This document shows positions 1-45,024 of a DNA stretch of 45,024 nucleotides, one piece after another; position 1 is the stretch's first letter, and each line of letters starts with the position of its first letter. Made by a program: the position numbers and the translations under genes. The DNA lies in assembly GCA_025455045.1 (NCBI GenBank), contig JALONJ010000027.1, forward strand, positions 1 to 45,024. The letters are read 5' to 3'. The notes below the pieces were generated by a model. It saw nothing but the letters and a program-made list of their open reading frames with translations. It did not search any database and was not told where the DNA came from. Source of the DNA: Microscillaceae bacterium. Lineage in GTDB: Bacteria > Bacteroidota > Bacteroidia > Cytophagales > Microscillaceae.

Positions 1-80
1 AATTCAAATTTACGACTAATTTCGAGGAAATTAGCAAAATATTTTAGTAATTTACAACAATCGTTCTAATCTCAAGAAAT

Positions 81-1361
81 ATGCCTTTAAAATTTCATAA
101 TTTGCTGATTTTGGGGCTGTTAGCTCTTAGTTTGACAAGTTGGGCGCAAAACCCCAACCAAGATGCGGCTTTTCGCAAAGCTTGTTTAAAACAAGTTACG
201 GCTCTCAAACCTTCGTATCAAGACCAAACCGCCCAAGGTGTGCCTTATGCTTTGTTTATTCTCAAAGAAGCTAAAGATTGGATAATCATTGTGGCAGATA
301 CCGGCTCATATTATTCATTTCGCAAAACCCCCGAAGTGGATACGCTAGTTCCCAATTCACCGTTTTTTGATTCGGGTTTATGCAAATTATTTCAACCTAA
401 AGTATTGATAATCAAGGAGAAATTTACTCAAGTGGGCGAGTTAATCATTCCGCATTATTATACCATTGACCGCAAATCACGCCGAATGTACCAAGCAATG
501 GACGCAATTGAGACCGGCAATAAGATGAAAAATTTTATCCAACGCGCGGTTACGGGCGTAGGGCAATTATTCAGTTTCAAACCCAAAGCCCCCAAATTAG
601 ATGTTTTGAAACCTTTGCAAGATGCCCAACAAGGTTTAAAACAAGCCCAAAACACCATTGAAACCCTCAAACAAGAAAACGAAAAACTCAAAGCCGAGAA
701 AGCCAAACGCGATAGCCTTGAATTGGCAAAAGCCAAACAAGATTCTACGCTGAAAGCCGTTGCCAAACAAGATTCTATCAAAAAAGCCACCCCAAAAACG
801 GACTCTACAAAAGCCAATTCAAAAAGCCCACAAAAGGCTGATAATCAGGTAATTAAGAAAAATAATCCGAATACAAATTCAAATTCAAATGCTACTACAA
901 AAAATATTAATCCTAATAAAATAAGTCAAAAGACTGATAATCAAGTAGTTAAAAAAAAGGTTGATACCCCTCCGCCTTTTACCGCACGGCTAGATACTGC
1001 CGGATTGAGCAACGATAAAAAAGAAATTGCTCTGATTAGTTATGATATTGATAAAGTGATTTATGAAATTAATTTGCGAAAGGATATAAGTCAATTACAA
1101 AAACAAAAACTAGAATTAGAAGAAAAAAAGAAAGACCTGCAATCCGGTTCGCAAGCTACGGCTAAATCGGAAGCTGTTTTAGATGTCAAGCAAAGAGAGG
1201 AAGATATTTTGCGAATTTTGGAAAATATTGAGCGATTGTTAATGCAAACCCAAATCACCAAAAACTCGGAAATCAGTGTCAAACGCGCGCAATTGCTGGA
1301 TAGACAAACTTATTTACGCAATGAATTGGCAGAACTGCGAAAAAATAATTCTAATTTTTGA
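81..1361 (+). CDS. Secreted coiled-coil protein of unknown function
   Basis: The 426-residue product begins with a signal peptide (hydrophobic run LLILGLLALSL, cleavage probably after SWAQ). It is therefore probably periplasmic or outer-membrane associated. Residues about 25-150 form a globular part I do not recognise. Residues about 175-290 are a charged, low-complexity linker with repeated KQDS units, and about 330-420 are predicted coiled coil (LQKQKLELEEKKKDL). The linker carries two near-identical peptides, KADNQVIKK and KTDNQVVKKK, each encoded by a copy of the window-wide TGATAATCA palindrome (cores at 839 and 935), so the linker seems to have tolerated insertions. A further palindrome copy lies 13 bp after the stop. 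There is no obvious operon partner. No function can be assigned. Confidence 0.8.
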   Translation: MPLKFHNLLILGLLALSLTSWAQNPNQDAAFRKACLKQVTALKPSYQDQTAQGVPYALFILKEAKDWIIIVADTGSYYSFRKTPEVDTLVPNSPFFDSGLCKLFQPKVLIIKEKFTQVGELIIPHYYTIDRKSRRMYQAMDAIETGNKMKNFIQRAVTGVGQLFSFKPKAPKLDVLKPLQDAQQGLKQAQNTIETLKQENEKLKAEKAKRDSLELAKAKQDSTLKAVAKQDSIKKATPKTDSTKANSKSPQKADNQVIKKNNPNTNSNSNATTKNINPNKISQKTDNQVVKKKVDTPPPFTARLDTAGLSNDKKEIALISYDIDKVIYEINLRKDISQLQKQKLELEEKKKDLQSGSQATAKSEAVLDVKQREEDILRILENIERLLMQTQITKNSEISVKRAQLLDRQTYLRNELAELRKNNSNF

Positions 1362-1496
1362 TTTATAAATAATTGATTATCAAATATTTATACAAATTAT
1401 ACTCAGAAAAAAGCTGGTTTTGTCAAGATTGATTTTCAAGTAATTAAAAAAACTATTCACTTTACATTATTCACTATTCATTATCTATCTATATGT

Positions 1497-4400
1497 ATGA
1501 AAGAAATTAGCATCAGCCAAAAGCGCACTACTTTATTTATTTGGGGAGGATTGATTGGCTTAAGTCTGGCATTTTATAACCTGACTACTTTGGGTTTATT
1601 TTTCCAACAACTCTCGCGCGCCGAATTTTTGCAAGCTATGATTGGGGCAGGAATTGCGGGTATGATTTTGTATCGAATTTTTGCTTTTTTTCAGTTATAT
1701 TCCTCTATATATAATGTAGGGCTTATTTTTTTGGGATTTATCAGTTTGTTTTTGGCGGGCTATTGGCTGGCTTATGAAACTGCGGCGAGTGGCTCGGCTT
1801 GGCGACAGATGGCTTTGATGGGTGGATTATTGGGGCTTATTCCTATCAATAATTTACTCAATTTGATTTTTTGGGGAACTACCGAGCGAATACTAACTAC
1901 CGAAGAATTTAAAACCAATCGAGATTGGATAAATGGTGGCTGGTTGGCAATGCAAGTTCTGGCTTGGGTCTTGATAGCCTTGCTGCTGAATCAATGGACT
2001 TTGACCAATGGAATGGGTTTGATTTTGAGTGCAGCTTTTGGTTTTTCAGTTTTTGTGGGATTTATTTATCTGGGAGGGCAATTTCCTTATTTGAAGCACA
2101 TCATTACCAATCCGCAGTATGTCCACGCCCACAATAGTTGGGATAAATTGTACAAAAAATCTTATTTTTTGTATTTGGCAGGTTTGACCAGCCTAGCCAG
2201 TATTTTGATATTGAGTATCGATTACTTGTTTTTCGTATTTACCCAACACAATTATTTCAATTCGCAAACCAAAGTTTTTGAAATCAACAAATTTGTGCGG
2301 TTTTTGGGGCTTTGGTCGGCTTTTGCCTTGATTGCCGGTTTTGCTTTGCGGTTTTGGGCTTACCGCCCGATTGTGCGTAATTATGGCTTGCGGGTGGGTA
2401 TGCTGGTATTGCCGATGGCTTTGGGCTTTTTTTGTTTGGTAATATTGGGGCTAAGTTTGAGTTATTCTTCCGATGAAAAAATTTTGACGGCTACCATTCT
2501 TTTTATGCTCTTGGTGATTTGTAAGCTCATTAGAGAAATTGTGTATGAGGGCTTGCAAGTGCCTATTTATCGAGTATATTTATTACCGATTGATAGTGAG
2601 TTGCGTTTAGATATCCAATTGCGTTTAGATGGTTTTTGGGCAAACTTGGGTTTGATTTTGGGAGCATCTATGTTGTACCTGATGTTGGAAGTTGAAGCCA
2701 ATTTATGGCTACCGATAATTTTTGGAATTACAGTGGCTCTGACTTTGGTCTTGGTTGTTTGGTATTTGCACGAAGCCTATAAAAAAGAATTGCAAAGCGT
2801 ATTGAGCAAAAATCAAGGCAAAACTTTGATAAGCGAAAAAGGCAAATATGTAACTTTGGAAGAAAAAATCTTAGACAATATCCGCCGAGTGCCAGTCAAA
2901 AACATCAATTTACACTTAAATATCTTGCGTATTTTGAATCCTTTGGTGTATAAAACCGCTATTTTGCGCTTGTTGGACACTCCCGAGCAAAAAATTCAGA
3001 GCCTTTTGCGTAATTCCAACCAAAATATCCAAGCCGTAGTCGATTTTACCAATAAAAAAGTTCGAGACCTTAGCGTAAGCAAAGATACCAATGAAATAGC
3101 TTTGGCTCTGTATCGCAAAACCCGCCAACTTGCCAATGAACGAAGTAAACAAAGTATGATAAAAGATGAAAAATTAGAAAATCTAATTTTTTATGTAGAT
3201 GAAAAAGTGCGTCAAATTGCGATCGATGGCAAAATGTATAACCTCAATACCGGCTCGACTTATGGACGTGAAGACTCGGAAACTGAGTTTTTTGTCAAAC
3301 AAATTGCCGAAGAACTCGACCTCAAAATTTATCAAACCGCCACCCAATTGTTCAAAGACATTCAGCATTTGACCCTCGATATCAATGAGCCTTTGCTTAG
3401 AACCGCCCTTTTTGAAGCCCAAAAATGGTGTATTTTGGAGGCTATTCCTTTGTTATATATTTTAATTAATTCCAAATATTATGCAGTATTGCACAATGCC
3501 GAATTGGTACAAAAGACCTATGAGCTATTGCGAGGTGCTGAATACCGATTGGAACGCATTAAATACATTCAACAATTGACTTTTTCAAAACTTGAGAATG
3601 AACGTATTTTTGGGGCATTGCTTACGGCTTACGCCAGCGATGAATATAAACCACAGTTGTTAAACCAATTGTTTCAAGATGAATCGTATTGGGTCAAGTA
3701 TTATTCATTGATTGCCACTGCCCACTCCGAAGCCCCTGAGTTGCAAAATATATTGATTGACCGCTTGGCAAATCCATTGTTTAGCAATTTGGCTTTTGCT
3801 ATTTTGACAGCCTCGGGCGAAAAAGTGCTAAATGCCTTAGAATCAGCCTTTTATATGACTGGGCAAAAAGAAATTATCCAAATCAGAATTGTCCAAATTT
3901 ATGGACTCATCGGCTCGGAGCAAGCCATTGAGTTTTTGTTGCGCAAAATCAATTATTCCAACCAAAATGTAAGAGCGATGGTGATTGAAATGTTGAGCAA
4001 ATGTGGACTGGGAATTCCGCAGAAATACCGCCGCAACATCAGCCAAGAAATCGAGAACACCTGTGAAGCATTGGTTTGGAATATGTCGGTCTATTTGGAT
4101 TTAGAAAGAGTCAACTCCGAAGAAACTTTGCTCAAAGCAATGAAATCGGAAATTGATAATAACTACACCCAAATTTTTGACTTGATGATGCTCATATACG
4201 ACTCACAATCGGTAGAAATTGTCCGCGAAAATGTAAATAGTGGCAATGCCGATAAAGCCGATTTTGCCGGTGAGTTGTTGGATATTTTCTTGGAAGATAC
4301 CACCAAACCCTTGTTGATTCCCTTGCTCAATACTGCCGATTATGCTACCAAAGTAGCCCAAACCCAATATATTTTTCCGACCGAACCACTCAAACCTGAA

Positions 4401-5087
4401 GAAGCACTGATAAGCTTGGTACAACGCGACTATCGTTGGGTCAATATTTGGACCAAAGCCTGCGCACTATATGAACTATTGCAAGGCAAAAATCTTCCCG
4501 ACAATCAAATATTTGCCGCCAACTTGCCCAATCCCGAAGTAGTTTTGCGCGAAATTGCAAGCAAAGCCCTCCAAAAACTCAACGGCAATGAATACAAAGC
4601 CCAATATCAGCCTATTTATCGACAAAAACGCTACGCTTTTGTGGAAGAAACCATCAATCAAATAAGCGAAGAAGTGCTGAATGAAGATGTGCCGAACTTA
4701 AAATTTGAAATTGCTAAATTTTTCCAAGAAATACCCGGATTTAGTCGAATTCCCGGGTTAATATTGGCAAGAATTGCGGCACATACCGAAATTATCTCAG
4801 CCGAAGCCGGACAAATCATTGTCGAAAACCTTGAAATTTGGAAAATGGATTATTATGCCGTTTATTCCGGCGAAGTAGTTTTGCAACAAAACCAAGTAGC
4901 CCTTGCCAAATTTTTGCCCAAAACGCTGATTCATAGTTTGCCCTACATTCCTGAAAATCAGGCAAATATCACTTTACAAGCCCAAACTTCGGCAATTCTT
5001 TATCGGATTCCACAGGCTGAGTTGCACGAATTGATGTCGTTTTATGAAGAAATCCCCATTTCATTGTTAGCAATAGACAAGGCTTAA
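1497..5087 (+). CDS. Large membrane protein: transporter-like N-terminus, HEAT-like repeats, C-terminal cNMP-binding-like domain
   Basis: 1196 residues in three parts. Residues about 1-430 hold roughly a dozen hydrophobic segments resembling the ATP/ADP-translocase-like or MFS-like fold found fused to HEAT repeats in Bacteroidota and cyanobacteria. Residues about 470-1050 are helical repeats of HEAT type (for example EIIQIRIVQIYGLIGSEQAI). Residues about 1060-1190 resemble a cyclic-nucleotide-binding beta-roll (IPGLILARIAAHTEIISAEAG, YAVYSGEVVL) but without a clear phosphate-binding cassette arginine, so ligand binding is doubtful. The start at 1497 is chosen because the ATG at 1493 is out of frame. 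Transport function is inferred from related architectures and the substrate is unknown; a sensor or scaffold role is equally possible. Confidence 0.8.
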   Translation: MKEISISQKRTTLFIWGGLIGLSLAFYNLTTLGLFFQQLSRAEFLQAMIGAGIAGMILYRIFAFFQLYSSIYNVGLIFLGFISLFLAGYWLAYETAASGSAWRQMALMGGLLGLIPINNLLNLIFWGTTERILTTEEFKTNRDWINGGWLAMQVLAWVLIALLLNQWTLTNGMGLILSAAFGFSVFVGFIYLGGQFPYLKHIITNPQYVHAHNSWDKLYKKSYFLYLAGLTSLASILILSIDYLFFVFTQHNYFNSQTKVFEINKFVRFLGLWSAFALIAGFALRFWAYRPIVRNYGLRVGMLVLPMALGFFCLVILGLSLSYSSDEKILTATILFMLLVICKLIREIVYEGLQVPIYRVYLLPIDSELRLDIQLRLDGFWANLGLILGASMLYLMLEVEANLWLPIIFGITVALTLVLVVWYLHEAYKKELQSVLSKNQGKTLISEKGKYVTLEEKILDNIRRVPVKNINLHLNILRILNPLVYKTAILRLLDTPEQKIQSLLRNSNQNIQAVVDFTNKKVRDLSVSKDTNEIALALYRKTRQLANERSKQSMIKDEKLENLIFYVDEKVRQIAIDGKMYNLNTGSTYGREDSETEFFVKQIAEELDLKIYQTATQLFKDIQHLTLDINEPLLRTALFEAQKWCILEAIPLLYILINSKYYAVLHNAELVQKTYELLRGAEYRLERIKYIQQLTFSKLENERIFGALLTAYASDEYKPQLLNQLFQDESYWVKYYSLIATAHSEAPELQNILIDRLANPLFSNLAFAILTASGEKVLNALESAFYMTGQKEIIQIRIVQIYGLIGSEQAIEFLLRKINYSNQNVRAMVIEMLSKCGLGIPQKYRRNISQEIENTCEALVWNMSVYLDLERVNSEETLLKAMKSEIDNNYTQIFDLMMLIYDSQSVEIVRENVNSGNADKADFAGELLDIFLEDTTKPLLIPLLNTADYATKVAQTQYIFPTEPLKPEEALISLVQRDYRWVNIWTKACALYELLQGKNLPDNQIFAANLPNPEVVLREIASKALQKLNGNEYKAQYQPIYRQKRYAFVEETINQISEEVLNEDVPNLKFEIAKFFQEIPGFSRIPGLILARIAAHTEIISAEAGQIIVENLEIWKMDYYAVYSGEVVLQQNQVALAKFLPKTLIHSLPYIPENQANITLQAQTSAILYRIPQAELHELMSFYEEIPISLLAIDKA

Positions 5088-5109
5088 GGAATAAATCAGT
5101 AAAAAATTG

Positions 5110-5134
5110 TAACTATCTGACTATCAATTAGTTA
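5110..5134. repeat. Near-perfect copy of the 25-bp palindrome
   Basis: TAACT, ATC, TGACTATCA, ATT, AGTTA, with the outer arms extended to TGTAACT/AGTTACA. The copy lies between the convergent ends of the large membrane protein gene and the small gene on the minus strand, and could serve as a bidirectional terminator as well as a member of the family. Confidence 0.75.
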
Positions 5135-5480
5135 CATTTTTTACTTCTTCAACAATAGACTCACCTTGCGAAAAATCGCCCGATGTCCATTGCCAAACTT
5201 CGTGCAAACGGATGCGCCCGTCTGCCAAAATTTCGGGTGTCGAATGGCATTTGCCAGTCATAAATTCACCGTTTTGATTGAGGTGTTGGTAAAGCATCTC
5301 CAAGTTGTCTTCGGCATCTACTTTGGCAATCAAAGTTCCGATTTCGATACCACCGCCGCTATAATTTGCCCATACGCGGTCATTGACTTGGTGATAATAA
5401 AAAGTAGTATCGCCATTGACTTCGCCATTGGGGGTATTTTGGACGGACTTAAAAATTCGGTGGTTATAATCAATGCGCAT
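5124..5480 (-). CDS. Small conserved protein of the family often labelled 'n-acetylglutamate synthase'
   Basis: 118 residues. The sequence has the pattern I associate with a compact Bacteroidota/Firmicutes family frequently auto-named n-acetylglutamate synthase: FYYHQ followed by VWANYSGGGIEIGTLIAKVD, then LYQHLNQNGEFMTGKC, ending in RLHEVWQWTSGDFSQGESIVEE. There is no acetyltransferase (GNAT) signature, so the enzymatic label is doubtful; the fold is more probably a small all-beta domain. Its 3' end overlaps the arm of a dispersed palindrome, and another palindrome (core 5519) lies about 40 bp upstream of the ATG. It appears monocistronic. Recognition of the family is from sequence pattern; the function is unknown. 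Confidence 0.75.
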   Translation of the reverse strand: MRIDYNHRIFKSVQNTPNGEVNGDTTFYYHQVNDRVWANYSGGGIEIGTLIAKVDAEDNLEMLYQHLNQNGEFMTGKCHSTPEILADGRIRLHEVWQWTSGDFSQGESIVEEVKNVTN

Positions 5481-5553
5481 AAAAAATTAATCAGTATTAA
5501 AAAAAAATCATAACTCATTGATAATCAATAGATTATAAAAATGACTGCTAGAC

Positions 5554-6167
5554 TCATTCCTCATTCAAATGCGAAGGTTTGAAACCCACCGAATTGCTAT
5601 TGGCTTTGGCGATGAGTTTGTTGGTCGTTTCGTCCAGTTTATCAAATACTTCGGTAAACATCGTGGCAATCATTTCAAATCGCTTGTCGTAAACCGTGAT
5701 TTTTTGCTTAAAATCCTGATTTTCTTTGACCAAATCATCGTGGCGGCGCACCAATAATTTATGCTCGGCTTGTAATTCATAGTATAAGTTGGCTAATTGT
5801 GGATTCTTCTTTGGAAATTTTCAAATGCTCTAGCAATTGCAATTCCTACCGCAATCGCTCGGTCAGAGCGCAAAATAAAAGCCAAAGTCAAAGCCCCCGC
5901 ATACGTATATACATAAGGAGCAATGGGCGAAAACCTGATTTTTGCCAAATGCTCATAGTTTTGGGCAAGAAATGATTGCTCATCTTTGGTGAGTTGGAAA
6001 CGAAAATCATCAGGAAACCTTTGAATGTTTCTTTTCACTCTCTCATTAAGATGTCCGGTTTCTACTTCAAAAAAAATTGCCAAATCGGTATCGGTCATCA
6101 CTGAAGCCTCTCGAATTTGAATAATTCGATTTTCAACTTCCTCCACTTTTACGATTTCATATTCCAT
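5554..6167 (-). pseudogene. ORF6N-domain protein gene split by a frameshift
   Basis: The first 124 codons (6167 to about 5800) encode an ORF6N domain, a phage-type DNA-binding or antirepressor-associated domain: VMTDTDLAIFFEVETGHLNE, VKRNIQRFPDDFRFQLTKDE. The frame then hits a stop at 5793-5795 just after ENFQRRIHN. One frame over, the protein continues as KNPQLANLYYELQAEHKLL and on to VRRHDDLVKENQDFKQK, ending at 5554 with NSVGFKPSHLNEE, the expected coiled C-terminus. Restoring one A (CAAAGAAG to CAAAAGAAG near 5808) joins the halves. The intact paralogue at 7038-7619 supports this. The lesion could be a real mutation or an assembly error in a short A run. A perfect 25-bp palindrome lies 21 bp upstream of the ATG. 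Confidence 0.8.
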
Positions 6168-6188
6168 TTTAAAGGTCAGTTTTAGAGG

Positions 6189-6213
6189 AGGTTATCGCAA
6201 TTTGCGATAACCT
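6189..6213. promoter_or_regulatory. Perfect 25-bp palindrome, arm AGGTTATCGCAA
   Basis: Two 12-nt arms (AGGTTATCGCAA and its complement) flank one central T. It lies 21 bp upstream of the ORF6N gene start, on the promoter or leader side, which suits an operator; no T-run follows on either strand, so a terminator is less likely. The same arms recur at 6379-6407. Confidence 0.7.
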
Positions 6214-6378
6214 TTATAAAAATTTAGGTATTCAAATTTACAAAAAATCGCGCATAAAAAACTTAAATTTTGAACATAATTAATCTACTCGGCAAAAAAA
6301 GGTAATTTAGAATGTTTTTTTGATAAATATTTAAACAATAATTAAAATTATTAGATTTTAATTACACTTTCATTTTGC

Positions 6379-6407
6379 CGAGGTTATCGCAAATTGCGAT
6401 AACCTCG
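6379..6407. promoter_or_regulatory. Second palindrome, 29 bp, same 12-nt arms
   Basis: CG plus the arm AGGTTATCGCAA, a central A, then the exact complement plus CG. The core 25 bp equals the copy at 6189 except for the central base, which is its complement. The two centres are 192 bp apart. Two identical long palindromes in one divergent control region suggest a paired operator for a dimeric regulator. Confidence 0.7.
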
Positions 6408-6601
6408 TAGCAAATTAAAACAATCTAAATAACTTTTCAAAAGAATCTTAACTTAACTAACTAGATTAAAAATTTCTTTGAAAGTATTTTTTATTCTGTT
6501 TAAAAAAAATATTTTAAAAATTTATTGCTAAATATTTGGAAATAAAAAGTATTGTATCTTTATTTGAAAGTAAATTTTACTTACAAAGTAATTTTTAAAT
6601 T

Positions 6602-6916
6602 ATGAAAAAGAAAGAGTTTGTAAATAACCTATCCGACTTAGCCCCGATGCTCGACCCCGAAAACGTAGTAACGGAGTATCGATTGCCCAAAGATTTTAAA
6701 GAAAAAACCGGGATGGATGCCCGCCGATTTTGGCATTTGTGGAAAAACCCCGAGGAGCAAATGACCTTGCCCGAAGCCCAAGCCTTAGCCGAGTATTTTT
6801 CGGATACTTCGGGTAAAAGTATTAATATGACCGATTTTTTTGCGGAAAAAGGCAATGATACAAGCATTGAAGACGTGTTTAGCGCGCGCGAAGCCAAGAA
6901 AAAGAAAGAAGACTAA
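6602..6916 (+). CDS. Small HTH-like protein, paralogue A
   Basis: 104 residues. Residues about 30-85 read like a short helix-turn-helix domain: LPKDFKEKTGMDARRFWHLW, then MTLPEAQALAEYFSDTSG and INMTDFF, the pattern seen in small XRE-like proteins where a helical DNA-binding unit is followed by an '(E/D)A..IAEYF' helix. It shares this layout with the 7795-8079 product (FTEETGIQPKRLMSILNNVK, SLDEAVIIAEMLSKKYG), so the two are paralogues. The C-terminus is very basic (REAKKKKED). It is transcribed away from the ORF6N pseudogene across the double-palindrome region and is followed by a likely terminator. DNA binding is inferred from the pattern only. Confidence 0.7.
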   Translation: MKKKEFVNNLSDLAPMLDPENVVTEYRLPKDFKEKTGMDARRFWHLWKNPEEQMTLPEAQALAEYFSDTSGKSINMTDFFAEKGNDTSIEDVFSAREAKKKKED

Positions 6917-6939
6917 ACCCCTGCCACCGACCCAGGCAA

Positions 6940-6970
6940 AGCTCCTCATAGTAGGTGGGGAGTTTTTTTT
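6940..6970 (+). terminator. Intrinsic terminator after small HTH-like gene A
   Basis: CTCCTCA pairs with TGGGGAG and is followed by eight T. Just before it (6919-6932) lies CCCTGCCACCGACC, a 14-mer found again at 8157-8170. Confidence 0.65.
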
Positions 6971-7037
6971 GAAATTTTGTAAGTAGTTGATTGTCAGGCA
7001 TTTTCTAGAGGTAATCATTTGTATTGCTCACCTCGAC

Positions 7038-7619
7038 TCATTTATCTTCAGAATTTGCTTTAAACTCAAAACCAATTTTATTAAAAGGTTTAACCTTGTT
7101 TTCTTCAAGGTCTTTCAATTTATGAAATATTGCCTCAAAACGCACATTATCATATTCTTCTCGTAGTTGAGATTCGGAGAACTGTCTTTGCAAATTGGCG
7201 AATTTTACTTTTAAAACGTCTATTTCTTCTCGTAAACTTTTCTGTTGAAATTTCTCAATTAATAAAGCATCAAATAAGCGAATAATTTGAAGGTGAATTT
7301 GTTTGGCTTTGCTGGTTCTGAGTACAGTAGGTATCATATATACGCCTAATCGAGTATAAGCGTAAGGGAGATAGCGCGAATATTTAATACTATCGAGGTG
7401 ACCATTTGAAATGGTCACCTCCATTTTCTCATCTTTGGTAAGTTGAAACACGAAATCTTCTGGGAAAAGTTCAGGGTTATTTTTTACATTTTGGTTAAGA
7501 TCTGAAGTTTCTATCCCATAAAAATCAGCCAAAGTTCTATCAATTATCACCGAAACTCCTCTTAATTCTATAACTAAGGACTCAAATTCCTCCCGTAAAA
7601 TGACTCGATTTTCTTCCAT
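7038..7619 (-). CDS. ORF6N-domain DNA-binding protein
   Basis: 193 residues. The N-terminal 100 residues are an ORF6N domain (VIIDRTLADFYGIETSDLNQ, VKNNPELFPEDFVFQLTKDE, then the AYTRLGVYMIPTVLRTSKAK helix region). Residues 110-175 are coiled coil (EEIDVLKVKFANLQRQFSES) and the end is FNKIGFEFKANSEDK. ORF6N domains occur in phage antirepressor/KilA-N-type proteins and in many Bacteroidota chromosomal copies, and are thought to bind DNA. It is the intact relative of the frameshifted gene at 5554-6167. It is divergent from the HTH-like gene at 7795, repeating the arrangement next door. A dispersed palindrome (core 7638) sits 18 bp upstream of the ATG. Confidence 0.8.
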   Translation of the reverse strand: MEENRVILREEFESLVIELRGVSVIIDRTLADFYGIETSDLNQNVKNNPELFPEDFVFQLTKDEKMEVTISNGHLDSIKYSRYLPYAYTRLGVYMIPTVLRTSKAKQIHLQIIRLFDALLIEKFQQKSLREEIDVLKVKFANLQRQFSESQLREEYDNVRFEAIFHKLKDLEENKVKPFNKIGFEFKANSEDK

Positions 7620-7794
7620 TTAGATTATTTAATTAATTGATTATCAATGAGTTAAAACTTATAAATATACTAAATGCTACCTGTTTTGGCAAATATTAAC
7701 TATAAAGTTTTTTACAAATTTTCGTAAATAATTTGGATATTCCAAAAAATAATTTTTCCTTTGAATAAATTATTCGGAAGAAAAATTTAAAAAT

Positions 7795-8079
7795 ATGAAA
7801 AAGTTTAAAAATGCAATTGTAGATGTAATTGCAAAATACGAACCAGAGAATATTCAAGTTACCTATAATTTGGCGAATTCGGAAGAAAAAGAATTTTCTT
7901 ATAAAAATGTAAAAGAATTTACTGAAGAAACTGGGATTCAGCCTAAAAGATTGATGTCTATTTTAAATAATGTAAAAGTTGTTTCATTAGACGAAGCCGT
8001 GATTATAGCGGAAATGCTATCAAAAAAATATGGAATGGAAATCAAAGCTACAGATTTGATAAAAGAAGTAAAAGAATAG
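7795..8079 (+). CDS. Small HTH-like protein, paralogue B
   Basis: 94 residues. The central part (FTEETGIQPKRLMSILNNVK followed by SLDEAVIIAEMLSKKYG and IKATDLI) has the same layout as the product of 6602-6916 and resembles a compact helix-turn-helix unit. It is transcribed divergently from the intact ORF6N gene, with a 175-bp shared control region that contains a dispersed palindrome but not the AGGTTATCGCAA palindrome of the first pair. A further palindrome (core 8098) begins 18 bp after the stop. DNA binding is inferred. A toxin-antitoxin-like relationship to the ORF6N partner is possible but not shown. Confidence 0.7.
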   Translation: MKKFKNAIVDVIAKYEPENIQVTYNLANSEEKEFSYKNVKEFTEETGIQPKRLMSILNNVKVVSLDEAVIIAEMLSKKYGMEIKATDLIKEVKE

Positions 8080-8153
8080 ATTATCTAAATAAAATTTTGA
8101 TTATCAACGACTTATTAAATGATACAAATAACTTAACCCCCCTAAAAAGCAAA

Positions 8154-8185
8154 AAGCCCTGCCACCGACCAAAGTTACAAGGCTT
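8154..8185 (-). other. Hairpin containing the GCCACCGAC sequence
   Basis: AAGCC (8154-8158) pairs with GGCTT (8181-8185) around CTGCCACCGACC. On the minus strand the stem is followed by TTTTTGCTTTTT, so a minus-strand terminator is possible, although no minus-strand gene ends here. It is also the leader of the 8221 gene. The 14-mer is shared with 6919-6932. Confidence 0.4.
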
Positions 8186-8220
8186 GATTGCTCAATTTCA
8201 GAATGTTAACTCTTAAAATT

Positions 8221-9645
8221 ATGAATACAAATATATCGCAAAAAGAACAAAAAGACAAATTATTTGCCTTAAACAAAGAGGCATTTGTTGCTGCTTTACT
8301 ATCAGCCAGACCCCAAGATTACCAAGAACGCAACTGGTTTTATCACGTATTGAGTGTCGTGATTAGCTATCCCTTACAATTTATTTCAATTTTGGCGGGA
8401 GCCTACCTACTGTTTGATATTGCACGTTTTGTGTGGCAACTCGACGTGTATTCAGCCGGCGGAACGGCGATTTTGGGGCTGTGCTTTCTTATTTTTTTTA
8501 GCATTGAGTCCTTGCGCCGTTGGCTGGTCAATACGGCGGGTTATCATTATTTGGCAACTTTTAGGATTCAAAACGGGCAAATGATGGCGGGCGAGTGGCT
8601 AGTTACCAAAGTGTATATTTTGGCATTTATTTCTTTGGTTTTGATTAGCAGTGGCACTACCGGCACTTATTTGTATATCAAACACAGCGCGCCCGAAGCC
8701 AAAACCATTGATATTCAGCAAGTTACTTCGCCTTTGGTGCAAAAAACCCAACAAGAACGCCAAAGCCTGACCCGCTTGGACAAAGACATTCAAAATTTGA
8801 TGAATGCCAAAAAAACCGAACTAGCCGACTACAAAAGCTACCAAGTGTGGCAAGGCAAAGAATATTTGTTGCCCGAAGTCAAAGAACGCCACACCAATTA
8901 TGACAAACAAATTGCCGAAATGAACCGCCAACGCCAACTGCATCAAAAACAATTGGCAAATTTTGAAGACCGCCTCAATCATAAAGAGCAAAAAACCGAA
9001 GCCGAAAACGAAAAAATCATTGGCGAAAATCAGTTGAGCAAAGAAACTTATGCTGCGATTTCGGCAGGAATTTGGTTGGTTTTTGAGATTCTATTAGTAT
9101 TTATGCTCTCTTATAGCTGGGTGTATAAATTGGGCGTAAAGCGCGAAGTATTGCTCAATCAAGTAGAATGGCAGGCGCAAAATGCTGATAATCAGAAGGT
9201 TAAGAATTATAACCCAAAAGTTCAAAACTTCAATGCCCCACAAACTTCGGGTTTTCAGTTTTTTCAAAATGAAGCAGATGATATGGCAGTCGAGAGTCAA
9301 CAATCGACAGTCGACCAATCTAAAACCATTGGATTTGAAAAATGGTATGAAAAACCCCGTCCTTCCCAAAAAGAAACAGCCAATCACCCAAGCCAATCTT
9401 TGCCGGAAACAAGTAAGGAATTGCCCCAAATTGTGATTAAAGAAGTGCCGGTTTTTAAAGAAATCTACATTGAGCGAGAAGTGCCGGTAGAAGTAATCAA
9501 AACACAAGTAATTGATAATGAGGGTTTTATGGTTACTTGCTCACACTGCGGCAAAACCGAACACAAAAAACGCCCCGCCAAATTTTGCAGTGATGGGTGT
9601 AGGAATCGGGCTTGGAAAGAGAAAAAACTCAGCGCAATTGCCTGA
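8221..9645 (+). CDS. Membrane protein with coiled coil and C-terminal zinc-knuckle
   Basis: About 474 residues from the ATG at 8221; an in-frame TTG at 8188 is less likely. Hydrophobic segments near residues 42-75, 80-105 and 130-155 are followed by a long soluble coiled-coil stretch (QQERQSLTRLDKDIQNLMNA and on), another membrane segment (AGIWLVFEILLVFMLSYSW), and a Pro/Gln-rich linker. The C-terminus is a zinc-knuckle, CSHCGKTE then KFCSDGCRNRAW, of the CxxC...CxxxC type. The architecture resembles membrane proteins of mobile elements, but I do not recognise the family. One palindrome (core 9186) encodes ADNQ in the linker, and another (core 9643) supplies the TGA stop codon itself. Confidence 0.7.
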   Translation: MNTNISQKEQKDKLFALNKEAFVAALLSARPQDYQERNWFYHVLSVVISYPLQFISILAGAYLLFDIARFVWQLDVYSAGGTAILGLCFLIFFSIESLRRWLVNTAGYHYLATFRIQNGQMMAGEWLVTKVYILAFISLVLISSGTTGTYLYIKHSAPEAKTIDIQQVTSPLVQKTQQERQSLTRLDKDIQNLMNAKKTELADYKSYQVWQGKEYLLPEVKERHTNYDKQIAEMNRQRQLHQKQLANFEDRLNHKEQKTEAENEKIIGENQLSKETYAAISAGIWLVFEILLVFMLSYSWVYKLGVKREVLLNQVEWQAQNADNQKVKNYNPKVQNFNAPQTSGFQFFQNEADDMAVESQQSTVDQSKTIGFEKWYEKPRPSQKETANHPSQSLPETSKELPQIVIKEVPVFKEIYIEREVPVEVIKTQVIDNEGFMVTCSHCGKTEHKKRPAKFCSDGCRNRAWKEKKLSAIA

Positions 9646-10350
9646 TTATCAGGTAAGAATGATGTAAGAGATTGCTCAAATTTGGAAATTTCTCTTAAAT
9701 AGAAAATTGTTTCCCAAAAAAAGAATTTATCTCATTTTGATATTAAGATAATCCCTTGATAATCAATCAGTTACCATTTTGGTACATCATTGGTGTTAGA
9801 TGTAGGCATTGAGATTAGAACTCAATGCATAGCTGGTTGAAGAATGTTAAAAAAGCCCGTTTCCTGGATGAAGCGAGCTTTTTTTGTTTTGGTAAGAGTT
9901 GGGTGCGTTTGGAAATGCGCAAGTACGAATGTTATGTTTGAAATATAGCAGGTTAGGTAGGGTATGATTTTGGTATGATGTAAAATTCTCCCCGCATCAT
10001 CTTTGGTAAGCCTATCAGGAATAGGGTATGCCAACTACCCTAACCCACCCCTAGCCCCTCCTAGGAGCTAATCTCCCTACAGAATTTTAAAGTGCTGATA
10101 ATCAACTACTTAACTATCATTATTTTTAATTGGTGTAGTAATTGATAATGCTCAATAATCAAATTTAATACAATAGAAAAGTAGCAAATAAACAAATAAA
10201 TAGCATTTAGAAAATTTTAAAATAATATTTGCTAACTCAAAAGGTAAATTCTTAAAATGAACAAGTAAAATTTGATACTGTATTTATTTGTACTGGGGGT
10301 GGGTTAGTTTCGTCCGCCTAAATGCTTGTATGAATGGGTGCATTCCCAAT
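9646..10350. other. 705-bp intergenic region with hairpins, a palindrome pair and an inverted repeat
   Basis: No credible gene. It contains palindrome cores at 9757 and 10096, the possible small RNA at 9806-9886, and an imperfect 15-bp inverted repeat (CTAACCCACCCCTAG near 10032; CTGGGGGTGGGTTAG near 10294). That repeat could be the ends of a decayed element, but no target duplication is visible. Confidence 0.5.
9806..9886 (+). ncRNA. Possible small RNA or 3' UTR with intrinsic terminator
   Basis: Hairpin GCATTGAG/CTCAATGC (9806-9828) is followed at once by CATAGCTGGTTGAAG (9828-9842), then by a terminator hairpin (AGCCCGTTTC, loop, GAAGCGAGC) bordered by A-run and T-run (9849-9886). The same 15-mer precedes a terminator on the minus strand at 25833-25895. 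No gene lies just upstream on this strand except the one ending at 9645. No known RNA family is recognised. Confidence 0.4.
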
Positions 10351-11925
10351 TTATTTAATCACACCTCCATAAGGATTCAACTTATCAAACTCGCGCAAAG
10401 CATACATAAAAAGCAGGACACAATAACCACCGTGCGCGCCCATTTGCGGGCGGGCAATAAATGCCCCAGTACCTTTGACGGTTTCAGGGGCAGGAAATCC
10501 ACTCGACGAGTATTTGTATAGATAAGTGTCTTGTAAGTGCTGGACAAAGGCGCGGTCTCGAGAAGCCTCATACATTCCCAAAGGGATAAACCAAGCGGCA
10601 AAACTAAAATTGCGGCGCGCATTGCTAAAAACCTGAATTTTGGCATCGAGTCGGTAGTTTTCGTTCAAATTTGCCGGGTTGTTGGTTCCGTACCAGTTCA
10701 CTTCTCGCCGTTGGATTTTGAGAATGGTATTTACCCCCAATTTCAAATTTTTAGGACTGGGGCTAATGGTATTGTATTTACCTTCGGTAGTTTGATAATC
10801 AAACAAACTGGGCAATCCGGCGCGCTTTTGGTAGTCGGCAAGCGTAATCAAATTAGCCAGCGAGCAAGCCGCATACACCACGCCTTGCTCGTGCTGTTCT
10901 ATGTCATTTTGATTGTCAGTAAATCGAAACATATCAGAAGTAGTGCCATCAGGATACATCCCAAATTTGATAAATTCTTGCCCATACAGGTAGGCTGATT
11001 GGATAAGGCGGTCTATTTTGGCAGTGATTTCGCTACTTTGGGCAAACTTGAGCGAAACATTGTTTTGATTGATGTTTTGGGGAGTGAGTAAATGTCCGTT
11101 TTTTTTCAAATGAATCCCAATTGCCCCAAACAACAGCACCATTGCCGTTTTGCGGTTATTCCAGCGCAAAGACCACGAGTACACGTGATTGCCCTCAGCC
11201 CCGGTCTCGGTAAGGTGGGTGATGTTGCGGGTATCATAACCCAAGCCTTTTTTTTGGTTCGATTGGTTGGCAATTTCAGTAGGCGTATAATCTCCGGCGT
11301 AGCGATTCTGAAACAAGCGGTTGAGATACGCATCTACATCGCGCCTTTGAAAATAATCACCCAGCCAAAAAAACCAGCGTTCCATCTTTAATCTTTCTTC
11401 GGGATTGAATAGCGGTAGGGTGTAAATAAAGCTTTTCAACATTCGATGCGCCCAAACCGCCACGTGAAAAATTTTGGCTTCGTTCATCACCTCCATACAC
11501 CAAATATTTTCATTGGAAAAATCTAGCATTGGCAATTGGGCGTGATACAACAATTCACGTTTGACGGCTTCGCCATATTGGTTTTCTTGGCGAAGAAGAT
11601 ACCCATAAGCGGCAAACAAGATTTCGTCTTTTTTTTGCGCCTCCAAATCGTTTACACATTGGGTAGCCGTTGGCAAGTCGAAGCGGTATTGTTCAGGGTG
11701 ATTTAAAAAACTTTGGGCTTTGGCTTGCAAAAAATCAATTTCGCCCGGACTATTGGGCAAATAATCGCCATTGTGGATAAAAATATTGCGCTTACGCAAA
11801 TCAATGAGTTCTTCTTGGGTCAATTCCAGACTTTGCCAATGAAATGGCGATAAGCTATTTTGGGCATTTATTTTTATCCAAAACCCAAACAAAAGCCAAA
11901 AGATTAGACTTAGTTTTTTGAACAT
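10351..11925 (-). CDS. Secreted protein resembling alginate-lyase-type polysaccharide lyases
   Basis: 524 residues with a signal peptide (LIFWLLFGFWIKINAQ). The body is rich in helices with conserved aromatic and histidine residues: MEVMNEAKIFHVAVWAHRML, GAEGNHVYSWSLRWNNRKTA, MYPDGTTSDMFRFTDNQ and PQMGAHGGYCVLLFMYALRE. This fits the (alpha/alpha)-toroid fold of AlgL-like and heparinase-type lyases, with NH and Y residues in the expected roles. The exact substrate cannot be read from sequence. It is monocistronic and convergent with nothing on its left. The AlgI-type acetylation cluster at 19-21.5 kb is too distant to argue a shared pathway. Confidence is high that it is a real secreted enzyme, moderate for the lyase label. 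Confidence 0.65.
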   Translation of the reverse strand: MFKKLSLIFWLLFGFWIKINAQNSLSPFHWQSLELTQEELIDLRKRNIFIHNGDYLPNSPGEIDFLQAKAQSFLNHPEQYRFDLPTATQCVNDLEAQKKDEILFAAYGYLLRQENQYGEAVKRELLYHAQLPMLDFSNENIWCMEVMNEAKIFHVAVWAHRMLKSFIYTLPLFNPEERLKMERWFFWLGDYFQRRDVDAYLNRLFQNRYAGDYTPTEIANQSNQKKGLGYDTRNITHLTETGAEGNHVYSWSLRWNNRKTAMVLLFGAIGIHLKKNGHLLTPQNINQNNVSLKFAQSSEITAKIDRLIQSAYLYGQEFIKFGMYPDGTTSDMFRFTDNQNDIEQHEQGVVYAACSLANLITLADYQKRAGLPSLFDYQTTEGKYNTISPSPKNLKLGVNTILKIQRREVNWYGTNNPANLNENYRLDAKIQVFSNARRNFSFAAWFIPLGMYEASRDRAFVQHLQDTYLYKYSSSGFPAPETVKGTGAFIARPQMGAHGGYCVLLFMYALREFDKLNPYGGVIK

Positions 11926-12451
11926 TTACTTATTTGTTAAATCGATTTATTGACACAACAATTATTTTAAATTTTGCTAAAAAAGCCTAAAATGTAGCAT
12001 CTATCGGCTAACTCTAGTAATACAACTCACTAATAATCAAATAATTGTACTTGATAGCACGTACGCACAAATTATTGATTAATGATTGAAAAATGTAATT
12101 TACTGATTATCAAGTAGTTATATGTTTAATCTGGTTCTTCACCACTTTTCAGGAAAATTGTAATGCAGGCTGTCTAGCCTGCCCGCGTAAATGAGTTTAG
12201 GCTTAGAATAAAGCCAGAACTTCCTCAAAAAAAATTGTAATGCAGGCTGTCTAGCCTGCCCGCGTAAATGAGTTTAGGCTTAGAATAAAGCCAGAACTTC
12301 CTCAAAATGGGTAAAGAACCTTTAATCTTTAAAAATACTACTTCAATCGCCCTACCAAATGAACCGGTTTCAGCAATTTTTGACAAATTTATAACCGAAT
12401 TGTAATAATTGATGCGGTTTTGACTATCTTTATCAACAGACAAAATAAGCA
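11926..12451. other. 526-bp intergenic region holding a MITE and palindromes
   Basis: Contains palindrome cores at 12031 (variant TAATAATCA) and 12104, then the GGTTCTTC-type element at 12133-12320 with its target duplications. Between the element and dinB, a weak promoter-like pair (TTG near 12402 and TATCTTTA near 12425) could drive dinB. Confidence 0.5.
12133..12320. mobile_element. MITE family A, 188 bp, with 8-bp target duplication
   Basis: Imperfect terminal inverted repeats GGTTCTTCACCACTTTTCA (left) and the complement of GGTTCTTTACCCATTTTGA (right). Both sides are flanked by TTTAATCT (12125-12132 and 12321-12328). The interior is a 77-bp unit repeated twice in tandem (12154-12230, 12231-12307), each with hairpin GCAGGCT/AGCCTGC. 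No coding capacity. GGYTCTT-type ends and 8-bp duplications are characteristic of ISL3-family insertion sequences, so this may be mobilised by such a transposase; that link is inferred. Confidence 0.85.
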
Positions 12452-13522
12452 ATGCGTAAAATTATTCACATTGATATGGACGCTTTTTTTGCTTCCGTAG
12501 AACAACGCGACAACCCGGAGCTACAAGGCAAGCCCATAGCTGTAGGCTACGCGGGCGAGCGGGGCGTGGTGGCGGCGGCAAGTTATGAAGCCCGCAAATT
12601 TGGCGTGTTTTCGGCTATGTCGTCCAAAATAGCTTTGCGCAAATGCCCGCATTTGATATTTGTGCGCCCGCGTTTTGAGGCGTATGGGCAGGTGTCGCGG
12701 CAAATCCGCGATATTTTTTATGAATATACCGATTTGGTAGAGCCACTTTCTTTGGACGAGGCTTATTTAGATGTTACCGAAAATAAAATCGGGATGCCTT
12801 CGGCGACTTTGATTGCCCAAGCCATCAAAAAAAAGATTTTTGAACAAACCCAACTTACCGCTTCGGCGGGTATTTCTATCAATAAATTTTTGGCAAAAAT
12901 TGCCTCCGACTACCAAAAACCCAATGGTTTGTATGCTATTTTGCCCGAGCAAGCAGAGGCATTTGTGGAGAGCCTACCGATTCAAAAAATTCACGGCATC
13001 GGCAAAGTAACTGCCCAAAAAATGCAAAAATTGGGTATCAGCACCGGTGGCGATTTGAAAAAATGGGAAAAAACCGACTTAATCCAAAAATTTGGCAAAG
13101 TAGGACTTTGGTATTATGACATAGCCCGAGCTGTGGACAACCGGGCGGTCAATCCGCACCGCATTCGTAAGTCCTTGGGTACCGAAAATACTTTTGCGCA
13201 CGACCTCACTTCGCTTGCCGAAATGCAAGCGGAATTGAGCAAGCTCGCGCACAGCCTACTGGCAAGCCTGCAAAAACGCAAAGTGTTTGGGCGCACACTC
13301 ACGCTCAAAGTGAAGTTTGCCGACTTTAGCACCATTACCCGTAGCAAAACCCTCGGGTATTATATTGATAATGAGATGCTTATGAAAAAAATTTATGAAG
13401 AATTATTACAAAATTTTGATGCCGACCACGCCCAAGTCAGGCTTTTGGGTTTGCAAATCTCGAATCTGGACAATGAAGAAATGGGTATCAAATCGGGCGT
13501 ACAGCTCACGCTAGACTTCTAA
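12452..13522 (+). CDS. dinB: DNA polymerase IV (Y-family translesion polymerase)
   Basis: 356 residues, normal length for bacterial Pol IV. The N-terminus IHIDMDAFFASVEQRDNPEL carries the first catalytic aspartate and steric residues. SLDEAYLDVT holds the Asp-Glu catalytic pair, and ASAGISINKFLAKIASDYQK the conserved palm motif. Helix-hairpin-helix segments (IHGIGKVTAQKMQKLGI) follow, then the little-finger domain. The last residues, QLTLDF, match a beta-clamp-binding peptide. It performs error-prone synthesis across damaged template. It stands alone, preceded by a MITE and followed by tandem terminators; no LexA-type box was evident. Confidence 0.97.
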   Translation: MRKIIHIDMDAFFASVEQRDNPELQGKPIAVGYAGERGVVAAASYEARKFGVFSAMSSKIALRKCPHLIFVRPRFEAYGQVSRQIRDIFYEYTDLVEPLSLDEAYLDVTENKIGMPSATLIAQAIKKKIFEQTQLTASAGISINKFLAKIASDYQKPNGLYAILPEQAEAFVESLPIQKIHGIGKVTAQKMQKLGISTGGDLKKWEKTDLIQKFGKVGLWYYDIARAVDNRAVNPHRIRKSLGTENTFAHDLTSLAEMQAELSKLAHSLLASLQKRKVFGRTLTLKVKFADFSTITRSKTLGYYIDNEMLMKKIYEELLQNFDADHAQVRLLGLQISNLDNEEMGIKSGVQLTLDF

Positions 13523-13636
13523 AAATACAATCGAAACTTTAAAAATTAATATATAACAAAGTGAAAACCGTTTTTATTGTGTTTAAATGAAACAATATTG
13601 CAAACAAATTGTAATTTTGGATAGGGAATAAAATAG

Positions 13637-13692
13637 CCAGCCCTAAGGCTGGTCAGACTCAACGGAGTATTTTACTCCCTTGAGTCTTTTTT
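13637..13692 (+). terminator. Terminator region downstream of dinB
   Basis: A small hairpin (CCAGCC/GGCTGG, 13637-13652) is followed by a long stem GACTCAA-GGAGT/ACTCC-TTGAGTC (13656-13686) and six T. Confidence 0.75.
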
Positions 13693-13716
13693 ATTTCACC
13701 TAATCAAACAAAAAAG

Positions 13717-13742
13717 CCTACCCCAAGAGGAGTAGGTTTTTC
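13717..13742 (+). terminator. Second hairpin terminator
   Basis: CCTACCCC pairs with GGAGTAGG across AAGA and is followed by T5. An A-run lies 5' of the stem, so it could work in both directions. Confidence 0.6.
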
Positions 13743-14056
13743 GGTTCGGGATTCAAAAAACAAAAACTATAATTTAAGCGGCAACTTAGGAATGAATAGC
13801 GAATAATGTAGCGTGAATAATCTTTTAATTACTTGAAAATTCGCCTTTGGCGATACACGTCCGCCAGAGGCGAGACACGTCAAGGTGTTATCAAAAAATA
13901 TTGTACGCACTATGTTTTTCTTTTTCTTTATTTTGTTGGGGTTGTATAATATTCATAATCAATGGATTACCAATGATTTAGGAATTGGGAATTAATAATT
14001 GAGCATTAGGAATTATATAAATGCCTGATTTTTCAAATAATTACATTTTTAAGAAT

Positions 14057-14218
14057 CAATACTTCGGACAATTTTTATAAGTAATTGATTATCAGCTAGT
14101 TATGCTATTTCAAATATTTCTTGTAACTAATTGATTATCAAGCACTTAACAAAAAACTCGGAAAAGAACCCCCTCCGGGGGCAGGGGGCTTAGAAACCAG
14201 AAACTGTCCGAAGTATTG
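14057..14218. mobile_element. MITE family C, copy 1, carrying two dispersed palindromes
   Basis: Terminal inverted repeats CAATACTTCGGACA and TGTCCGAAGTATTG are perfect. Inside are two copies of the 25-bp palindrome: TAAGT-AAT-core-GCT-AGTTA and TAACT-AAT-core-AGC-ACTTA, with cores 46 bp apart (14086, 14132). The right part contains a G/C-rich hairpin (CCCCCTCCGGGGG) absent from other copies. No clean target duplication was seen. Confidence 0.75.
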
Positions 14219-14298
14219 ATTGAATTATTGATGATAATTCAAACCTAAGAAATCAATCAATTTCCAAATCAACAAATCAACAAATCTCCAAATCCAAA

Positions 14299-14625
14299 TT
14301 AGGCTTTGGCTTCAATTTCATTGATGAGGTCATAAAATTGTTGGTCGATGCGGGCGACTCCTTCGGCTTTTTCAATCTCGCCGATTTTTGCCAAATTACG
14401 GCGGTACTGAAGCAAAGCGGTAGAGATAAGTTTCAAATCATCTAAAGAGATGTTCAACTTATTTTTGTTGGGTTGGTCTTGGTGCGCACGCGAAGTCGGC
14501 ATATTTTCAGGATTGGTAGTTCGGGGTTGGAATTTGTCGCTAGGCGCAAAACCTTCACGAATATGAAACATATCGGCGATTTTGGAAAAAAGATTTTTGG
14601 GGGAGATAAAGGTGATAGTTGCCAT
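14299..14625 (-). CDS. Small paralogous protein, family member 1
   Basis: 108 residues. The N-terminal helix ITFISPKNLFSKIADMF is followed by a polar linker and a conserved C-terminal helical block: ISLDDLKLISTALLQYRRNL, then EKAEGVARIDQQFYDLINEI. Two further copies of this block occur in the window (products of 26961-27302 and 36395-36745), so these form a dispersed family. No known domain is recognised. There is no signal peptide or membrane segment, so it is probably cytosolic, perhaps membrane-peripheral through the N-terminal helix. A good promoter lies upstream (14694-14725 on the minus strand). Confidence 0.8.
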   Translation of the reverse strand: MATITFISPKNLFSKIADMFHIREGFAPSDKFQPRTTNPENMPTSRAHQDQPNKNKLNISLDDLKLISTALLQYRRNLAKIGEIEKAEGVARIDQQFYDLINEIEAKA

Positions 14626-15078
14626 TGTATCGTATATTTTAAGGGGTTAAAATCTTGTTTAGAATGTTTTATTGCTTTCGTTTAATTTCTGAACAAAGAT
14701 AATATAAAACCGGGGAATTTGTCAAGTTTTTTTGCAAAAAAATTCTAAAATTTTTGACAAATTTTTTTTATGATTAAAAAATGAGCATTTTTTTAACCAA
14801 ATCCCTTCCTTATCAGCGATATTTGAACTAACCGGCTTGGTCTGCCTACCTATCAAAAGCAGATATTTGCCATTTACTTTTTTTCATAAAAATGAATTAA
14901 GTCATTGAATACTAGGCAGATAAGAAACTAAAACCTAATGTTTATTCGTTTAAAACTATAAAACACGACTACAAAATCGAGTTTTATATAACTAATTGAT
15001 AATCAATAACTTATGAAAAATATCTAAAGTATTGAATCAATAAGTTATATATTTTAACTAACTGATTTACTCATTAAA
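14626..15078. other. 453-bp divergent intergenic region
   Basis: Contains the minus-strand promoter at 14694-14725 and a well-formed palindrome (TAACT-AAT-TGATAATCA-ATA-ACTTA, core 14997) about 75 bp upstream of the TPR gene. The middle is AT-rich with no convincing frame. Confidence 0.5.
14694..14725 (-). promoter_or_regulatory. Bacteroidota-type promoter for small paralogous gene 1
   Basis: On the minus strand TTG (14725-14723), a 21-nt spacer, then TATCTTTG (14701-14694) matches the -33/-7 consensus of Bacteroidota primary sigma. The ATG is about 70 nt downstream. Confidence 0.7.
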
Positions 15079-16236
15079 ATGAAAAAAAATGTATTCTTGT
15101 CTTTGTTATTTTATGCTTATGCGTATTGGTCATTTGCCCAAAGTGATAAGGAGTTGGTCAAACAAGGGGATATGGCTTTTAATCAGCAAAACTATCCCAA
15201 TGCCATTCGCCTCTATGACCGCGCTTTGTTGATGAATCCTAACAACGAAATAGCCTATAACAATCGAGGTTGGACAAATTATCTGCTAGGCAATCGAAAA
15301 GAAGCCATCATCGACTTGCAAAAAGCGGTGAGCTTGGATTCAACTTATGCCGCCGCCCTCAAAAATTTGGCGCACATCCAATTGGAAAACAAAGAAATAG
15401 ATACCGGTTTGCGCAATATTGACAAAGCCATTCCACAACTGGGCAACGATAGCTACGCTTTTTTGTTGAGAGGCAGGTTTTATTTAGAAAAACGAGCTTT
15501 GGCAGAAGCCCGTGCCGATTTTGACCGAACCATTCAATTGGATAACAAAACTCCTGACGCGTTTTTTTATCGAGGTTATACTTTGATGAACCTAAAAGAA
15601 TATGAATTGGCGGTCAATGACTTTAGTCGTCTGATTCAGCTCAGTCCTAAGTTTGCACCGGCTTACAACAATCGTGGCTTTTGTTATTTGAGTATGGGCA
15701 AAACCGAAGAAGCCCTGCGTGATTTTGATATGGCATTGTTGTTTAATCCTAAAGATGCCAGTGCTTTGGTCAATCGGGGCGTGATTCACAAAAACAAAGG
15801 TCTGCTTGACAAAGCCTGCGCCGATTGGAAAAAGGCAATGGATTTGGGCAAAGAAGACGGTAAAATTTTTTATGAAGAAAATTGCATCAAATCAGCCCCA
15901 ATCTCTACAACGCAAATAAATCTTGAAAATACGCCCATCAAAGACAAAGCTACTATTGAAACTGCTTTGACAGCTACCATCAAAGCTACCGGACTCAAAC
16001 CGCGTACCTCGCTCAAGCTCTGTGTTTTGAAAGGCAAGGAAGAAACTCCCCAAACGATTAATAACAAGACCCTTGGCACGGCTAATTTTGTTTGGTTTGC
16101 GGCCGTCAGTGGCAACCTCAACGCTAGTCTAAGCAACTTGATTACCAAACCGGGTATTTATGACGCTTATCTGGAATATGTTGATAATCAAGGGATTCCG
16201 AAGGTTATTAATTTTAGAATCCGAATTAAAAAATGA
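15079..16236 (+). CDS. Secreted tetratricopeptide-repeat protein
   Basis: 385 residues with a signal peptide (FLSLLFYAYAYWSFAQ). From about residue 22 to 265 there are seven TPR units with the usual W/L/G/Y/A/F/A/P spacing (for example NEIAYNNRGWTNYLLGNRKE and PAYNNRGFCYLSMGKTEEAL). The remaining 120 residues form an unrecognised, probably beta-rich domain ending KVINFRIRIKK. It is probably a periplasmic scaffold for protein contacts. Near the C-terminus the peptide VDNQGIPKVI comes from a dispersed palindrome (core 16182). It is monocistronic, with a strong hairpin 24 bp after the stop. Confidence 0.85.
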   Translation: MKKNVFLSLLFYAYAYWSFAQSDKELVKQGDMAFNQQNYPNAIRLYDRALLMNPNNEIAYNNRGWTNYLLGNRKEAIIDLQKAVSLDSTYAAALKNLAHIQLENKEIDTGLRNIDKAIPQLGNDSYAFLLRGRFYLEKRALAEARADFDRTIQLDNKTPDAFFYRGYTLMNLKEYELAVNDFSRLIQLSPKFAPAYNNRGFCYLSMGKTEEALRDFDMALLFNPKDASALVNRGVIHKNKGLLDKACADWKKAMDLGKEDGKIFYEENCIKSAPISTTQINLENTPIKDKATIETALTATIKATGLKPRTSLKLCVLKGKEETPQTINNKTLGTANFVWFAAVSGNLNASLSNLITKPGIYDAYLEYVDNQGIPKVINFRIRIKK

Positions 16237-16260
16237 TGGATTTATATTCAAACAGTGTGA

Positions 16261-16302
16261 TTTTCCATAGCAAGGGGCGTTGCTTCCCCTTGCTATGGAA
16301 AA
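16261..16302. terminator. Long perfect hairpin between convergent genes
   Basis: TTTTCCATAGCAAGGGG pairs exactly with CCCCTTGCTATGGAAAA around an 8-nt loop (17-bp stem). It lies between the TPR gene and the minus-strand phosphatase gene, so it can end transcription from both sides. Confidence 0.75.
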
Positions 16303-16326
16303 ATCGTCCTATTTCTAAATAATCAC

Positions 16327-17073
16327 TTAATTTTGGGTAGAATCTTCATTGGTAGAAATATCGGGAGGAGTTTCGATATTTTCTTGAACAATCAGTTCCC
16401 AAGTATCTAAGTTCAAAGCCAATATATTACCAATCAAGGGGAAAACTTCTTTGTTTTTGCGCCGCCCGCGAAAACGATACACACAACCGTTATCTAAAGG
16501 AATAATTGGTTTTTGTTCGGCAACGGCGTTTTCAATTTCCAACAAATCGCGCACCGAATGACCGTGAACTATCCGCTTGGCAAAATCAACGGGTGGTGTG
16601 AACTTAGGTAGCCAAACTATTCCGTGAAAATCGTTGAAAGGTTCAGGCTTGCTAAAATTAAACCCAGCGTGAACCAAATAAAAATCTTCCAACTCATAAA
16701 AAAACGGCAAATTGTTCAAAAAATGCAAATATTGCGGATATATCTCCCCTACTTCATTTGCTACATTGAAACATTTTTCAAATTTTAAGTATCGTAAAAA
16801 AAAATTTGGGTTATATTCTTGGTACGAATCCAAAAGCATTTGTTCGTGATTGCCCCGCAAAGGAAATACTTGATAATCAGCATTTTGCAAATCTAAAATC
16901 AAATCAATCACGCCGCCACTGTCGGGACCACGATCCACATAATCGCCCAACAGGAATAGTTGGTCTTGGGTTTGTAACTGTATCTTATGCCTTACCAAAT
17001 ATTCAAAAGTTTGTTTACAGCCGTGAATATCCGCGATTACCCACCGCCTACCCTGCTCAGGTTTAGGGAACAA
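16327..17073 (-). CDS. Serine/threonine-type metallophosphatase
   Basis: 248 residues with all calcineurin-like metallophosphatase motifs: ADIHGC (normally GDIHG), GDYVDRG, RGNHEQML, LVHAGFNF and VHGHS. These provide the two-metal site of PPP-type and ApaH-like enzymes. The natural substrate is unknown (phosphoprotein or nucleotide). The start is problematic: the frame opens just after a TGA, has no ATG before WVIADIHGC, and the best start is the TTG at 17073. An ATG a few bases upstream (ATGACTTTTTCTCAATTTG) is in another frame, so a lost base at the N-terminus is possible. A palindrome core (16871) encodes ADYQ. Confidence 0.85.
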   Translation of the reverse strand: MFPKPEQGRRWVIADIHGCKQTFEYLVRHKIQLQTQDQLFLLGDYVDRGPDSGGVIDLILDLQNADYQVFPLRGNHEQMLLDSYQEYNPNFFLRYLKFEKCFNVANEVGEIYPQYLHFLNNLPFFYELEDFYLVHAGFNFSKPEPFNDFHGIVWLPKFTPPVDFAKRIVHGHSVRDLLEIENAVAEQKPIIPLDNGCVYRFRGRRKNKEVFPLIGNILALNLDTWELIVQENIETPPDISTNEDSTQN

Positions 17074-17331
17074 ATTGAGAAAAAGTCATAAATTAATAAT
17101 TAATTGCTTGGTAAAAATTGACCTTTTTTAGCGTTTATTTCCCCAAGATACAAAATAAAATTAAATTTCAGCTTGAAAATAGCGTTTCCAAGCTCGCAAA
17201 ACGGCGTTTTGCTAAGGCAACGGTAAGCGTTTGCGGTTTAATTACCCGTTTTTTGCCAAAAATTGCCATTGATGACAAAAAAAACGATATTCGCCCGCAA
17301 AAACAGAAATTTTAAAAACAGAGCTTAGAAA

Positions 17332-18096
17332 ATGGATATTTACTACATCATACCCGAAGCACATTGGTGGTTTCAGGCATTTTTCTTGGCACTGGTATTT
17401 GTAATGGCTTTTTTGTATGCTGCCGTAGGACACGGGGGAGGGAGTGGATATTTGGCAGTTTTGACGCTGTTTGGCATACCTCCGGTAGTGATGAAGCCTT
17501 CTTCATTGATACTCAACATATTTGTTTCGTTTACTTCATTTGCTCAGTTTTCACGTTTTGGGCATTTTCGTTGGCGTTTGTTTTTGCCTTTGGCGTTGGC
17601 ATCTGTTCCGGCGGCGTTTTGGGGGGCTTATATAAAATTAGATGCCAGCCTTTATAACAAAATTTTGGCAGTTTGCCTATTGTTTTCGGTTTTTAAATTG
17701 CTTGGTTTTTTGGGCAAAGAAACCGAACAAAACCAAGCAATGCCTTGGCTTGTGGGTTTGTTGATTGGTGGAATTATTGGCTTTTTATCAGGAATGTTGG
17801 GCATAGGGGGAGGGATTTTATTAAGCCCGATTTTATTACTCTTTGGTTGGGCAAATATCAAACAGACTTCGGCGGTATCGGCTTTGTTTATCTTTGTCAA
17901 TTCTATTTCGGGCTTGTTGGGTTTGCTAATCAAGGGAGCAACCATTCCGGCAGATATTCATTATGTGTTGGCAGTTGCGCTGGTAGGAGGGATATTAGGT
18001 GGTTATTTTGGCAGTACTCGTTTCAATTTCAAGGTTTTGCGTTACTTGTTGGCGGTGGTGTTGCTTGTAGCCATTTACAAGTTGTTTGTAAGTTAG
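17332..18096 (+). CDS. TauE/SafE-family (TSUP) membrane permease
   Basis: 254 residues with about eight transmembrane segments in two repeats. The repeats carry the family's glycine-rich signatures AAVGHGGGSGYLAVLTLFGI and LSGMLGIGGGILLSPILLLF. These permeases move sulfur oxyanions or organosulfonates, and in other cases unknown organic anions. The substrate here cannot be told; a persulfide dioxygenase is encoded 4 kb away but not in an operon with it. Monocistronic; it converges on the nitrilase-family gene 30 bp beyond its stop. Confidence 0.9.
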   Translation: MDIYYIIPEAHWWFQAFFLALVFVMAFLYAAVGHGGGSGYLAVLTLFGIPPVVMKPSSLILNIFVSFTSFAQFSRFGHFRWRLFLPLALASVPAAFWGAYIKLDASLYNKILAVCLLFSVFKLLGFLGKETEQNQAMPWLVGLLIGGIIGFLSGMLGIGGGILLSPILLLFGWANIKQTSAVSALFIFVNSISGLLGLLIKGATIPADIHYVLAVALVGGILGGYFGSTRFNFKVLRYLLAVVLLVAIYKLFVS

Positions 18097-18126
18097 GTTC
18101 TGCTGTAACGAGCAGTACAACAAAAC

Positions 18127-18855
18127 TTACCAGCCAAAGCCCAATACGGATTCCGTTTCGGTGTCTATCCAAATCATTCCTTCATCTTCGGCATTGAGTT
18201 GCCCAAGCAGTTCACCGGCAGGATTCCACACCGAAGTCGTACCGGCACTGTAAAAATTATCACAAAAACCTACACTATTGACCATCATTACCCACATTCC
18301 AAATTTTTGGGCAACTGCGGGGTAGTGTTGCTGGGCTTTTTTGATACCGTTTGCCGATTTTGCTACACTAGCCAAATAGATGCCAGCACCCAGATGATGC
18401 GCTTTTTCGGCGTGGTGAGAGAGGAGTGATTCATAACAAATTGCCGGAGCTATTTTTTGATTTTCTGAATGGAGGATTAATTGCCCTTTGCCCTCCACAA
18501 AATAAGGCAACTCGTCGGCGTGCAAATTTTGTTTGGAATAAATTTGCCGAGTTTGATGAGGCGAAAAAATAAGCATACTAATCAAAACTCCTTCCTGCGC
18601 GTGGGTAGGTGCGCCCAAGCCAATCGTAATCTGCTGATTATCAGCTAGTTGTTGAAATACATCTAAGCTTGCCTCAAAAATATTCAATGCCAAATCTTTT
18701 GCCAAGTCCGGCTCATAGCCGGTAAGCGAAAGCTCGGGAAAGAAGATAGCTTCTGCCGATTTCTCCGCCGCCAATCGGGTAGCGTGAAGATGTTGGGCAA
18801 TATTTGCTGCGATGTTGCCTTTTTGTGGTTTAATTTGTGCCAGACAAATTTTCAT
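18127..18855 (-). CDS. Carbon-nitrogen hydrolase (nitrilase superfamily)
   Basis: About 242 residues from ATG 18855; an upstream GTG at 18870 would add MRNQT. The catalytic triad is visible: Glu in FFPELSLTGYEP, Lys in YSKQNLHADELPYF, Cys in APAICYESLLSH. These enzymes hydrolyse nitriles or amides, commonly omega-amides or N-carbamoyl compounds. The short single-domain length suits the amidase branches. The peptide LADNQQITIG arises from a palindrome copy (TAATC-TGC-TGATTATCA-GCT-AGTTG, core 18635) inside the frame, evidently tolerated. Its 3' end nearly meets that of the TauE gene. Confidence 0.88.
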   Translation of the reverse strand: MKICLAQIKPQKGNIAANIAQHLHATRLAAEKSAEAIFFPELSLTGYEPDLAKDLALNIFEASLDVFQQLADNQQITIGLGAPTHAQEGVLISMLIFSPHQTRQIYSKQNLHADELPYFVEGKGQLILHSENQKIAPAICYESLLSHHAEKAHHLGAGIYLASVAKSANGIKKAQQHYPAVAQKFGMWVMMVNSVGFCDNFYSAGTTSVWNPAGELLGQLNAEDEGMIWIDTETESVLGFGW

Positions 18856-19011
18856 TGTTTGATTCCTCACAAAACAGTTTTATTGCTTTCTGATTGATGC
18901 CTAAAATGACGGATTAAATTTCAAAAAATCATCGCGTTTAAATCCGAAAATATCAAGTATAAGCCCGTTTTTCAAACGCGATTTGGTCATCTGCTAAAGT
19001 CCAAATCTAAT

Positions 19012-19100
19012 GGGTGTATTTCAAATTTACGCGTTTCTATTGCCTCACCCTAGCCCTCTCCGAAGGAGAGGGTTATAGGTAGTAAATTTGAAATGCACCC
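19012..19100. mobile_element. MITE family B, copy 1, with 8-bp target duplication
   Basis: Ends GGGTGTATTTCAAATTTA and TAAATTTGAAATGCACCC form an inverted repeat. Flanks are AATCTAAT on both sides (19004-19011, 19101-19108). The interior holds a hairpin CCCTCTCC/GGAGAGGG. The right target duplication touches the stop end of the SGNH gene. Confidence 0.85.
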
Positions 19101-19107
19101 AATCTAA

Positions 19108-20037
19108 TCACTTATTTTTGAGATAGTTATGCAAAATGATAGAAAACTTTTTGGCACCAATTTCGGATAAATGGTCAGCATCATAAAAATCTTCAGATAC
19201 AAACTGTGGGCTATCCAAAAAGTTTATGTAAGTACAATGTTGATTATGGTTGCAAGATTCTTGCGCAACTTGAACGGTTAGCTTTAGTTGGGCTTGATTG
19301 ATATGTAATCTGTAAGTCTCAAAAGCGGGCGGAGTTAATAATAACAATTGTATTTTTCTTACCTTAGTCCATTGGATTATTTGACGTAGTAATTGACAAT
19401 TATCCGCAAAAATTTTCTTATACTTGGCTTGATTTATATTTTTTTGGGTATGCCGCCAAGCGGCTATTTTGCCGGTTGCGAGCAAGTCTTGTGCATTTGT
19501 TGAAGTATAGTTTGTACCCCAGCCCAAATTATTGCAATAGCGAGCTGAGTTACCTTTTAAATAATAAGCATTTATTCGGTATAAATTTATATATAATTGA
19601 TTGCTAAGTACTTCTGAATAATTTTTTAAAGATTGAGACGTAAAAAAACCATAGTAAATCAGATAGTTTTTTAACCACCAAGCGTCTTTATCGGGTTCTA
19701 ACTTTTCAAAAAGTGTAAAATAAGATATAGGCAATATAATAGTTTTTAAATTTTTAAATTTTGGTTCATAATTTTTCAAAATTTCCCAATCATACTCCAA
19801 AGACTGCGAAATATGGCTCGCGTTGAAGCAGTGAGGACTCATATAGTTGGGATTTATACCATAAAATGAGTGCGAACTACCCAAAATAAGTGTTTCAATC
19901 TGGGCAGATTCAGTATCCATATACTTTTTTTTATATTGATAATCATTCGGAATATAGCGCAACATTAGTTCTAAGCCTAAGCCAATGATAAGAATAGGGG
20001 AAGCCAGCAGTAGGGTTTTGAAAATAAATTTGTGCAT
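19108..20037 (-). CDS. SGNH/DltD-like protein, partner of the MBOAT acyltransferase
   Basis: 309 residues: an N-terminal membrane anchor (LLLASPILIIGLGLELML) and a periplasmic SGNH-hydrolase-like domain. The nucleophile block is LILGSSHSFYGINP and the C-terminal catalytic pair is in DADHLSEIGAKKFS. Such proteins act with AlgI/DltB-type MBOAT proteins to place acetyl or other acyl groups on extracellular polysaccharide or wall polymer. It starts 4 bp after the MBOAT gene and is clearly its operon partner. It is intact although the MBOAT gene is broken. A chance TGATAATCA at 19937 encodes part of NDYQYKK. Confidence 0.8.
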   Translation of the reverse strand: MHKFIFKTLLLASPILIIGLGLELMLRYIPNDYQYKKKYMDTESAQIETLILGSSHSFYGINPNYMSPHCFNASHISQSLEYDWEILKNYEPKFKNLKTIILPISYFTLFEKLEPDKDAWWLKNYLIYYGFFTSQSLKNYSEVLSNQLYINLYRINAYYLKGNSARYCNNLGWGTNYTSTNAQDLLATGKIAAWRHTQKNINQAKYKKIFADNCQLLRQIIQWTKVRKIQLLLLTPPAFETYRLHINQAQLKLTVQVAQESCNHNQHCTYINFLDSPQFVSEDFYDADHLSEIGAKKFSIILHNYLKNK

Positions 20038-20040
20038 AAC

Positions 20041-21486
20041 TCAAAATTGAAAATAAATAAAGTCTTGTTCCTTACCTCCAAACCAAAAAATAGCCAAAAC
20101 AATGATATAATACATTGCATAACGCAGGTATTTGGGCCATTTTAGCCCCAAAGTAGCCAAAGCATAGGGTTGTTCTCTACCCTGCCACTCCAACACGATA
20201 AAAATTAAAATTAACCCCAAAATAGTCTTATATTGGTTATACAAAGCAATATCCAAGAAAGATTGGGGCTGGCTAAACATCGCAAAGATGTATTGCTTGG
20301 CGTGGTCGATAGTTTCGGCTCGAAAAAATATCCACGCAAATACCACCAAGCCAAAAGTCAATAGCATTTGTAAAAACTCTTGAATTGTCGGCAAGATTTT
20401 GCCCGATGCCACCACTGTCAAGTGCTTGCGGTGGTGGTTGGTAAGCAAAAGCGGCAAAAAATAGAGGGCATTTAAACCTCCCCATACAATAAATGTCCAA
20501 TTGGCACCGTGCCAAAGCCCACTTAAAATAAATATAATCAAGATATTTCGGATTTTTGACCCAATACTCCCCCGACTGCCCCCCCAAAGGAATATACACA
20601 TAATCTCTAAACCAAGTGGTGAGCGAAATATGCCAACGCCGCCAAAATTCGGCAATATCTCGTGAAAAATAGGGATAGGCAAAGTTTTGCATCAATTCAA
20701 AACCAAACAACTTCCCCAAACCAATCGCAATATCCGAATACCCCGAAAAATCGGCATAGATTTGAAATGCAAAAAATATAGCGGCTAAAGCCAAAATGCC
20801 TCCTTGATATTCGTCAGAATGATTGAAAATCGAGTTGGCGTATTCGGCGCAATTGTCCGCAATGACAATTTTTTTGAATAAACCCCAGAGAATTTGCCGC
20901 ATTCCATCTACCGATTGTGAATAGTCAAATTGTCGCTTGACATAGAATTGGGGAAGCAAGTGAGTTGCTCGCTCAATAGGTCCGGCAACCAACTGCGGAA
21001 AAAAGGCAACAAATGCGCAAAAAGCCATAAAATCTCGAGTTGGCTCAATTTTCCTTCTATACACATCAAGCGTATAGCTCATCGTTTGGAAGGTGTAAAA
21101 CTAATGCCAATAGGCAAAATAATGTTTAAAGAATAGCCTTTTAGTGCAATACCAAATATCGAAAAAGCCCCAATAAAACTATCAAGAAAGAAATTATAAT
21201 ATTTGAAAAAAAGCAATAGACTTAGATTGATTGAGATGCTTGTCCAGAGCAAAACTCGCTTTTTTAGGGGGTTTGTTTGGGTATATAAATGTATGCCAAT
21301 TACATAATCGAGCCAAGTACTGAAAAATATTAAACCCAAAAATCGCCAATCCCACCAACCATAAAAGAAGTAGCTGGCAATTACAATTACAAAATTCTGC
21401 CAACGAGTATTTGAAATACTTACAAACCAATATAGCCCAAAAACGATGGGTCAAAAAATTGCAAAATCAATAGAAGTGAAAAGCAT
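20041..21486 (-). pseudogene. AlgI-like MBOAT O-acyltransferase gene with three lesions
   Basis: Joined frames give a full-length AlgI-type protein of about 480 residues: MLFTSIDFAIF, PIVFGLYWFVSISN, ASYFFYGWWDWRFLGL, YYNFFLDSFIGAF, SYTLDVYRRKIEPT, FFPQLVAGPIERA, IAEFWRRWHISLTTWFRDYV, SGLWHGANWTFIVWGG, to a final FIYFQF. The MBOAT catalytic His is in LWHGANW. Lesions: an in-frame TGA at 21453-21451 (FAIF-stop-PIVF, probably from a Leu codon); one T missing in the run at 21097-21100 (GISFTPSKR instead of GISFYTFQTMSY); one extra C/G in the C7 run at 20579-20585 (PLGGQSGEY instead of PLGGSRGSIG). Two are homopolymer indels and could be read errors; the nonsense change argues for real decay. Confidence 0.88.
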
Positions 21487-21530
21487 TTATTGAGATTCTC
21501 TTTGTTGGGATAAATTTAAACAATAAATGT

Positions 21531-21746
21531 TTACTCCTCATCATACAAGTTACCATAAATCACCTGCGCCAAGTCCTCATAATAATACTTTGCAATAAGT
21601 TCACCTTTTAAGAAAATTGAGATGCCTTCACTGTCATATTTCCAGTCATCATATTCTTCAATGGTGTTGGCTATCCATAAAAGTATAGGGTCTGATTGTT
21701 CTGGATTGGAGGAGTTGTTTTGTCCATTACGATTATCTTCTTGCAT
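21531..21746 (-). CDS. Small acidic protein of unknown function
   Basis: 71 residues, strongly acidic (IEEYDDWKYDSE, ending YGNLYDEE), with a polar Asn-rich N-terminus. No signal peptide, membrane segment or known domain. The ATG at 21746 is clear and the composition is protein-like, but with no homologue recognised it stays hypothetical. The family C MITE begins 32 bp upstream and its left target duplication lies inside the likely promoter region, so the insertion may affect expression. Confidence 0.5.
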   Translation of the reverse strand: MQEDNRNGQNNSSNPEQSDPILLWIANTIEEYDDWKYDSEGISIFLKGELIAKYYYEDLAQVIYGNLYDEE

Positions 21747-21777
21747 ATTTTTTAATTTTTTAGAAAGATACTTTTAA

Positions 21778-21914
21778 CAATACTACGGGCAGTTTTTTGT
21801 AAGTAATTGATAATCAGCTAGTTATGATATTTTAAATATTTCTTGTAACTAATTGATTATCAAGCACTTAACAAAAAACCCGAAACTAGAAACTAGAAAC
21901 TGTCCGCACTATTG
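21778..21914. mobile_element. MITE family C, copy 2, with target duplication
   Basis: Ends CAATACTACGGGCAG and CTGTCCGCACTATTG are an imperfect inverted repeat. ATACTTTT occurs on both sides (21768-21775 and 21915-21922), offset by AA on the left. It carries two palindrome copies with cores at 21808 and 21854, again 46 bp apart. Confidence 0.75.
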
Positions 21915-21994
21915 ATACTTTTGATTAAAACAAAAAAACAAGCAGTCAAAACTACTTGTTTTTTGTAAGTATTTGAAAACCAAATATTTACCAT

Positions 21995-23410
21995 TTAAAG
22001 CATTGTACTCGGGCAAACATAATCAGTAATTTGGAATTTTTGACTGGCTTTCATTGCCCCAAATCCGCCTTTAATATCAATCAAATTTTCATATCCTCTA
22101 GCTTTCAAAATTGAGATAAAAATCATCGACCGATAGCCTCCCGCGCAATGTACGTGGTAAGTTTGGTCTTTTTTGACCATTGCCATTGTTTGATTGATGT
22201 AATCAAGGGCTACATTTTCGGCATTTATTACGTGTTCAGAATCAAACTCGCTGATTTTTCGTACATCAAGGATTCTTAAATCAGGGTTTTGGGCTTGGCG
22301 ATTTGCCAATTCATCAGCATCAATTGATTCTATGGTGTCTATCTCTTTGCCGGCGTTTTGCCAAGCTTCAAAACCGCCATCTAAATAACCAATGGCATAA
22401 TCATAACCCACGCGGGCTAGGCGAGTTACTACTTCTTGCTCGCGTCCGAGTTCTGTAACCAACAAAATAGGCTGTTTGATGTCGGTAATGAGTGTACCCA
22501 CCCAAGGCGCAAAACTACCGTCAATGCCAATATTGATGGCATTGGGGATAAATCCTTGGGCAAACACTTGGGGCGCGCGAGTGTCCAAAATCAAGGCTCC
22601 GGTTTCGTTGGCGGCAGCATCAAAGGCTTCGGGCGAGAGGGCTTGTGTACCTCTTGCCAATACTTCATTGATGTTGTCGTAGCCTTCTTTATTCATTTTG
22701 ACATTCAAAGGAAAATAACTGGGCGGCGGCATCAAGCCGGTAATTACTTCTTTGGTAAATTCAGCTTTGCTCATATCGGCTCTTAGGGCATAATTTACTT
22801 GTTTTTGATGCCCTAAAGTATCGGAGGTTTCTTTGCTCATATTTTTGCCGCAAGCCGAACCGGCTCCGTGTGCCGGATACACAATCACTTCATCAGCCAA
22901 AGGCATTATTTTATTGCGTAATGAATCAAACAGATAACCCGCCAAATCTTCTTGGCTTAAATCGGATTTTTGTGCCAAATCGGGGCGACCTACATCGCCA
23001 ATAAACAAAGTATCGCCGGTAAAAATTGCGTGGTCTTTGCCATTTTCATCTTTCAACAAATAGCAAGTGGATTCCATTGTATGCCCGGGCGTGTGCAAAA
23101 CCTGAAAAGTAAGTTTGCCTACTTTCAATTCTTCGGCATCGCGGGCAATATGCGCCGCAAAGCTGGGGCTGGCGTTGGGTCCGAATACAATTTTTGCTCC
23201 ACTTGCCTCCGCCAAATCCAAATGCCCCGACACAAAATCGGCGTGAAAGTGGGTTTCTAATACGTACTTGATTTTTGCGCCCGATTTTTCGGCTCTTTGC
23301 AAATATGGTTCAATCTCGCGCAAAGGGTCAATGACGGCGGCTTCGCCTTCCGACTCAATATAATACGCGCCTTGTGCCAAGCATCCGGTATAAATTTGTT
23401 CTATTTTCAT
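21995..23410 (-). CDS. Persulfide dioxygenase-like metallo-beta-lactamase fused to two rhodanese domains
   Basis: 471 residues. Residues 1-250 are a metallo-beta-lactamase fold with metal-ligand motif THFHADFVSGHLDLAE, then VLHTPGHTMEST and FTGDTLFIGDVGRPDL, the signature of ETHE1-type glutathione persulfide dioxygenases. Residues about 265-355 are a rhodanese domain lacking the active cysteine. Residues about 365-460 are a second rhodanese domain with its cysteine in YHVHCAGGYRSM. The likely role is oxidation and transfer of persulfide sulfur in sulfide detoxification. The adjacent upstream Crp-like gene on the same strand probably regulates it. A -7 element without a good -33 (23489-23496) fits activator-dependent transcription. 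Confidence 0.92.
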   Translation of the reverse strand: MKIEQIYTGCLAQGAYYIESEGEAAVIDPLREIEPYLQRAEKSGAKIKYVLETHFHADFVSGHLDLAEASGAKIVFGPNASPSFAAHIARDAEELKVGKLTFQVLHTPGHTMESTCYLLKDENGKDHAIFTGDTLFIGDVGRPDLAQKSDLSQEDLAGYLFDSLRNKIMPLADEVIVYPAHGAGSACGKNMSKETSDTLGHQKQVNYALRADMSKAEFTKEVITGLMPPPSYFPLNVKMNKEGYDNINEVLARGTQALSPEAFDAAANETGALILDTRAPQVFAQGFIPNAINIGIDGSFAPWVGTLITDIKQPILLVTELGREQEVVTRLARVGYDYAIGYLDGGFEAWQNAGKEIDTIESIDADELANRQAQNPDLRILDVRKISEFDSEHVINAENVALDYINQTMAMVKKDQTYHVHCAGGYRSMIFISILKARGYENLIDIKGGFGAMKASQKFQITDYVCPSTML

Positions 23411-23488
23411 ATTTTTATGAATTTACTTAAAGTATTGATTATCAATTGTTTATATTTAGAATTTGAATAATTAATTATAAATATAGTA

Positions 23489-23496
23489 CAAAGGTA
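23489..23496 (-). promoter_or_regulatory. -7 element of the persulfide dioxygenase gene
   Basis: TACCTTTG on the minus strand matches TAnnTTTG, about 80 nt before the ATG. No TTG is found at the -33 distance, as expected of an activator-dependent promoter. A dispersed palindrome (core 23436) lies between it and the start codon. Confidence 0.5.
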
Positions 23497-23547
23497 GTGG
23501 CGTATTTGGATAATTATTGTTACTTAAATTACAGAAGGCTAAAAATT

Positions 23548-24198
23548 TCAAATATTTTTTAATAACAAAGAACTGCGGTTAATTTTGACTTTACCGGCTT
23601 CTTCCATTTTTTTCAACAAGCGCGAAATCACTACCCTCGAGGAGTTGAGATCGCGGGCTACTTCTTCGTGGGTTATTTTCAATTCATTGGTTTTGAGGGC
23701 TTTTTGTTGCTTTTTGAGATAAAATTCCAATCGCTCATCCATACTTTTGAAAGTAACGCTCTCCAAAGTCTCGAGCAATTCTTCAAATCGTTGGCGGTAA
23801 TTTTCCAAGACAAAATAATACCACGACTTGTAGTTAATCATCAATTCATCCATCAAAGCCAAAGGCAGCGTAATTAATTCGGTTTCTTCAATGGTTTTGG
23901 CAGTAATGGTGCTGGCTTCGCGCTTGGCGGCACATATCATTGACAAGGCACACGCCGAGCCGGGTTCGAGATAATACATAAATACTTCGTTGCCCTCATC
24001 ATCTTCTTTAAAAACTTTTATCCTGCCTTTTACCACCAGCATTGCCGATTTGAAGTATTGCCCGGTACGCATCAAGACTGCACCGGCTTCTACTTTTTTG
24101 AGGGTAGCCGATTGGGCAATCAACTGTCGAGCTTGAGCTTCGATGTGTGAAAAATTTTTTTGTAATAGGTTGATTATCAATTCATTATCCAAATTCAT
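23548..24198 (-). CDS. Crp/Fnr-family transcriptional regulator
   Basis: 216 residues. The N-terminal cNMP-binding-type beta-roll (GAVLMRTGQYFKSAMLVVKG, IKVFKEDDEGNEVFMYYLEP, GSACALSMICAAKREASTIT) is followed by the dimer helix and a C-terminal winged helix (ITHEEVARDLNSSRVVISRL). Cysteines in SACALSMICAAK might sense redox or sulfur species, but no Fnr iron-sulfur motif is present. Its position just upstream of the persulfide dioxygenase gene suggests that gene as a target. Near the N-terminus, NELIINL is encoded by a palindrome copy (TAATA-GGT-TGATTATCA-ATT-CATTA, core 24171). Confidence 0.92.
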   Translation of the reverse strand: MNLDNELIINLLQKNFSHIEAQARQLIAQSATLKKVEAGAVLMRTGQYFKSAMLVVKGRIKVFKEDDEGNEVFMYYLEPGSACALSMICAAKREASTITAKTIEETELITLPLALMDELMINYKSWYYFVLENYRQRFEELLETLESVTFKSMDERLEFYLKKQQKALKTNELKITHEEVARDLNSSRVVISRLLKKMEEAGKVKINRSSLLLKNI

Positions 24199-24321
24199 TG
24201 CCTTGCTTTTACATTATCAACAGTTTAGCCGTTTTTTAGTTTCAGGTTTGGGATATTTGTCAATTAACTATTTGGTAATCAATTAGTTATGGATATTTAG
24301 TTGATAGAGCATTGAGATAGC

Positions 24322-24882
24322 TTAAGCGATTGATTGCAATACTTCCCATTCTCGTTTTAGCATTGCATATTGAAATTCACTCACCCATTTGCCTTTAAAA
24401 AACACGTTTTCTATAAAATGTCCTTCTTGGCGAAAGCCGATACTTTTCAATAAATTGATAGAGGCGATATTTTCGGCATCTACGATTTCAATTACTCGAT
24501 GAATATTTTGGCTGGCAAAAAGAAATTTTAAAATTCCCAGCATTGATTCTTTGGCATAGCCTTTTTGCTGCGCCATAGGCGCGATGGTAATGCCAATTTC
24601 GGCAATCCTTGGCTCAAATTGGTCAAACTTTATGGCACAATCCCCTATTAATCTTTGGGTTTCACGGTTTTCAATTCCATATTGTATCCATTCACCGGCA
24701 GTACCAAAGGCAAGGCTTGAGTTCTCATTGATAAAATCTTGCGCCTGCTCAAGAGTCATTACTTCAAAGCCTTGATATTTGGTTACTTCTGGGTCTGAGC
24801 GATAACTATGAAAATCTGTTAAATCAAATAAGGTCAAGGGGCGAATTTTGAGCCGGTTGGTATTGATGTTTATTTCAATCAT
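24322..24882 (-). CDS. GNAT-family N-acetyltransferase (RimJ/RimL type)
   Basis: 186 residues. Motifs of the RimJ/RimL branch are present: NRLKIRPLTLFDLTDFHSYR at the N-terminus, IGDCAIKFDQ, EIGITIAPMAQQKGYAKESM with the acetyl-CoA pyrophosphate-binding Q-x-x-G-Y-A, and ASINLLKSIGFRQEGHFIEN. These enzymes acetylate protein N-termini or small amines such as spermidine or antibiotics; the substrate cannot be told here. Monocistronic. A variant palindrome (TAACT-ATT-TGGTAATCA-ATT-AGTTA) lies just 3' of it and another (core 24975) upstream. Confidence 0.9.
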   Translation of the reverse strand: MIEININTNRLKIRPLTLFDLTDFHSYRSDPEVTKYQGFEVMTLEQAQDFINENSSLAFGTAGEWIQYGIENRETQRLIGDCAIKFDQFEPRIAEIGITIAPMAQQKGYAKESMLGILKFLFASQNIHRVIEIVDAENIASINLLKSIGFRQEGHFIENVFFKGKWVSEFQYAMLKREWEVLQSIA

Positions 24883-25031
24883 CGTGTTTTAAAGGTTTTA
24901 AAATAGCTAATTTTTACGATTGTTTCCTTGGTAATCTTTTGGATATTGAAACTTTGATAAAACATTTAATCAATTGATTATCAAGACTTTACAGTTATTT
25001 TAGTAGCAAACTAACAAATTCCAACAATGAT

Positions 25032-25691
25032 TTAATCCTCATTTTCATCTAAATCTGCTATTTGCTTAAGCAAGCCATTTTCGTCATCTAAGAATATATT
25101 CATCATATTTTGCTTCTGTCTGGTTAGGTGAACGGCTCGCCAAACCTTCATCAATACTTCATAAGTCTTGACATCAGCCCTAGCTGTAGGCTTAAGTTCT
25201 ATATGTTTATAGATAAGCCTATACGACATATTGTCAAATGCTTCGGCTTTGGTAAATGTCTTGTGTCTCGACATCAAAGGATTTGAATCTACATTCAATA
25301 ATAGCGCACAAGCCTGCTTAAACACTACAATTCCACAATACCAGCGCACAGGCGCGTATATCCACCACTCCACTATCAAGAAAGAGGCTATAATCCCGAT
25401 CAGCATCAAGAAAAAATTAGTGTTTTTTCGGCTAAATTCAATTTTGAAATAGATAAAAATATCAATGGGGATAATCAACAGTTTCCACCAGTTACTTTGT
25501 CTAAAAGCCTCAATAATAATTTCCAACATTCCAAAATAAAATGCCGGCAAAAGTGTAAACAAGCCAATGAATAATGCAACTATAGGCATCTCCATTATCA
25601 TAGGCAATACACTTTGAATATTTCGAATAGTTAACTTATCTTCTTCCAGCTCCTCAATGATTTGCTTTTGCAGGGTCTTGTTGAATATCAT
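25032..25691 (-). CDS. Integral membrane protein of unknown function
   Basis: 219 residues. Three or four hydrophobic segments lie within residues 25-135 (VLPMIMEMPIVALFIGLFTL, LLIIPIDIFIYFKIEF, FFLMLIGIIASFLIVEWWIY, WYCGIVVFKQACALLLNV). A soluble helical C-terminus ends in an acidic tail (IADLDENED). No family is recognised. It has a good -33/-7 promoter and stands alone. The 3' half is rich in Lys, Arg and Thr (KPTARADVKTYEVLMKVWRA) and may face the cytosol. Confidence 0.65.
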   Translation of the reverse strand: MIFNKTLQKQIIEELEEDKLTIRNIQSVLPMIMEMPIVALFIGLFTLLPAFYFGMLEIIIEAFRQSNWWKLLIIPIDIFIYFKIEFSRKNTNFFLMLIGIIASFLIVEWWIYAPVRWYCGIVVFKQACALLLNVDSNPLMSRHKTFTKAEAFDNMSYRLIYKHIELKPTARADVKTYEVLMKVWRAVHLTRQKQNMMNIFLDDENGLLKQIADLDENED

Positions 25692-25731
25692 ATAGGTAAC
25701 AAATTGACAATCAAGATTTTATTACAATATG

Positions 25732-25761
25732 CAAAGATAAAACTAAACAAGGCAGAATCAA
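25732..25761 (-). promoter_or_regulatory. Bacteroidota-type promoter of the membrane protein gene at 25032-25691
   Basis: On the minus strand TTG (25761-25759), a 19-nt spacer, then TATCTTTG (25739-25732), about 40 nt before the ATG. A variant palindrome (TGACAATCA, 25704-25712) falls in the leader. Confidence 0.7.
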
Positions 25762-25832
25762 ACCTTATTAATTAATATACACATAACTACTTGATAATCA
25801 ATAAGTTAATAAAATTTCTTAAAAAAAAGCAT

Positions 25833-25895
25833 AAAAAAACCGTAGCCACCGACGGGGATGTCGGTTAAGGCTACGGTATCCTTCAACCAGCTATG
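25833..25895 (-). ncRNA. Candidate small RNA 3' end with two-tier terminator
   Basis: On the minus strand CATAGCTGGTTGAAG (25895-25881) is followed by stem CCGTAGCC (25876-25869) enclosing a second stem CCGAC/GTCGG, closing with GGCTACGG, then seven T. The same 15-mer precedes a terminator at 9828-9842, and the inner GTCGGTGGC also occurs (minus strand) at 6919-6932 and 8157-8170. There is no upstream minus-strand gene within several hundred bases, so this may end an independent RNA starting to its right. Confidence 0.45.
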
Positions 25896-26182
25896 AGCAA
25901 CAAAAATGCAAGATATTTTTGAATATTCCAAATGTTTGCCCTCATTTTTTTAAAAATTAACAAAAAATTTACAATTGATTCTCTGCCTCAATCCTTGCCG
26001 CAGTTTTGCCCACAGGCTTGAGCAAAACAAGATTTACTAAAAAAAATTTAGCAAAGTTTGGCACAAAAAGTGGTTTTGGTAAGTTGAGAAAAATTTTAAC
26101 AATTTCTTAAAAAATCTATAGTACTCATTATCAAGGCTTTAGAAAAAATGCTGAAAAATTTAAAAAAATTTTTTCACTAAAG

Positions 26183-26215
26183 TTTGCTTTTGCTAAATAA
26201 ATTGTCGTAAATTTG
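26183..26215 (+). promoter_or_regulatory. Promoter of the 26416-27302 operon
   Basis: TTTG (26183-26186), a 21-nt spacer, TAAATTTG (26208-26215). Transcription would start near 26222 and leave a leader of about 190 nt, which contains a short hairpin AAGTCT/AGACT (26244-26260). Confidence 0.65.
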
Positions 26216-26415
26216 TTTATAAAATTAACAATAGCGGTTCATAAGTCTAATATAAAGACTCGCTAGGTACTGAAAACAACAAAATGACAAAAAAATTGGC
26301 TGAATTTTTGAAAACTACAAATGCTTAATTATTAAACAAATCTAAAAAAACAATTTTGAAGCTGGTAAGTCGGCAATTAAAAAAATTATCAAAAAAAATT
26401 TAAAAAGTTTGCAAA

Positions 26416-26880
26416 ATGGTTACGACACAAAAAAGGGCAGGAGCCAAACCCATTACCAAAAAAGAACCTAGCGGCGCAGGCTTTACCGATGTATTTACCT
26501 CATCGGCTATGAAAGGCTTGGTGTTGTTGTTGATTGTAGCTTTCAACGTAGTGGTTTTGAAAAACAGTTTTCTGTTGGCGGCACCTTCGCACGGTTTTTC
26601 GGGCGATGCGCAGTTAGATGCTTTGTTGTACGGGCTGGCTATCTCGGTGTTGATGGTGATTGTATTGTTTCACGAGGAGCGTTGGGAGAGTATGTTTTGC
26701 CCGGGCGCGATTACTTTGTATTTAGATGCTTTGATTCTGATTCTCTACACCCGTTGGTTCGAGTGGTTGATTGGGGGTTGGTGGACACTCTGGCTAATGA
26801 GTGGTTTGATGATAAGCCTGCCGGTGATGGGCTTATTTATTATGGTGGTAATGCTCAAACACAATGCTACTACTGCCTAA
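26416..26880 (+). CDS. Small integral membrane protein
   Basis: 154 residues. A basic cytosolic N-terminus (TTQKRAGAKPITKKEPSGAG) is followed by four hydrophobic segments (GLVLLLIVAFNVVVL; LLYGLAISVLMVIVLF; AITLYLDALILILYT; WLMSGLMISLPVMGLFIMVV). Between segments are FHEERWESMFCPG and RWFEWLIGGWW. No family is recognised. It is 80 bp upstream of, and co-directional with, a member of the small paralogous protein family, and shares its promoter. The two may work together; the other two family members lack such a neighbour. Confidence 0.7.
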   Translation: MVTTQKRAGAKPITKKEPSGAGFTDVFTSSAMKGLVLLLIVAFNVVVLKNSFLLAAPSHGFSGDAQLDALLYGLAISVLMVIVLFHEERWESMFCPGAITLYLDALILILYTRWFEWLIGGWWTLWLMSGLMISLPVMGLFIMVVMLKHNATTA

Positions 26881-26960
26881 TGCTGGCAAGTTCGCACAGG
26901 CGAAATAAACAAAAAAATTAGAAATTAAAATATTTTAAAAATCTAAAAAAATTGAAAGCA

Positions 26961-27302
26961 ATGCTAAGTTTCTCATTTACTTTTCCCAAGTCCTTGTTTG
27001 GTCGCGTGGCAGACGTTCTCCAAGGCAATCGCGTAGCTCCCGAAGCTGCCAATACACCTGATTTTGAAACCGAAGAAGCCCCTGAAAAAACGCCGGTTAC
27101 TCCGCATAAATCAAAATTGAATATGAGCTTGGACGACCTCAAAACAGTTTCAACGGCACTTTTGTATTATCGCCGCAATCTGAACAAAAAAGGTGAAGCC
27201 GAGCGCGCCGAAGGGGTAGCTCGCATCGACGAACAATTTTATAACTTGATTATTGAATTAGAAAATCAATACAAAAACTTGAACTCAACCGCATTGGCTT
27301 AG
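26961..27302 (+). CDS. Small paralogous protein, family member 2
   Basis: 113 residues from ATG 26961; the in-frame TTG at 26952 is less likely. It shares with the 14299-14625 product the N-terminal helix pattern (FTFPKSLFGRVADVLQGN) and the conserved C-terminal block MSLDDLKTVSTALLYYRRNL followed by RAEGVARIDEQFYNLIIELE. The linker between them is Pro/Glu/Thr-rich and not conserved. It is second in an operon with the 26416 membrane protein and followed by a terminator. The function is unknown. Confidence 0.8.
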   Translation: MLSFSFTFPKSLFGRVADVLQGNRVAPEAANTPDFETEEAPEKTPVTPHKSKLNMSLDDLKTVSTALLYYRRNLNKKGEAERAEGVARIDEQFYNLIIELENQYKNLNSTALA

Positions 27303-27332
27303 TTTATTTGGTGTTTTTTGAATCCCATAGCA

Positions 27333-27367
27333 AAAGCCCGCCCCTAATTTGGAGTGGGTTTTTTTTA
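27333..27367 (+). terminator. Terminator of the 26416-27302 operon
   Basis: GCCCGCCCC pairs with GGAGTGGGT across TAATTT and is followed by a run of eight T. Confidence 0.65.
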
Positions 27368-27520
27368 TGCCCGAAGCCCCACTCCCGACCCCTCTCCGCA
27401 GGCTAATCTTGTAGGGCTTTTGCAAGCACCGCCGTAGGCGTACAATCTGTGTAGCAAGCGGTACATTTTTGAAATTAGAACTCCGTAGGTGTGAAATCTA
27501 TGGTCAAACTAATTCTACAA

Positions 27521-27609
27521 GGGTGCATTTCAAATTTACGCGTTTCTATTGCCTCACCCTAGCCCTCTCCGAAGGAGAGGGTTATAGGTAGTAAATTTGA
27601 AATGCACCC
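27521..27609. mobile_element. MITE family B, copy 2, with 8-bp target duplication
   Basis: Perfect ends GGGTGCATTTCAAATTTA / TAAATTTGAAATGCACCC. Flanks TTCTACAA at 27513-27520 and 27610-27617 are identical. The interior is almost identical to copy 1 (19012-19100), implying recent movement. Confidence 0.88.
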
Positions 27610-27704
27610 TTCTACAAAGATGTTACCTATCTGGGGTTTTACAACTCACAACTCAAGAAAATCCCCACCAGATAAACTCCAAAAAAGAGGGGAGCAATCT
27701 CTCC

Positions 27705-27792
27705 GGGTGCATTTCAAATTTACGTTTTAAGACCTCACCCCTGCCCTCTCCTTTGAGAGAGGGAATCTAAGGAATAAATTTGAAATGCACCC
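27705..27792. mobile_element. MITE family B, copy 3, with 8-bp target duplication
   Basis: Ends GGGTGCATTTCAAATTTA / TAAATTTGAAATGCACCC. Flanks ATCTCTCC at 27697-27704 and 27793-27800 are identical. The interior has diverged from copies 1 and 2 but keeps the CCCTCTCC/GAGAGAGGG hairpin. Confidence 0.88.
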
Positions 27793-27940
27793 ATCTCTCC
27801 TCTCTTGTATTCTTCTCCATCCTTCGGAAGGAGGCTAGGGGGAGGCTTCAGAAATAAAGGCAATCCAATGGACTGCCCCTATTTGACCTTTCACTTCTAT
27901 TAAATCACTAATCAAATCTTATATCACAGAAAATTAAACT

Positions 27941-28387
27941 TTATTTGATGTCGACGTTTTTGACCGGTTTGGCTTGCAATTCAGGTCTTTTGGGCAAGTC
28001 AAGGGTCAAAATACCATTTTCATAATGGGCTTCAATCTTTTCGCTGTCAATAGTTTTTGGCAAAGTAAAGGCTCGCCGGAATGATTCATAACGAAATTCT
28101 CGACGAACAAAGCGCGCATTTTCATCTTTGGTTTCGTTTTCGTGTTTTGCCTCAGCGATGATGTTGAGAACATCATTTTCTACTTTGATAGTAAAGTCCT
28201 CTTTGTGCATTCCGGGTGCGGCAACCTCAACGACTACTTTGTTATCGGTATCTTTTACATTGACCGAAGGAGTCATAGTAGCCCAGTCGCGTTCAAGGTT
28301 TTCCAACCAATCGCTCCCAAAGAAATTGTCGACTAGATTACCAAAAGTGTTGAGCGGGCGAGGGGTATTCCATTTCACGAGTGTCAT
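27941..28387 (-). CDS. Small heat-shock protein (Hsp20/alpha-crystallin family)
   Basis: 148 residues. The short N-terminal arm (FGNLVDNFFGSDWLENLERD) precedes an alpha-crystallin domain from about residue 40 to 135: VNVKDTDNKVVVEVAAPGMH, KEDFTIKVENDVLNIIAEAK, FRRAFTLPKTIDSEKIEAHY, NGILTLDLPKR. It forms oligomers that hold unfolding proteins in the cytosol. Notably it has a strong Shine-Dalgarno AGGAGG (28400-28395) seven bases before the ATG, unusual for this phylum and for this window. Heat-shock regulation is expected from the family but no CIRCE-type element was seen. Confidence 0.95.
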   Translation of the reverse strand: MTLVKWNTPRPLNTFGNLVDNFFGSDWLENLERDWATMTPSVNVKDTDNKVVVEVAAPGMHKEDFTIKVENDVLNIIAEAKHENETKDENARFVRREFRYESFRRAFTLPKTIDSEKIEAHYENGILTLDLPKRPELQAKPVKNVDIK

Positions 28388-28877
28388 AGTTTTATCCTCC
28401 TAATAGTGGTTTTAAATTGAATTGTTTTAGATGATAGATTTGAAAATCAAAATTTGATTATCTCTTGTTTTATCATCAAATCTATCTAATAAATAACAAA
28501 ACCTATACCAAGCCCATTTTTGAAGTTTTTTAGGACAGAATGGCGTATTTTTCCTCAAAAACCAAAGATTGTAATGCCAAAATGTCTTGCCTATCGGACT
28601 TTTTAGCATTAAATTATTTGGTGATTCATTAGCCATCAATACAATTATATAATTACCTGATTATCAATTACTTACTAATTACTGTGAAAAGACAAATTTT
28701 TCTTACTTGCATCAATTTTTAAGCAATCCATTCGGCAAAAATTAGCGGCACGAAATATCGGCAAAACTTTGTGGGGTTTTGGCTATTTATTGGATTTTAG
28801 TCTTTAATTTGCATTTAAAATGGTCAATAGTTAATTATATTTTAAAATTCAGAAGTTTAAAAATCTGAAAAATTTAT
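28388..28877. other. 490-bp divergent intergenic region between hsp20 and parA
   Basis: Holds the hsp20 ribosome-binding site (28395-28400) and one palindrome copy (TAATT-ACC-TGATTATCA-ATT-ACTTA, core 28658). A 70-codon minus-strand frame at 28427-28639 has no convincing features. The rest is AT-rich. Confidence 0.5.
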
Positions 28878-29621
28878 ATGAACACTCGAATTATCGCAGT
28901 TGTCAATCACAAAGGCGGAGTAGGCAAAACCACCACTACGCTCAACTTGGGCAAGGCTTTGGCACTCCAAAAACACAAGGTATTGATTGTGGACTCCGAC
29001 CCGCAGGCAAACCTTTCGCAATCATTAAAAATTGAAGACCCCAAAAAAGACATTTATCACGCATTGGTTGAGAAAGAAAAATTGCCGATTGTCAAAATTG
29101 ACAAAAACTTTGATATAGTTCCGGCAAGTTTGGATTTGTCGGGCGCAGAGTCAAAACTGATAATGGACGTAAATGGCTACTTCCGCCTCAAAGAAGCCCT
29201 GAAGCCCGTTACGGAGAAATACGATTATATTTTGGTTGATTGCCCGCCGAGCTTGGGTATTCTTACCATCAATGCCCTCATTGCTTGTACTGAAGTGATG
29301 ATTGCCATTCAGTCGCAGTATTTGGCTATCAAAGGTTTGAATACAATTTTGGAATTGGTAGAAGAACTTCGCAAAAACCTCAACCCCTACCTCCGAGTTG
29401 CCGGAATGTTGCTCACCCAAGTCAATCGGACGGTAGTGAGCAAAAACATTGTGGAATCAGTCCAAAAAACCCACAAAGAAAAAGTATTCCAAACCGTAAT
29501 TCGCCAAAATGTAGCCATTACCGAAGCCTCTACCGTAGGGCAAGATATTTTTACTTATGCACCCGACTCTATGGCGGCAGACGATTATAGAAACTTGGCT
29601 TTGGAAGTTTCAAAGTCATAA
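28878..29621 (+). CDS. parA: ParA-family partition ATPase
   Basis: 247 residues, the length of short ParA/Soj proteins without an N-terminal HTH. The deviant Walker A is VNHKGGVGKTTTTLNLGKAL, the A' box VDSDPQANLSQSL, and the Walker B YILVDCPPSLGILT. It binds ATP, dimerises on DNA and moves ParB-parS complexes. It is 54 bp upstream of a ParB-domain gene. Because the chromosomal parAB usually encodes a typical Spo0J-type ParB, and this partner looks plasmid- or phage-like, this may be a second system of mobile-element origin. A palindrome (core 29627) starts 5 bp after the stop. Confidence 0.93.
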   Translation: MNTRIIAVVNHKGGVGKTTTTLNLGKALALQKHKVLIVDSDPQANLSQSLKIEDPKKDIYHALVEKEKLPIVKIDKNFDIVPASLDLSGAESKLIMDVNGYFRLKEALKPVTEKYDYILVDCPPSLGILTINALIACTEVMIAIQSQYLAIKGLNTILELVEELRKNLNPYLRVAGMLLTQVNRTVVSKNIVESVQKTHKEKVFQTVIRQNVAITEASTVGQDIFTYAPDSMAADDYRNLALEVSKS

Positions 29622-29675
29622 TAGCCTGATTATCAATTTTATATAAATTCTGTTTTTTACTATAATATCAATCCA

Positions 29676-30623
29676 ATGAAAGCAAAAAATACCGCCAAAA
29701 AAAAAGATTTTAGCAATGTAATCAACTCAGCCGTAGCCCAAGCCAAAACATTTGAAGATATTGTCAAAGAAAACATTGTTATCCTGCCGGAATTAAAAGC
29801 CTTTATTCCTCCGCTTTCGGAAGAAGAATTTGCCCATTTGAGCGAGAGTATCATCAATGAAGGCTGTAGAGATGCCCTGATACTTTGGCAAAGGGAAAAA
29901 GAAGAAGGGTTGGAATATGTAATTGTGGACGGGCATAATCGGTACGCAATCTGTGAAGAAAACAACGTAGAATTCAAATTTATAGTCCGTGAGTTTGATA
30001 ATCTTGAGCAAGTCAAAGATTGGATGATTTTGAATCAATTGGGTAAGCGCAATATCACCGAACTGACTAAATCGTTTTTACGCGGCACAAGATATGAACT
30101 TGAGAAACAAAAAAACAAAAACGTAAGCAACCTAAAGCAATTTCAAACCGAGGGGGACAAAATGTCCTCTTCGGGAAAAACCTCCGAAAAACTAGCCGAA
30201 GAGTTTAATGTATCCGAAAAAACCATCAAGCGCGATGCCGAATACGCGCGCGCGGTCAATGCCATTGCCCAAGGTGATGATGTATTGAAATGGAAAATCT
30301 TAAACAAAGAAGTTGATTTGCCCAAAAATTACTTAGTCGAAGTCGTCGAGAAAGGCGAACTTGCAATACAAGAACTTCGGGCGATGCTTGTGGCTGGCAA
30401 AGGTCTCAATCAAGTTGAGGAAAACAAAATCGAAACTAAAACCGGCAAAACCACTACCAAAGTTGATACCGGCAAATTTGTAATCGATGATTTAAAACCT
30501 TTCCAAAGCAATATTTATCAAGCCGTGAGAGAAGTAATGAGCAAACAAGATGAAGATTCAATTGAAAAATTGAAAACCCGAGTAGATGAATTGGCAAAAG
30601 AGGTTAAGAAGCGGAAAAATTAA
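29676..30623 (+). CDS. ParB-N-domain protein of plasmid/phage type
   Basis: 315 residues. The ParB/Srx-like N-terminal domain spans about residues 40-130 (LSESIINEGCRDALILWQRE, EYVIVDGHNRYAICEENN, VKDWMILNQLGKRNITEL). A helix-turn-helix follows (LAEEFNVSEKTIKRDAEYAR), then a charged C-terminal half. The usual Spo0J motif GERRxRA is replaced by DGHNRY, as in ParB-like proteins of plasmids and integrative elements, some of which are nucleases or regulators. It is probably co-transcribed with parA. The pair could segregate DNA or regulate an integrated element. A 33-bp palindrome downstream (30737-30769) is a possible site of action. Confidence 0.85.
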   Translation: MKAKNTAKKKDFSNVINSAVAQAKTFEDIVKENIVILPELKAFIPPLSEEEFAHLSESIINEGCRDALILWQREKEEGLEYVIVDGHNRYAICEENNVEFKFIVREFDNLEQVKDWMILNQLGKRNITELTKSFLRGTRYELEKQKNKNVSNLKQFQTEGDKMSSSGKTSEKLAEEFNVSEKTIKRDAEYARAVNAIAQGDDVLKWKILNKEVDLPKNYLVEVVEKGELAIQELRAMLVAGKGLNQVEENKIETKTGKTTTKVDTGKFVIDDLKPFQSNIYQAVREVMSKQDEDSIEKLKTRVDELAKEVKKRKN

Positions 30624-30736
30624 GGCCGACAAGGAATAAGAGCCTCAATATGCCCCCTTGATATGTGGTGTATAGCCCAATATGACTTGAGCAAAGTTGA
30701 GAAGAAATGCAATATACGCAAAATTAATTGGTTTTA

Positions 30737-30769
30737 AACTTCGGTAAAGTTTAAAACTTTGCCGAAGTT
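30737..30769. promoter_or_regulatory. 33-bp palindrome downstream of the parA-parB pair
   Basis: AACTTCGGTAAAGTTT, a central T/A junction, then AAACTTTGCCGAAGTT, pairing at all but one position. It could be a centromere-like site for the ParB protein, an operator for the next gene, or a terminator for parB; no T-run follows directly. Confidence 0.5.
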
Positions 30770-30838
30770 GAATAAAACGATTTTTGTTGCAAAAATTACT
30801 TTTGATTCAGCATAAACAAACCATTCCCAAAAAAGCCT

Positions 30839-31465
30839 ATGGAAAACTGGACGTTAGAAAAAATAGATTTTGAAGATTTGAATGACTTGATTGCGCAAAT
30901 AGAAACCGCATTTGCCATTCAATTCGCCGAAAATGAACTTTCTAGCAAAATGTCGGTAGCCGAACTTTGTGAAAAAGTTTTGCCTAAAATAAAAGCCGAA
31001 GCCGTAAATGATTGCACTACTCAACAAGCCTTTTATAAGCTACGCCAAATACTACGCTCTGTTTCGGGGCATCAAGTCATAAAGCCGCAAACCAAGCTCA
31101 AGACCATTTTTCCAAAAGGCAAATTACGAAATTCGATTCAAAAAATTGAAAAAGAATTACAGATTGAAAACCTATTTTGGGTTGCCCCTACCCTAGCCGG
31201 TTTGGGATTGGGGATTGGGGTGGTAGGCTTATTTTTTAGTCTTATCCTACATTGGACAAATGGTATGTATTTGTTCCTATCTATTTTTTTTATCAGTATA
31301 ATATCGATGCAAACCTTCAAAGTATTTCGCTTTCAAACTGTAGGTGAATTGAGTCAATATTTGACGAATTTTCACTATTTTCAGGCGCGCCGCAACGCTT
31401 ATACTTATAACCCTCACGAAGTCAAAAAAATTATCAAAGAATGGTTTGAAGTTTATTATAAATGA
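30839..31465 (+). CDS. Membrane protein with acyl-carrier-like N-terminal domain
   Basis: 208 residues. Residues about 8-50 (FEDLNDLIAQIETAFAIQFA, SSKMSVAELCEKVL) resemble the helix pattern of an acyl carrier protein but lack the DSL serine for phosphopantetheine. They are followed by DCTTQQAFYKLRQIL, a recurring motif of a family of membrane proteins I have seen annotated as ACP-like. Two transmembrane segments lie at about 120-165 (VAPTLAGLGLGIGVVGLFFS, LFLSIFFISIISM). The C-terminus is soluble and basic. Function unknown; a regulatory or lipid-associated role is possible. It is 215 bp downstream of parB. Confidence 0.6.
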   Translation: MENWTLEKIDFEDLNDLIAQIETAFAIQFAENELSSKMSVAELCEKVLPKIKAEAVNDCTTQQAFYKLRQILRSVSGHQVIKPQTKLKTIFPKGKLRNSIQKIEKELQIENLFWVAPTLAGLGLGIGVVGLFFSLILHWTNGMYLFLSIFFISIISMQTFKVFRFQTVGELSQYLTNFHYFQARRNAYTYNPHEVKKIIKEWFEVYYK

Positions 31466-31470
31466 AATTA

Positions 31471-31595
31471 AGCCGTTACTTGAGTTCCGAGAAGCAACTC
31501 TAGCCGTTGTTTGTGTTTCTACGAGCCACTATAGCCGTTGTTTGCGTTCCCAGAAACAACTCTAGCCGTTGTTTGTGTCTCTGCGAGCAACGGCT
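31471..31595. repeat. Four-copy 31-bp tandem array between convergent genes
   Basis: AGCCGTT recurs at 31471, 31502, 31533 and 31564, exactly 31 bp apart. Units 2-4 share AGCCGTTGTTTGYGT, and units 1-3 end in GARSMACTMT-like sequence. The last unit closes with CAACGGCT, making an 8-bp hairpin with its own start (AGCCGTTG/CAACGGCT). It fills the gap between the 30839-31465 gene and the minus-strand AAA+ gene. Confidence 0.8.
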
Positions 31596-31599
31596 TCCA

Positions 31600-32994
31600 C
31601 TAAATGGTTTTGCCTTCTTTGAGCAATTGTTTGCGCAAACCGTCTTTGAAATCTTCGTAACTCACCAACTTATCTTCGCGGTCGAGGCACATCACCGCAC
31701 AATGCAGTTGCACATTTTTGATTGCCGCGCCCGTGATTACATACTTGCGCGCAGTTTCGGTCAAATCGATGCGGGAGTCTAATTGAAATTGCTGAGAAAA
31801 CGCCTTTTGCCAAAGCAACAATCGAGAGTGTTCGCTAGGTATGCCAAAATAAACTTCGGCTTGGAATCGCCGGATAAAAGCCTTGTCCAAATTTGACCTT
31901 AAGTTGGTTGCCAAAATCAAAATACCCGGATGTTCTTCAATTTTTTGTAACAAAAAAGCAGTTTCTTGATTGGCATAGCGGTCATTGGAACTTTTGGCAT
32001 CGGTTCGTTTGCCAAAAAGGGCATCGCCTTCGTCAAAAAACAAAACCCAATCGCGGTACTTAGCCATTTCAAAGATGGCATTGAGGTTTTTTTCGGTTTC
32101 ACCAATGTATTTTGATACGATTTTGGCTAAGTCGATACGATATACTTCTAAGCCCAATTCCTTGCCCAAAAGCTTGGTAGTGAGGGTCTTACCCGTACCT
32201 GACTCACCATAAAACAAACAACGAAAGCCGCGCAACTCACGCCCCAGCCAAGGGTCAGCCATCAAAGTTTTATAATTTCTTACCCAAGCCCGCACCTCTT
32301 GAATGTCTTGAAAAGTGTCATAGTCCAAGACCAAATCTGCCCAATCCAACTGAGTTTCAATGCGATTTGCCGGAAAATTGGAACTATATTGGGGTTCGTA
32401 AGGCTCGCCGGTGGTGAGGTGTTTGAGGTATTCATCGGTAATAAACAACTGCCCGCTCAACAGGGGTTCACTATTGGGCGAGTTTTCCAAGCGCAAAATA
32501 TTGTGGCGATTGAAAAAATGGCGAGGATGAAAAATCGATTGAAACTCAAATCGAAGTTCCAAATTGCTACCGGCTAAAATAAACATTGCTGTTTCGCCGG
32601 TTGGCAAAAACCCTTTATGATGTACTCCCCGCACTCCCCCAAACTCGGTAAAATCGCGGTTGTATTCGTTTTGATGGAAAAAAATATCAAGCAATTGCGG
32701 GCGCACGTGAGGCACCAAAGCCAACATCAACACTACGCGCTCGGCTAGGTAACGACAAGCCAACCACTCATTTTGATAAGATTGGGCGGTTTCTTCATAC
32801 AAACTTTGTAGTAACTGCCCAAAAAGTGAATTATCAGTAGGCAATGGCGGTATTTGACTCAATAAAAAATCAAAAGTTATCGCCGGTTTTTGTTGGTGAT
32901 ATTCAGCACGTTTATACAAAAATTGCTCAAACCAAGCCAGCTCTTGGTCTAAAGCCAGCGAATTTTGGAGCAGTTTGGGCGAAATAGACAGCAT
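31600..32994 (-). CDS. AAA+ ATPase with family-specific N-terminal region
   Basis: About 464 residues from ATG 32994; the frame extends back to 33060 without another ATG. The first 250 residues are an unrecognised helical and beta region typical of ATPases encoded with contractile injection systems and phage-tail-like clusters. The AAA+ module follows: Walker A GESGTGKTLTTKLLG, Walker B WVLFFDEGDALFG, sensor-1 GILILATNLRSNLD and arginine-finger FIRRFQAEVYF, then a small helical lid (GAAIKNVQLHCAVM). It probably remodels protein complexes in the cytosol. No tail or sheath genes are nearby, so the association with an injection system is only a family inference. A -7-like TAGATTTG lies at 33078-33071 on the minus strand. 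Confidence 0.88.
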   Translation of the reverse strand: MLSISPKLLQNSLALDQELAWFEQFLYKRAEYHQQKPAITFDFLLSQIPPLPTDNSLFGQLLQSLYEETAQSYQNEWLACRYLAERVVLMLALVPHVRPQLLDIFFHQNEYNRDFTEFGGVRGVHHKGFLPTGETAMFILAGSNLELRFEFQSIFHPRHFFNRHNILRLENSPNSEPLLSGQLFITDEYLKHLTTGEPYEPQYSSNFPANRIETQLDWADLVLDYDTFQDIQEVRAWVRNYKTLMADPWLGRELRGFRCLFYGESGTGKTLTTKLLGKELGLEVYRIDLAKIVSKYIGETEKNLNAIFEMAKYRDWVLFFDEGDALFGKRTDAKSSNDRYANQETAFLLQKIEEHPGILILATNLRSNLDKAFIRRFQAEVYFGIPSEHSRLLLWQKAFSQQFQLDSRIDLTETARKYVITGAAIKNVQLHCAVMCLDREDKLVSYEDFKDGLRKQLLKEGKTI

Positions 32995-33340
32995 AAAATA
33001 AGGAGCAAATAATTTAAGGGCTGAATTGGCATATAGTTGATGAGAAAATGGGCGCACCAATTTTTTTAAACAAATCTATGACCAGCCGAGCAAATATAAA
33101 TAAAAGTTGGGAATTTGAAATTAAATATCTGATAATGAATAGGTTATAGTTCAAAAAAGTAAAGCATTTGATTTGAAAAGAAATATTTAATCATTACACC
33201 TTTTGAAAAAAATGTTCAGAAAGGGAATTTTAAATCAAAAAAGTCTAAAAAAGTGTCAATAAATTTACAAAAGATACGTTTTATTTTTAACTTTATACAA
33301 GCGAGTTTTTAATTTCTAATCATTCAAAACAAATCTCTTT

Positions 33341-34036
33341 ATGAAAATCATTAAATACTTGATTATCAGCACTTTACTGACTTTTCAATGGGCTTTGGCT
33401 CAAAATACTTTGCAAGGCAAATGGATTTATGAGATGGGCAAAATGAAACAAGTAATGCTCATCAAAGAAAGCGAATTTGTCATCACAACTACCGGCACCG
33501 AATTCCGCGATACTACTGAAACCATCAAAATCGCCAAGTTTTTGCCGATGGTGCAAGATACCGGTAAATTTATCATCGAAACAAAAAATGTGTATCTTGA
33601 CCCACCCCAGAACGAATATTACATCTACACCTACTTTGGCGCAAACAAAAATCAATTCAAAGTTTTTCGGGGAGTCAATCCATTTGCCAGCCTTGAGGAA
33701 GCCTCCGAAGCCGCCAAGCAATCAAGCAAAATTCGCGGATATGAAATCTACTTTAGCGAACCTTATTATCAGGAGTATAGCAAACGCCCCCCAATGCCCA
33801 ACCCCAGCAAAGCTACCTTGATGAGCTTGTTTAATACCGCAATTGACCAAATAAAAGCCGCCCAAAAAGCCGGAAAAAGTTATGATGTTACTGATATTAT
33901 GAATACATTGATTGAAAAACAAGGCTACCACGCCGCCCGAAGCCAAGATGTATTAAATGTTGCACTTTTTGCTTTGGTGGAAAAAGATGCCGAAGTAAAG
34001 GCGAAACTTGAAGAATTTATGAAGTATGCGCGATAG
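33341..34036 (+). CDS. Secreted protein of unknown function
   Basis: 231 residues with a signal peptide (LIISTLLTFQWALAQ). The mature N-terminal half is probably a lipocalin-like or other small beta domain (LQGKWIYEMGKMKQVMLIKE, FVITTTGTEFRDTTETI). The C-terminal 90 residues are helical (TLMSLFNTAIDQIKAAQKAG, VEKDAEVKAKLEEFMKYAR). I do not recognise the family. The LIIST in the signal peptide is encoded by a palindrome copy (TAAAT-ACT-TGATTATCA-GCA-CTTTA, core 33360); the lipoprotein at 35627-36046 has the same LIIST from the opposite reading. A palindrome-based terminator follows the stop. Confidence 0.7.
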   Translation: MKIIKYLIISTLLTFQWALAQNTLQGKWIYEMGKMKQVMLIKESEFVITTTGTEFRDTTETIKIAKFLPMVQDTGKFIIETKNVYLDPPQNEYYIYTYFGANKNQFKVFRGVNPFASLEEASEAAKQSSKIRGYEIYFSEPYYQEYSKRPPMPNPSKATLMSLFNTAIDQIKAAQKAGKSYDVTDIMNTLIEKQGYHAARSQDVLNVALFALVEKDAEVKAKLEEFMKYAR

Positions 34037-34051
34037 CAATCTAATATATCT

Positions 34052-34094
34052 AAAAAAGAGTAACTCATTGATTATCAATGGGTTATTCTTTTTT
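34052..34094 (+). terminator. Palindrome copy acting as an intrinsic terminator
   Basis: Here the palindrome (core 34069) is extended to 21-nt arms: AAAAAAGAGTAACTCATTGAT and its near-complement (two mismatches), ending in T6. Unlike most copies, the three-base gaps are complementary (CAT/ATG). It lies 15 bp after the stop of the secreted-protein gene. Confidence 0.65.
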
Positions 34095-34097
34095 ATT

Positions 34098-34299
34098 GGT
34101 TCTTCACCACTTTTCAAGAGTGAAAATCTTTTTTCTGAAATTTATCAATTTCAGTGATTCTGAGCGAAGCGAAGAATCTGAAACTTTTGATAATCAACGC
34201 TTTAGATTCTTCACTTCGTTCAGAATCACTGAAAAGCGAGAGGCTTTTCAGAATTCAATGGAATTCCCAAAGGCAATTCCTGAAAAGTGGTGAAGATCC
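34098..34299. mobile_element. MITE family A, copy 2, 202 bp, with 8-bp target duplication
   Basis: Ends GGTTCTTCACCACTTTTCA and TGAAAAGTGGTGAAGATCC. TTTTTATT flanks both sides (34090-34097, 34300-34307). The interior is a second inverted repeat of about 34 bp (TTTCAGTGATTCTGA...; TCAGAATCACTGAAA) around a dispersed palindrome core at 34198, so the element can fold almost entirely. No coding capacity. Confidence 0.88.
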
Positions 34300-34341
34300 T
34301 TTTTATTGTTTTGATTATCTTTGAATTTTGACAAATAAGTA

Positions 34342-34392
34342 TGTAACCCAGCCTTTAGGTTGTGCCTTCCCCAGCCTGAAGGCTGGGTTACA
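34342..34392. repeat. Inverted repeat TGTAACCCAGCCTT / AAGGCTGGGTTACA
   Basis: 14-bp arms with inner AGG/CCT pairing around a 20-nt centre that includes CCCCAGCCTGAAGG. It resembles small G/C-rich hairpin elements found between Bacteroidota genes. It lies after the family A MITE and before the minus-strand STAS-like gene. Confidence 0.6.
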
Positions 34393-34443
34393 ATACCAAT
34401 CCTTGATTATCAAATCTGCTTAAGCTTTTGGTGGCGTTTGATA

Positions 34444-34875
34444 TCAATATTTTGCCCCAGCCAATAACCAATCCAAAGCCAAAGCCTCACGGCTAAAATA
34501 TTGAATATTGATTTGATTGTGCATTATGTTGCGATTGGCAAGTGCCTCATCAACATTTTGTTCGGTAGATAATTGACTAATCAAAGAACGACTAGGCACA
34601 ATGGCAAATTTTTGGACAGACTTAAATGAGCCAATGATTTCATTCAACTTTTGGGCGCACCATACTTGGGTTTCGGGAACGATTACAAAATCTGAGTCTT
34701 GGCTACTGGATAAAAACAAAGTAGGCAGGTGAGCTTTTGCCAAATACAACAAAGCCAAATAATCTTGGCGATATTGCTCGTCGGTGGTAGTCAGATTGTC
34801 TTTCATTCGGTGAATTAGCAGGCGTTCTTTTTCCCAAAGGATTATTTCCCCTGAAGTACTGTTATGTAATACCAT
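34444..34875 (-). CDS. Small protein, possibly STAS/SpoIIAA-like fold
   Basis: 143 residues, no signal peptide. The alternation of strands and helices fits small SpoIIAA-like proteins common in Bacteroidota: an opening beta pair (SGEIILWEKERLLI), a helix, FVIVPETQVWCAQKLNEIIG, VQKFAIVPSRSLISQL, then INIQYFSREALALDWLL, the usual final 'YF(S/D)..EA..WL' helix. Such proteins may be anti-anti-sigma-like or lipid-binding, and the function here is not known. It is monocistronic, between repeat clusters. The fold is inferred from pattern only. Confidence 0.6.
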   Translation of the reverse strand: MVLHNSTSGEIILWEKERLLIHRMKDNLTTTDEQYRQDYLALLYLAKAHLPTLFLSSSQDSDFVIVPETQVWCAQKLNEIIGSFKSVQKFAIVPSRSLISQLSTEQNVDEALANRNIMHNQINIQYFSREALALDWLLAGAKY

Positions 34876-34941
34876 AAGATTTTAAAAAATGGATGTAGAA
34901 AATCTATCGATTTATTAAGGTTAGTTTTGTGAGAAATATAT

Positions 34942-35064
34942 GGATCTTCACCACTTTTCAGGAGCGAAAATCTTTTTTCTGAAATTTATCAATTTCAGTG
35001 ATTCTGAGCGAAGCGAAGAATCTGAAACTCTTGATAATCAACGCTTTAGATTCTTCACTTCGTT
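34942..35064. mobile_element. MITE family A, copy 3, truncated at its right end
   Basis: Begins GGATCTTCACCACTTTTCA and is nearly identical to copy 2 (34098) up to CTTCACTTCGTT, where similarity stops. The right terminal repeat is missing. It keeps the palindrome core (35032) in its centre. Confidence 0.8.
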
Positions 35065-35140
35065 TCAATTATTTAAAACTTTTAGCTCTCCGCTTTAGCA
35101 ATTTTCTTACAAAGAAATAAATTGCTACTTTTAAAAATAT

Positions 35141-35391
35141 CAATACTTCGGATATTTTTTATAAGTACTTCATTATCAGCTAGTTATGTTATTTAATACT
35201 ACTATACAATTCTATTTTCGCGCAAAGATGCTAAGACGCAAAGTACTAATAATCAATGACTTAGTTTCTTTAGCTTCCTAGTGGTTAAAAAAATGTACAG
35301 TAGTATTATGTTATTTTAAATATTTTATGTAAGTAGCTGATTATCAGATACTTAGTAAATAACTCGGAACTAGAAACTGTCCGAACTATTG
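35141..35391. mobile_element. MITE family C, copy 3, interrupted by another element
   Basis: Left end CAATACTTCGGA and right end CTGTCCGAACTATTG. Two palindromes, a variant core TCATTATCA at 35170 and an exact core at 35338, would be 46 bp apart once the 122-bp insertion (element plus one duplication) is removed, as in copies 1, 2 and 4. Confidence 0.78.
35195..35307. mobile_element. MITE family D, 113 bp, nested, with 9-bp target duplication
   Basis: Ends AATACTACTATACA and TGTACAGTAGTATT are inverted repeats. ATGTTATTT occurs directly on both sides (35186-35194 and 35308-35316). The interior has GCAAAGATGCTAAGACGCAA, a motif common in bacterial miniature elements, and a variant palindrome (TAATAATCA-ATG-ACTTA, 35247). 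It inserted into family C copy 3. Confidence 0.88.
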
Positions 35392-35399
35392 AAACATAA

Positions 35400-35509
35400 G
35401 AATCTTCGGCACTTTTTAAAAAAATTGCAACACAGGCTGTTAGCCTGCGCGCGTAAATGATTTTAGGCTAAGAATAAATCGGAAATTTTCTGAAAATAGG
35501 TAAATATTC
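35400..35509. mobile_element. Decayed MITE family A, single 77-bp-unit version
   Basis: Aligns along its length with 12133-12320: GAATCTTCGGCACTTTTT against GGTTCTTCACCACTTTTC, the hairpin CAGGCTGTTAGCCTG, then GCGTAAATGATTTTAGGCTA, and an end resembling the right terminal repeat. It has only one copy of the 77-bp unit that is doubled at 12154-12307. Confidence 0.65.
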
Positions 35510-35626
35510 AGATATAATTAATTGAAAATCAGACATTTATATAATTTTCAATTTCAAAGGAGCAAAGAACTCTAGTTTTTAAGCAAAATTAAATCTGAAC
35601 TGAATTTATTTTCACGCCCCCCTATT

Positions 35627-36046
35627 TTATTTTATCAATTTATTGACAAAATCTTTGATGAGTTTGACTCCTTTGAGTCCTTTTTGTTCGTAGCAACGAA
35701 AAATATCGCCACTTTGATTGCCAAGGGCTTTTTTGATGGCTTCGCTGCGGCGGGCTTTGTCAATCAGCATATTTTCCAGCTCGGCGGCTTGGTAGGTTTC
35801 TTGCAAATATTTTTTGATAGAAGGCGACAAACATTCACAAATGGTGTTTTTTTGCAATTCCTCTTTGACAGCCAAATTCAAAAGTAACTTACCCACAATT
35901 GGCACCAAGTCATTGGCGTGGGCAGTAATCATATCTTTGGCATCTTGGCAGGCTACGGTGTTTACTTTCTCAACCATCAGAGCCTTTTGGTCTTGGCAGG
36001 CTAAAAAAACAATGGATAATGTGCTGATAATCAATAATTTATACAT
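35627..36046 (-). CDS. Small lipoprotein of unknown function
   Basis: 139 residues from ATG 36046. A lipoprotein signal peptide (LLIISTLSIVFLAC, lipobox FLAC) places it in the envelope. The mature part is helical with several cysteines (VACQDAKD, NTICECLSP, DIFRCYEQ) that may form disulfides. No family is recognised. The LIIST of the signal peptide is encoded by a palindrome copy (TAATG-TGC-TGATAATCA-ATA-ATTTA, core 36025), the same outcome as in the 33341 gene. Confidence 0.72.
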   Translation of the reverse strand: MYKLLIISTLSIVFLACQDQKALMVEKVNTVACQDAKDMITAHANDLVPIVGKLLLNLAVKEELQKNTICECLSPSIKKYLQETYQAAELENMLIDKARRSEAIKKALGNQSGDIFRCYEQKGLKGVKLIKDFVNKLIK

Positions 36047-36049
36047 CAA

Positions 36050-36394
36050 AATAAAGTTTAAATGGTTTAAAAGCGAAAATTACACATTTTATTGATAAAA
36101 ATGATTTTCTAACAAAATTATCCCCAAATCTTATTCGGCACACTATTTTTAAATCTTTGAAAATCAGGCTATTCGGTTGGCAAAAAACAAAATTTAACTA
36201 TTCAATAACAAATAAAAAGCCGAGCAACCAGTCTTCAATTTTCAGAAAAAATCACCAGCAAAATCCCGAAAAATTTTTCTGCCTAAGTATCAATCACTTA
36301 GCTCTGAAGGGTAAAAAAAAGCCGATAAAAGTGCCAGCATTGCCGGATTTTTGCTTATTTTTAAACCATCAAAAGCATAAATCAAATATTCAAA
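36050..36394. other. 345-bp divergent intergenic region, nothing notable
   Basis: AT-rich sequence between the lipoprotein gene and small paralogous gene 3. Short frames here have no protein-like composition and no strong promoter match was found. A weak GTGCCAGCATTGCCGG segment could form a small hairpin. Confidence 0.4.
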
Positions 36395-36745
36395 ATGGCG
36401 GTTTTGACTTATTATTCAGTCAAAAGACTGTACCATAGTTTGGTACAAGTTTTTCGGGATTTTTGGCACGAAAACTCCCCCACAATTGCTCCCGCGATTC
36501 CCGAACCCGAGCCTTTCGGATTGGAAGAAACCCCGCGTAGCCAAAGGGCTAAACTACGTGTATCGTTGCAAGACTTAAAGATTATCTCTAGTGCTTTGTT
36601 GCACCTCAAAAAGACCTTGCTCAAAAAAGCCGAAACCACCCGCGCCGACGAGGTAGCCCAACTCGACCAACGCATCTATGAATTGATTCAAGAACTTGAA
36701 CAGGAGCAAATGCTCAAAGACCGCATCGAAAAAATAAGAGCTTAA
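36395..36745 (+). CDS. Small paralogous protein, family member 3
   Basis: 116 residues. The most diverged member of the family also found at 14299-14625 and 26961-27302. The N-terminal amphipathic helix is YSVKRLYHSLVQVFRDFW. A Pro/Glu-rich linker follows, then the conserved block VSLQDLKIISSALLHLKKTL with RADEVAQLDQRIYELIQELE. The conserved C-terminal pattern is (I/M/V)SL(D/Q)DLK..S(T/S)ALL, then RA(E/D)(G/E)VA..D...Y.LI.E. It is monocistronic and ends at a bidirectional terminator. Function unknown. Confidence 0.75.
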   Translation: MAVLTYYSVKRLYHSLVQVFRDFWHENSPTIAPAIPEPEPFGLEETPRSQRAKLRVSLQDLKIISSALLHLKKTLLKKAETTRADEVAQLDQRIYELIQELEQEQMLKDRIEKIRA

Positions 36746-36749
36746 ATTC

Positions 36750-36787
36750 AAAAAAAGGTTATTGCCAAAAGCGATAACCTTTTTTTA
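36750..36787. terminator. Bidirectional terminator
   Basis: AGGTTATTGC pairs with GCGATAACCT (one mismatch) around CAAAA, with an A-run before and seven T after, between convergent genes. The arms resemble those of the palindromes at 6189 and 6379. Confidence 0.8.
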
Positions 36788-36802
36788 TAGTGTGGCATTA
36801 TT

Positions 36803-38134
36803 TTACAAATCATCTAATCGCAATTCGTTTATCTTTTCGGTCAAAAGCTGTTTTTCGTGAGGCGATTGGGTAAGTTGCCAAGCCTCTTGCCAGTGAAATC
36901 GCGCCAAATCGGGTTGATTCAATTGCGCATACAGCTCTCCCAAAGTAGCCGGTAAGAGATAAAACTTTTTGAGACTAGCCAAATCCGTGATTTGAGCAAT
37001 GGCATCTAAACCGGCTTGCGCGCCCTTGAGTTCGGCTAGGGCAATGGCACGATTGAGCGCGACCACTGGGCTGGCTTGAATTTGATACAGCAAATCGTAG
37101 AGAATAATGATGCGCTCCCAATGAGTTTGGGCGTAGGTTGGGGCTAGGCAATGCTCATAGGCTATACCGGCTTCGATATGGTAGGGGCTAATGTGCTGAC
37201 TTTGGGCGGCTTGGTCCAAATACTGCAAGCCAATCGCTATCAATTCCCGATTCCACAAAGCTCGATTTTGAAATTGGAGCAACAAAATACTGCCCGATTC
37301 GCTGGTGCGCGCAGGTATGCGAGCCGTATGAAAACACATCAGCGCAAGCAAAGCACACACCTCGCCGGTACAAGTACGTGGATTGTCGGCGAGCATTTTG
37401 CCCAAACGCAAAGACTCTTCCAGCAAATCTTGGCGAATAAGTGTATCGTGGTGCGTGGTATTGTAACCTTCATTGAACAAAAGATAAATAGCTTCTAAAA
37501 CATTGCCCAAACGAGAGCTAATTTGCTGATTATCAGGAATTTCAAATTTTATTTTTTGTTCACGAAAAACCTGTTTGGCGCGATAAAGGCGTTTGCTGAT
37601 AGTTTCTTCATTGCTGACAAAAGCACGAGCAATTTCGGCAATATTAAAGCCACACAAGGTCTTGAGAATCAAGGCTATTTGGGCTTCGGCGGGCAGGCTG
37701 GGGTGGCAACAAGCAAACATCATCCGCAATTGGTCATCGGGTAGTTCGGTTTCTTGCCACAGTTGATTGAGCGTGGGGAGCAAAGAATACTCGGATTGCA
37801 ATAGATGATGGACTTCATCGGCAAATTTGTTTTTGAGTTTTTCGCGGCGAATCACATCAAGAGCTTGGTTTTTGGCTACCTGCAAAATCCAAGCACTGGG
37901 ATTTTGGGGAACTCCTTTAAATTTCCAATGTTCTAAGGCTTTGAGCAAGGTATCTTGCACTACATCTTCGGCAAGTTCGAGATTATGCGTACCAAATATG
38001 CGAGTCAAAAGCGCAATGATTCTGCCGGATTCTCGCCGAAAAAGATGCTCAATGGTTTGTTCGATATACGAGTTTTCTTGAGTCAATGCTTGATAATTCG
38101 AATGTATAGGGAATAAATATTTGCATATAATCAA
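36803..38134 (-). CDS. ECF42-type RNA polymerase sigma factor
   Basis: About 443 residues. Sigma region 2 (LELAEDVVQDTLLKALEHWK, PSAWILQVAKNQALDVIRRE) and region 4 (LILKTLCGFNIAEIARAFVS, EETISKRLYRAKQ) are followed by a roughly 200-residue C-terminal helical, TPR-like domain (ASPVVALNRAIALAELKGAQ, QPDLARFHWQEAWQLTQSPH). That domain defines the ECF42 group, which usually works without an anti-sigma factor and is usually encoded beside a DGPF/YCII-domain protein. No such neighbour is present. The start is unclear: no ATG; TTG 38134 lies inside a palindrome copy (core 38136) and TTG 38086 is an alternative. PDNQQIS in the protein comes from another copy (core 37527). Confidence 0.9.
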   Translation of the reverse strand: MIICKYLFPIHSNYQALTQENSYIEQTIEHLFRRESGRIIALLTRIFGTHNLELAEDVVQDTLLKALEHWKFKGVPQNPSAWILQVAKNQALDVIRREKLKNKFADEVHHLLQSEYSLLPTLNQLWQETELPDDQLRMMFACCHPSLPAEAQIALILKTLCGFNIAEIARAFVSNEETISKRLYRAKQVFREQKIKFEIPDNQQISSRLGNVLEAIYLLFNEGYNTTHHDTLIRQDLLEESLRLGKMLADNPRTCTGEVCALLALMCFHTARIPARTSESGSILLLQFQNRALWNRELIAIGLQYLDQAAQSQHISPYHIEAGIAYEHCLAPTYAQTHWERIIILYDLLYQIQASPVVALNRAIALAELKGAQAGLDAIAQITDLASLKKFYLLPATLGELYAQLNQPDLARFHWQEAWQLTQSPHEKQLLTEKINELRLDDL

Positions 38135-38176
38135 TTGATTATCAGCATATTAATTATTTTTTTACTTTATTTGAAG

Positions 38177-38301
38177 GGGTTCATTTCAAATTTACGCGTT
38201 TTTTTTTGCCTCACCCTGCCCAGAGCCTCCCCCCAGCCTCCTCCGAAAGAGGGGGAGTAAATACAGGAGAGGGTTATAGGTAGTAAATTTGAAATGCACC
38301 C
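38177..38301. mobile_element. MITE family B, copy 4, enlarged
   Basis: Ends GGGTTCATTTCAAATTTA and TAAATTTGAAATGCACCC. Flanks ATTTGAAG and ATTTGACA share six of eight bases. The interior is about 37 bp longer than in copies 1-3 through an extra G/C-rich hairpin segment (CCTCCTCCGAAAGAGGGGG). Confidence 0.78.
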
Positions 38302-38310
38302 ATTTGACAG

Positions 38311-39198
38311 CTATTTTTTGACCGTAAATTTACCGGTGTAAAGCAAGTCATTTTCATCGGATAGTCGCCAATAATAAAGTCCGGCTTGCCAATCTTTGAC
38401 TTCAAGCCGCAACTCGGTCTGCCCTTTGGGGAGGGTCTGAAGGCTCATTCGGCGGCGTTGATTATCCAAAATCTCGACCTCAAAAGTACGATTACTCAAG
38501 CCTTGCCAAGCAAGTTTGAGGGCTTGGGTAAAATTTTCATTGTTTTGCGGGCTGACAAGTTGCAGCTCCTCACTACCTCGCGCACGTGCCGCGAGGTCGC
38601 TTTCCAAACTTGGATTTTCGGCAAAAGCCAATGATTGATTGGTTTCTGGAGTTTGCTTATTTTTATCGTCCGATTTGGGGATTTCAGTCTTGACGTTTTT
38701 TTCTTCAATAACCTGATTATCAGAGGTTTGCGAATTGGATTTAATTTCTTTTTCTAATTTTTGGGGCGGATTATTTTCTACCAAAGCTACGGGAGTTTTG
38801 AGATTATTCCACCAAATTATAAGTAAAAAAAGCGAAATTACTGCCGCAGCCCCCAAAGCATAAGACATTGATAATGAGCGATTTGGCAGTTTTTTTTGAA
38901 TGGGTTGTGGCGGATTTTTTTCCAACAAAGGCTTGATATTTTGATACACTCTTTGGGCATCAAAACCTTGGATTAACTCCGGCTCATTTTTTTTGATTTG
39001 CAAGGCTATTTTTTCCAATTCTAAGCCTTCTATGACCTCCGAGCAAAGACAAGCATCTTCGCCACAATTATTCAATTTATTTTCAATCTCTGTAATCAAA
39101 GATGGGTTTACAAGTTGGGCTACATAATCGTGCAGTTCGGCTTGAGTGGGACAATGAGCGTGAAATTTATTTTTTAAAGATTTATTTGAAGAATTCAT
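38311..39198 (-). CDS. Membrane-anchored anti-sigma-like protein
   Basis: About 295 residues from ATG 39198. A cytosolic N-terminus with cysteines and histidine (FHAHCPTQAELHDYVAQL, NNCGEDACLCSEVIEGLE) recalls the zinc-binding anti-sigma fold. One transmembrane segment (YALGAAAVISLFLLIIWW) follows at about residue 113. A periplasmic linker rich in Lys/Asn/Glu precedes a C-terminal beta domain (AWQGLSNRTFEVEILDNQRR, GLYYWRLSDENDLLYTGKFT). It is downstream of and co-directional with the ECF sigma gene at 39403-39939, the usual sigma/anti-sigma order. TSDNQVIEE in the linker derives from a palindrome (core 38714). The anti-sigma role is inferred from architecture and context. Confidence 0.72.
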   Translation of the reverse strand: MNSSNKSLKNKFHAHCPTQAELHDYVAQLVNPSLITEIENKLNNCGEDACLCSEVIEGLELEKIALQIKKNEPELIQGFDAQRVYQNIKPLLEKNPPQPIQKKLPNRSLSMSYALGAAAVISLFLLIIWWNNLKTPVALVENNPPQKLEKEIKSNSQTSDNQVIEEKNVKTEIPKSDDKNKQTPETNQSLAFAENPSLESDLAARARGSEELQLVSPQNNENFTQALKLAWQGLSNRTFEVEILDNQRRRMSLQTLPKGQTELRLEVKDWQAGLYYWRLSDENDLLYTGKFTVKK

Positions 39199-39402
39199 CA
39201 ATTGATAAAAATTAAAAATGAAACATTACTAATCGCCTAAGCTATTGATTATCAAAGACTTATAAGCAAACTAGCTCTCTCGAGAAGCTGAAGATTACTT
39301 TGTTTATCAATGAGTTAAGCATTTGGTAATATTTTGTCAATAAAAAATGATTTTAAAAGGTGAATAATAATAAAATGCGATTGATAGACAAAAATGACAA
39401 AT

Positions 39403-39939
39403 TTATAGAGAATCTGTTTGAATTAGCTCCATAATTCTGACCCCGGTGCGGCTTTTGATTTGGCGATAATTGACCAGCGTAAGGTTTTCATTGAATTTTT
39501 GGCGGTATTCGGGGGCTATCATCTCCACAATAATTTTTTGCTCATAATGCCCTTCCAATTCAAGAGCTTTTTTCCAGATAAATACCTGCCTATCGAGCAA
39601 ATGGCGAAATATAACCGCCATATCTTCGTCCACCAAAAATTGATATGAGTTGTCATAAGTAATTTGGGCGGCAAACGCCCTTTGGGTATTGCTTACGCGC
39701 GGGTGAAATCGGCGGCGGTACATCAAAGCCTCGTTGCGGGCAATGACAAAGAGCAGGGCGCGAGCTACGGTTTCATCGTGGCGAGCGTGGGGGTATTTCT
39801 CAATAAATTTTTGCCAACTGTCTTGTACAATGTCCTCGGCATCTTTGCTCCTTTCGGGTTCTTGAATCAAATCTTTGATAATCTTTTTGACAAAATAGCC
39901 CAGCAACTCCGAGAGTTCGAGTATAAATTTTTCCGACAT
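39403..39939 (-). CDS. ECF-type sigma factor
   Basis: 178 residues. Region 2 is recognisable (DAEDIVQDSWQKFIEKYPHA, RALLFVIARNEALMYRRRFH). Region 4 is less typical (EHYEQ-like segment EGHYEQKIIVEMIAPEYRQK, then VNYRQIKSRTGVRIMELIQT), so promoter recognition may be unusual. It is probably co-transcribed with the downstream membrane anti-sigma-like gene, with a 204-bp gap that holds two palindromes (cores 39246 and variant 39301). The signal it answers to is unknown. Confidence 0.82.
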   Translation of the reverse strand: MSEKFILELSELLGYFVKKIIKDLIQEPERSKDAEDIVQDSWQKFIEKYPHARHDETVARALLFVIARNEALMYRRRFHPRVSNTQRAFAAQITYDNSYQFLVDEDMAVIFRHLLDRQVFIWKKALELEGHYEQKIIVEMIAPEYRQKFNENLTLVNYRQIKSRTGVRIMELIQTDSL

Positions 39940-40135
39940 AATGTATTAATAATTTGGTGATTCCAATGAGTAACCAAGAGTAAATATATATAATTAATTG
40001 ATTATCAATAAGTTATAATATTTATTTTTTCAAAAAAATAATTTTCTATTAAAAATGCACGCCGGAAATTTTTCACAAAAAACAAACAAAACTAAAATTA
40101 CGCTAAATTTTGGAATAAGTCAAGTTTTTGTTATC

Positions 40136-40276
40136 AATAGTTCGGACAGTTTCTGGTTTCTAGTTCCGAGTTATTTACTAAGTATTTGATAATCAGCTAG
40201 TTACATAAAATACTTGAAGTAGCATAAATGGTTGATTATCAATTACTTACAAAAACTGTCCGTAGCATTAGTTATA
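40136..40276. mobile_element. MITE family C, copy 4, inverted relative to copy 3
   Basis: Left end CAATAGTTCGGACAG, right end CTGTCCGTAGCATTAG (imperfect inverted repeat), with GTTAT flanking both sides. It carries GTTTCTGGTTTCTAGTTCCGAG, here interrupted for brevity as GTTTCTGGTTTC then TAGTTCCGAG, the complement of sequence near the right end of copies 2 and 3. Palindrome cores at 40187 and 40233 are 46 bp apart. Confidence 0.7.
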
Positions 40277-40487
40277 AAAAGTAATTTTCAGTAAAAATTA
40301 ATTGCCTGATAATCAGCAAGTTATGTATTTTTTATAATTCTTTTGTCATTTCTATCAGTTCAACTCATTCTTAATATTCATAAAGACTCCTAAAATCAGC
40401 AAAGTTAGTTTTTAAAGAAAAATATATAAGTCATTGATTATTAAGATATTATGAAGTTTTGCATAAAATTTAAAATATTTACCTGCT

Positions 40488-40551
40488 AGGGGAATTACCC
40501 AAGTGCCGGTTACAAAGTCGTCGATGTGGCGTTACCGGCTCTCCCCTTTTT
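40488..40551 (+). ncRNA. Nested hairpin with T-run: possible leader RNA or terminator
   Basis: Outer stem AGGGGA/TCCCCT (40488-40493, 40542-40547). The inner stem GCCGGTTAC/GTTACCGGC has one mismatch and a 17-nt loop (AAAGTCGTCGATGTGGC). It ends in five T. It lies about 140 bp upstream of the lipoprotein gene at 40690 with no gene ending before it on this strand, so it may be a short independent RNA or an attenuator in that gene's leader. Confidence 0.45.
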
Positions 40552-40689
40552 ACAACCATCTGATTATCAAATAGTTGTGAATATTTTGAAAAATATTTAA
40601 AAAAACTTCGTAACGTTTCAAACAGCGCAATACTATGAATTTGAATTTAAAATTAATCATTTTACAAACCATTCAAATTGCATAAGTAT

Positions 40690-41826
40690 ATGAAAAATTT
40701 AGTAAAATTCTACCTTTTATTCAGCTTAGTTTTGGGATTTATGGCTTGTGATAAAAACAAAGACCCACAACCAGAACCTACTTATTCTATCACTGGCGAG
40801 CTAATCAATGCCAACAATCGGCTAGTTCGCAATGCCACCATTGAATTGCTAGACCTCAACACTGGCACAGCCACCGCAAGTGGTAGAACCGACTCCGAAG
40901 GCAAATACACGCTGGCGGGAGTCAAAGGTGGCTCTTACTCCTTGCGCTTCAAAGCTGAGGGCTACGAAGAAAAAACGCGCCCCCTCAGCCTCAACGCCAA
41001 CCTAAGCAGTCAAAAAGACACCATACAAGGGCGCGCCAACATCTCTGGGCGCATCATCAACTCGCAAACTGGCTTAGGCTTGGCAAATGCCAGCATTAGT
41101 TTTTCGTTTGGCAGTGATACAACCGCAACTTTGGCAGAGATGGTGGCTACTACCAATTCATCGGGCAGTTTTAGCCTGAGCAATGCTCCTTCGGGTACAT
41201 TTGTACAAGTAATCCGCGCGATTGGCTTTATTCCTAGAGTTACCCCTCAAATAAATATCACCAACGCCAGCAATAGTTTGGGCAATACTGTGCTAGTAGA
41301 GGCTTTGGCGGTAGGACAAATGCGCGTTGTATTGACTTGGGGCTTGAATCCGGGCGACTTGGATTCGCACTTCACCGGTCCGAATGCGAGTGGTAACAGT
41401 AGATTTCATATGTATTTTGGTAATAGAATCCCTAATGCAGAGGTCAATTTAGATGTAGATGATACAAATGGATTTGGACCCGAAACTACGACTATCAAAC
41501 GCTTTTATACGGGTACTTATCGCTACTCGGTGCATAATTATGATAACCAAGGCAATAGAGGCGGGCTTGAGATTTTTAACTCCCCAGCCAAAGTAGAACT
41601 CTACGACCACACCGGCTTGCGCCAAACCTTTGTAGCCCCGCCTTTTAGTGGCACAAGTGGCAACACTTGGCGAGTATTTGAACTCACTGCCACGAGTGCC
41701 GGCGTGCAGATAGTACCAGTCAATAGCTACTTCAATGCGGCTAGTTTTGGCGATACCACCGTATTCTTAACCACTCCCAACGCCAAAAATGTACCTGCCG
41801 AACTCAGCCGAGATATGGACAAATAA
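40690..41826 (+). CDS. Lipoprotein with carboxypeptidase-regulatory-like repeats and a YfaP/DUF2135-like C-terminal domain
   Basis: About 378 residues from ATG 40690. A lipoprotein signal (LFSLVLGFMAC) is followed by two beta-sandwich repeats of the CarboxypepD_reg type (TYSITGELINANNRLVRNAT with YTLAGVKGGSYSLRFKAEGY; ISGRIINSQTGLGLANASIS with FSLSNAPSGTFVQVIRAIGF). The C-terminal 150 residues (VVLTWGLNPGDLDSHFTGPN, FYTGTYRYSVHNYDNQGN) match the pattern of YfaP/DUF2135 proteins, where 'W....DLD.H' begins a conserved domain. It is probably an outer-membrane-attached adhesin-like or envelope protein. A hairpin terminator follows. Confidence 0.82.
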   Translation: MKNLVKFYLLFSLVLGFMACDKNKDPQPEPTYSITGELINANNRLVRNATIELLDLNTGTATASGRTDSEGKYTLAGVKGGSYSLRFKAEGYEEKTRPLSLNANLSSQKDTIQGRANISGRIINSQTGLGLANASISFSFGSDTTATLAEMVATTNSSGSFSLSNAPSGTFVQVIRAIGFIPRVTPQINITNASNSLGNTVLVEALAVGQMRVVLTWGLNPGDLDSHFTGPNASGNSRFHMYFGNRIPNAEVNLDVDDTNGFGPETTTIKRFYTGTYRYSVHNYDNQGNRGGLEIFNSPAKVELYDHTGLRQTFVAPPFSGTSGNTWRVFELTATSAGVQIVPVNSYFNAASFGDTTVFLTTPNAKNVPAELSRDMDK

Positions 41827-42163
41827 GCACTTAGGTTTGAATGGAAAAAGGGAAAATTGAAGTTTAGTAAATTTTCTCTTTTTTATTTATCTGATAATCA
41901 ATGAGTTATGAAATATTTTAAAATTTTTTAAAAGTTTTTGTCATTTACGTTTCAGCCGAGCATTTTAAGTATTATGCTTTTTGGTGGGGAAGAAGAATAT
42001 GAGGGAGAAAAAAATTATTAGGTTGATAATGAGGGGGTTAGATAATTTTTTTGGAGGGGTTGTCATTTTTAGGAAGTAAAATAATTTTAGGATTTATGAG
42101 AAGAACATACCGGTAAGTTTTTCAAGTTTTTGGTTCAACAATTTAAAATTCAAATTTAATGTT
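41827..42163. other. 337-bp intergenic region
   Basis: Contains the terminator at 41849-41886, a palindrome (core 41892, right arm ATG-AGTTA), and a G-rich patch (42003-42060) with degenerate palindrome TGATAATGA. No gene is seen. Confidence 0.5.
41849..41886 (+). terminator. Terminator of the lipoprotein gene
   Basis: AGGGAAAATT pairs with AAATTTTCTC-type sequence around AGTTTAGT and is followed by six T. Confidence 0.6.
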
Positions 42164-42973
42164 ATGAAAAAGTTTATTAAAAACACTGTATTAGTATTTA
42201 TCTTATCATTTAGCTTTTGTGAGTTGGCAATGCCTCAAAGCTCTAGCGAAGCCCAGCCGTATAGTGGTTTATTTTTGTATATGGGTTCTCACGCCGTTCG
42301 GACTGAGAGTTCCTTTCTAGAATTATCCTACATTGACGAATCACCTGCTCCTGATAGATTAACAACCACCAAAAATATAGAGGCTGGCAGTCGGGGTTTT
42401 GGTTTCAATCTTGGACTTGAGTTTGGAAATTATAAAGGGGCACACGTAGAGTTGAGTCTTGGCGGAGCTTATGGCAAAGCTAAACGGGCTTTGTTTGAGT
42501 TGGGAGTCGGACGTAATTTTAGTATGGGCGAAAAATTTGTAGTTCGCCCAGTAGTTACTTTATCTATGGGCGCAGCTAGGTTTCCTATTGGTTCAATGCG
42601 AAATAATACTGGCTATATCGAAGTCAATGGTACTGAGTTTTATGCTGAAACTATTAGCGTTAGCCTTCGAGAATATCAGTTTGGTTTGAGACCACGAGTA
42701 GATTTTCTGTATCGTGTTACTGATCGGATTACTGCCCGCGCCAATGTAGGCTATTACCTCAAAGTTTTTGATAATGCACCTTATTTGCACTTTTCAGGTG
42801 TGAATGAAAATGCTGGTGAAGATGACGATGTAGTAACTGCCCGCGAAAAGATAAGTGAAAGCAATGTCAATTTGATAATTAATGATGCTGAAAATCAAAG
42901 AGACTTACCAGTCAAATTTGGTGGGCTTTCTTTTAATCTTGGCGTAGGGTATTCATTTGGTAGAAAAAGATAA
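42164..42973 (+). CDS. Outer-membrane beta-barrel-like protein
   Basis: 269 residues with a signal peptide (VFILSFSFCELAMPQ). The mature protein alternates polar and hydrophobic residues in strands with Gly/Tyr/Phe at the ends (GFGFNLGLEFGNYKGAHVEL, FALFELG-like segment RALFELGVGRNFSMGEKFVV, EYQFGLRPRVDFLYRVTDRI). It ends in GLSFNLGVGYSFGRKR, where a late aromatic is typical of barrel insertion signals. It is probably a small porin-like or OmpW/OmpX-like barrel. First of three co-directional envelope genes. Confidence 0.7.
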   Translation: MKKFIKNTVLVFILSFSFCELAMPQSSSEAQPYSGLFLYMGSHAVRTESSFLELSYIDESPAPDRLTTTKNIEAGSRGFGFNLGLEFGNYKGAHVELSLGGAYGKAKRALFELGVGRNFSMGEKFVVRPVVTLSMGAARFPIGSMRNNTGYIEVNGTEFYAETISVSLREYQFGLRPRVDFLYRVTDRITARANVGYYLKVFDNAPYLHFSGVNENAGEDDDVVTAREKISESNVNLIINDAENQRDLPVKFGGLSFNLGVGYSFGRKR

Positions 42974-42985
42974 TTTTTACACAAT

Positions 42986-43065
42986 AGTTATTCTCTCTTT
43001 TATAAAATCATAAATCATTGATAATCAATTGATTATTTCGAAAAATATTAATCGAGAGAATAACT
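42986..43065. other. Stem of 12 bp enclosing a palindrome copy
   Basis: AGTTATTCTCTC (42986-42997) is the exact complement of GAGAGAATAACT (43054-43065). The loop carries palindrome core 43019 (TAAAT-CAT-TGATAATCA-ATT-GATTA). It lies between two co-directional genes, and could be a processing site, weak terminator or small element. Confidence 0.55.
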
Positions 43066-43134
43066 TTACTATTAGAAAATTTTTAGCAAAAGATACTTCT
43101 TAATCTCGGGAAAGTCAGTAAAACGCATTTAATT

Positions 43135-44448
43135 ATGATCCATAAATATCTATTATCTAAATTATTCAAGATAACCTTAGCCCTAAGTTTTATTATATTT
43201 TTGGAATATAGCTTTTCTGTTTTAAAGGCACAAGAAGCAAATAATCTTGAATTTGCCGAAATCTACATCTATCGGTTCAAAGCAAAATCAGAAGATGTCT
43301 TTACCCTTTTTTTTAATCGTAAAGAGGTTTTAAAAATGGCAAGTGGTGGCAGATTATTGTATCGACTTCGTTCTGAAGGGTCAATTACAGTAACTGCCAT
43401 TGCTGGCACGTCTTATCAGGAGCCGTCCAGCCGAGACAAAAACTACCGTAGCTTTACGGTTGAGAAAGGTAAATCGTATTATTTGGAAATTTCGGGCAGC
43501 AAAACTGCCGAAATTACGTACGTTTTGAGCCAGATTAGTGGTAAGCGTAATTTTGAAGACGATAAAAAATTTGTGGGTGATGTAATCAAACAAGAAGAGA
43601 ATATCAATGACCCTATACCTAGTTTGAGCATTGAAAAAAATATCGTCAAATTCAAAGAAATGGTAAATAAAGCCAAAGTGGAGATTGCCCAAAAAGAAAA
43701 AGAAATCAAGAAAAAAATCAATGATTATTTCGAGGATTTGAAAAAACGTGCCAAACTAGCCCGTGAAGTATCGCCCAATGTAAATGTAAATGTCGAGGAA
43801 GATGGTATGTATGGGGGAAGAATGCGTTATAATTTGCGCGCTACTTACAGCTACGAAGTAGATGAAGGTGGGGTAAAAGCCGAATTAGCCCATTATCCTT
43901 CGGGCAAATATCAACTACCCACTTCGCCAGCTGCTTTGGCTACCACGCAAGCGATGAAGGAAACGATTGAATATTATTTGGCAGAGTATTTTGAACCAGG
44001 TGGCATAGTCAATGTACGCGTAACTGGTTCGGCAGATGCCATACCTATCCGTAATCCTTATTTTTATTTAGGGGAATATAATGAAATTGCCGATCAAGAT
44101 TATTATCTAGCCAGTAGTTATGAAACTATCAGCAAAGGAGTGCAAATAGATAGTGCTAAAGTAGGAAAAAAAGATGGTGCTGCTGAAGCCAAAAGTAGCG
44201 CACCCGCATTTATTGAAAACTCTCCCAAAAAAGCAATCAGCCTCAAAAAAGGGGATAAAATTACTCAAAACGAGCAATTGGCTTTCTTACGAACAATGGG
44301 CATTCGTTACTTCGTCGAGAATGACATTGCACCCTTGCAAAGAACCAAAAATCAATTTATTCATCGAGGCAAAGTAGAAGGCTCAGGGAGCAAATATCGC
44401 AAGGTAATTATCGAGTTGGCAATTCAAGATATATTTCGTAACAAATAA
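43135..44448 (+). CDS. Secreted/envelope protein with an OmpA-like C-terminal region
   Basis: 437 residues with an N-terminal signal or anchor (ITLALSFIIFLEYSFSVLKA). Residues about 38-135 look like a small beta domain related to DUF2846-type lipoproteins (FAEIYIYRFKAKSEDVFTLF, YRSFTVEKGKSYYLEISG). About 165-215 is coiled coil (KFKEMVNKAKVEIAQKEKEI). The C-terminal part (NVRVTGSADAIPIRNPYFYL, then NEQLAFLRTMGIRYFVEN) has the 'G.AD..P' and 'N..L...R' features of OmpA-like domains, although the key peptidoglycan-binding residues are not all clear. It lies between the barrel gene and the incomplete gene at the window end, probably in one functional cluster. Confidence 0.65.
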   Translation: MIHKYLLSKLFKITLALSFIIFLEYSFSVLKAQEANNLEFAEIYIYRFKAKSEDVFTLFFNRKEVLKMASGGRLLYRLRSEGSITVTAIAGTSYQEPSSRDKNYRSFTVEKGKSYYLEISGSKTAEITYVLSQISGKRNFEDDKKFVGDVIKQEENINDPIPSLSIEKNIVKFKEMVNKAKVEIAQKEKEIKKKINDYFEDLKKRAKLAREVSPNVNVNVEEDGMYGGRMRYNLRATYSYEVDEGGVKAELAHYPSGKYQLPTSPAALATTQAMKETIEYYLAEYFEPGGIVNVRVTGSADAIPIRNPYFYLGEYNEIADQDYYLASSYETISKGVQIDSAKVGKKDGAAEAKSSAPAFIENSPKKAISLKKGDKITQNEQLAFLRTMGIRYFVENDIAPLQRTKNQFIHRGKVEGSGSKYRKVIIELAIQDIFRNK

Positions 44449-44468
44449 TAAGCTAAATATTTAAAAAT

Positions 44469-45024
44469 ATGAAAAAAAATCTATCAAACCTTCTGGTCTG
44501 TTTTTTAAACCTACTCTTAATAGGTAGCCAAGCCTTATTTTCGCCAGTTTTAGCCCAAAAAATGCGCGATGAGCAAGCGGAAATAAATTATATTCGTTTA
44601 CCCTATCACCGCCTACCCGAAAACGTCAAAACTTACCAACCTATTGCCGATGCTCCAACCAGCAAGTATGGAACCAATTGGTCTGACCCTTCAATGCTCA
44701 ATGCCTATGTATGGCTGGATTCTTATAAACAAGTAAATGAAAAACCCGATTTGGAGATTGTTCTCAAAATTCCCGGATTATCGGCTTATGCCAGTACTGT
44801 AAAATATGATGGTAAAATAACCAACAAAGAAGGGCAAGTAATCAGAACTTATGTTGTTTATTATAAATCAATCAGTTGTAATTTTCCAGCAGTAGAAATG
44901 ACTTTGAAAACCAAAACCAAAAACATTATCCAGCGCAAGTATGGAGTGGCAAGTGCTTATCGCGCTTTTGGTAGCTCGGGTGAGGATGGCTATCGTAGTC
45001 CAGAAGCATTAGAAAGTGCTTGGA
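44469..45024 (+). CDS. Secreted protein, incomplete (runs past the window end)
   Basis: An open frame from ATG 44469 with a signal peptide (LLVCFLNLLLIGSQALFSPV, cleavage probably after LAQ) continues to the last base without a stop. The 185 visible residues (IRLPYHRLPENVKTYQPIAD, EIVLKIPGLSAYASTVKYDG, TKTKNIIQRKYGVASAYRAF) are beta-rich and match no family I know. It begins 20 bp after the preceding gene, so it is very likely co-transcribed with 43135-44448. Confidence 0.75.
   Translation, partial: MKKNLSNLLVCFLNLLLIGSQALFSPVLAQKMRDEQAEINYIRLPYHRLPENVKTYQPIADAPTSKYGTNWSDPSMLNAYVWLDSYKQVNEKPDLEIVLKIPGLSAYASTVKYDGKITNKEGQVIRTYVVYYKSISCNFPAVEMTLKTKTKNIIQRKYGVASAYRAFGSSGEDGYRSPEALESAW

Follow-up and report, generated by a model that had tools for sequence, protein, structure and literature searches.

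A palindrome maintained at the DNA level in ORF6N genes and a putative regulatory ORF6N/membrane-protein locus in Microscillaceae-type bacteria

The window analysed here, the whole 45,024-nucleotide stretch of contig JALONJ010000027.1 from a Microscillaceae bacterium, contains two ORF6N genes, each divergent from a small gene labelled HTH-like, and a gene for a predicted membrane/zinc-finger protein (Table 1). ORF6N is a domain familiar from phage regulators. The initial annotation had described two ORF6N/small-gene modules in succession with both partners paralogous between modules, and ORF and similarity searches bear this out: the N-terminal parts of ORF6N1 and ORF6N2 match at 38% over 125 aa (E 1e-26), and the two small proteins at 30% over 91 aa (E 1e-10). 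In-place tandem duplication as the origin of the two modules is not supported, since the ORF6N tree puts both window copies on long unsupported branches and does not resolve whether they are sisters. Repeats of the type TTGATTATCAATGAGTTA around the modules were considered as module boundaries and discarded; with about 2,000 matches on each strand of the genome, they are unspecific to the locus.

Table 1. Genes and DNA elements of the locus (window coordinates)
Feature	Position	Strand	Remarks
ORF6N gene 1, C-terminal part	5554..5754	-	66 aa; -1 frame relative to the N-terminal part; ends ...SVGFKPSHLNEE
ORF6N gene 1, N-terminal part	5793..6167	-	124 aa; ORF6N domain, Pfam PF10543 79.2 bits; PADLOC PDC-S05
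Palindrome GAGGTTATCGCAATTTGCGATAACCT	6188..6213		centre 34 nt upstream of ORF6N1 start
-7-like box TAAATTTG	6233..6240	-	fits TAnnTTTG; candidate ORF6N1 promoter immediately 5' of the 6188-6213 palindrome
Second palindrome GAGGTTATCGCAAATTGCGATAACCTC	6380..6406		in ORF6N1-HTH1 intergenic region
Small HTH-like gene 1	6602..6916	+	104 aa
GAGGT-N17-ACCTC element	7008..7034		imperfect, status uncertain; between convergent 3' ends
ORF6N gene 2	7038..7619	-	193 aa; ends ...NKIGFEFKANSEDK; Pfam 82.6 bits; PDC-S05 E 3.2e-42
Palindrome inside ORF6N2 coding sequence	7392..7424		two 16-nt arms, one mismatch, 1-nt centre; core ATTTCAAAT
Small HTH-like gene 2	7795..8079	+	94 aa
Membrane/zinc-finger gene	8188..9645	+	several hydrophobic stretches, coiled coil, C-terminal CxxC...CxxxC zinc-finger-like motif, TIGFEKW; topology by eye

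Both ORF6N proteins exceed the curated cut-off of PF10543 (27.8 bits). Both also match the profile models of PADLOC PDC-S05, a single-gene phage-defence candidate (best E 2.3e-38 for ORF6N1). A rumen-genome survey gives a count of 3275 for PDC-S05 (PMC13356809); it is a candidate only, and the available text of that paper does not mention a palindrome for it. The N-terminal domain is the same as that of ORF6N phage antirepressors (PHROG 4792; ORF172 of phage FNU1, available text of PMC6591296). Unlike the ORF6N-KilAC antirepressors, the window proteins give no Pfam match to a KilAC/Ant C-terminal domain up to E 1, and have instead a short C-terminus with an IGF-type motif. No ORF6N match was found among solved structures (best E 0.13), and the single-sequence structure prediction of ORF6N2 (pLDDT 50.0) was left aside.

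ORF6N gene 1 is indeed broken by a single frameshift, as initially annotated, its two ORFs lying in different frames with an overlap around 5793-5822. The stop codon of the N-terminal part is at 5793-5795, and the remainder, coiled-coil-like by eye, continues in the -1 frame. Since a slippery-type heptamer, A AAT TTC, sits in the correct frame at 5814-5820, the frameshift may be a real indel, programmed -1 frameshifting or an assembly error. No relative was seen to share the split-frame arrangement.

The label 'HTH-like' is plausible but weak. The small proteins reach the cut-off of no family in Pfam or NCBIfam, and small protein 1 has a predominantly helical AlphaFold model (mean pLDDT 70.8). 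Foldseek matched small protein 1 to lambda-repressor-like domains weakly only, at E of at least 0.4 (best E 0.41). Small protein 2 scores 17.1 bits against the HigA profile, below the cut-off of 47.7; its weak match to PADLOC PDC-M10B (E 0.002) is, with PDC-S05, the PADLOC signal of the modules. Strong relatives of the small gene occur in four of 15 family genomes and it is nearly absent from the class, whereas ORF6N is common there: ORF6N2 has matches in 152 of the 395 class genomes searched, and the Pfam ORF6N domain in 117 of 395 genomes of the phylum.

A conserved neighbourhood, for which the initial annotation had proposed a search, does exist among Cytophagales/Microscillaceae MAGs, to which the relatives of the locus belong. 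The divergent ORF6N/small-gene pair recurs in Microscillaceae MAG SM2_1_3 (contig JAAUUB010000118), where a single opposite-strand gene separates the small gene from the membrane/zinc-finger gene. All four genomes with the small gene have it upstream of the membrane/zinc-finger gene, two of them (G006 and G014) without a neighbouring ORF6N gene; in four others (G001, G003, G004 and G012) ORF6N adjoins the membrane/zinc-finger gene and the small gene is missing. Because the small gene stays upstream of the membrane-protein gene, and ORF6N is divergent to the latter in six of nine genomes, what is conserved as a unit is ORF6N/(HTH)/membrane protein rather than a toxin-antitoxin pair. The two protein families have an [IVM]G[FY] motif in common, found in 46 of 56 ORF6N proteins versus three of 70 controls, and in seven of nine membrane proteins. 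The membrane-protein gene, which the initial annotation left unmentioned along with the palindromes, probably starts at 8221 (read by eye). No relatives of its product were found in plasmids, nor in viral contigs with two short peptide patterns that distant relatives can escape. Two genomes have genes that resemble contractile-injection components by eye, close to the membrane-protein gene in G014 and to ORF6N in G006; this link was dropped, no scanned window ORF being identified as such.

The initial annotation had suggested that the ORF6N/HTH-like pair is a functional unit such as a toxin-antitoxin-like or regulator/antirepressor pair, perhaps derived from phage. A regulatory role fits; a unit made of the pair is unsupported, as the small gene tracks the membrane-protein gene (4/4) and not ORF6N (2/4). 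The recurrence of the divergent pair in SM2_1_3, the ORF6N domain of phage antirepressors (PHROG matches) and the faint PDC-M10B similarity speak for such a pair, and it is nevertheless very improbable, given also the near absence from the class of a small gene whose supposed partner is common, and the lack of both a KilAC-type C-terminus and any toxin domain above curated cut-off in Pfam or NCBIfam. Type II toxin-antitoxin systems would call for a recognisable toxin and an adjacent, co-oriented operon, whereas these genes are divergent. A phage origin is likewise unsupported: small-gene relatives were found neither in plasmids (one search) nor in viral contigs (one scan with two short peptide patterns, which distant relatives can escape), and the window region shares genes with relatives' contigs in which no phage genes were seen by eye.

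The palindrome inside ORF6N2 is an instance of a feature usual in ORF6N genes, which form a widespread bacterial family. ORF6N-gene palindromes are near-perfect and have arms mostly of 12-19 nt, usually a CAAWTTG core, and a single place in the coding sequence; that of ORF6N2 occupies this place but has the core ATTTCAAAT, and none of 200 synonymous versions of the gene attains its length. An internal palindrome with arms of at least 12 nt is present in 42 of 61 ORF6N genes versus 0 of 94 other ORFs from the same loci, and in 41 of the 61 it is longer than in all 200 synonymous-codon versions, in a set that includes mutually close relatives and of which 29 loci (L110-L138) are the best matches to the palindrome-bearing ORF6N2. 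Selecting genes on the ORF6N domain score instead gave a second set, in which 24 of 29 ORF6N genes have it versus 0 of 65 control ORFs. A larger collection gives 87 of 120, a figure biased because some loci were fetched for holding the motif; the fair counts are those of the two former sets. Among the 19 of 61 genes without such a palindrome are nine of the 11 from the window's own family, and only some of the 19 have an upstream palindrome. Under a looser criterion (arms of at least 10 nt, centre up to 3 nt) the 61-gene loci yield 47 of 61 ORF6N genes versus 9 of 112 other ORFs, and plasmid or phage ORF6N genes 13 of 16 versus 2 of 36 other ORFs there; all four copies outside Bacteroidota qualify, only that of Treponema (L225) by the strict criterion. 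A KilA-N gene (L223) holds a perfect 32-nt internal palindrome, which hints that the rule may reach domains related to ORF6N. Our literature search found no report of ORF6N-gene palindromes.

At the genome scale, a 15-mer core occurs in 19 of 19 ORF6N genomes (71 sites) versus 2 of 18 genomes without ORF6N, while the reversed pattern gives 0 and 3 sites, respectively. Of 73 sites, 72 could be placed: 46 fall inside the coding sequence of ORF6N genes, 13 lie up to 250 nt upstream (11 at distances of 27-67 nt), 3 at most 1 kb downstream and 10 elsewhere. The palindrome exceeds what protein coding needs and is tied genome-wide to ORF6N genes. It also survives a change of reading frame: its centre falls on codon position 1 in 65 genes and on position 2 in 22 (the 87 genes of the biased collection), and the L029 palindrome is read in position 1 although the gene is placed inside the position-2 clade. 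The two arms covary, with a value of 0.585 against 0.157 in shuffled data (reached in 0 of 500 shuffles) and 0.07-0.14 with slid partners; it must be noted that two of the five measures were unremarkable, namely the number of pairs changed on the two sides (13, a value that 31 of 500 shuffles reach) and that of further pair types (34, reached by 99 of 500).

Rickettsia palindromic elements are palindromes that lie in coding genes in different frames, and a selfish mobile element of this kind, inserting into ORF6N genes and their flanks, has to be considered here. Such an element would account for the two reading frames, for copies away from ORF6N genes (L216, L207 and L205) and for the 6380-6406 palindrome, whose 27 nt all recur in the palindrome inside an ORF6N gene from a different family (L118, in G325). 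We consider it unlikely, since the palindrome is bound to one gene family and one position, 62 of the 72 placed sites being in ORF6N genes or at most 1 kb away, and since the arms vary between genes with compensating changes, which is not expected of one copied sequence. Nor are there inserted residues of the Rickettsia type: the spacing of two protein anchors has a median of 36 in the 41 genes that have the palindrome and also in the 18 that lack it, the anchors not being found in 2 of 61. REP elements and the GTAG- and CGTC-tagged repeats are also short palindromes (available text of PMC3733652); unlike these, the ORF6N palindromes amount to 1-10 core matches per tested ORF6N genome and are mostly intragenic.

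An RNA hairpin controlling translation or decay of the ORF6N mRNA is about as doubtful as the mobile element. Palindromes in the coding sequence and presumed leader would be able to fold, and the ORF6N1 box, a match to the Bacteroidota -7 consensus, lies upstream of the palindrome. Symmetry and conservation extend to the loop positions (CAAWTTG), which argues against a hairpin, as does the want of a clear wobble excess. The hairpin retains its small probability because the mismatches are too few: GT/TG account for 11 and AC/CA for 7 of 37, a slight difference in its favour.

Still less probable is a recombination site through which tandem ORF6N genes swap halves or are gained and lost. Tandem ORF6N genes do occur, in Parabacteroides distasonis L221 (three consecutive), G652 and G326, a shortened gene on L128 holds a second palindrome, and integrases lie near some copies (by annotation, others by eye). 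Against this, single-copy ORF6N genes also carry the palindrome, and Pfam scans of 29 ORF entries from the window showed no recombinase family.

The reading that we favour, at slightly better than even probability, is that the locus is regulatory and that an ORF6N dimer would bind its own palindrome and control its own transcription. The locus in Microscillaceae-type bacteria has an (HTH-)membrane/zinc-finger transcription unit faced by one or two ORF6N genes. As a rule, ORF6N genes carry a palindromic site in the ORF6N-domain codons and/or some 20-70 nt before the domain start, a putative operator pair with one intragenic and one promoter-proximal member. The two palindromes of the ORF6N1-HTH1 spacer would extend ORF6N action to the divergent promoter. 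We infer ORF6N as the binder, its action as a dimer, the autoregulatory effect and any link to phage defence. Against this reading speak the ORF6N genes that lack an internal palindrome, the different core in ORF6N2, the palindromes away from ORF6N genes, and a -7 box that is absent in many cases and keeps no fixed distance to upstream palindromes. A stricter version, in which each protein has its own recognition sequence, is not supported, since the upstream and internal palindromes of the same gene are no more similar than shuffled pairs at d4-d5 and match only modestly at d7-d8 (p 0.04 and 0.002, with ten positions tested over 16 pairs).

An intragenic operator is known from lac O2. The predicted ORF6N arrangement resembles it in having an operator-like palindrome within the coding sequence and another near the promoter; it differs in placing the palindrome among the codons for the presumed DNA-binding domain itself, and in doing so throughout a family of genes and in either of two frames. 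The broader view that ORF6N genes are self-marking regulators, each holding its protein's recognition site within the DNA-binding-domain codons, frequently with a second copy ahead of the start codon, is plausible, though we put it somewhat short of even. Selection at the DNA level would then outlast changes of frame and hold the site in place, and therefore operator and regulator would move between genomes as one piece. We know of no established mechanism for ORF6N genes, which are listed as phage-defence candidates. The palindrome in or before them offers a concrete DNA target and a motif with which to find regulated genes, one candidate being the Fic-like gene preceded by the L207 copy, and it represents an unusual DNA-level constraint on coding sequence, with identical letters kept in two reading frames.

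Two leftward ORF6N genes lie in the window, each divergent from a small gene with an HTH-like product, as the initial annotation described (see the table). The two ORF6N proteins share 38% identity over 125 aa, the two small proteins 30% over 91 aa, which bears out the claim that both partners are paralogous between the modules. Both ORF6N proteins pass the Pfam ORF6N cut-off and are matched by the PADLOC PDC-S05 models, PDC-S05 being a phage-defence candidate. The reported frameshift of ORF6N1 is also present, with a stop at 5793-5795 after 124 aa and the coiled-coil-like remainder in the -1 frame. Since a slippery-type A AAT TTC occurs at 5814-5820, an assembly error or a true indel is possible, and so is programmed frameshifting.

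Features of the ORF6N region in the window
Feature	Position	Strand	Remark
ORF6N1	5793-6167 plus 5554-5754	-	divergent from 6602-6916
Small gene HTH1	6602-6916	+	
ORF6N2	7038-7619	-	divergent from 7795-8079
Small gene HTH2	7795-8079	+	
Membrane-protein gene	8188-9645	+	
First upstream palindrome	6188-6213		ORF6N1-HTH1 spacer
Second upstream palindrome	6380-6406		ORF6N1-HTH1 spacer
Internal palindrome	7392-7424		within ORF6N2
AAAGTAAATTTTACTTACAAAGTAA	6563-6591		just 5' of HTH1; may be an operator of the small regulator itself
CCCTGCCACCGACC	6919-6932, 8157-8170		one copy after each small HTH-like gene
TTGATTATCAA(Y)NANTTA-type repeats	5117-5134, 5511-5535, 7637-7654, 8097-8114		

The TTGATTATCAA(Y)NANTTA-type repeats belong to a very large dispersed family. 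With up to 1 mismatch allowed, the 6.8 Mb genome holds 2,025 matches on the plus and 1,993 on the minus strand; the reversed pattern matches 1 and 0 times.

Within 5000-8800, repeat analysis picked out two copies of GAGGTTATCGCAA(A/T)TTGCGATAACCT in the ORF6N1-HTH1 spacer, and the coding sequence of ORF6N2 contains a palindrome of 33 nt. The locus shows both an upstream (ORF6N1) and an internal (ORF6N2) form. ORF6N genes of other genomes carry a similar palindrome at the same place in the gene, its centre falling between nt 150 and 294 of the ORF and mostly at 190-260 (44 genes). When 61 distinct ORF6N genes were compared with 200 synonymous versions of each protein, the longest palindrome with a one-nt centre in the tested segment had a mean arm of 11.8 nt versus 6.0 in the synonymous versions. 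Arms of 12 or more occur in 42 of the 61 and in none of 94 other ORFs from the same loci, and 41 genes, ORF6N2 among them, exceed all their synonymous versions. ORF6N1, with an internal arm of 7, does not, and in the window's own family only 2 of 11 ORF6N genes have arms of 12 or more. A second set was assembled from the top-scoring ORF6N domains across 395 genomes of the phylum; of its 29 previously unseen genes, 24 carry the palindrome, compared with 0 of 65 control ORFs. Relaxing the criterion (arm of at least 10, centre up to 3 nt) gives 13/16 plasmid and phage ORF6N genes versus 2/36 other ORFs there, one of these two being an annotated KilA-N gene. Among these plasmid and phage copies, the four that come from other phyla (Treponema saccharophilum, Sulfuricurvum kujiense, Haliovirga abyssi and Butyrivibrio proteoclasticus) all pass under the relaxed criterion, and Treponema alone under the strict one.

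An Alistipes indistinctus plasmid (L223, 193-1005) bears a KilA-N gene, two genes before an ORF6N gene, whose own coding sequence contains a perfect 32-nt palindrome; the rule may thus extend to KilA-N. A Parabacteroides distasonis plasmid record (L221, 316-2049) has three tandem ORF6N genes, two with internal palindromes of differing sequence.

Genome-wide, RTCRCAAWTTGYGAY is present in 19/19 genomes with ORF6N (71 sites) versus 2/18 without (one each); reversing the pattern leaves 0 and 3 sites, respectively. Of 73 sites, 72 could be placed: ORF6N coding sequence holds 46, the 250 nt upstream of it 13 and the first 1 kb downstream of it 3; the other 10 lie elsewhere, two of these in genomes without ORF6N. 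Three orphan loci (L216, L205 and L207) have palindromes longer than the core, as judged by eye; the remaining orphan sites are bare core matches inside other genes. L216 carries a perfect, intergenic 27-nt ORF6N-type palindrome near 2466, no ORF6N gene being present in the roughly 2.4 kb examined on each side. In L207 (2462-2502), two such palindromes stand directly 5' of a gene that looks Fic-like by eye and is adjoined by integrase-like genes; the two-palindrome layout is also found before some ORF6N genes.

The arms co-vary. Among five measures applied to 39 of 44 windows, the covariation score was 0.585 versus 0.157 in shuffles (0/500 as high) and 0.07-0.14 with partner columns slid, and 133 versus 43 cells had changed on both sides; the pairs changed on both sides (13; 31/500 shuffles as high) and further pair types (34; 99/500) were not outstanding. 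Identical letters of the palindrome are translated in two frames, its centre being at codon position 1 in 65 genes (e.g. RSQIVTS) and at position 2 in 22 (e.g. VVTNCDHL). In a midpoint-rooted ORF6N tree, one large clade is made up of position-1 genes, and those with position 2 branch outside this clade or at its base. A simple inside/outside division of the 87 genes has 4 exceptions, three of them at that base; one position-1 gene (L029) is nested within a position-2 clade. Two protein anchors are a median of 36 residues apart both with (41 genes) and without (18 genes) the palindrome, which therefore adds no protein residues. Because the arms co-vary, two frames are used, no residues are inserted and the association with ORF6N holds genome-wide, the palindrome is, judging from these comparisons, under selection on DNA.

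The pairing with neighbouring genes was also traced. The window is a complete contig of a 6.8 Mb draft genome (697 contigs); relatives that bear a name are MAGs assigned to Cytophagales/Microscillaceae or to unplaced Bacteroidetes. Strong matches to the small gene (E <= 1e-29) come from 4 of the 15 family genomes (the window genome, twice, G006, G009 and G014) and weak ones from 3 more; outside the window genome, 395 class genomes yielded one weak match only. In each of the four, a relative of the membrane-protein gene follows downstream of the small gene, immediately in the window genome (HTH2), G006 and G014, and beyond one opposite-strand gene in G009. Hydrophobic stretches and a coiled coil are seen in the membrane protein, together with a CxxC...CxxxC finger at its C-terminus (topology by eye); a search with its profile gave strong matches (at least 368 bits) in 9 genomes of the family. 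ORF6N is divergent within ~1.2 kb of it in 6/9 (the window genome, G001, G003, G004, G009 and G012); it is on a different contig in G006 and G014, and also in G002, where the membrane-protein gene is at a contig end and the two may yet be neighbours. Around 21 weaker matches, mostly outside the family (L088-L108), no ORF6N occurs in flanks of up to 1.5 kb.

The pairing is thus real, but its core is ORF6N and the membrane protein, the HTH-like gene belonging to the membrane-protein unit. Of the initial interpretation, a conserved regulatory neighbourhood stands, whereas the toxin-antitoxin pair does not. An [IVM]G[FY] motif is found in the last 45 residues of 46/56 ORF6N proteins at least 150 aa long versus 3/70 control ORFs, and before the finger in 7/9 membrane proteins, hinting at a common binding partner for both families. 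At 28878-30623 and 31600-33060 the window also holds a ParA-like gene, then one that reads like ParB, as well as an AAA ATPase to which PADLOC IetA models match. In G006, genes related to the ParB-like and AAA genes are found near the HTH/membrane-protein unit; in G002, relatives of the ParA/ParB pair adjoin ORF6N.

The palindrome is best read as a putative operator for the ORF6N protein itself, given its dyad, its conserved A/T centre, its location in the gene and before the start, and a domain of phage regulators (PHROG anti-repressor families). ORF6N protein would then act on palindromes within and before its own gene. Centred 39 nt downstream of the start of a TAAATTTG box (6240-6233), the first palindrome would lie in the early transcribed region of ORF6N1; the second, ~195 nt 5' of the HTH1 start, may couple the two divergent genes. 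Were the arms to form an RNA hairpin instead, wobble pairs might be favoured, but with GT/TG 11 and AC/CA 7 of 37 arm mismatches such a bias is not clear in these small numbers. For the operator reading, the only modest agreement between internal and upstream palindromes of one gene (16 pairs) and the unusual core of the ORF6N2 palindrome argue against a one-to-one protein-site code.

A literature search that covered few subscription papers found no report of ORF6N palindromes or inverted repeats, though one could exist, nor a KilA-N palindromic operator or any of six palindrome strings; 'palindrome' alongside ORF6N there refers to CRISPR. The main interest of the locus lies in the palindrome that ORF6N genes carry as a family.
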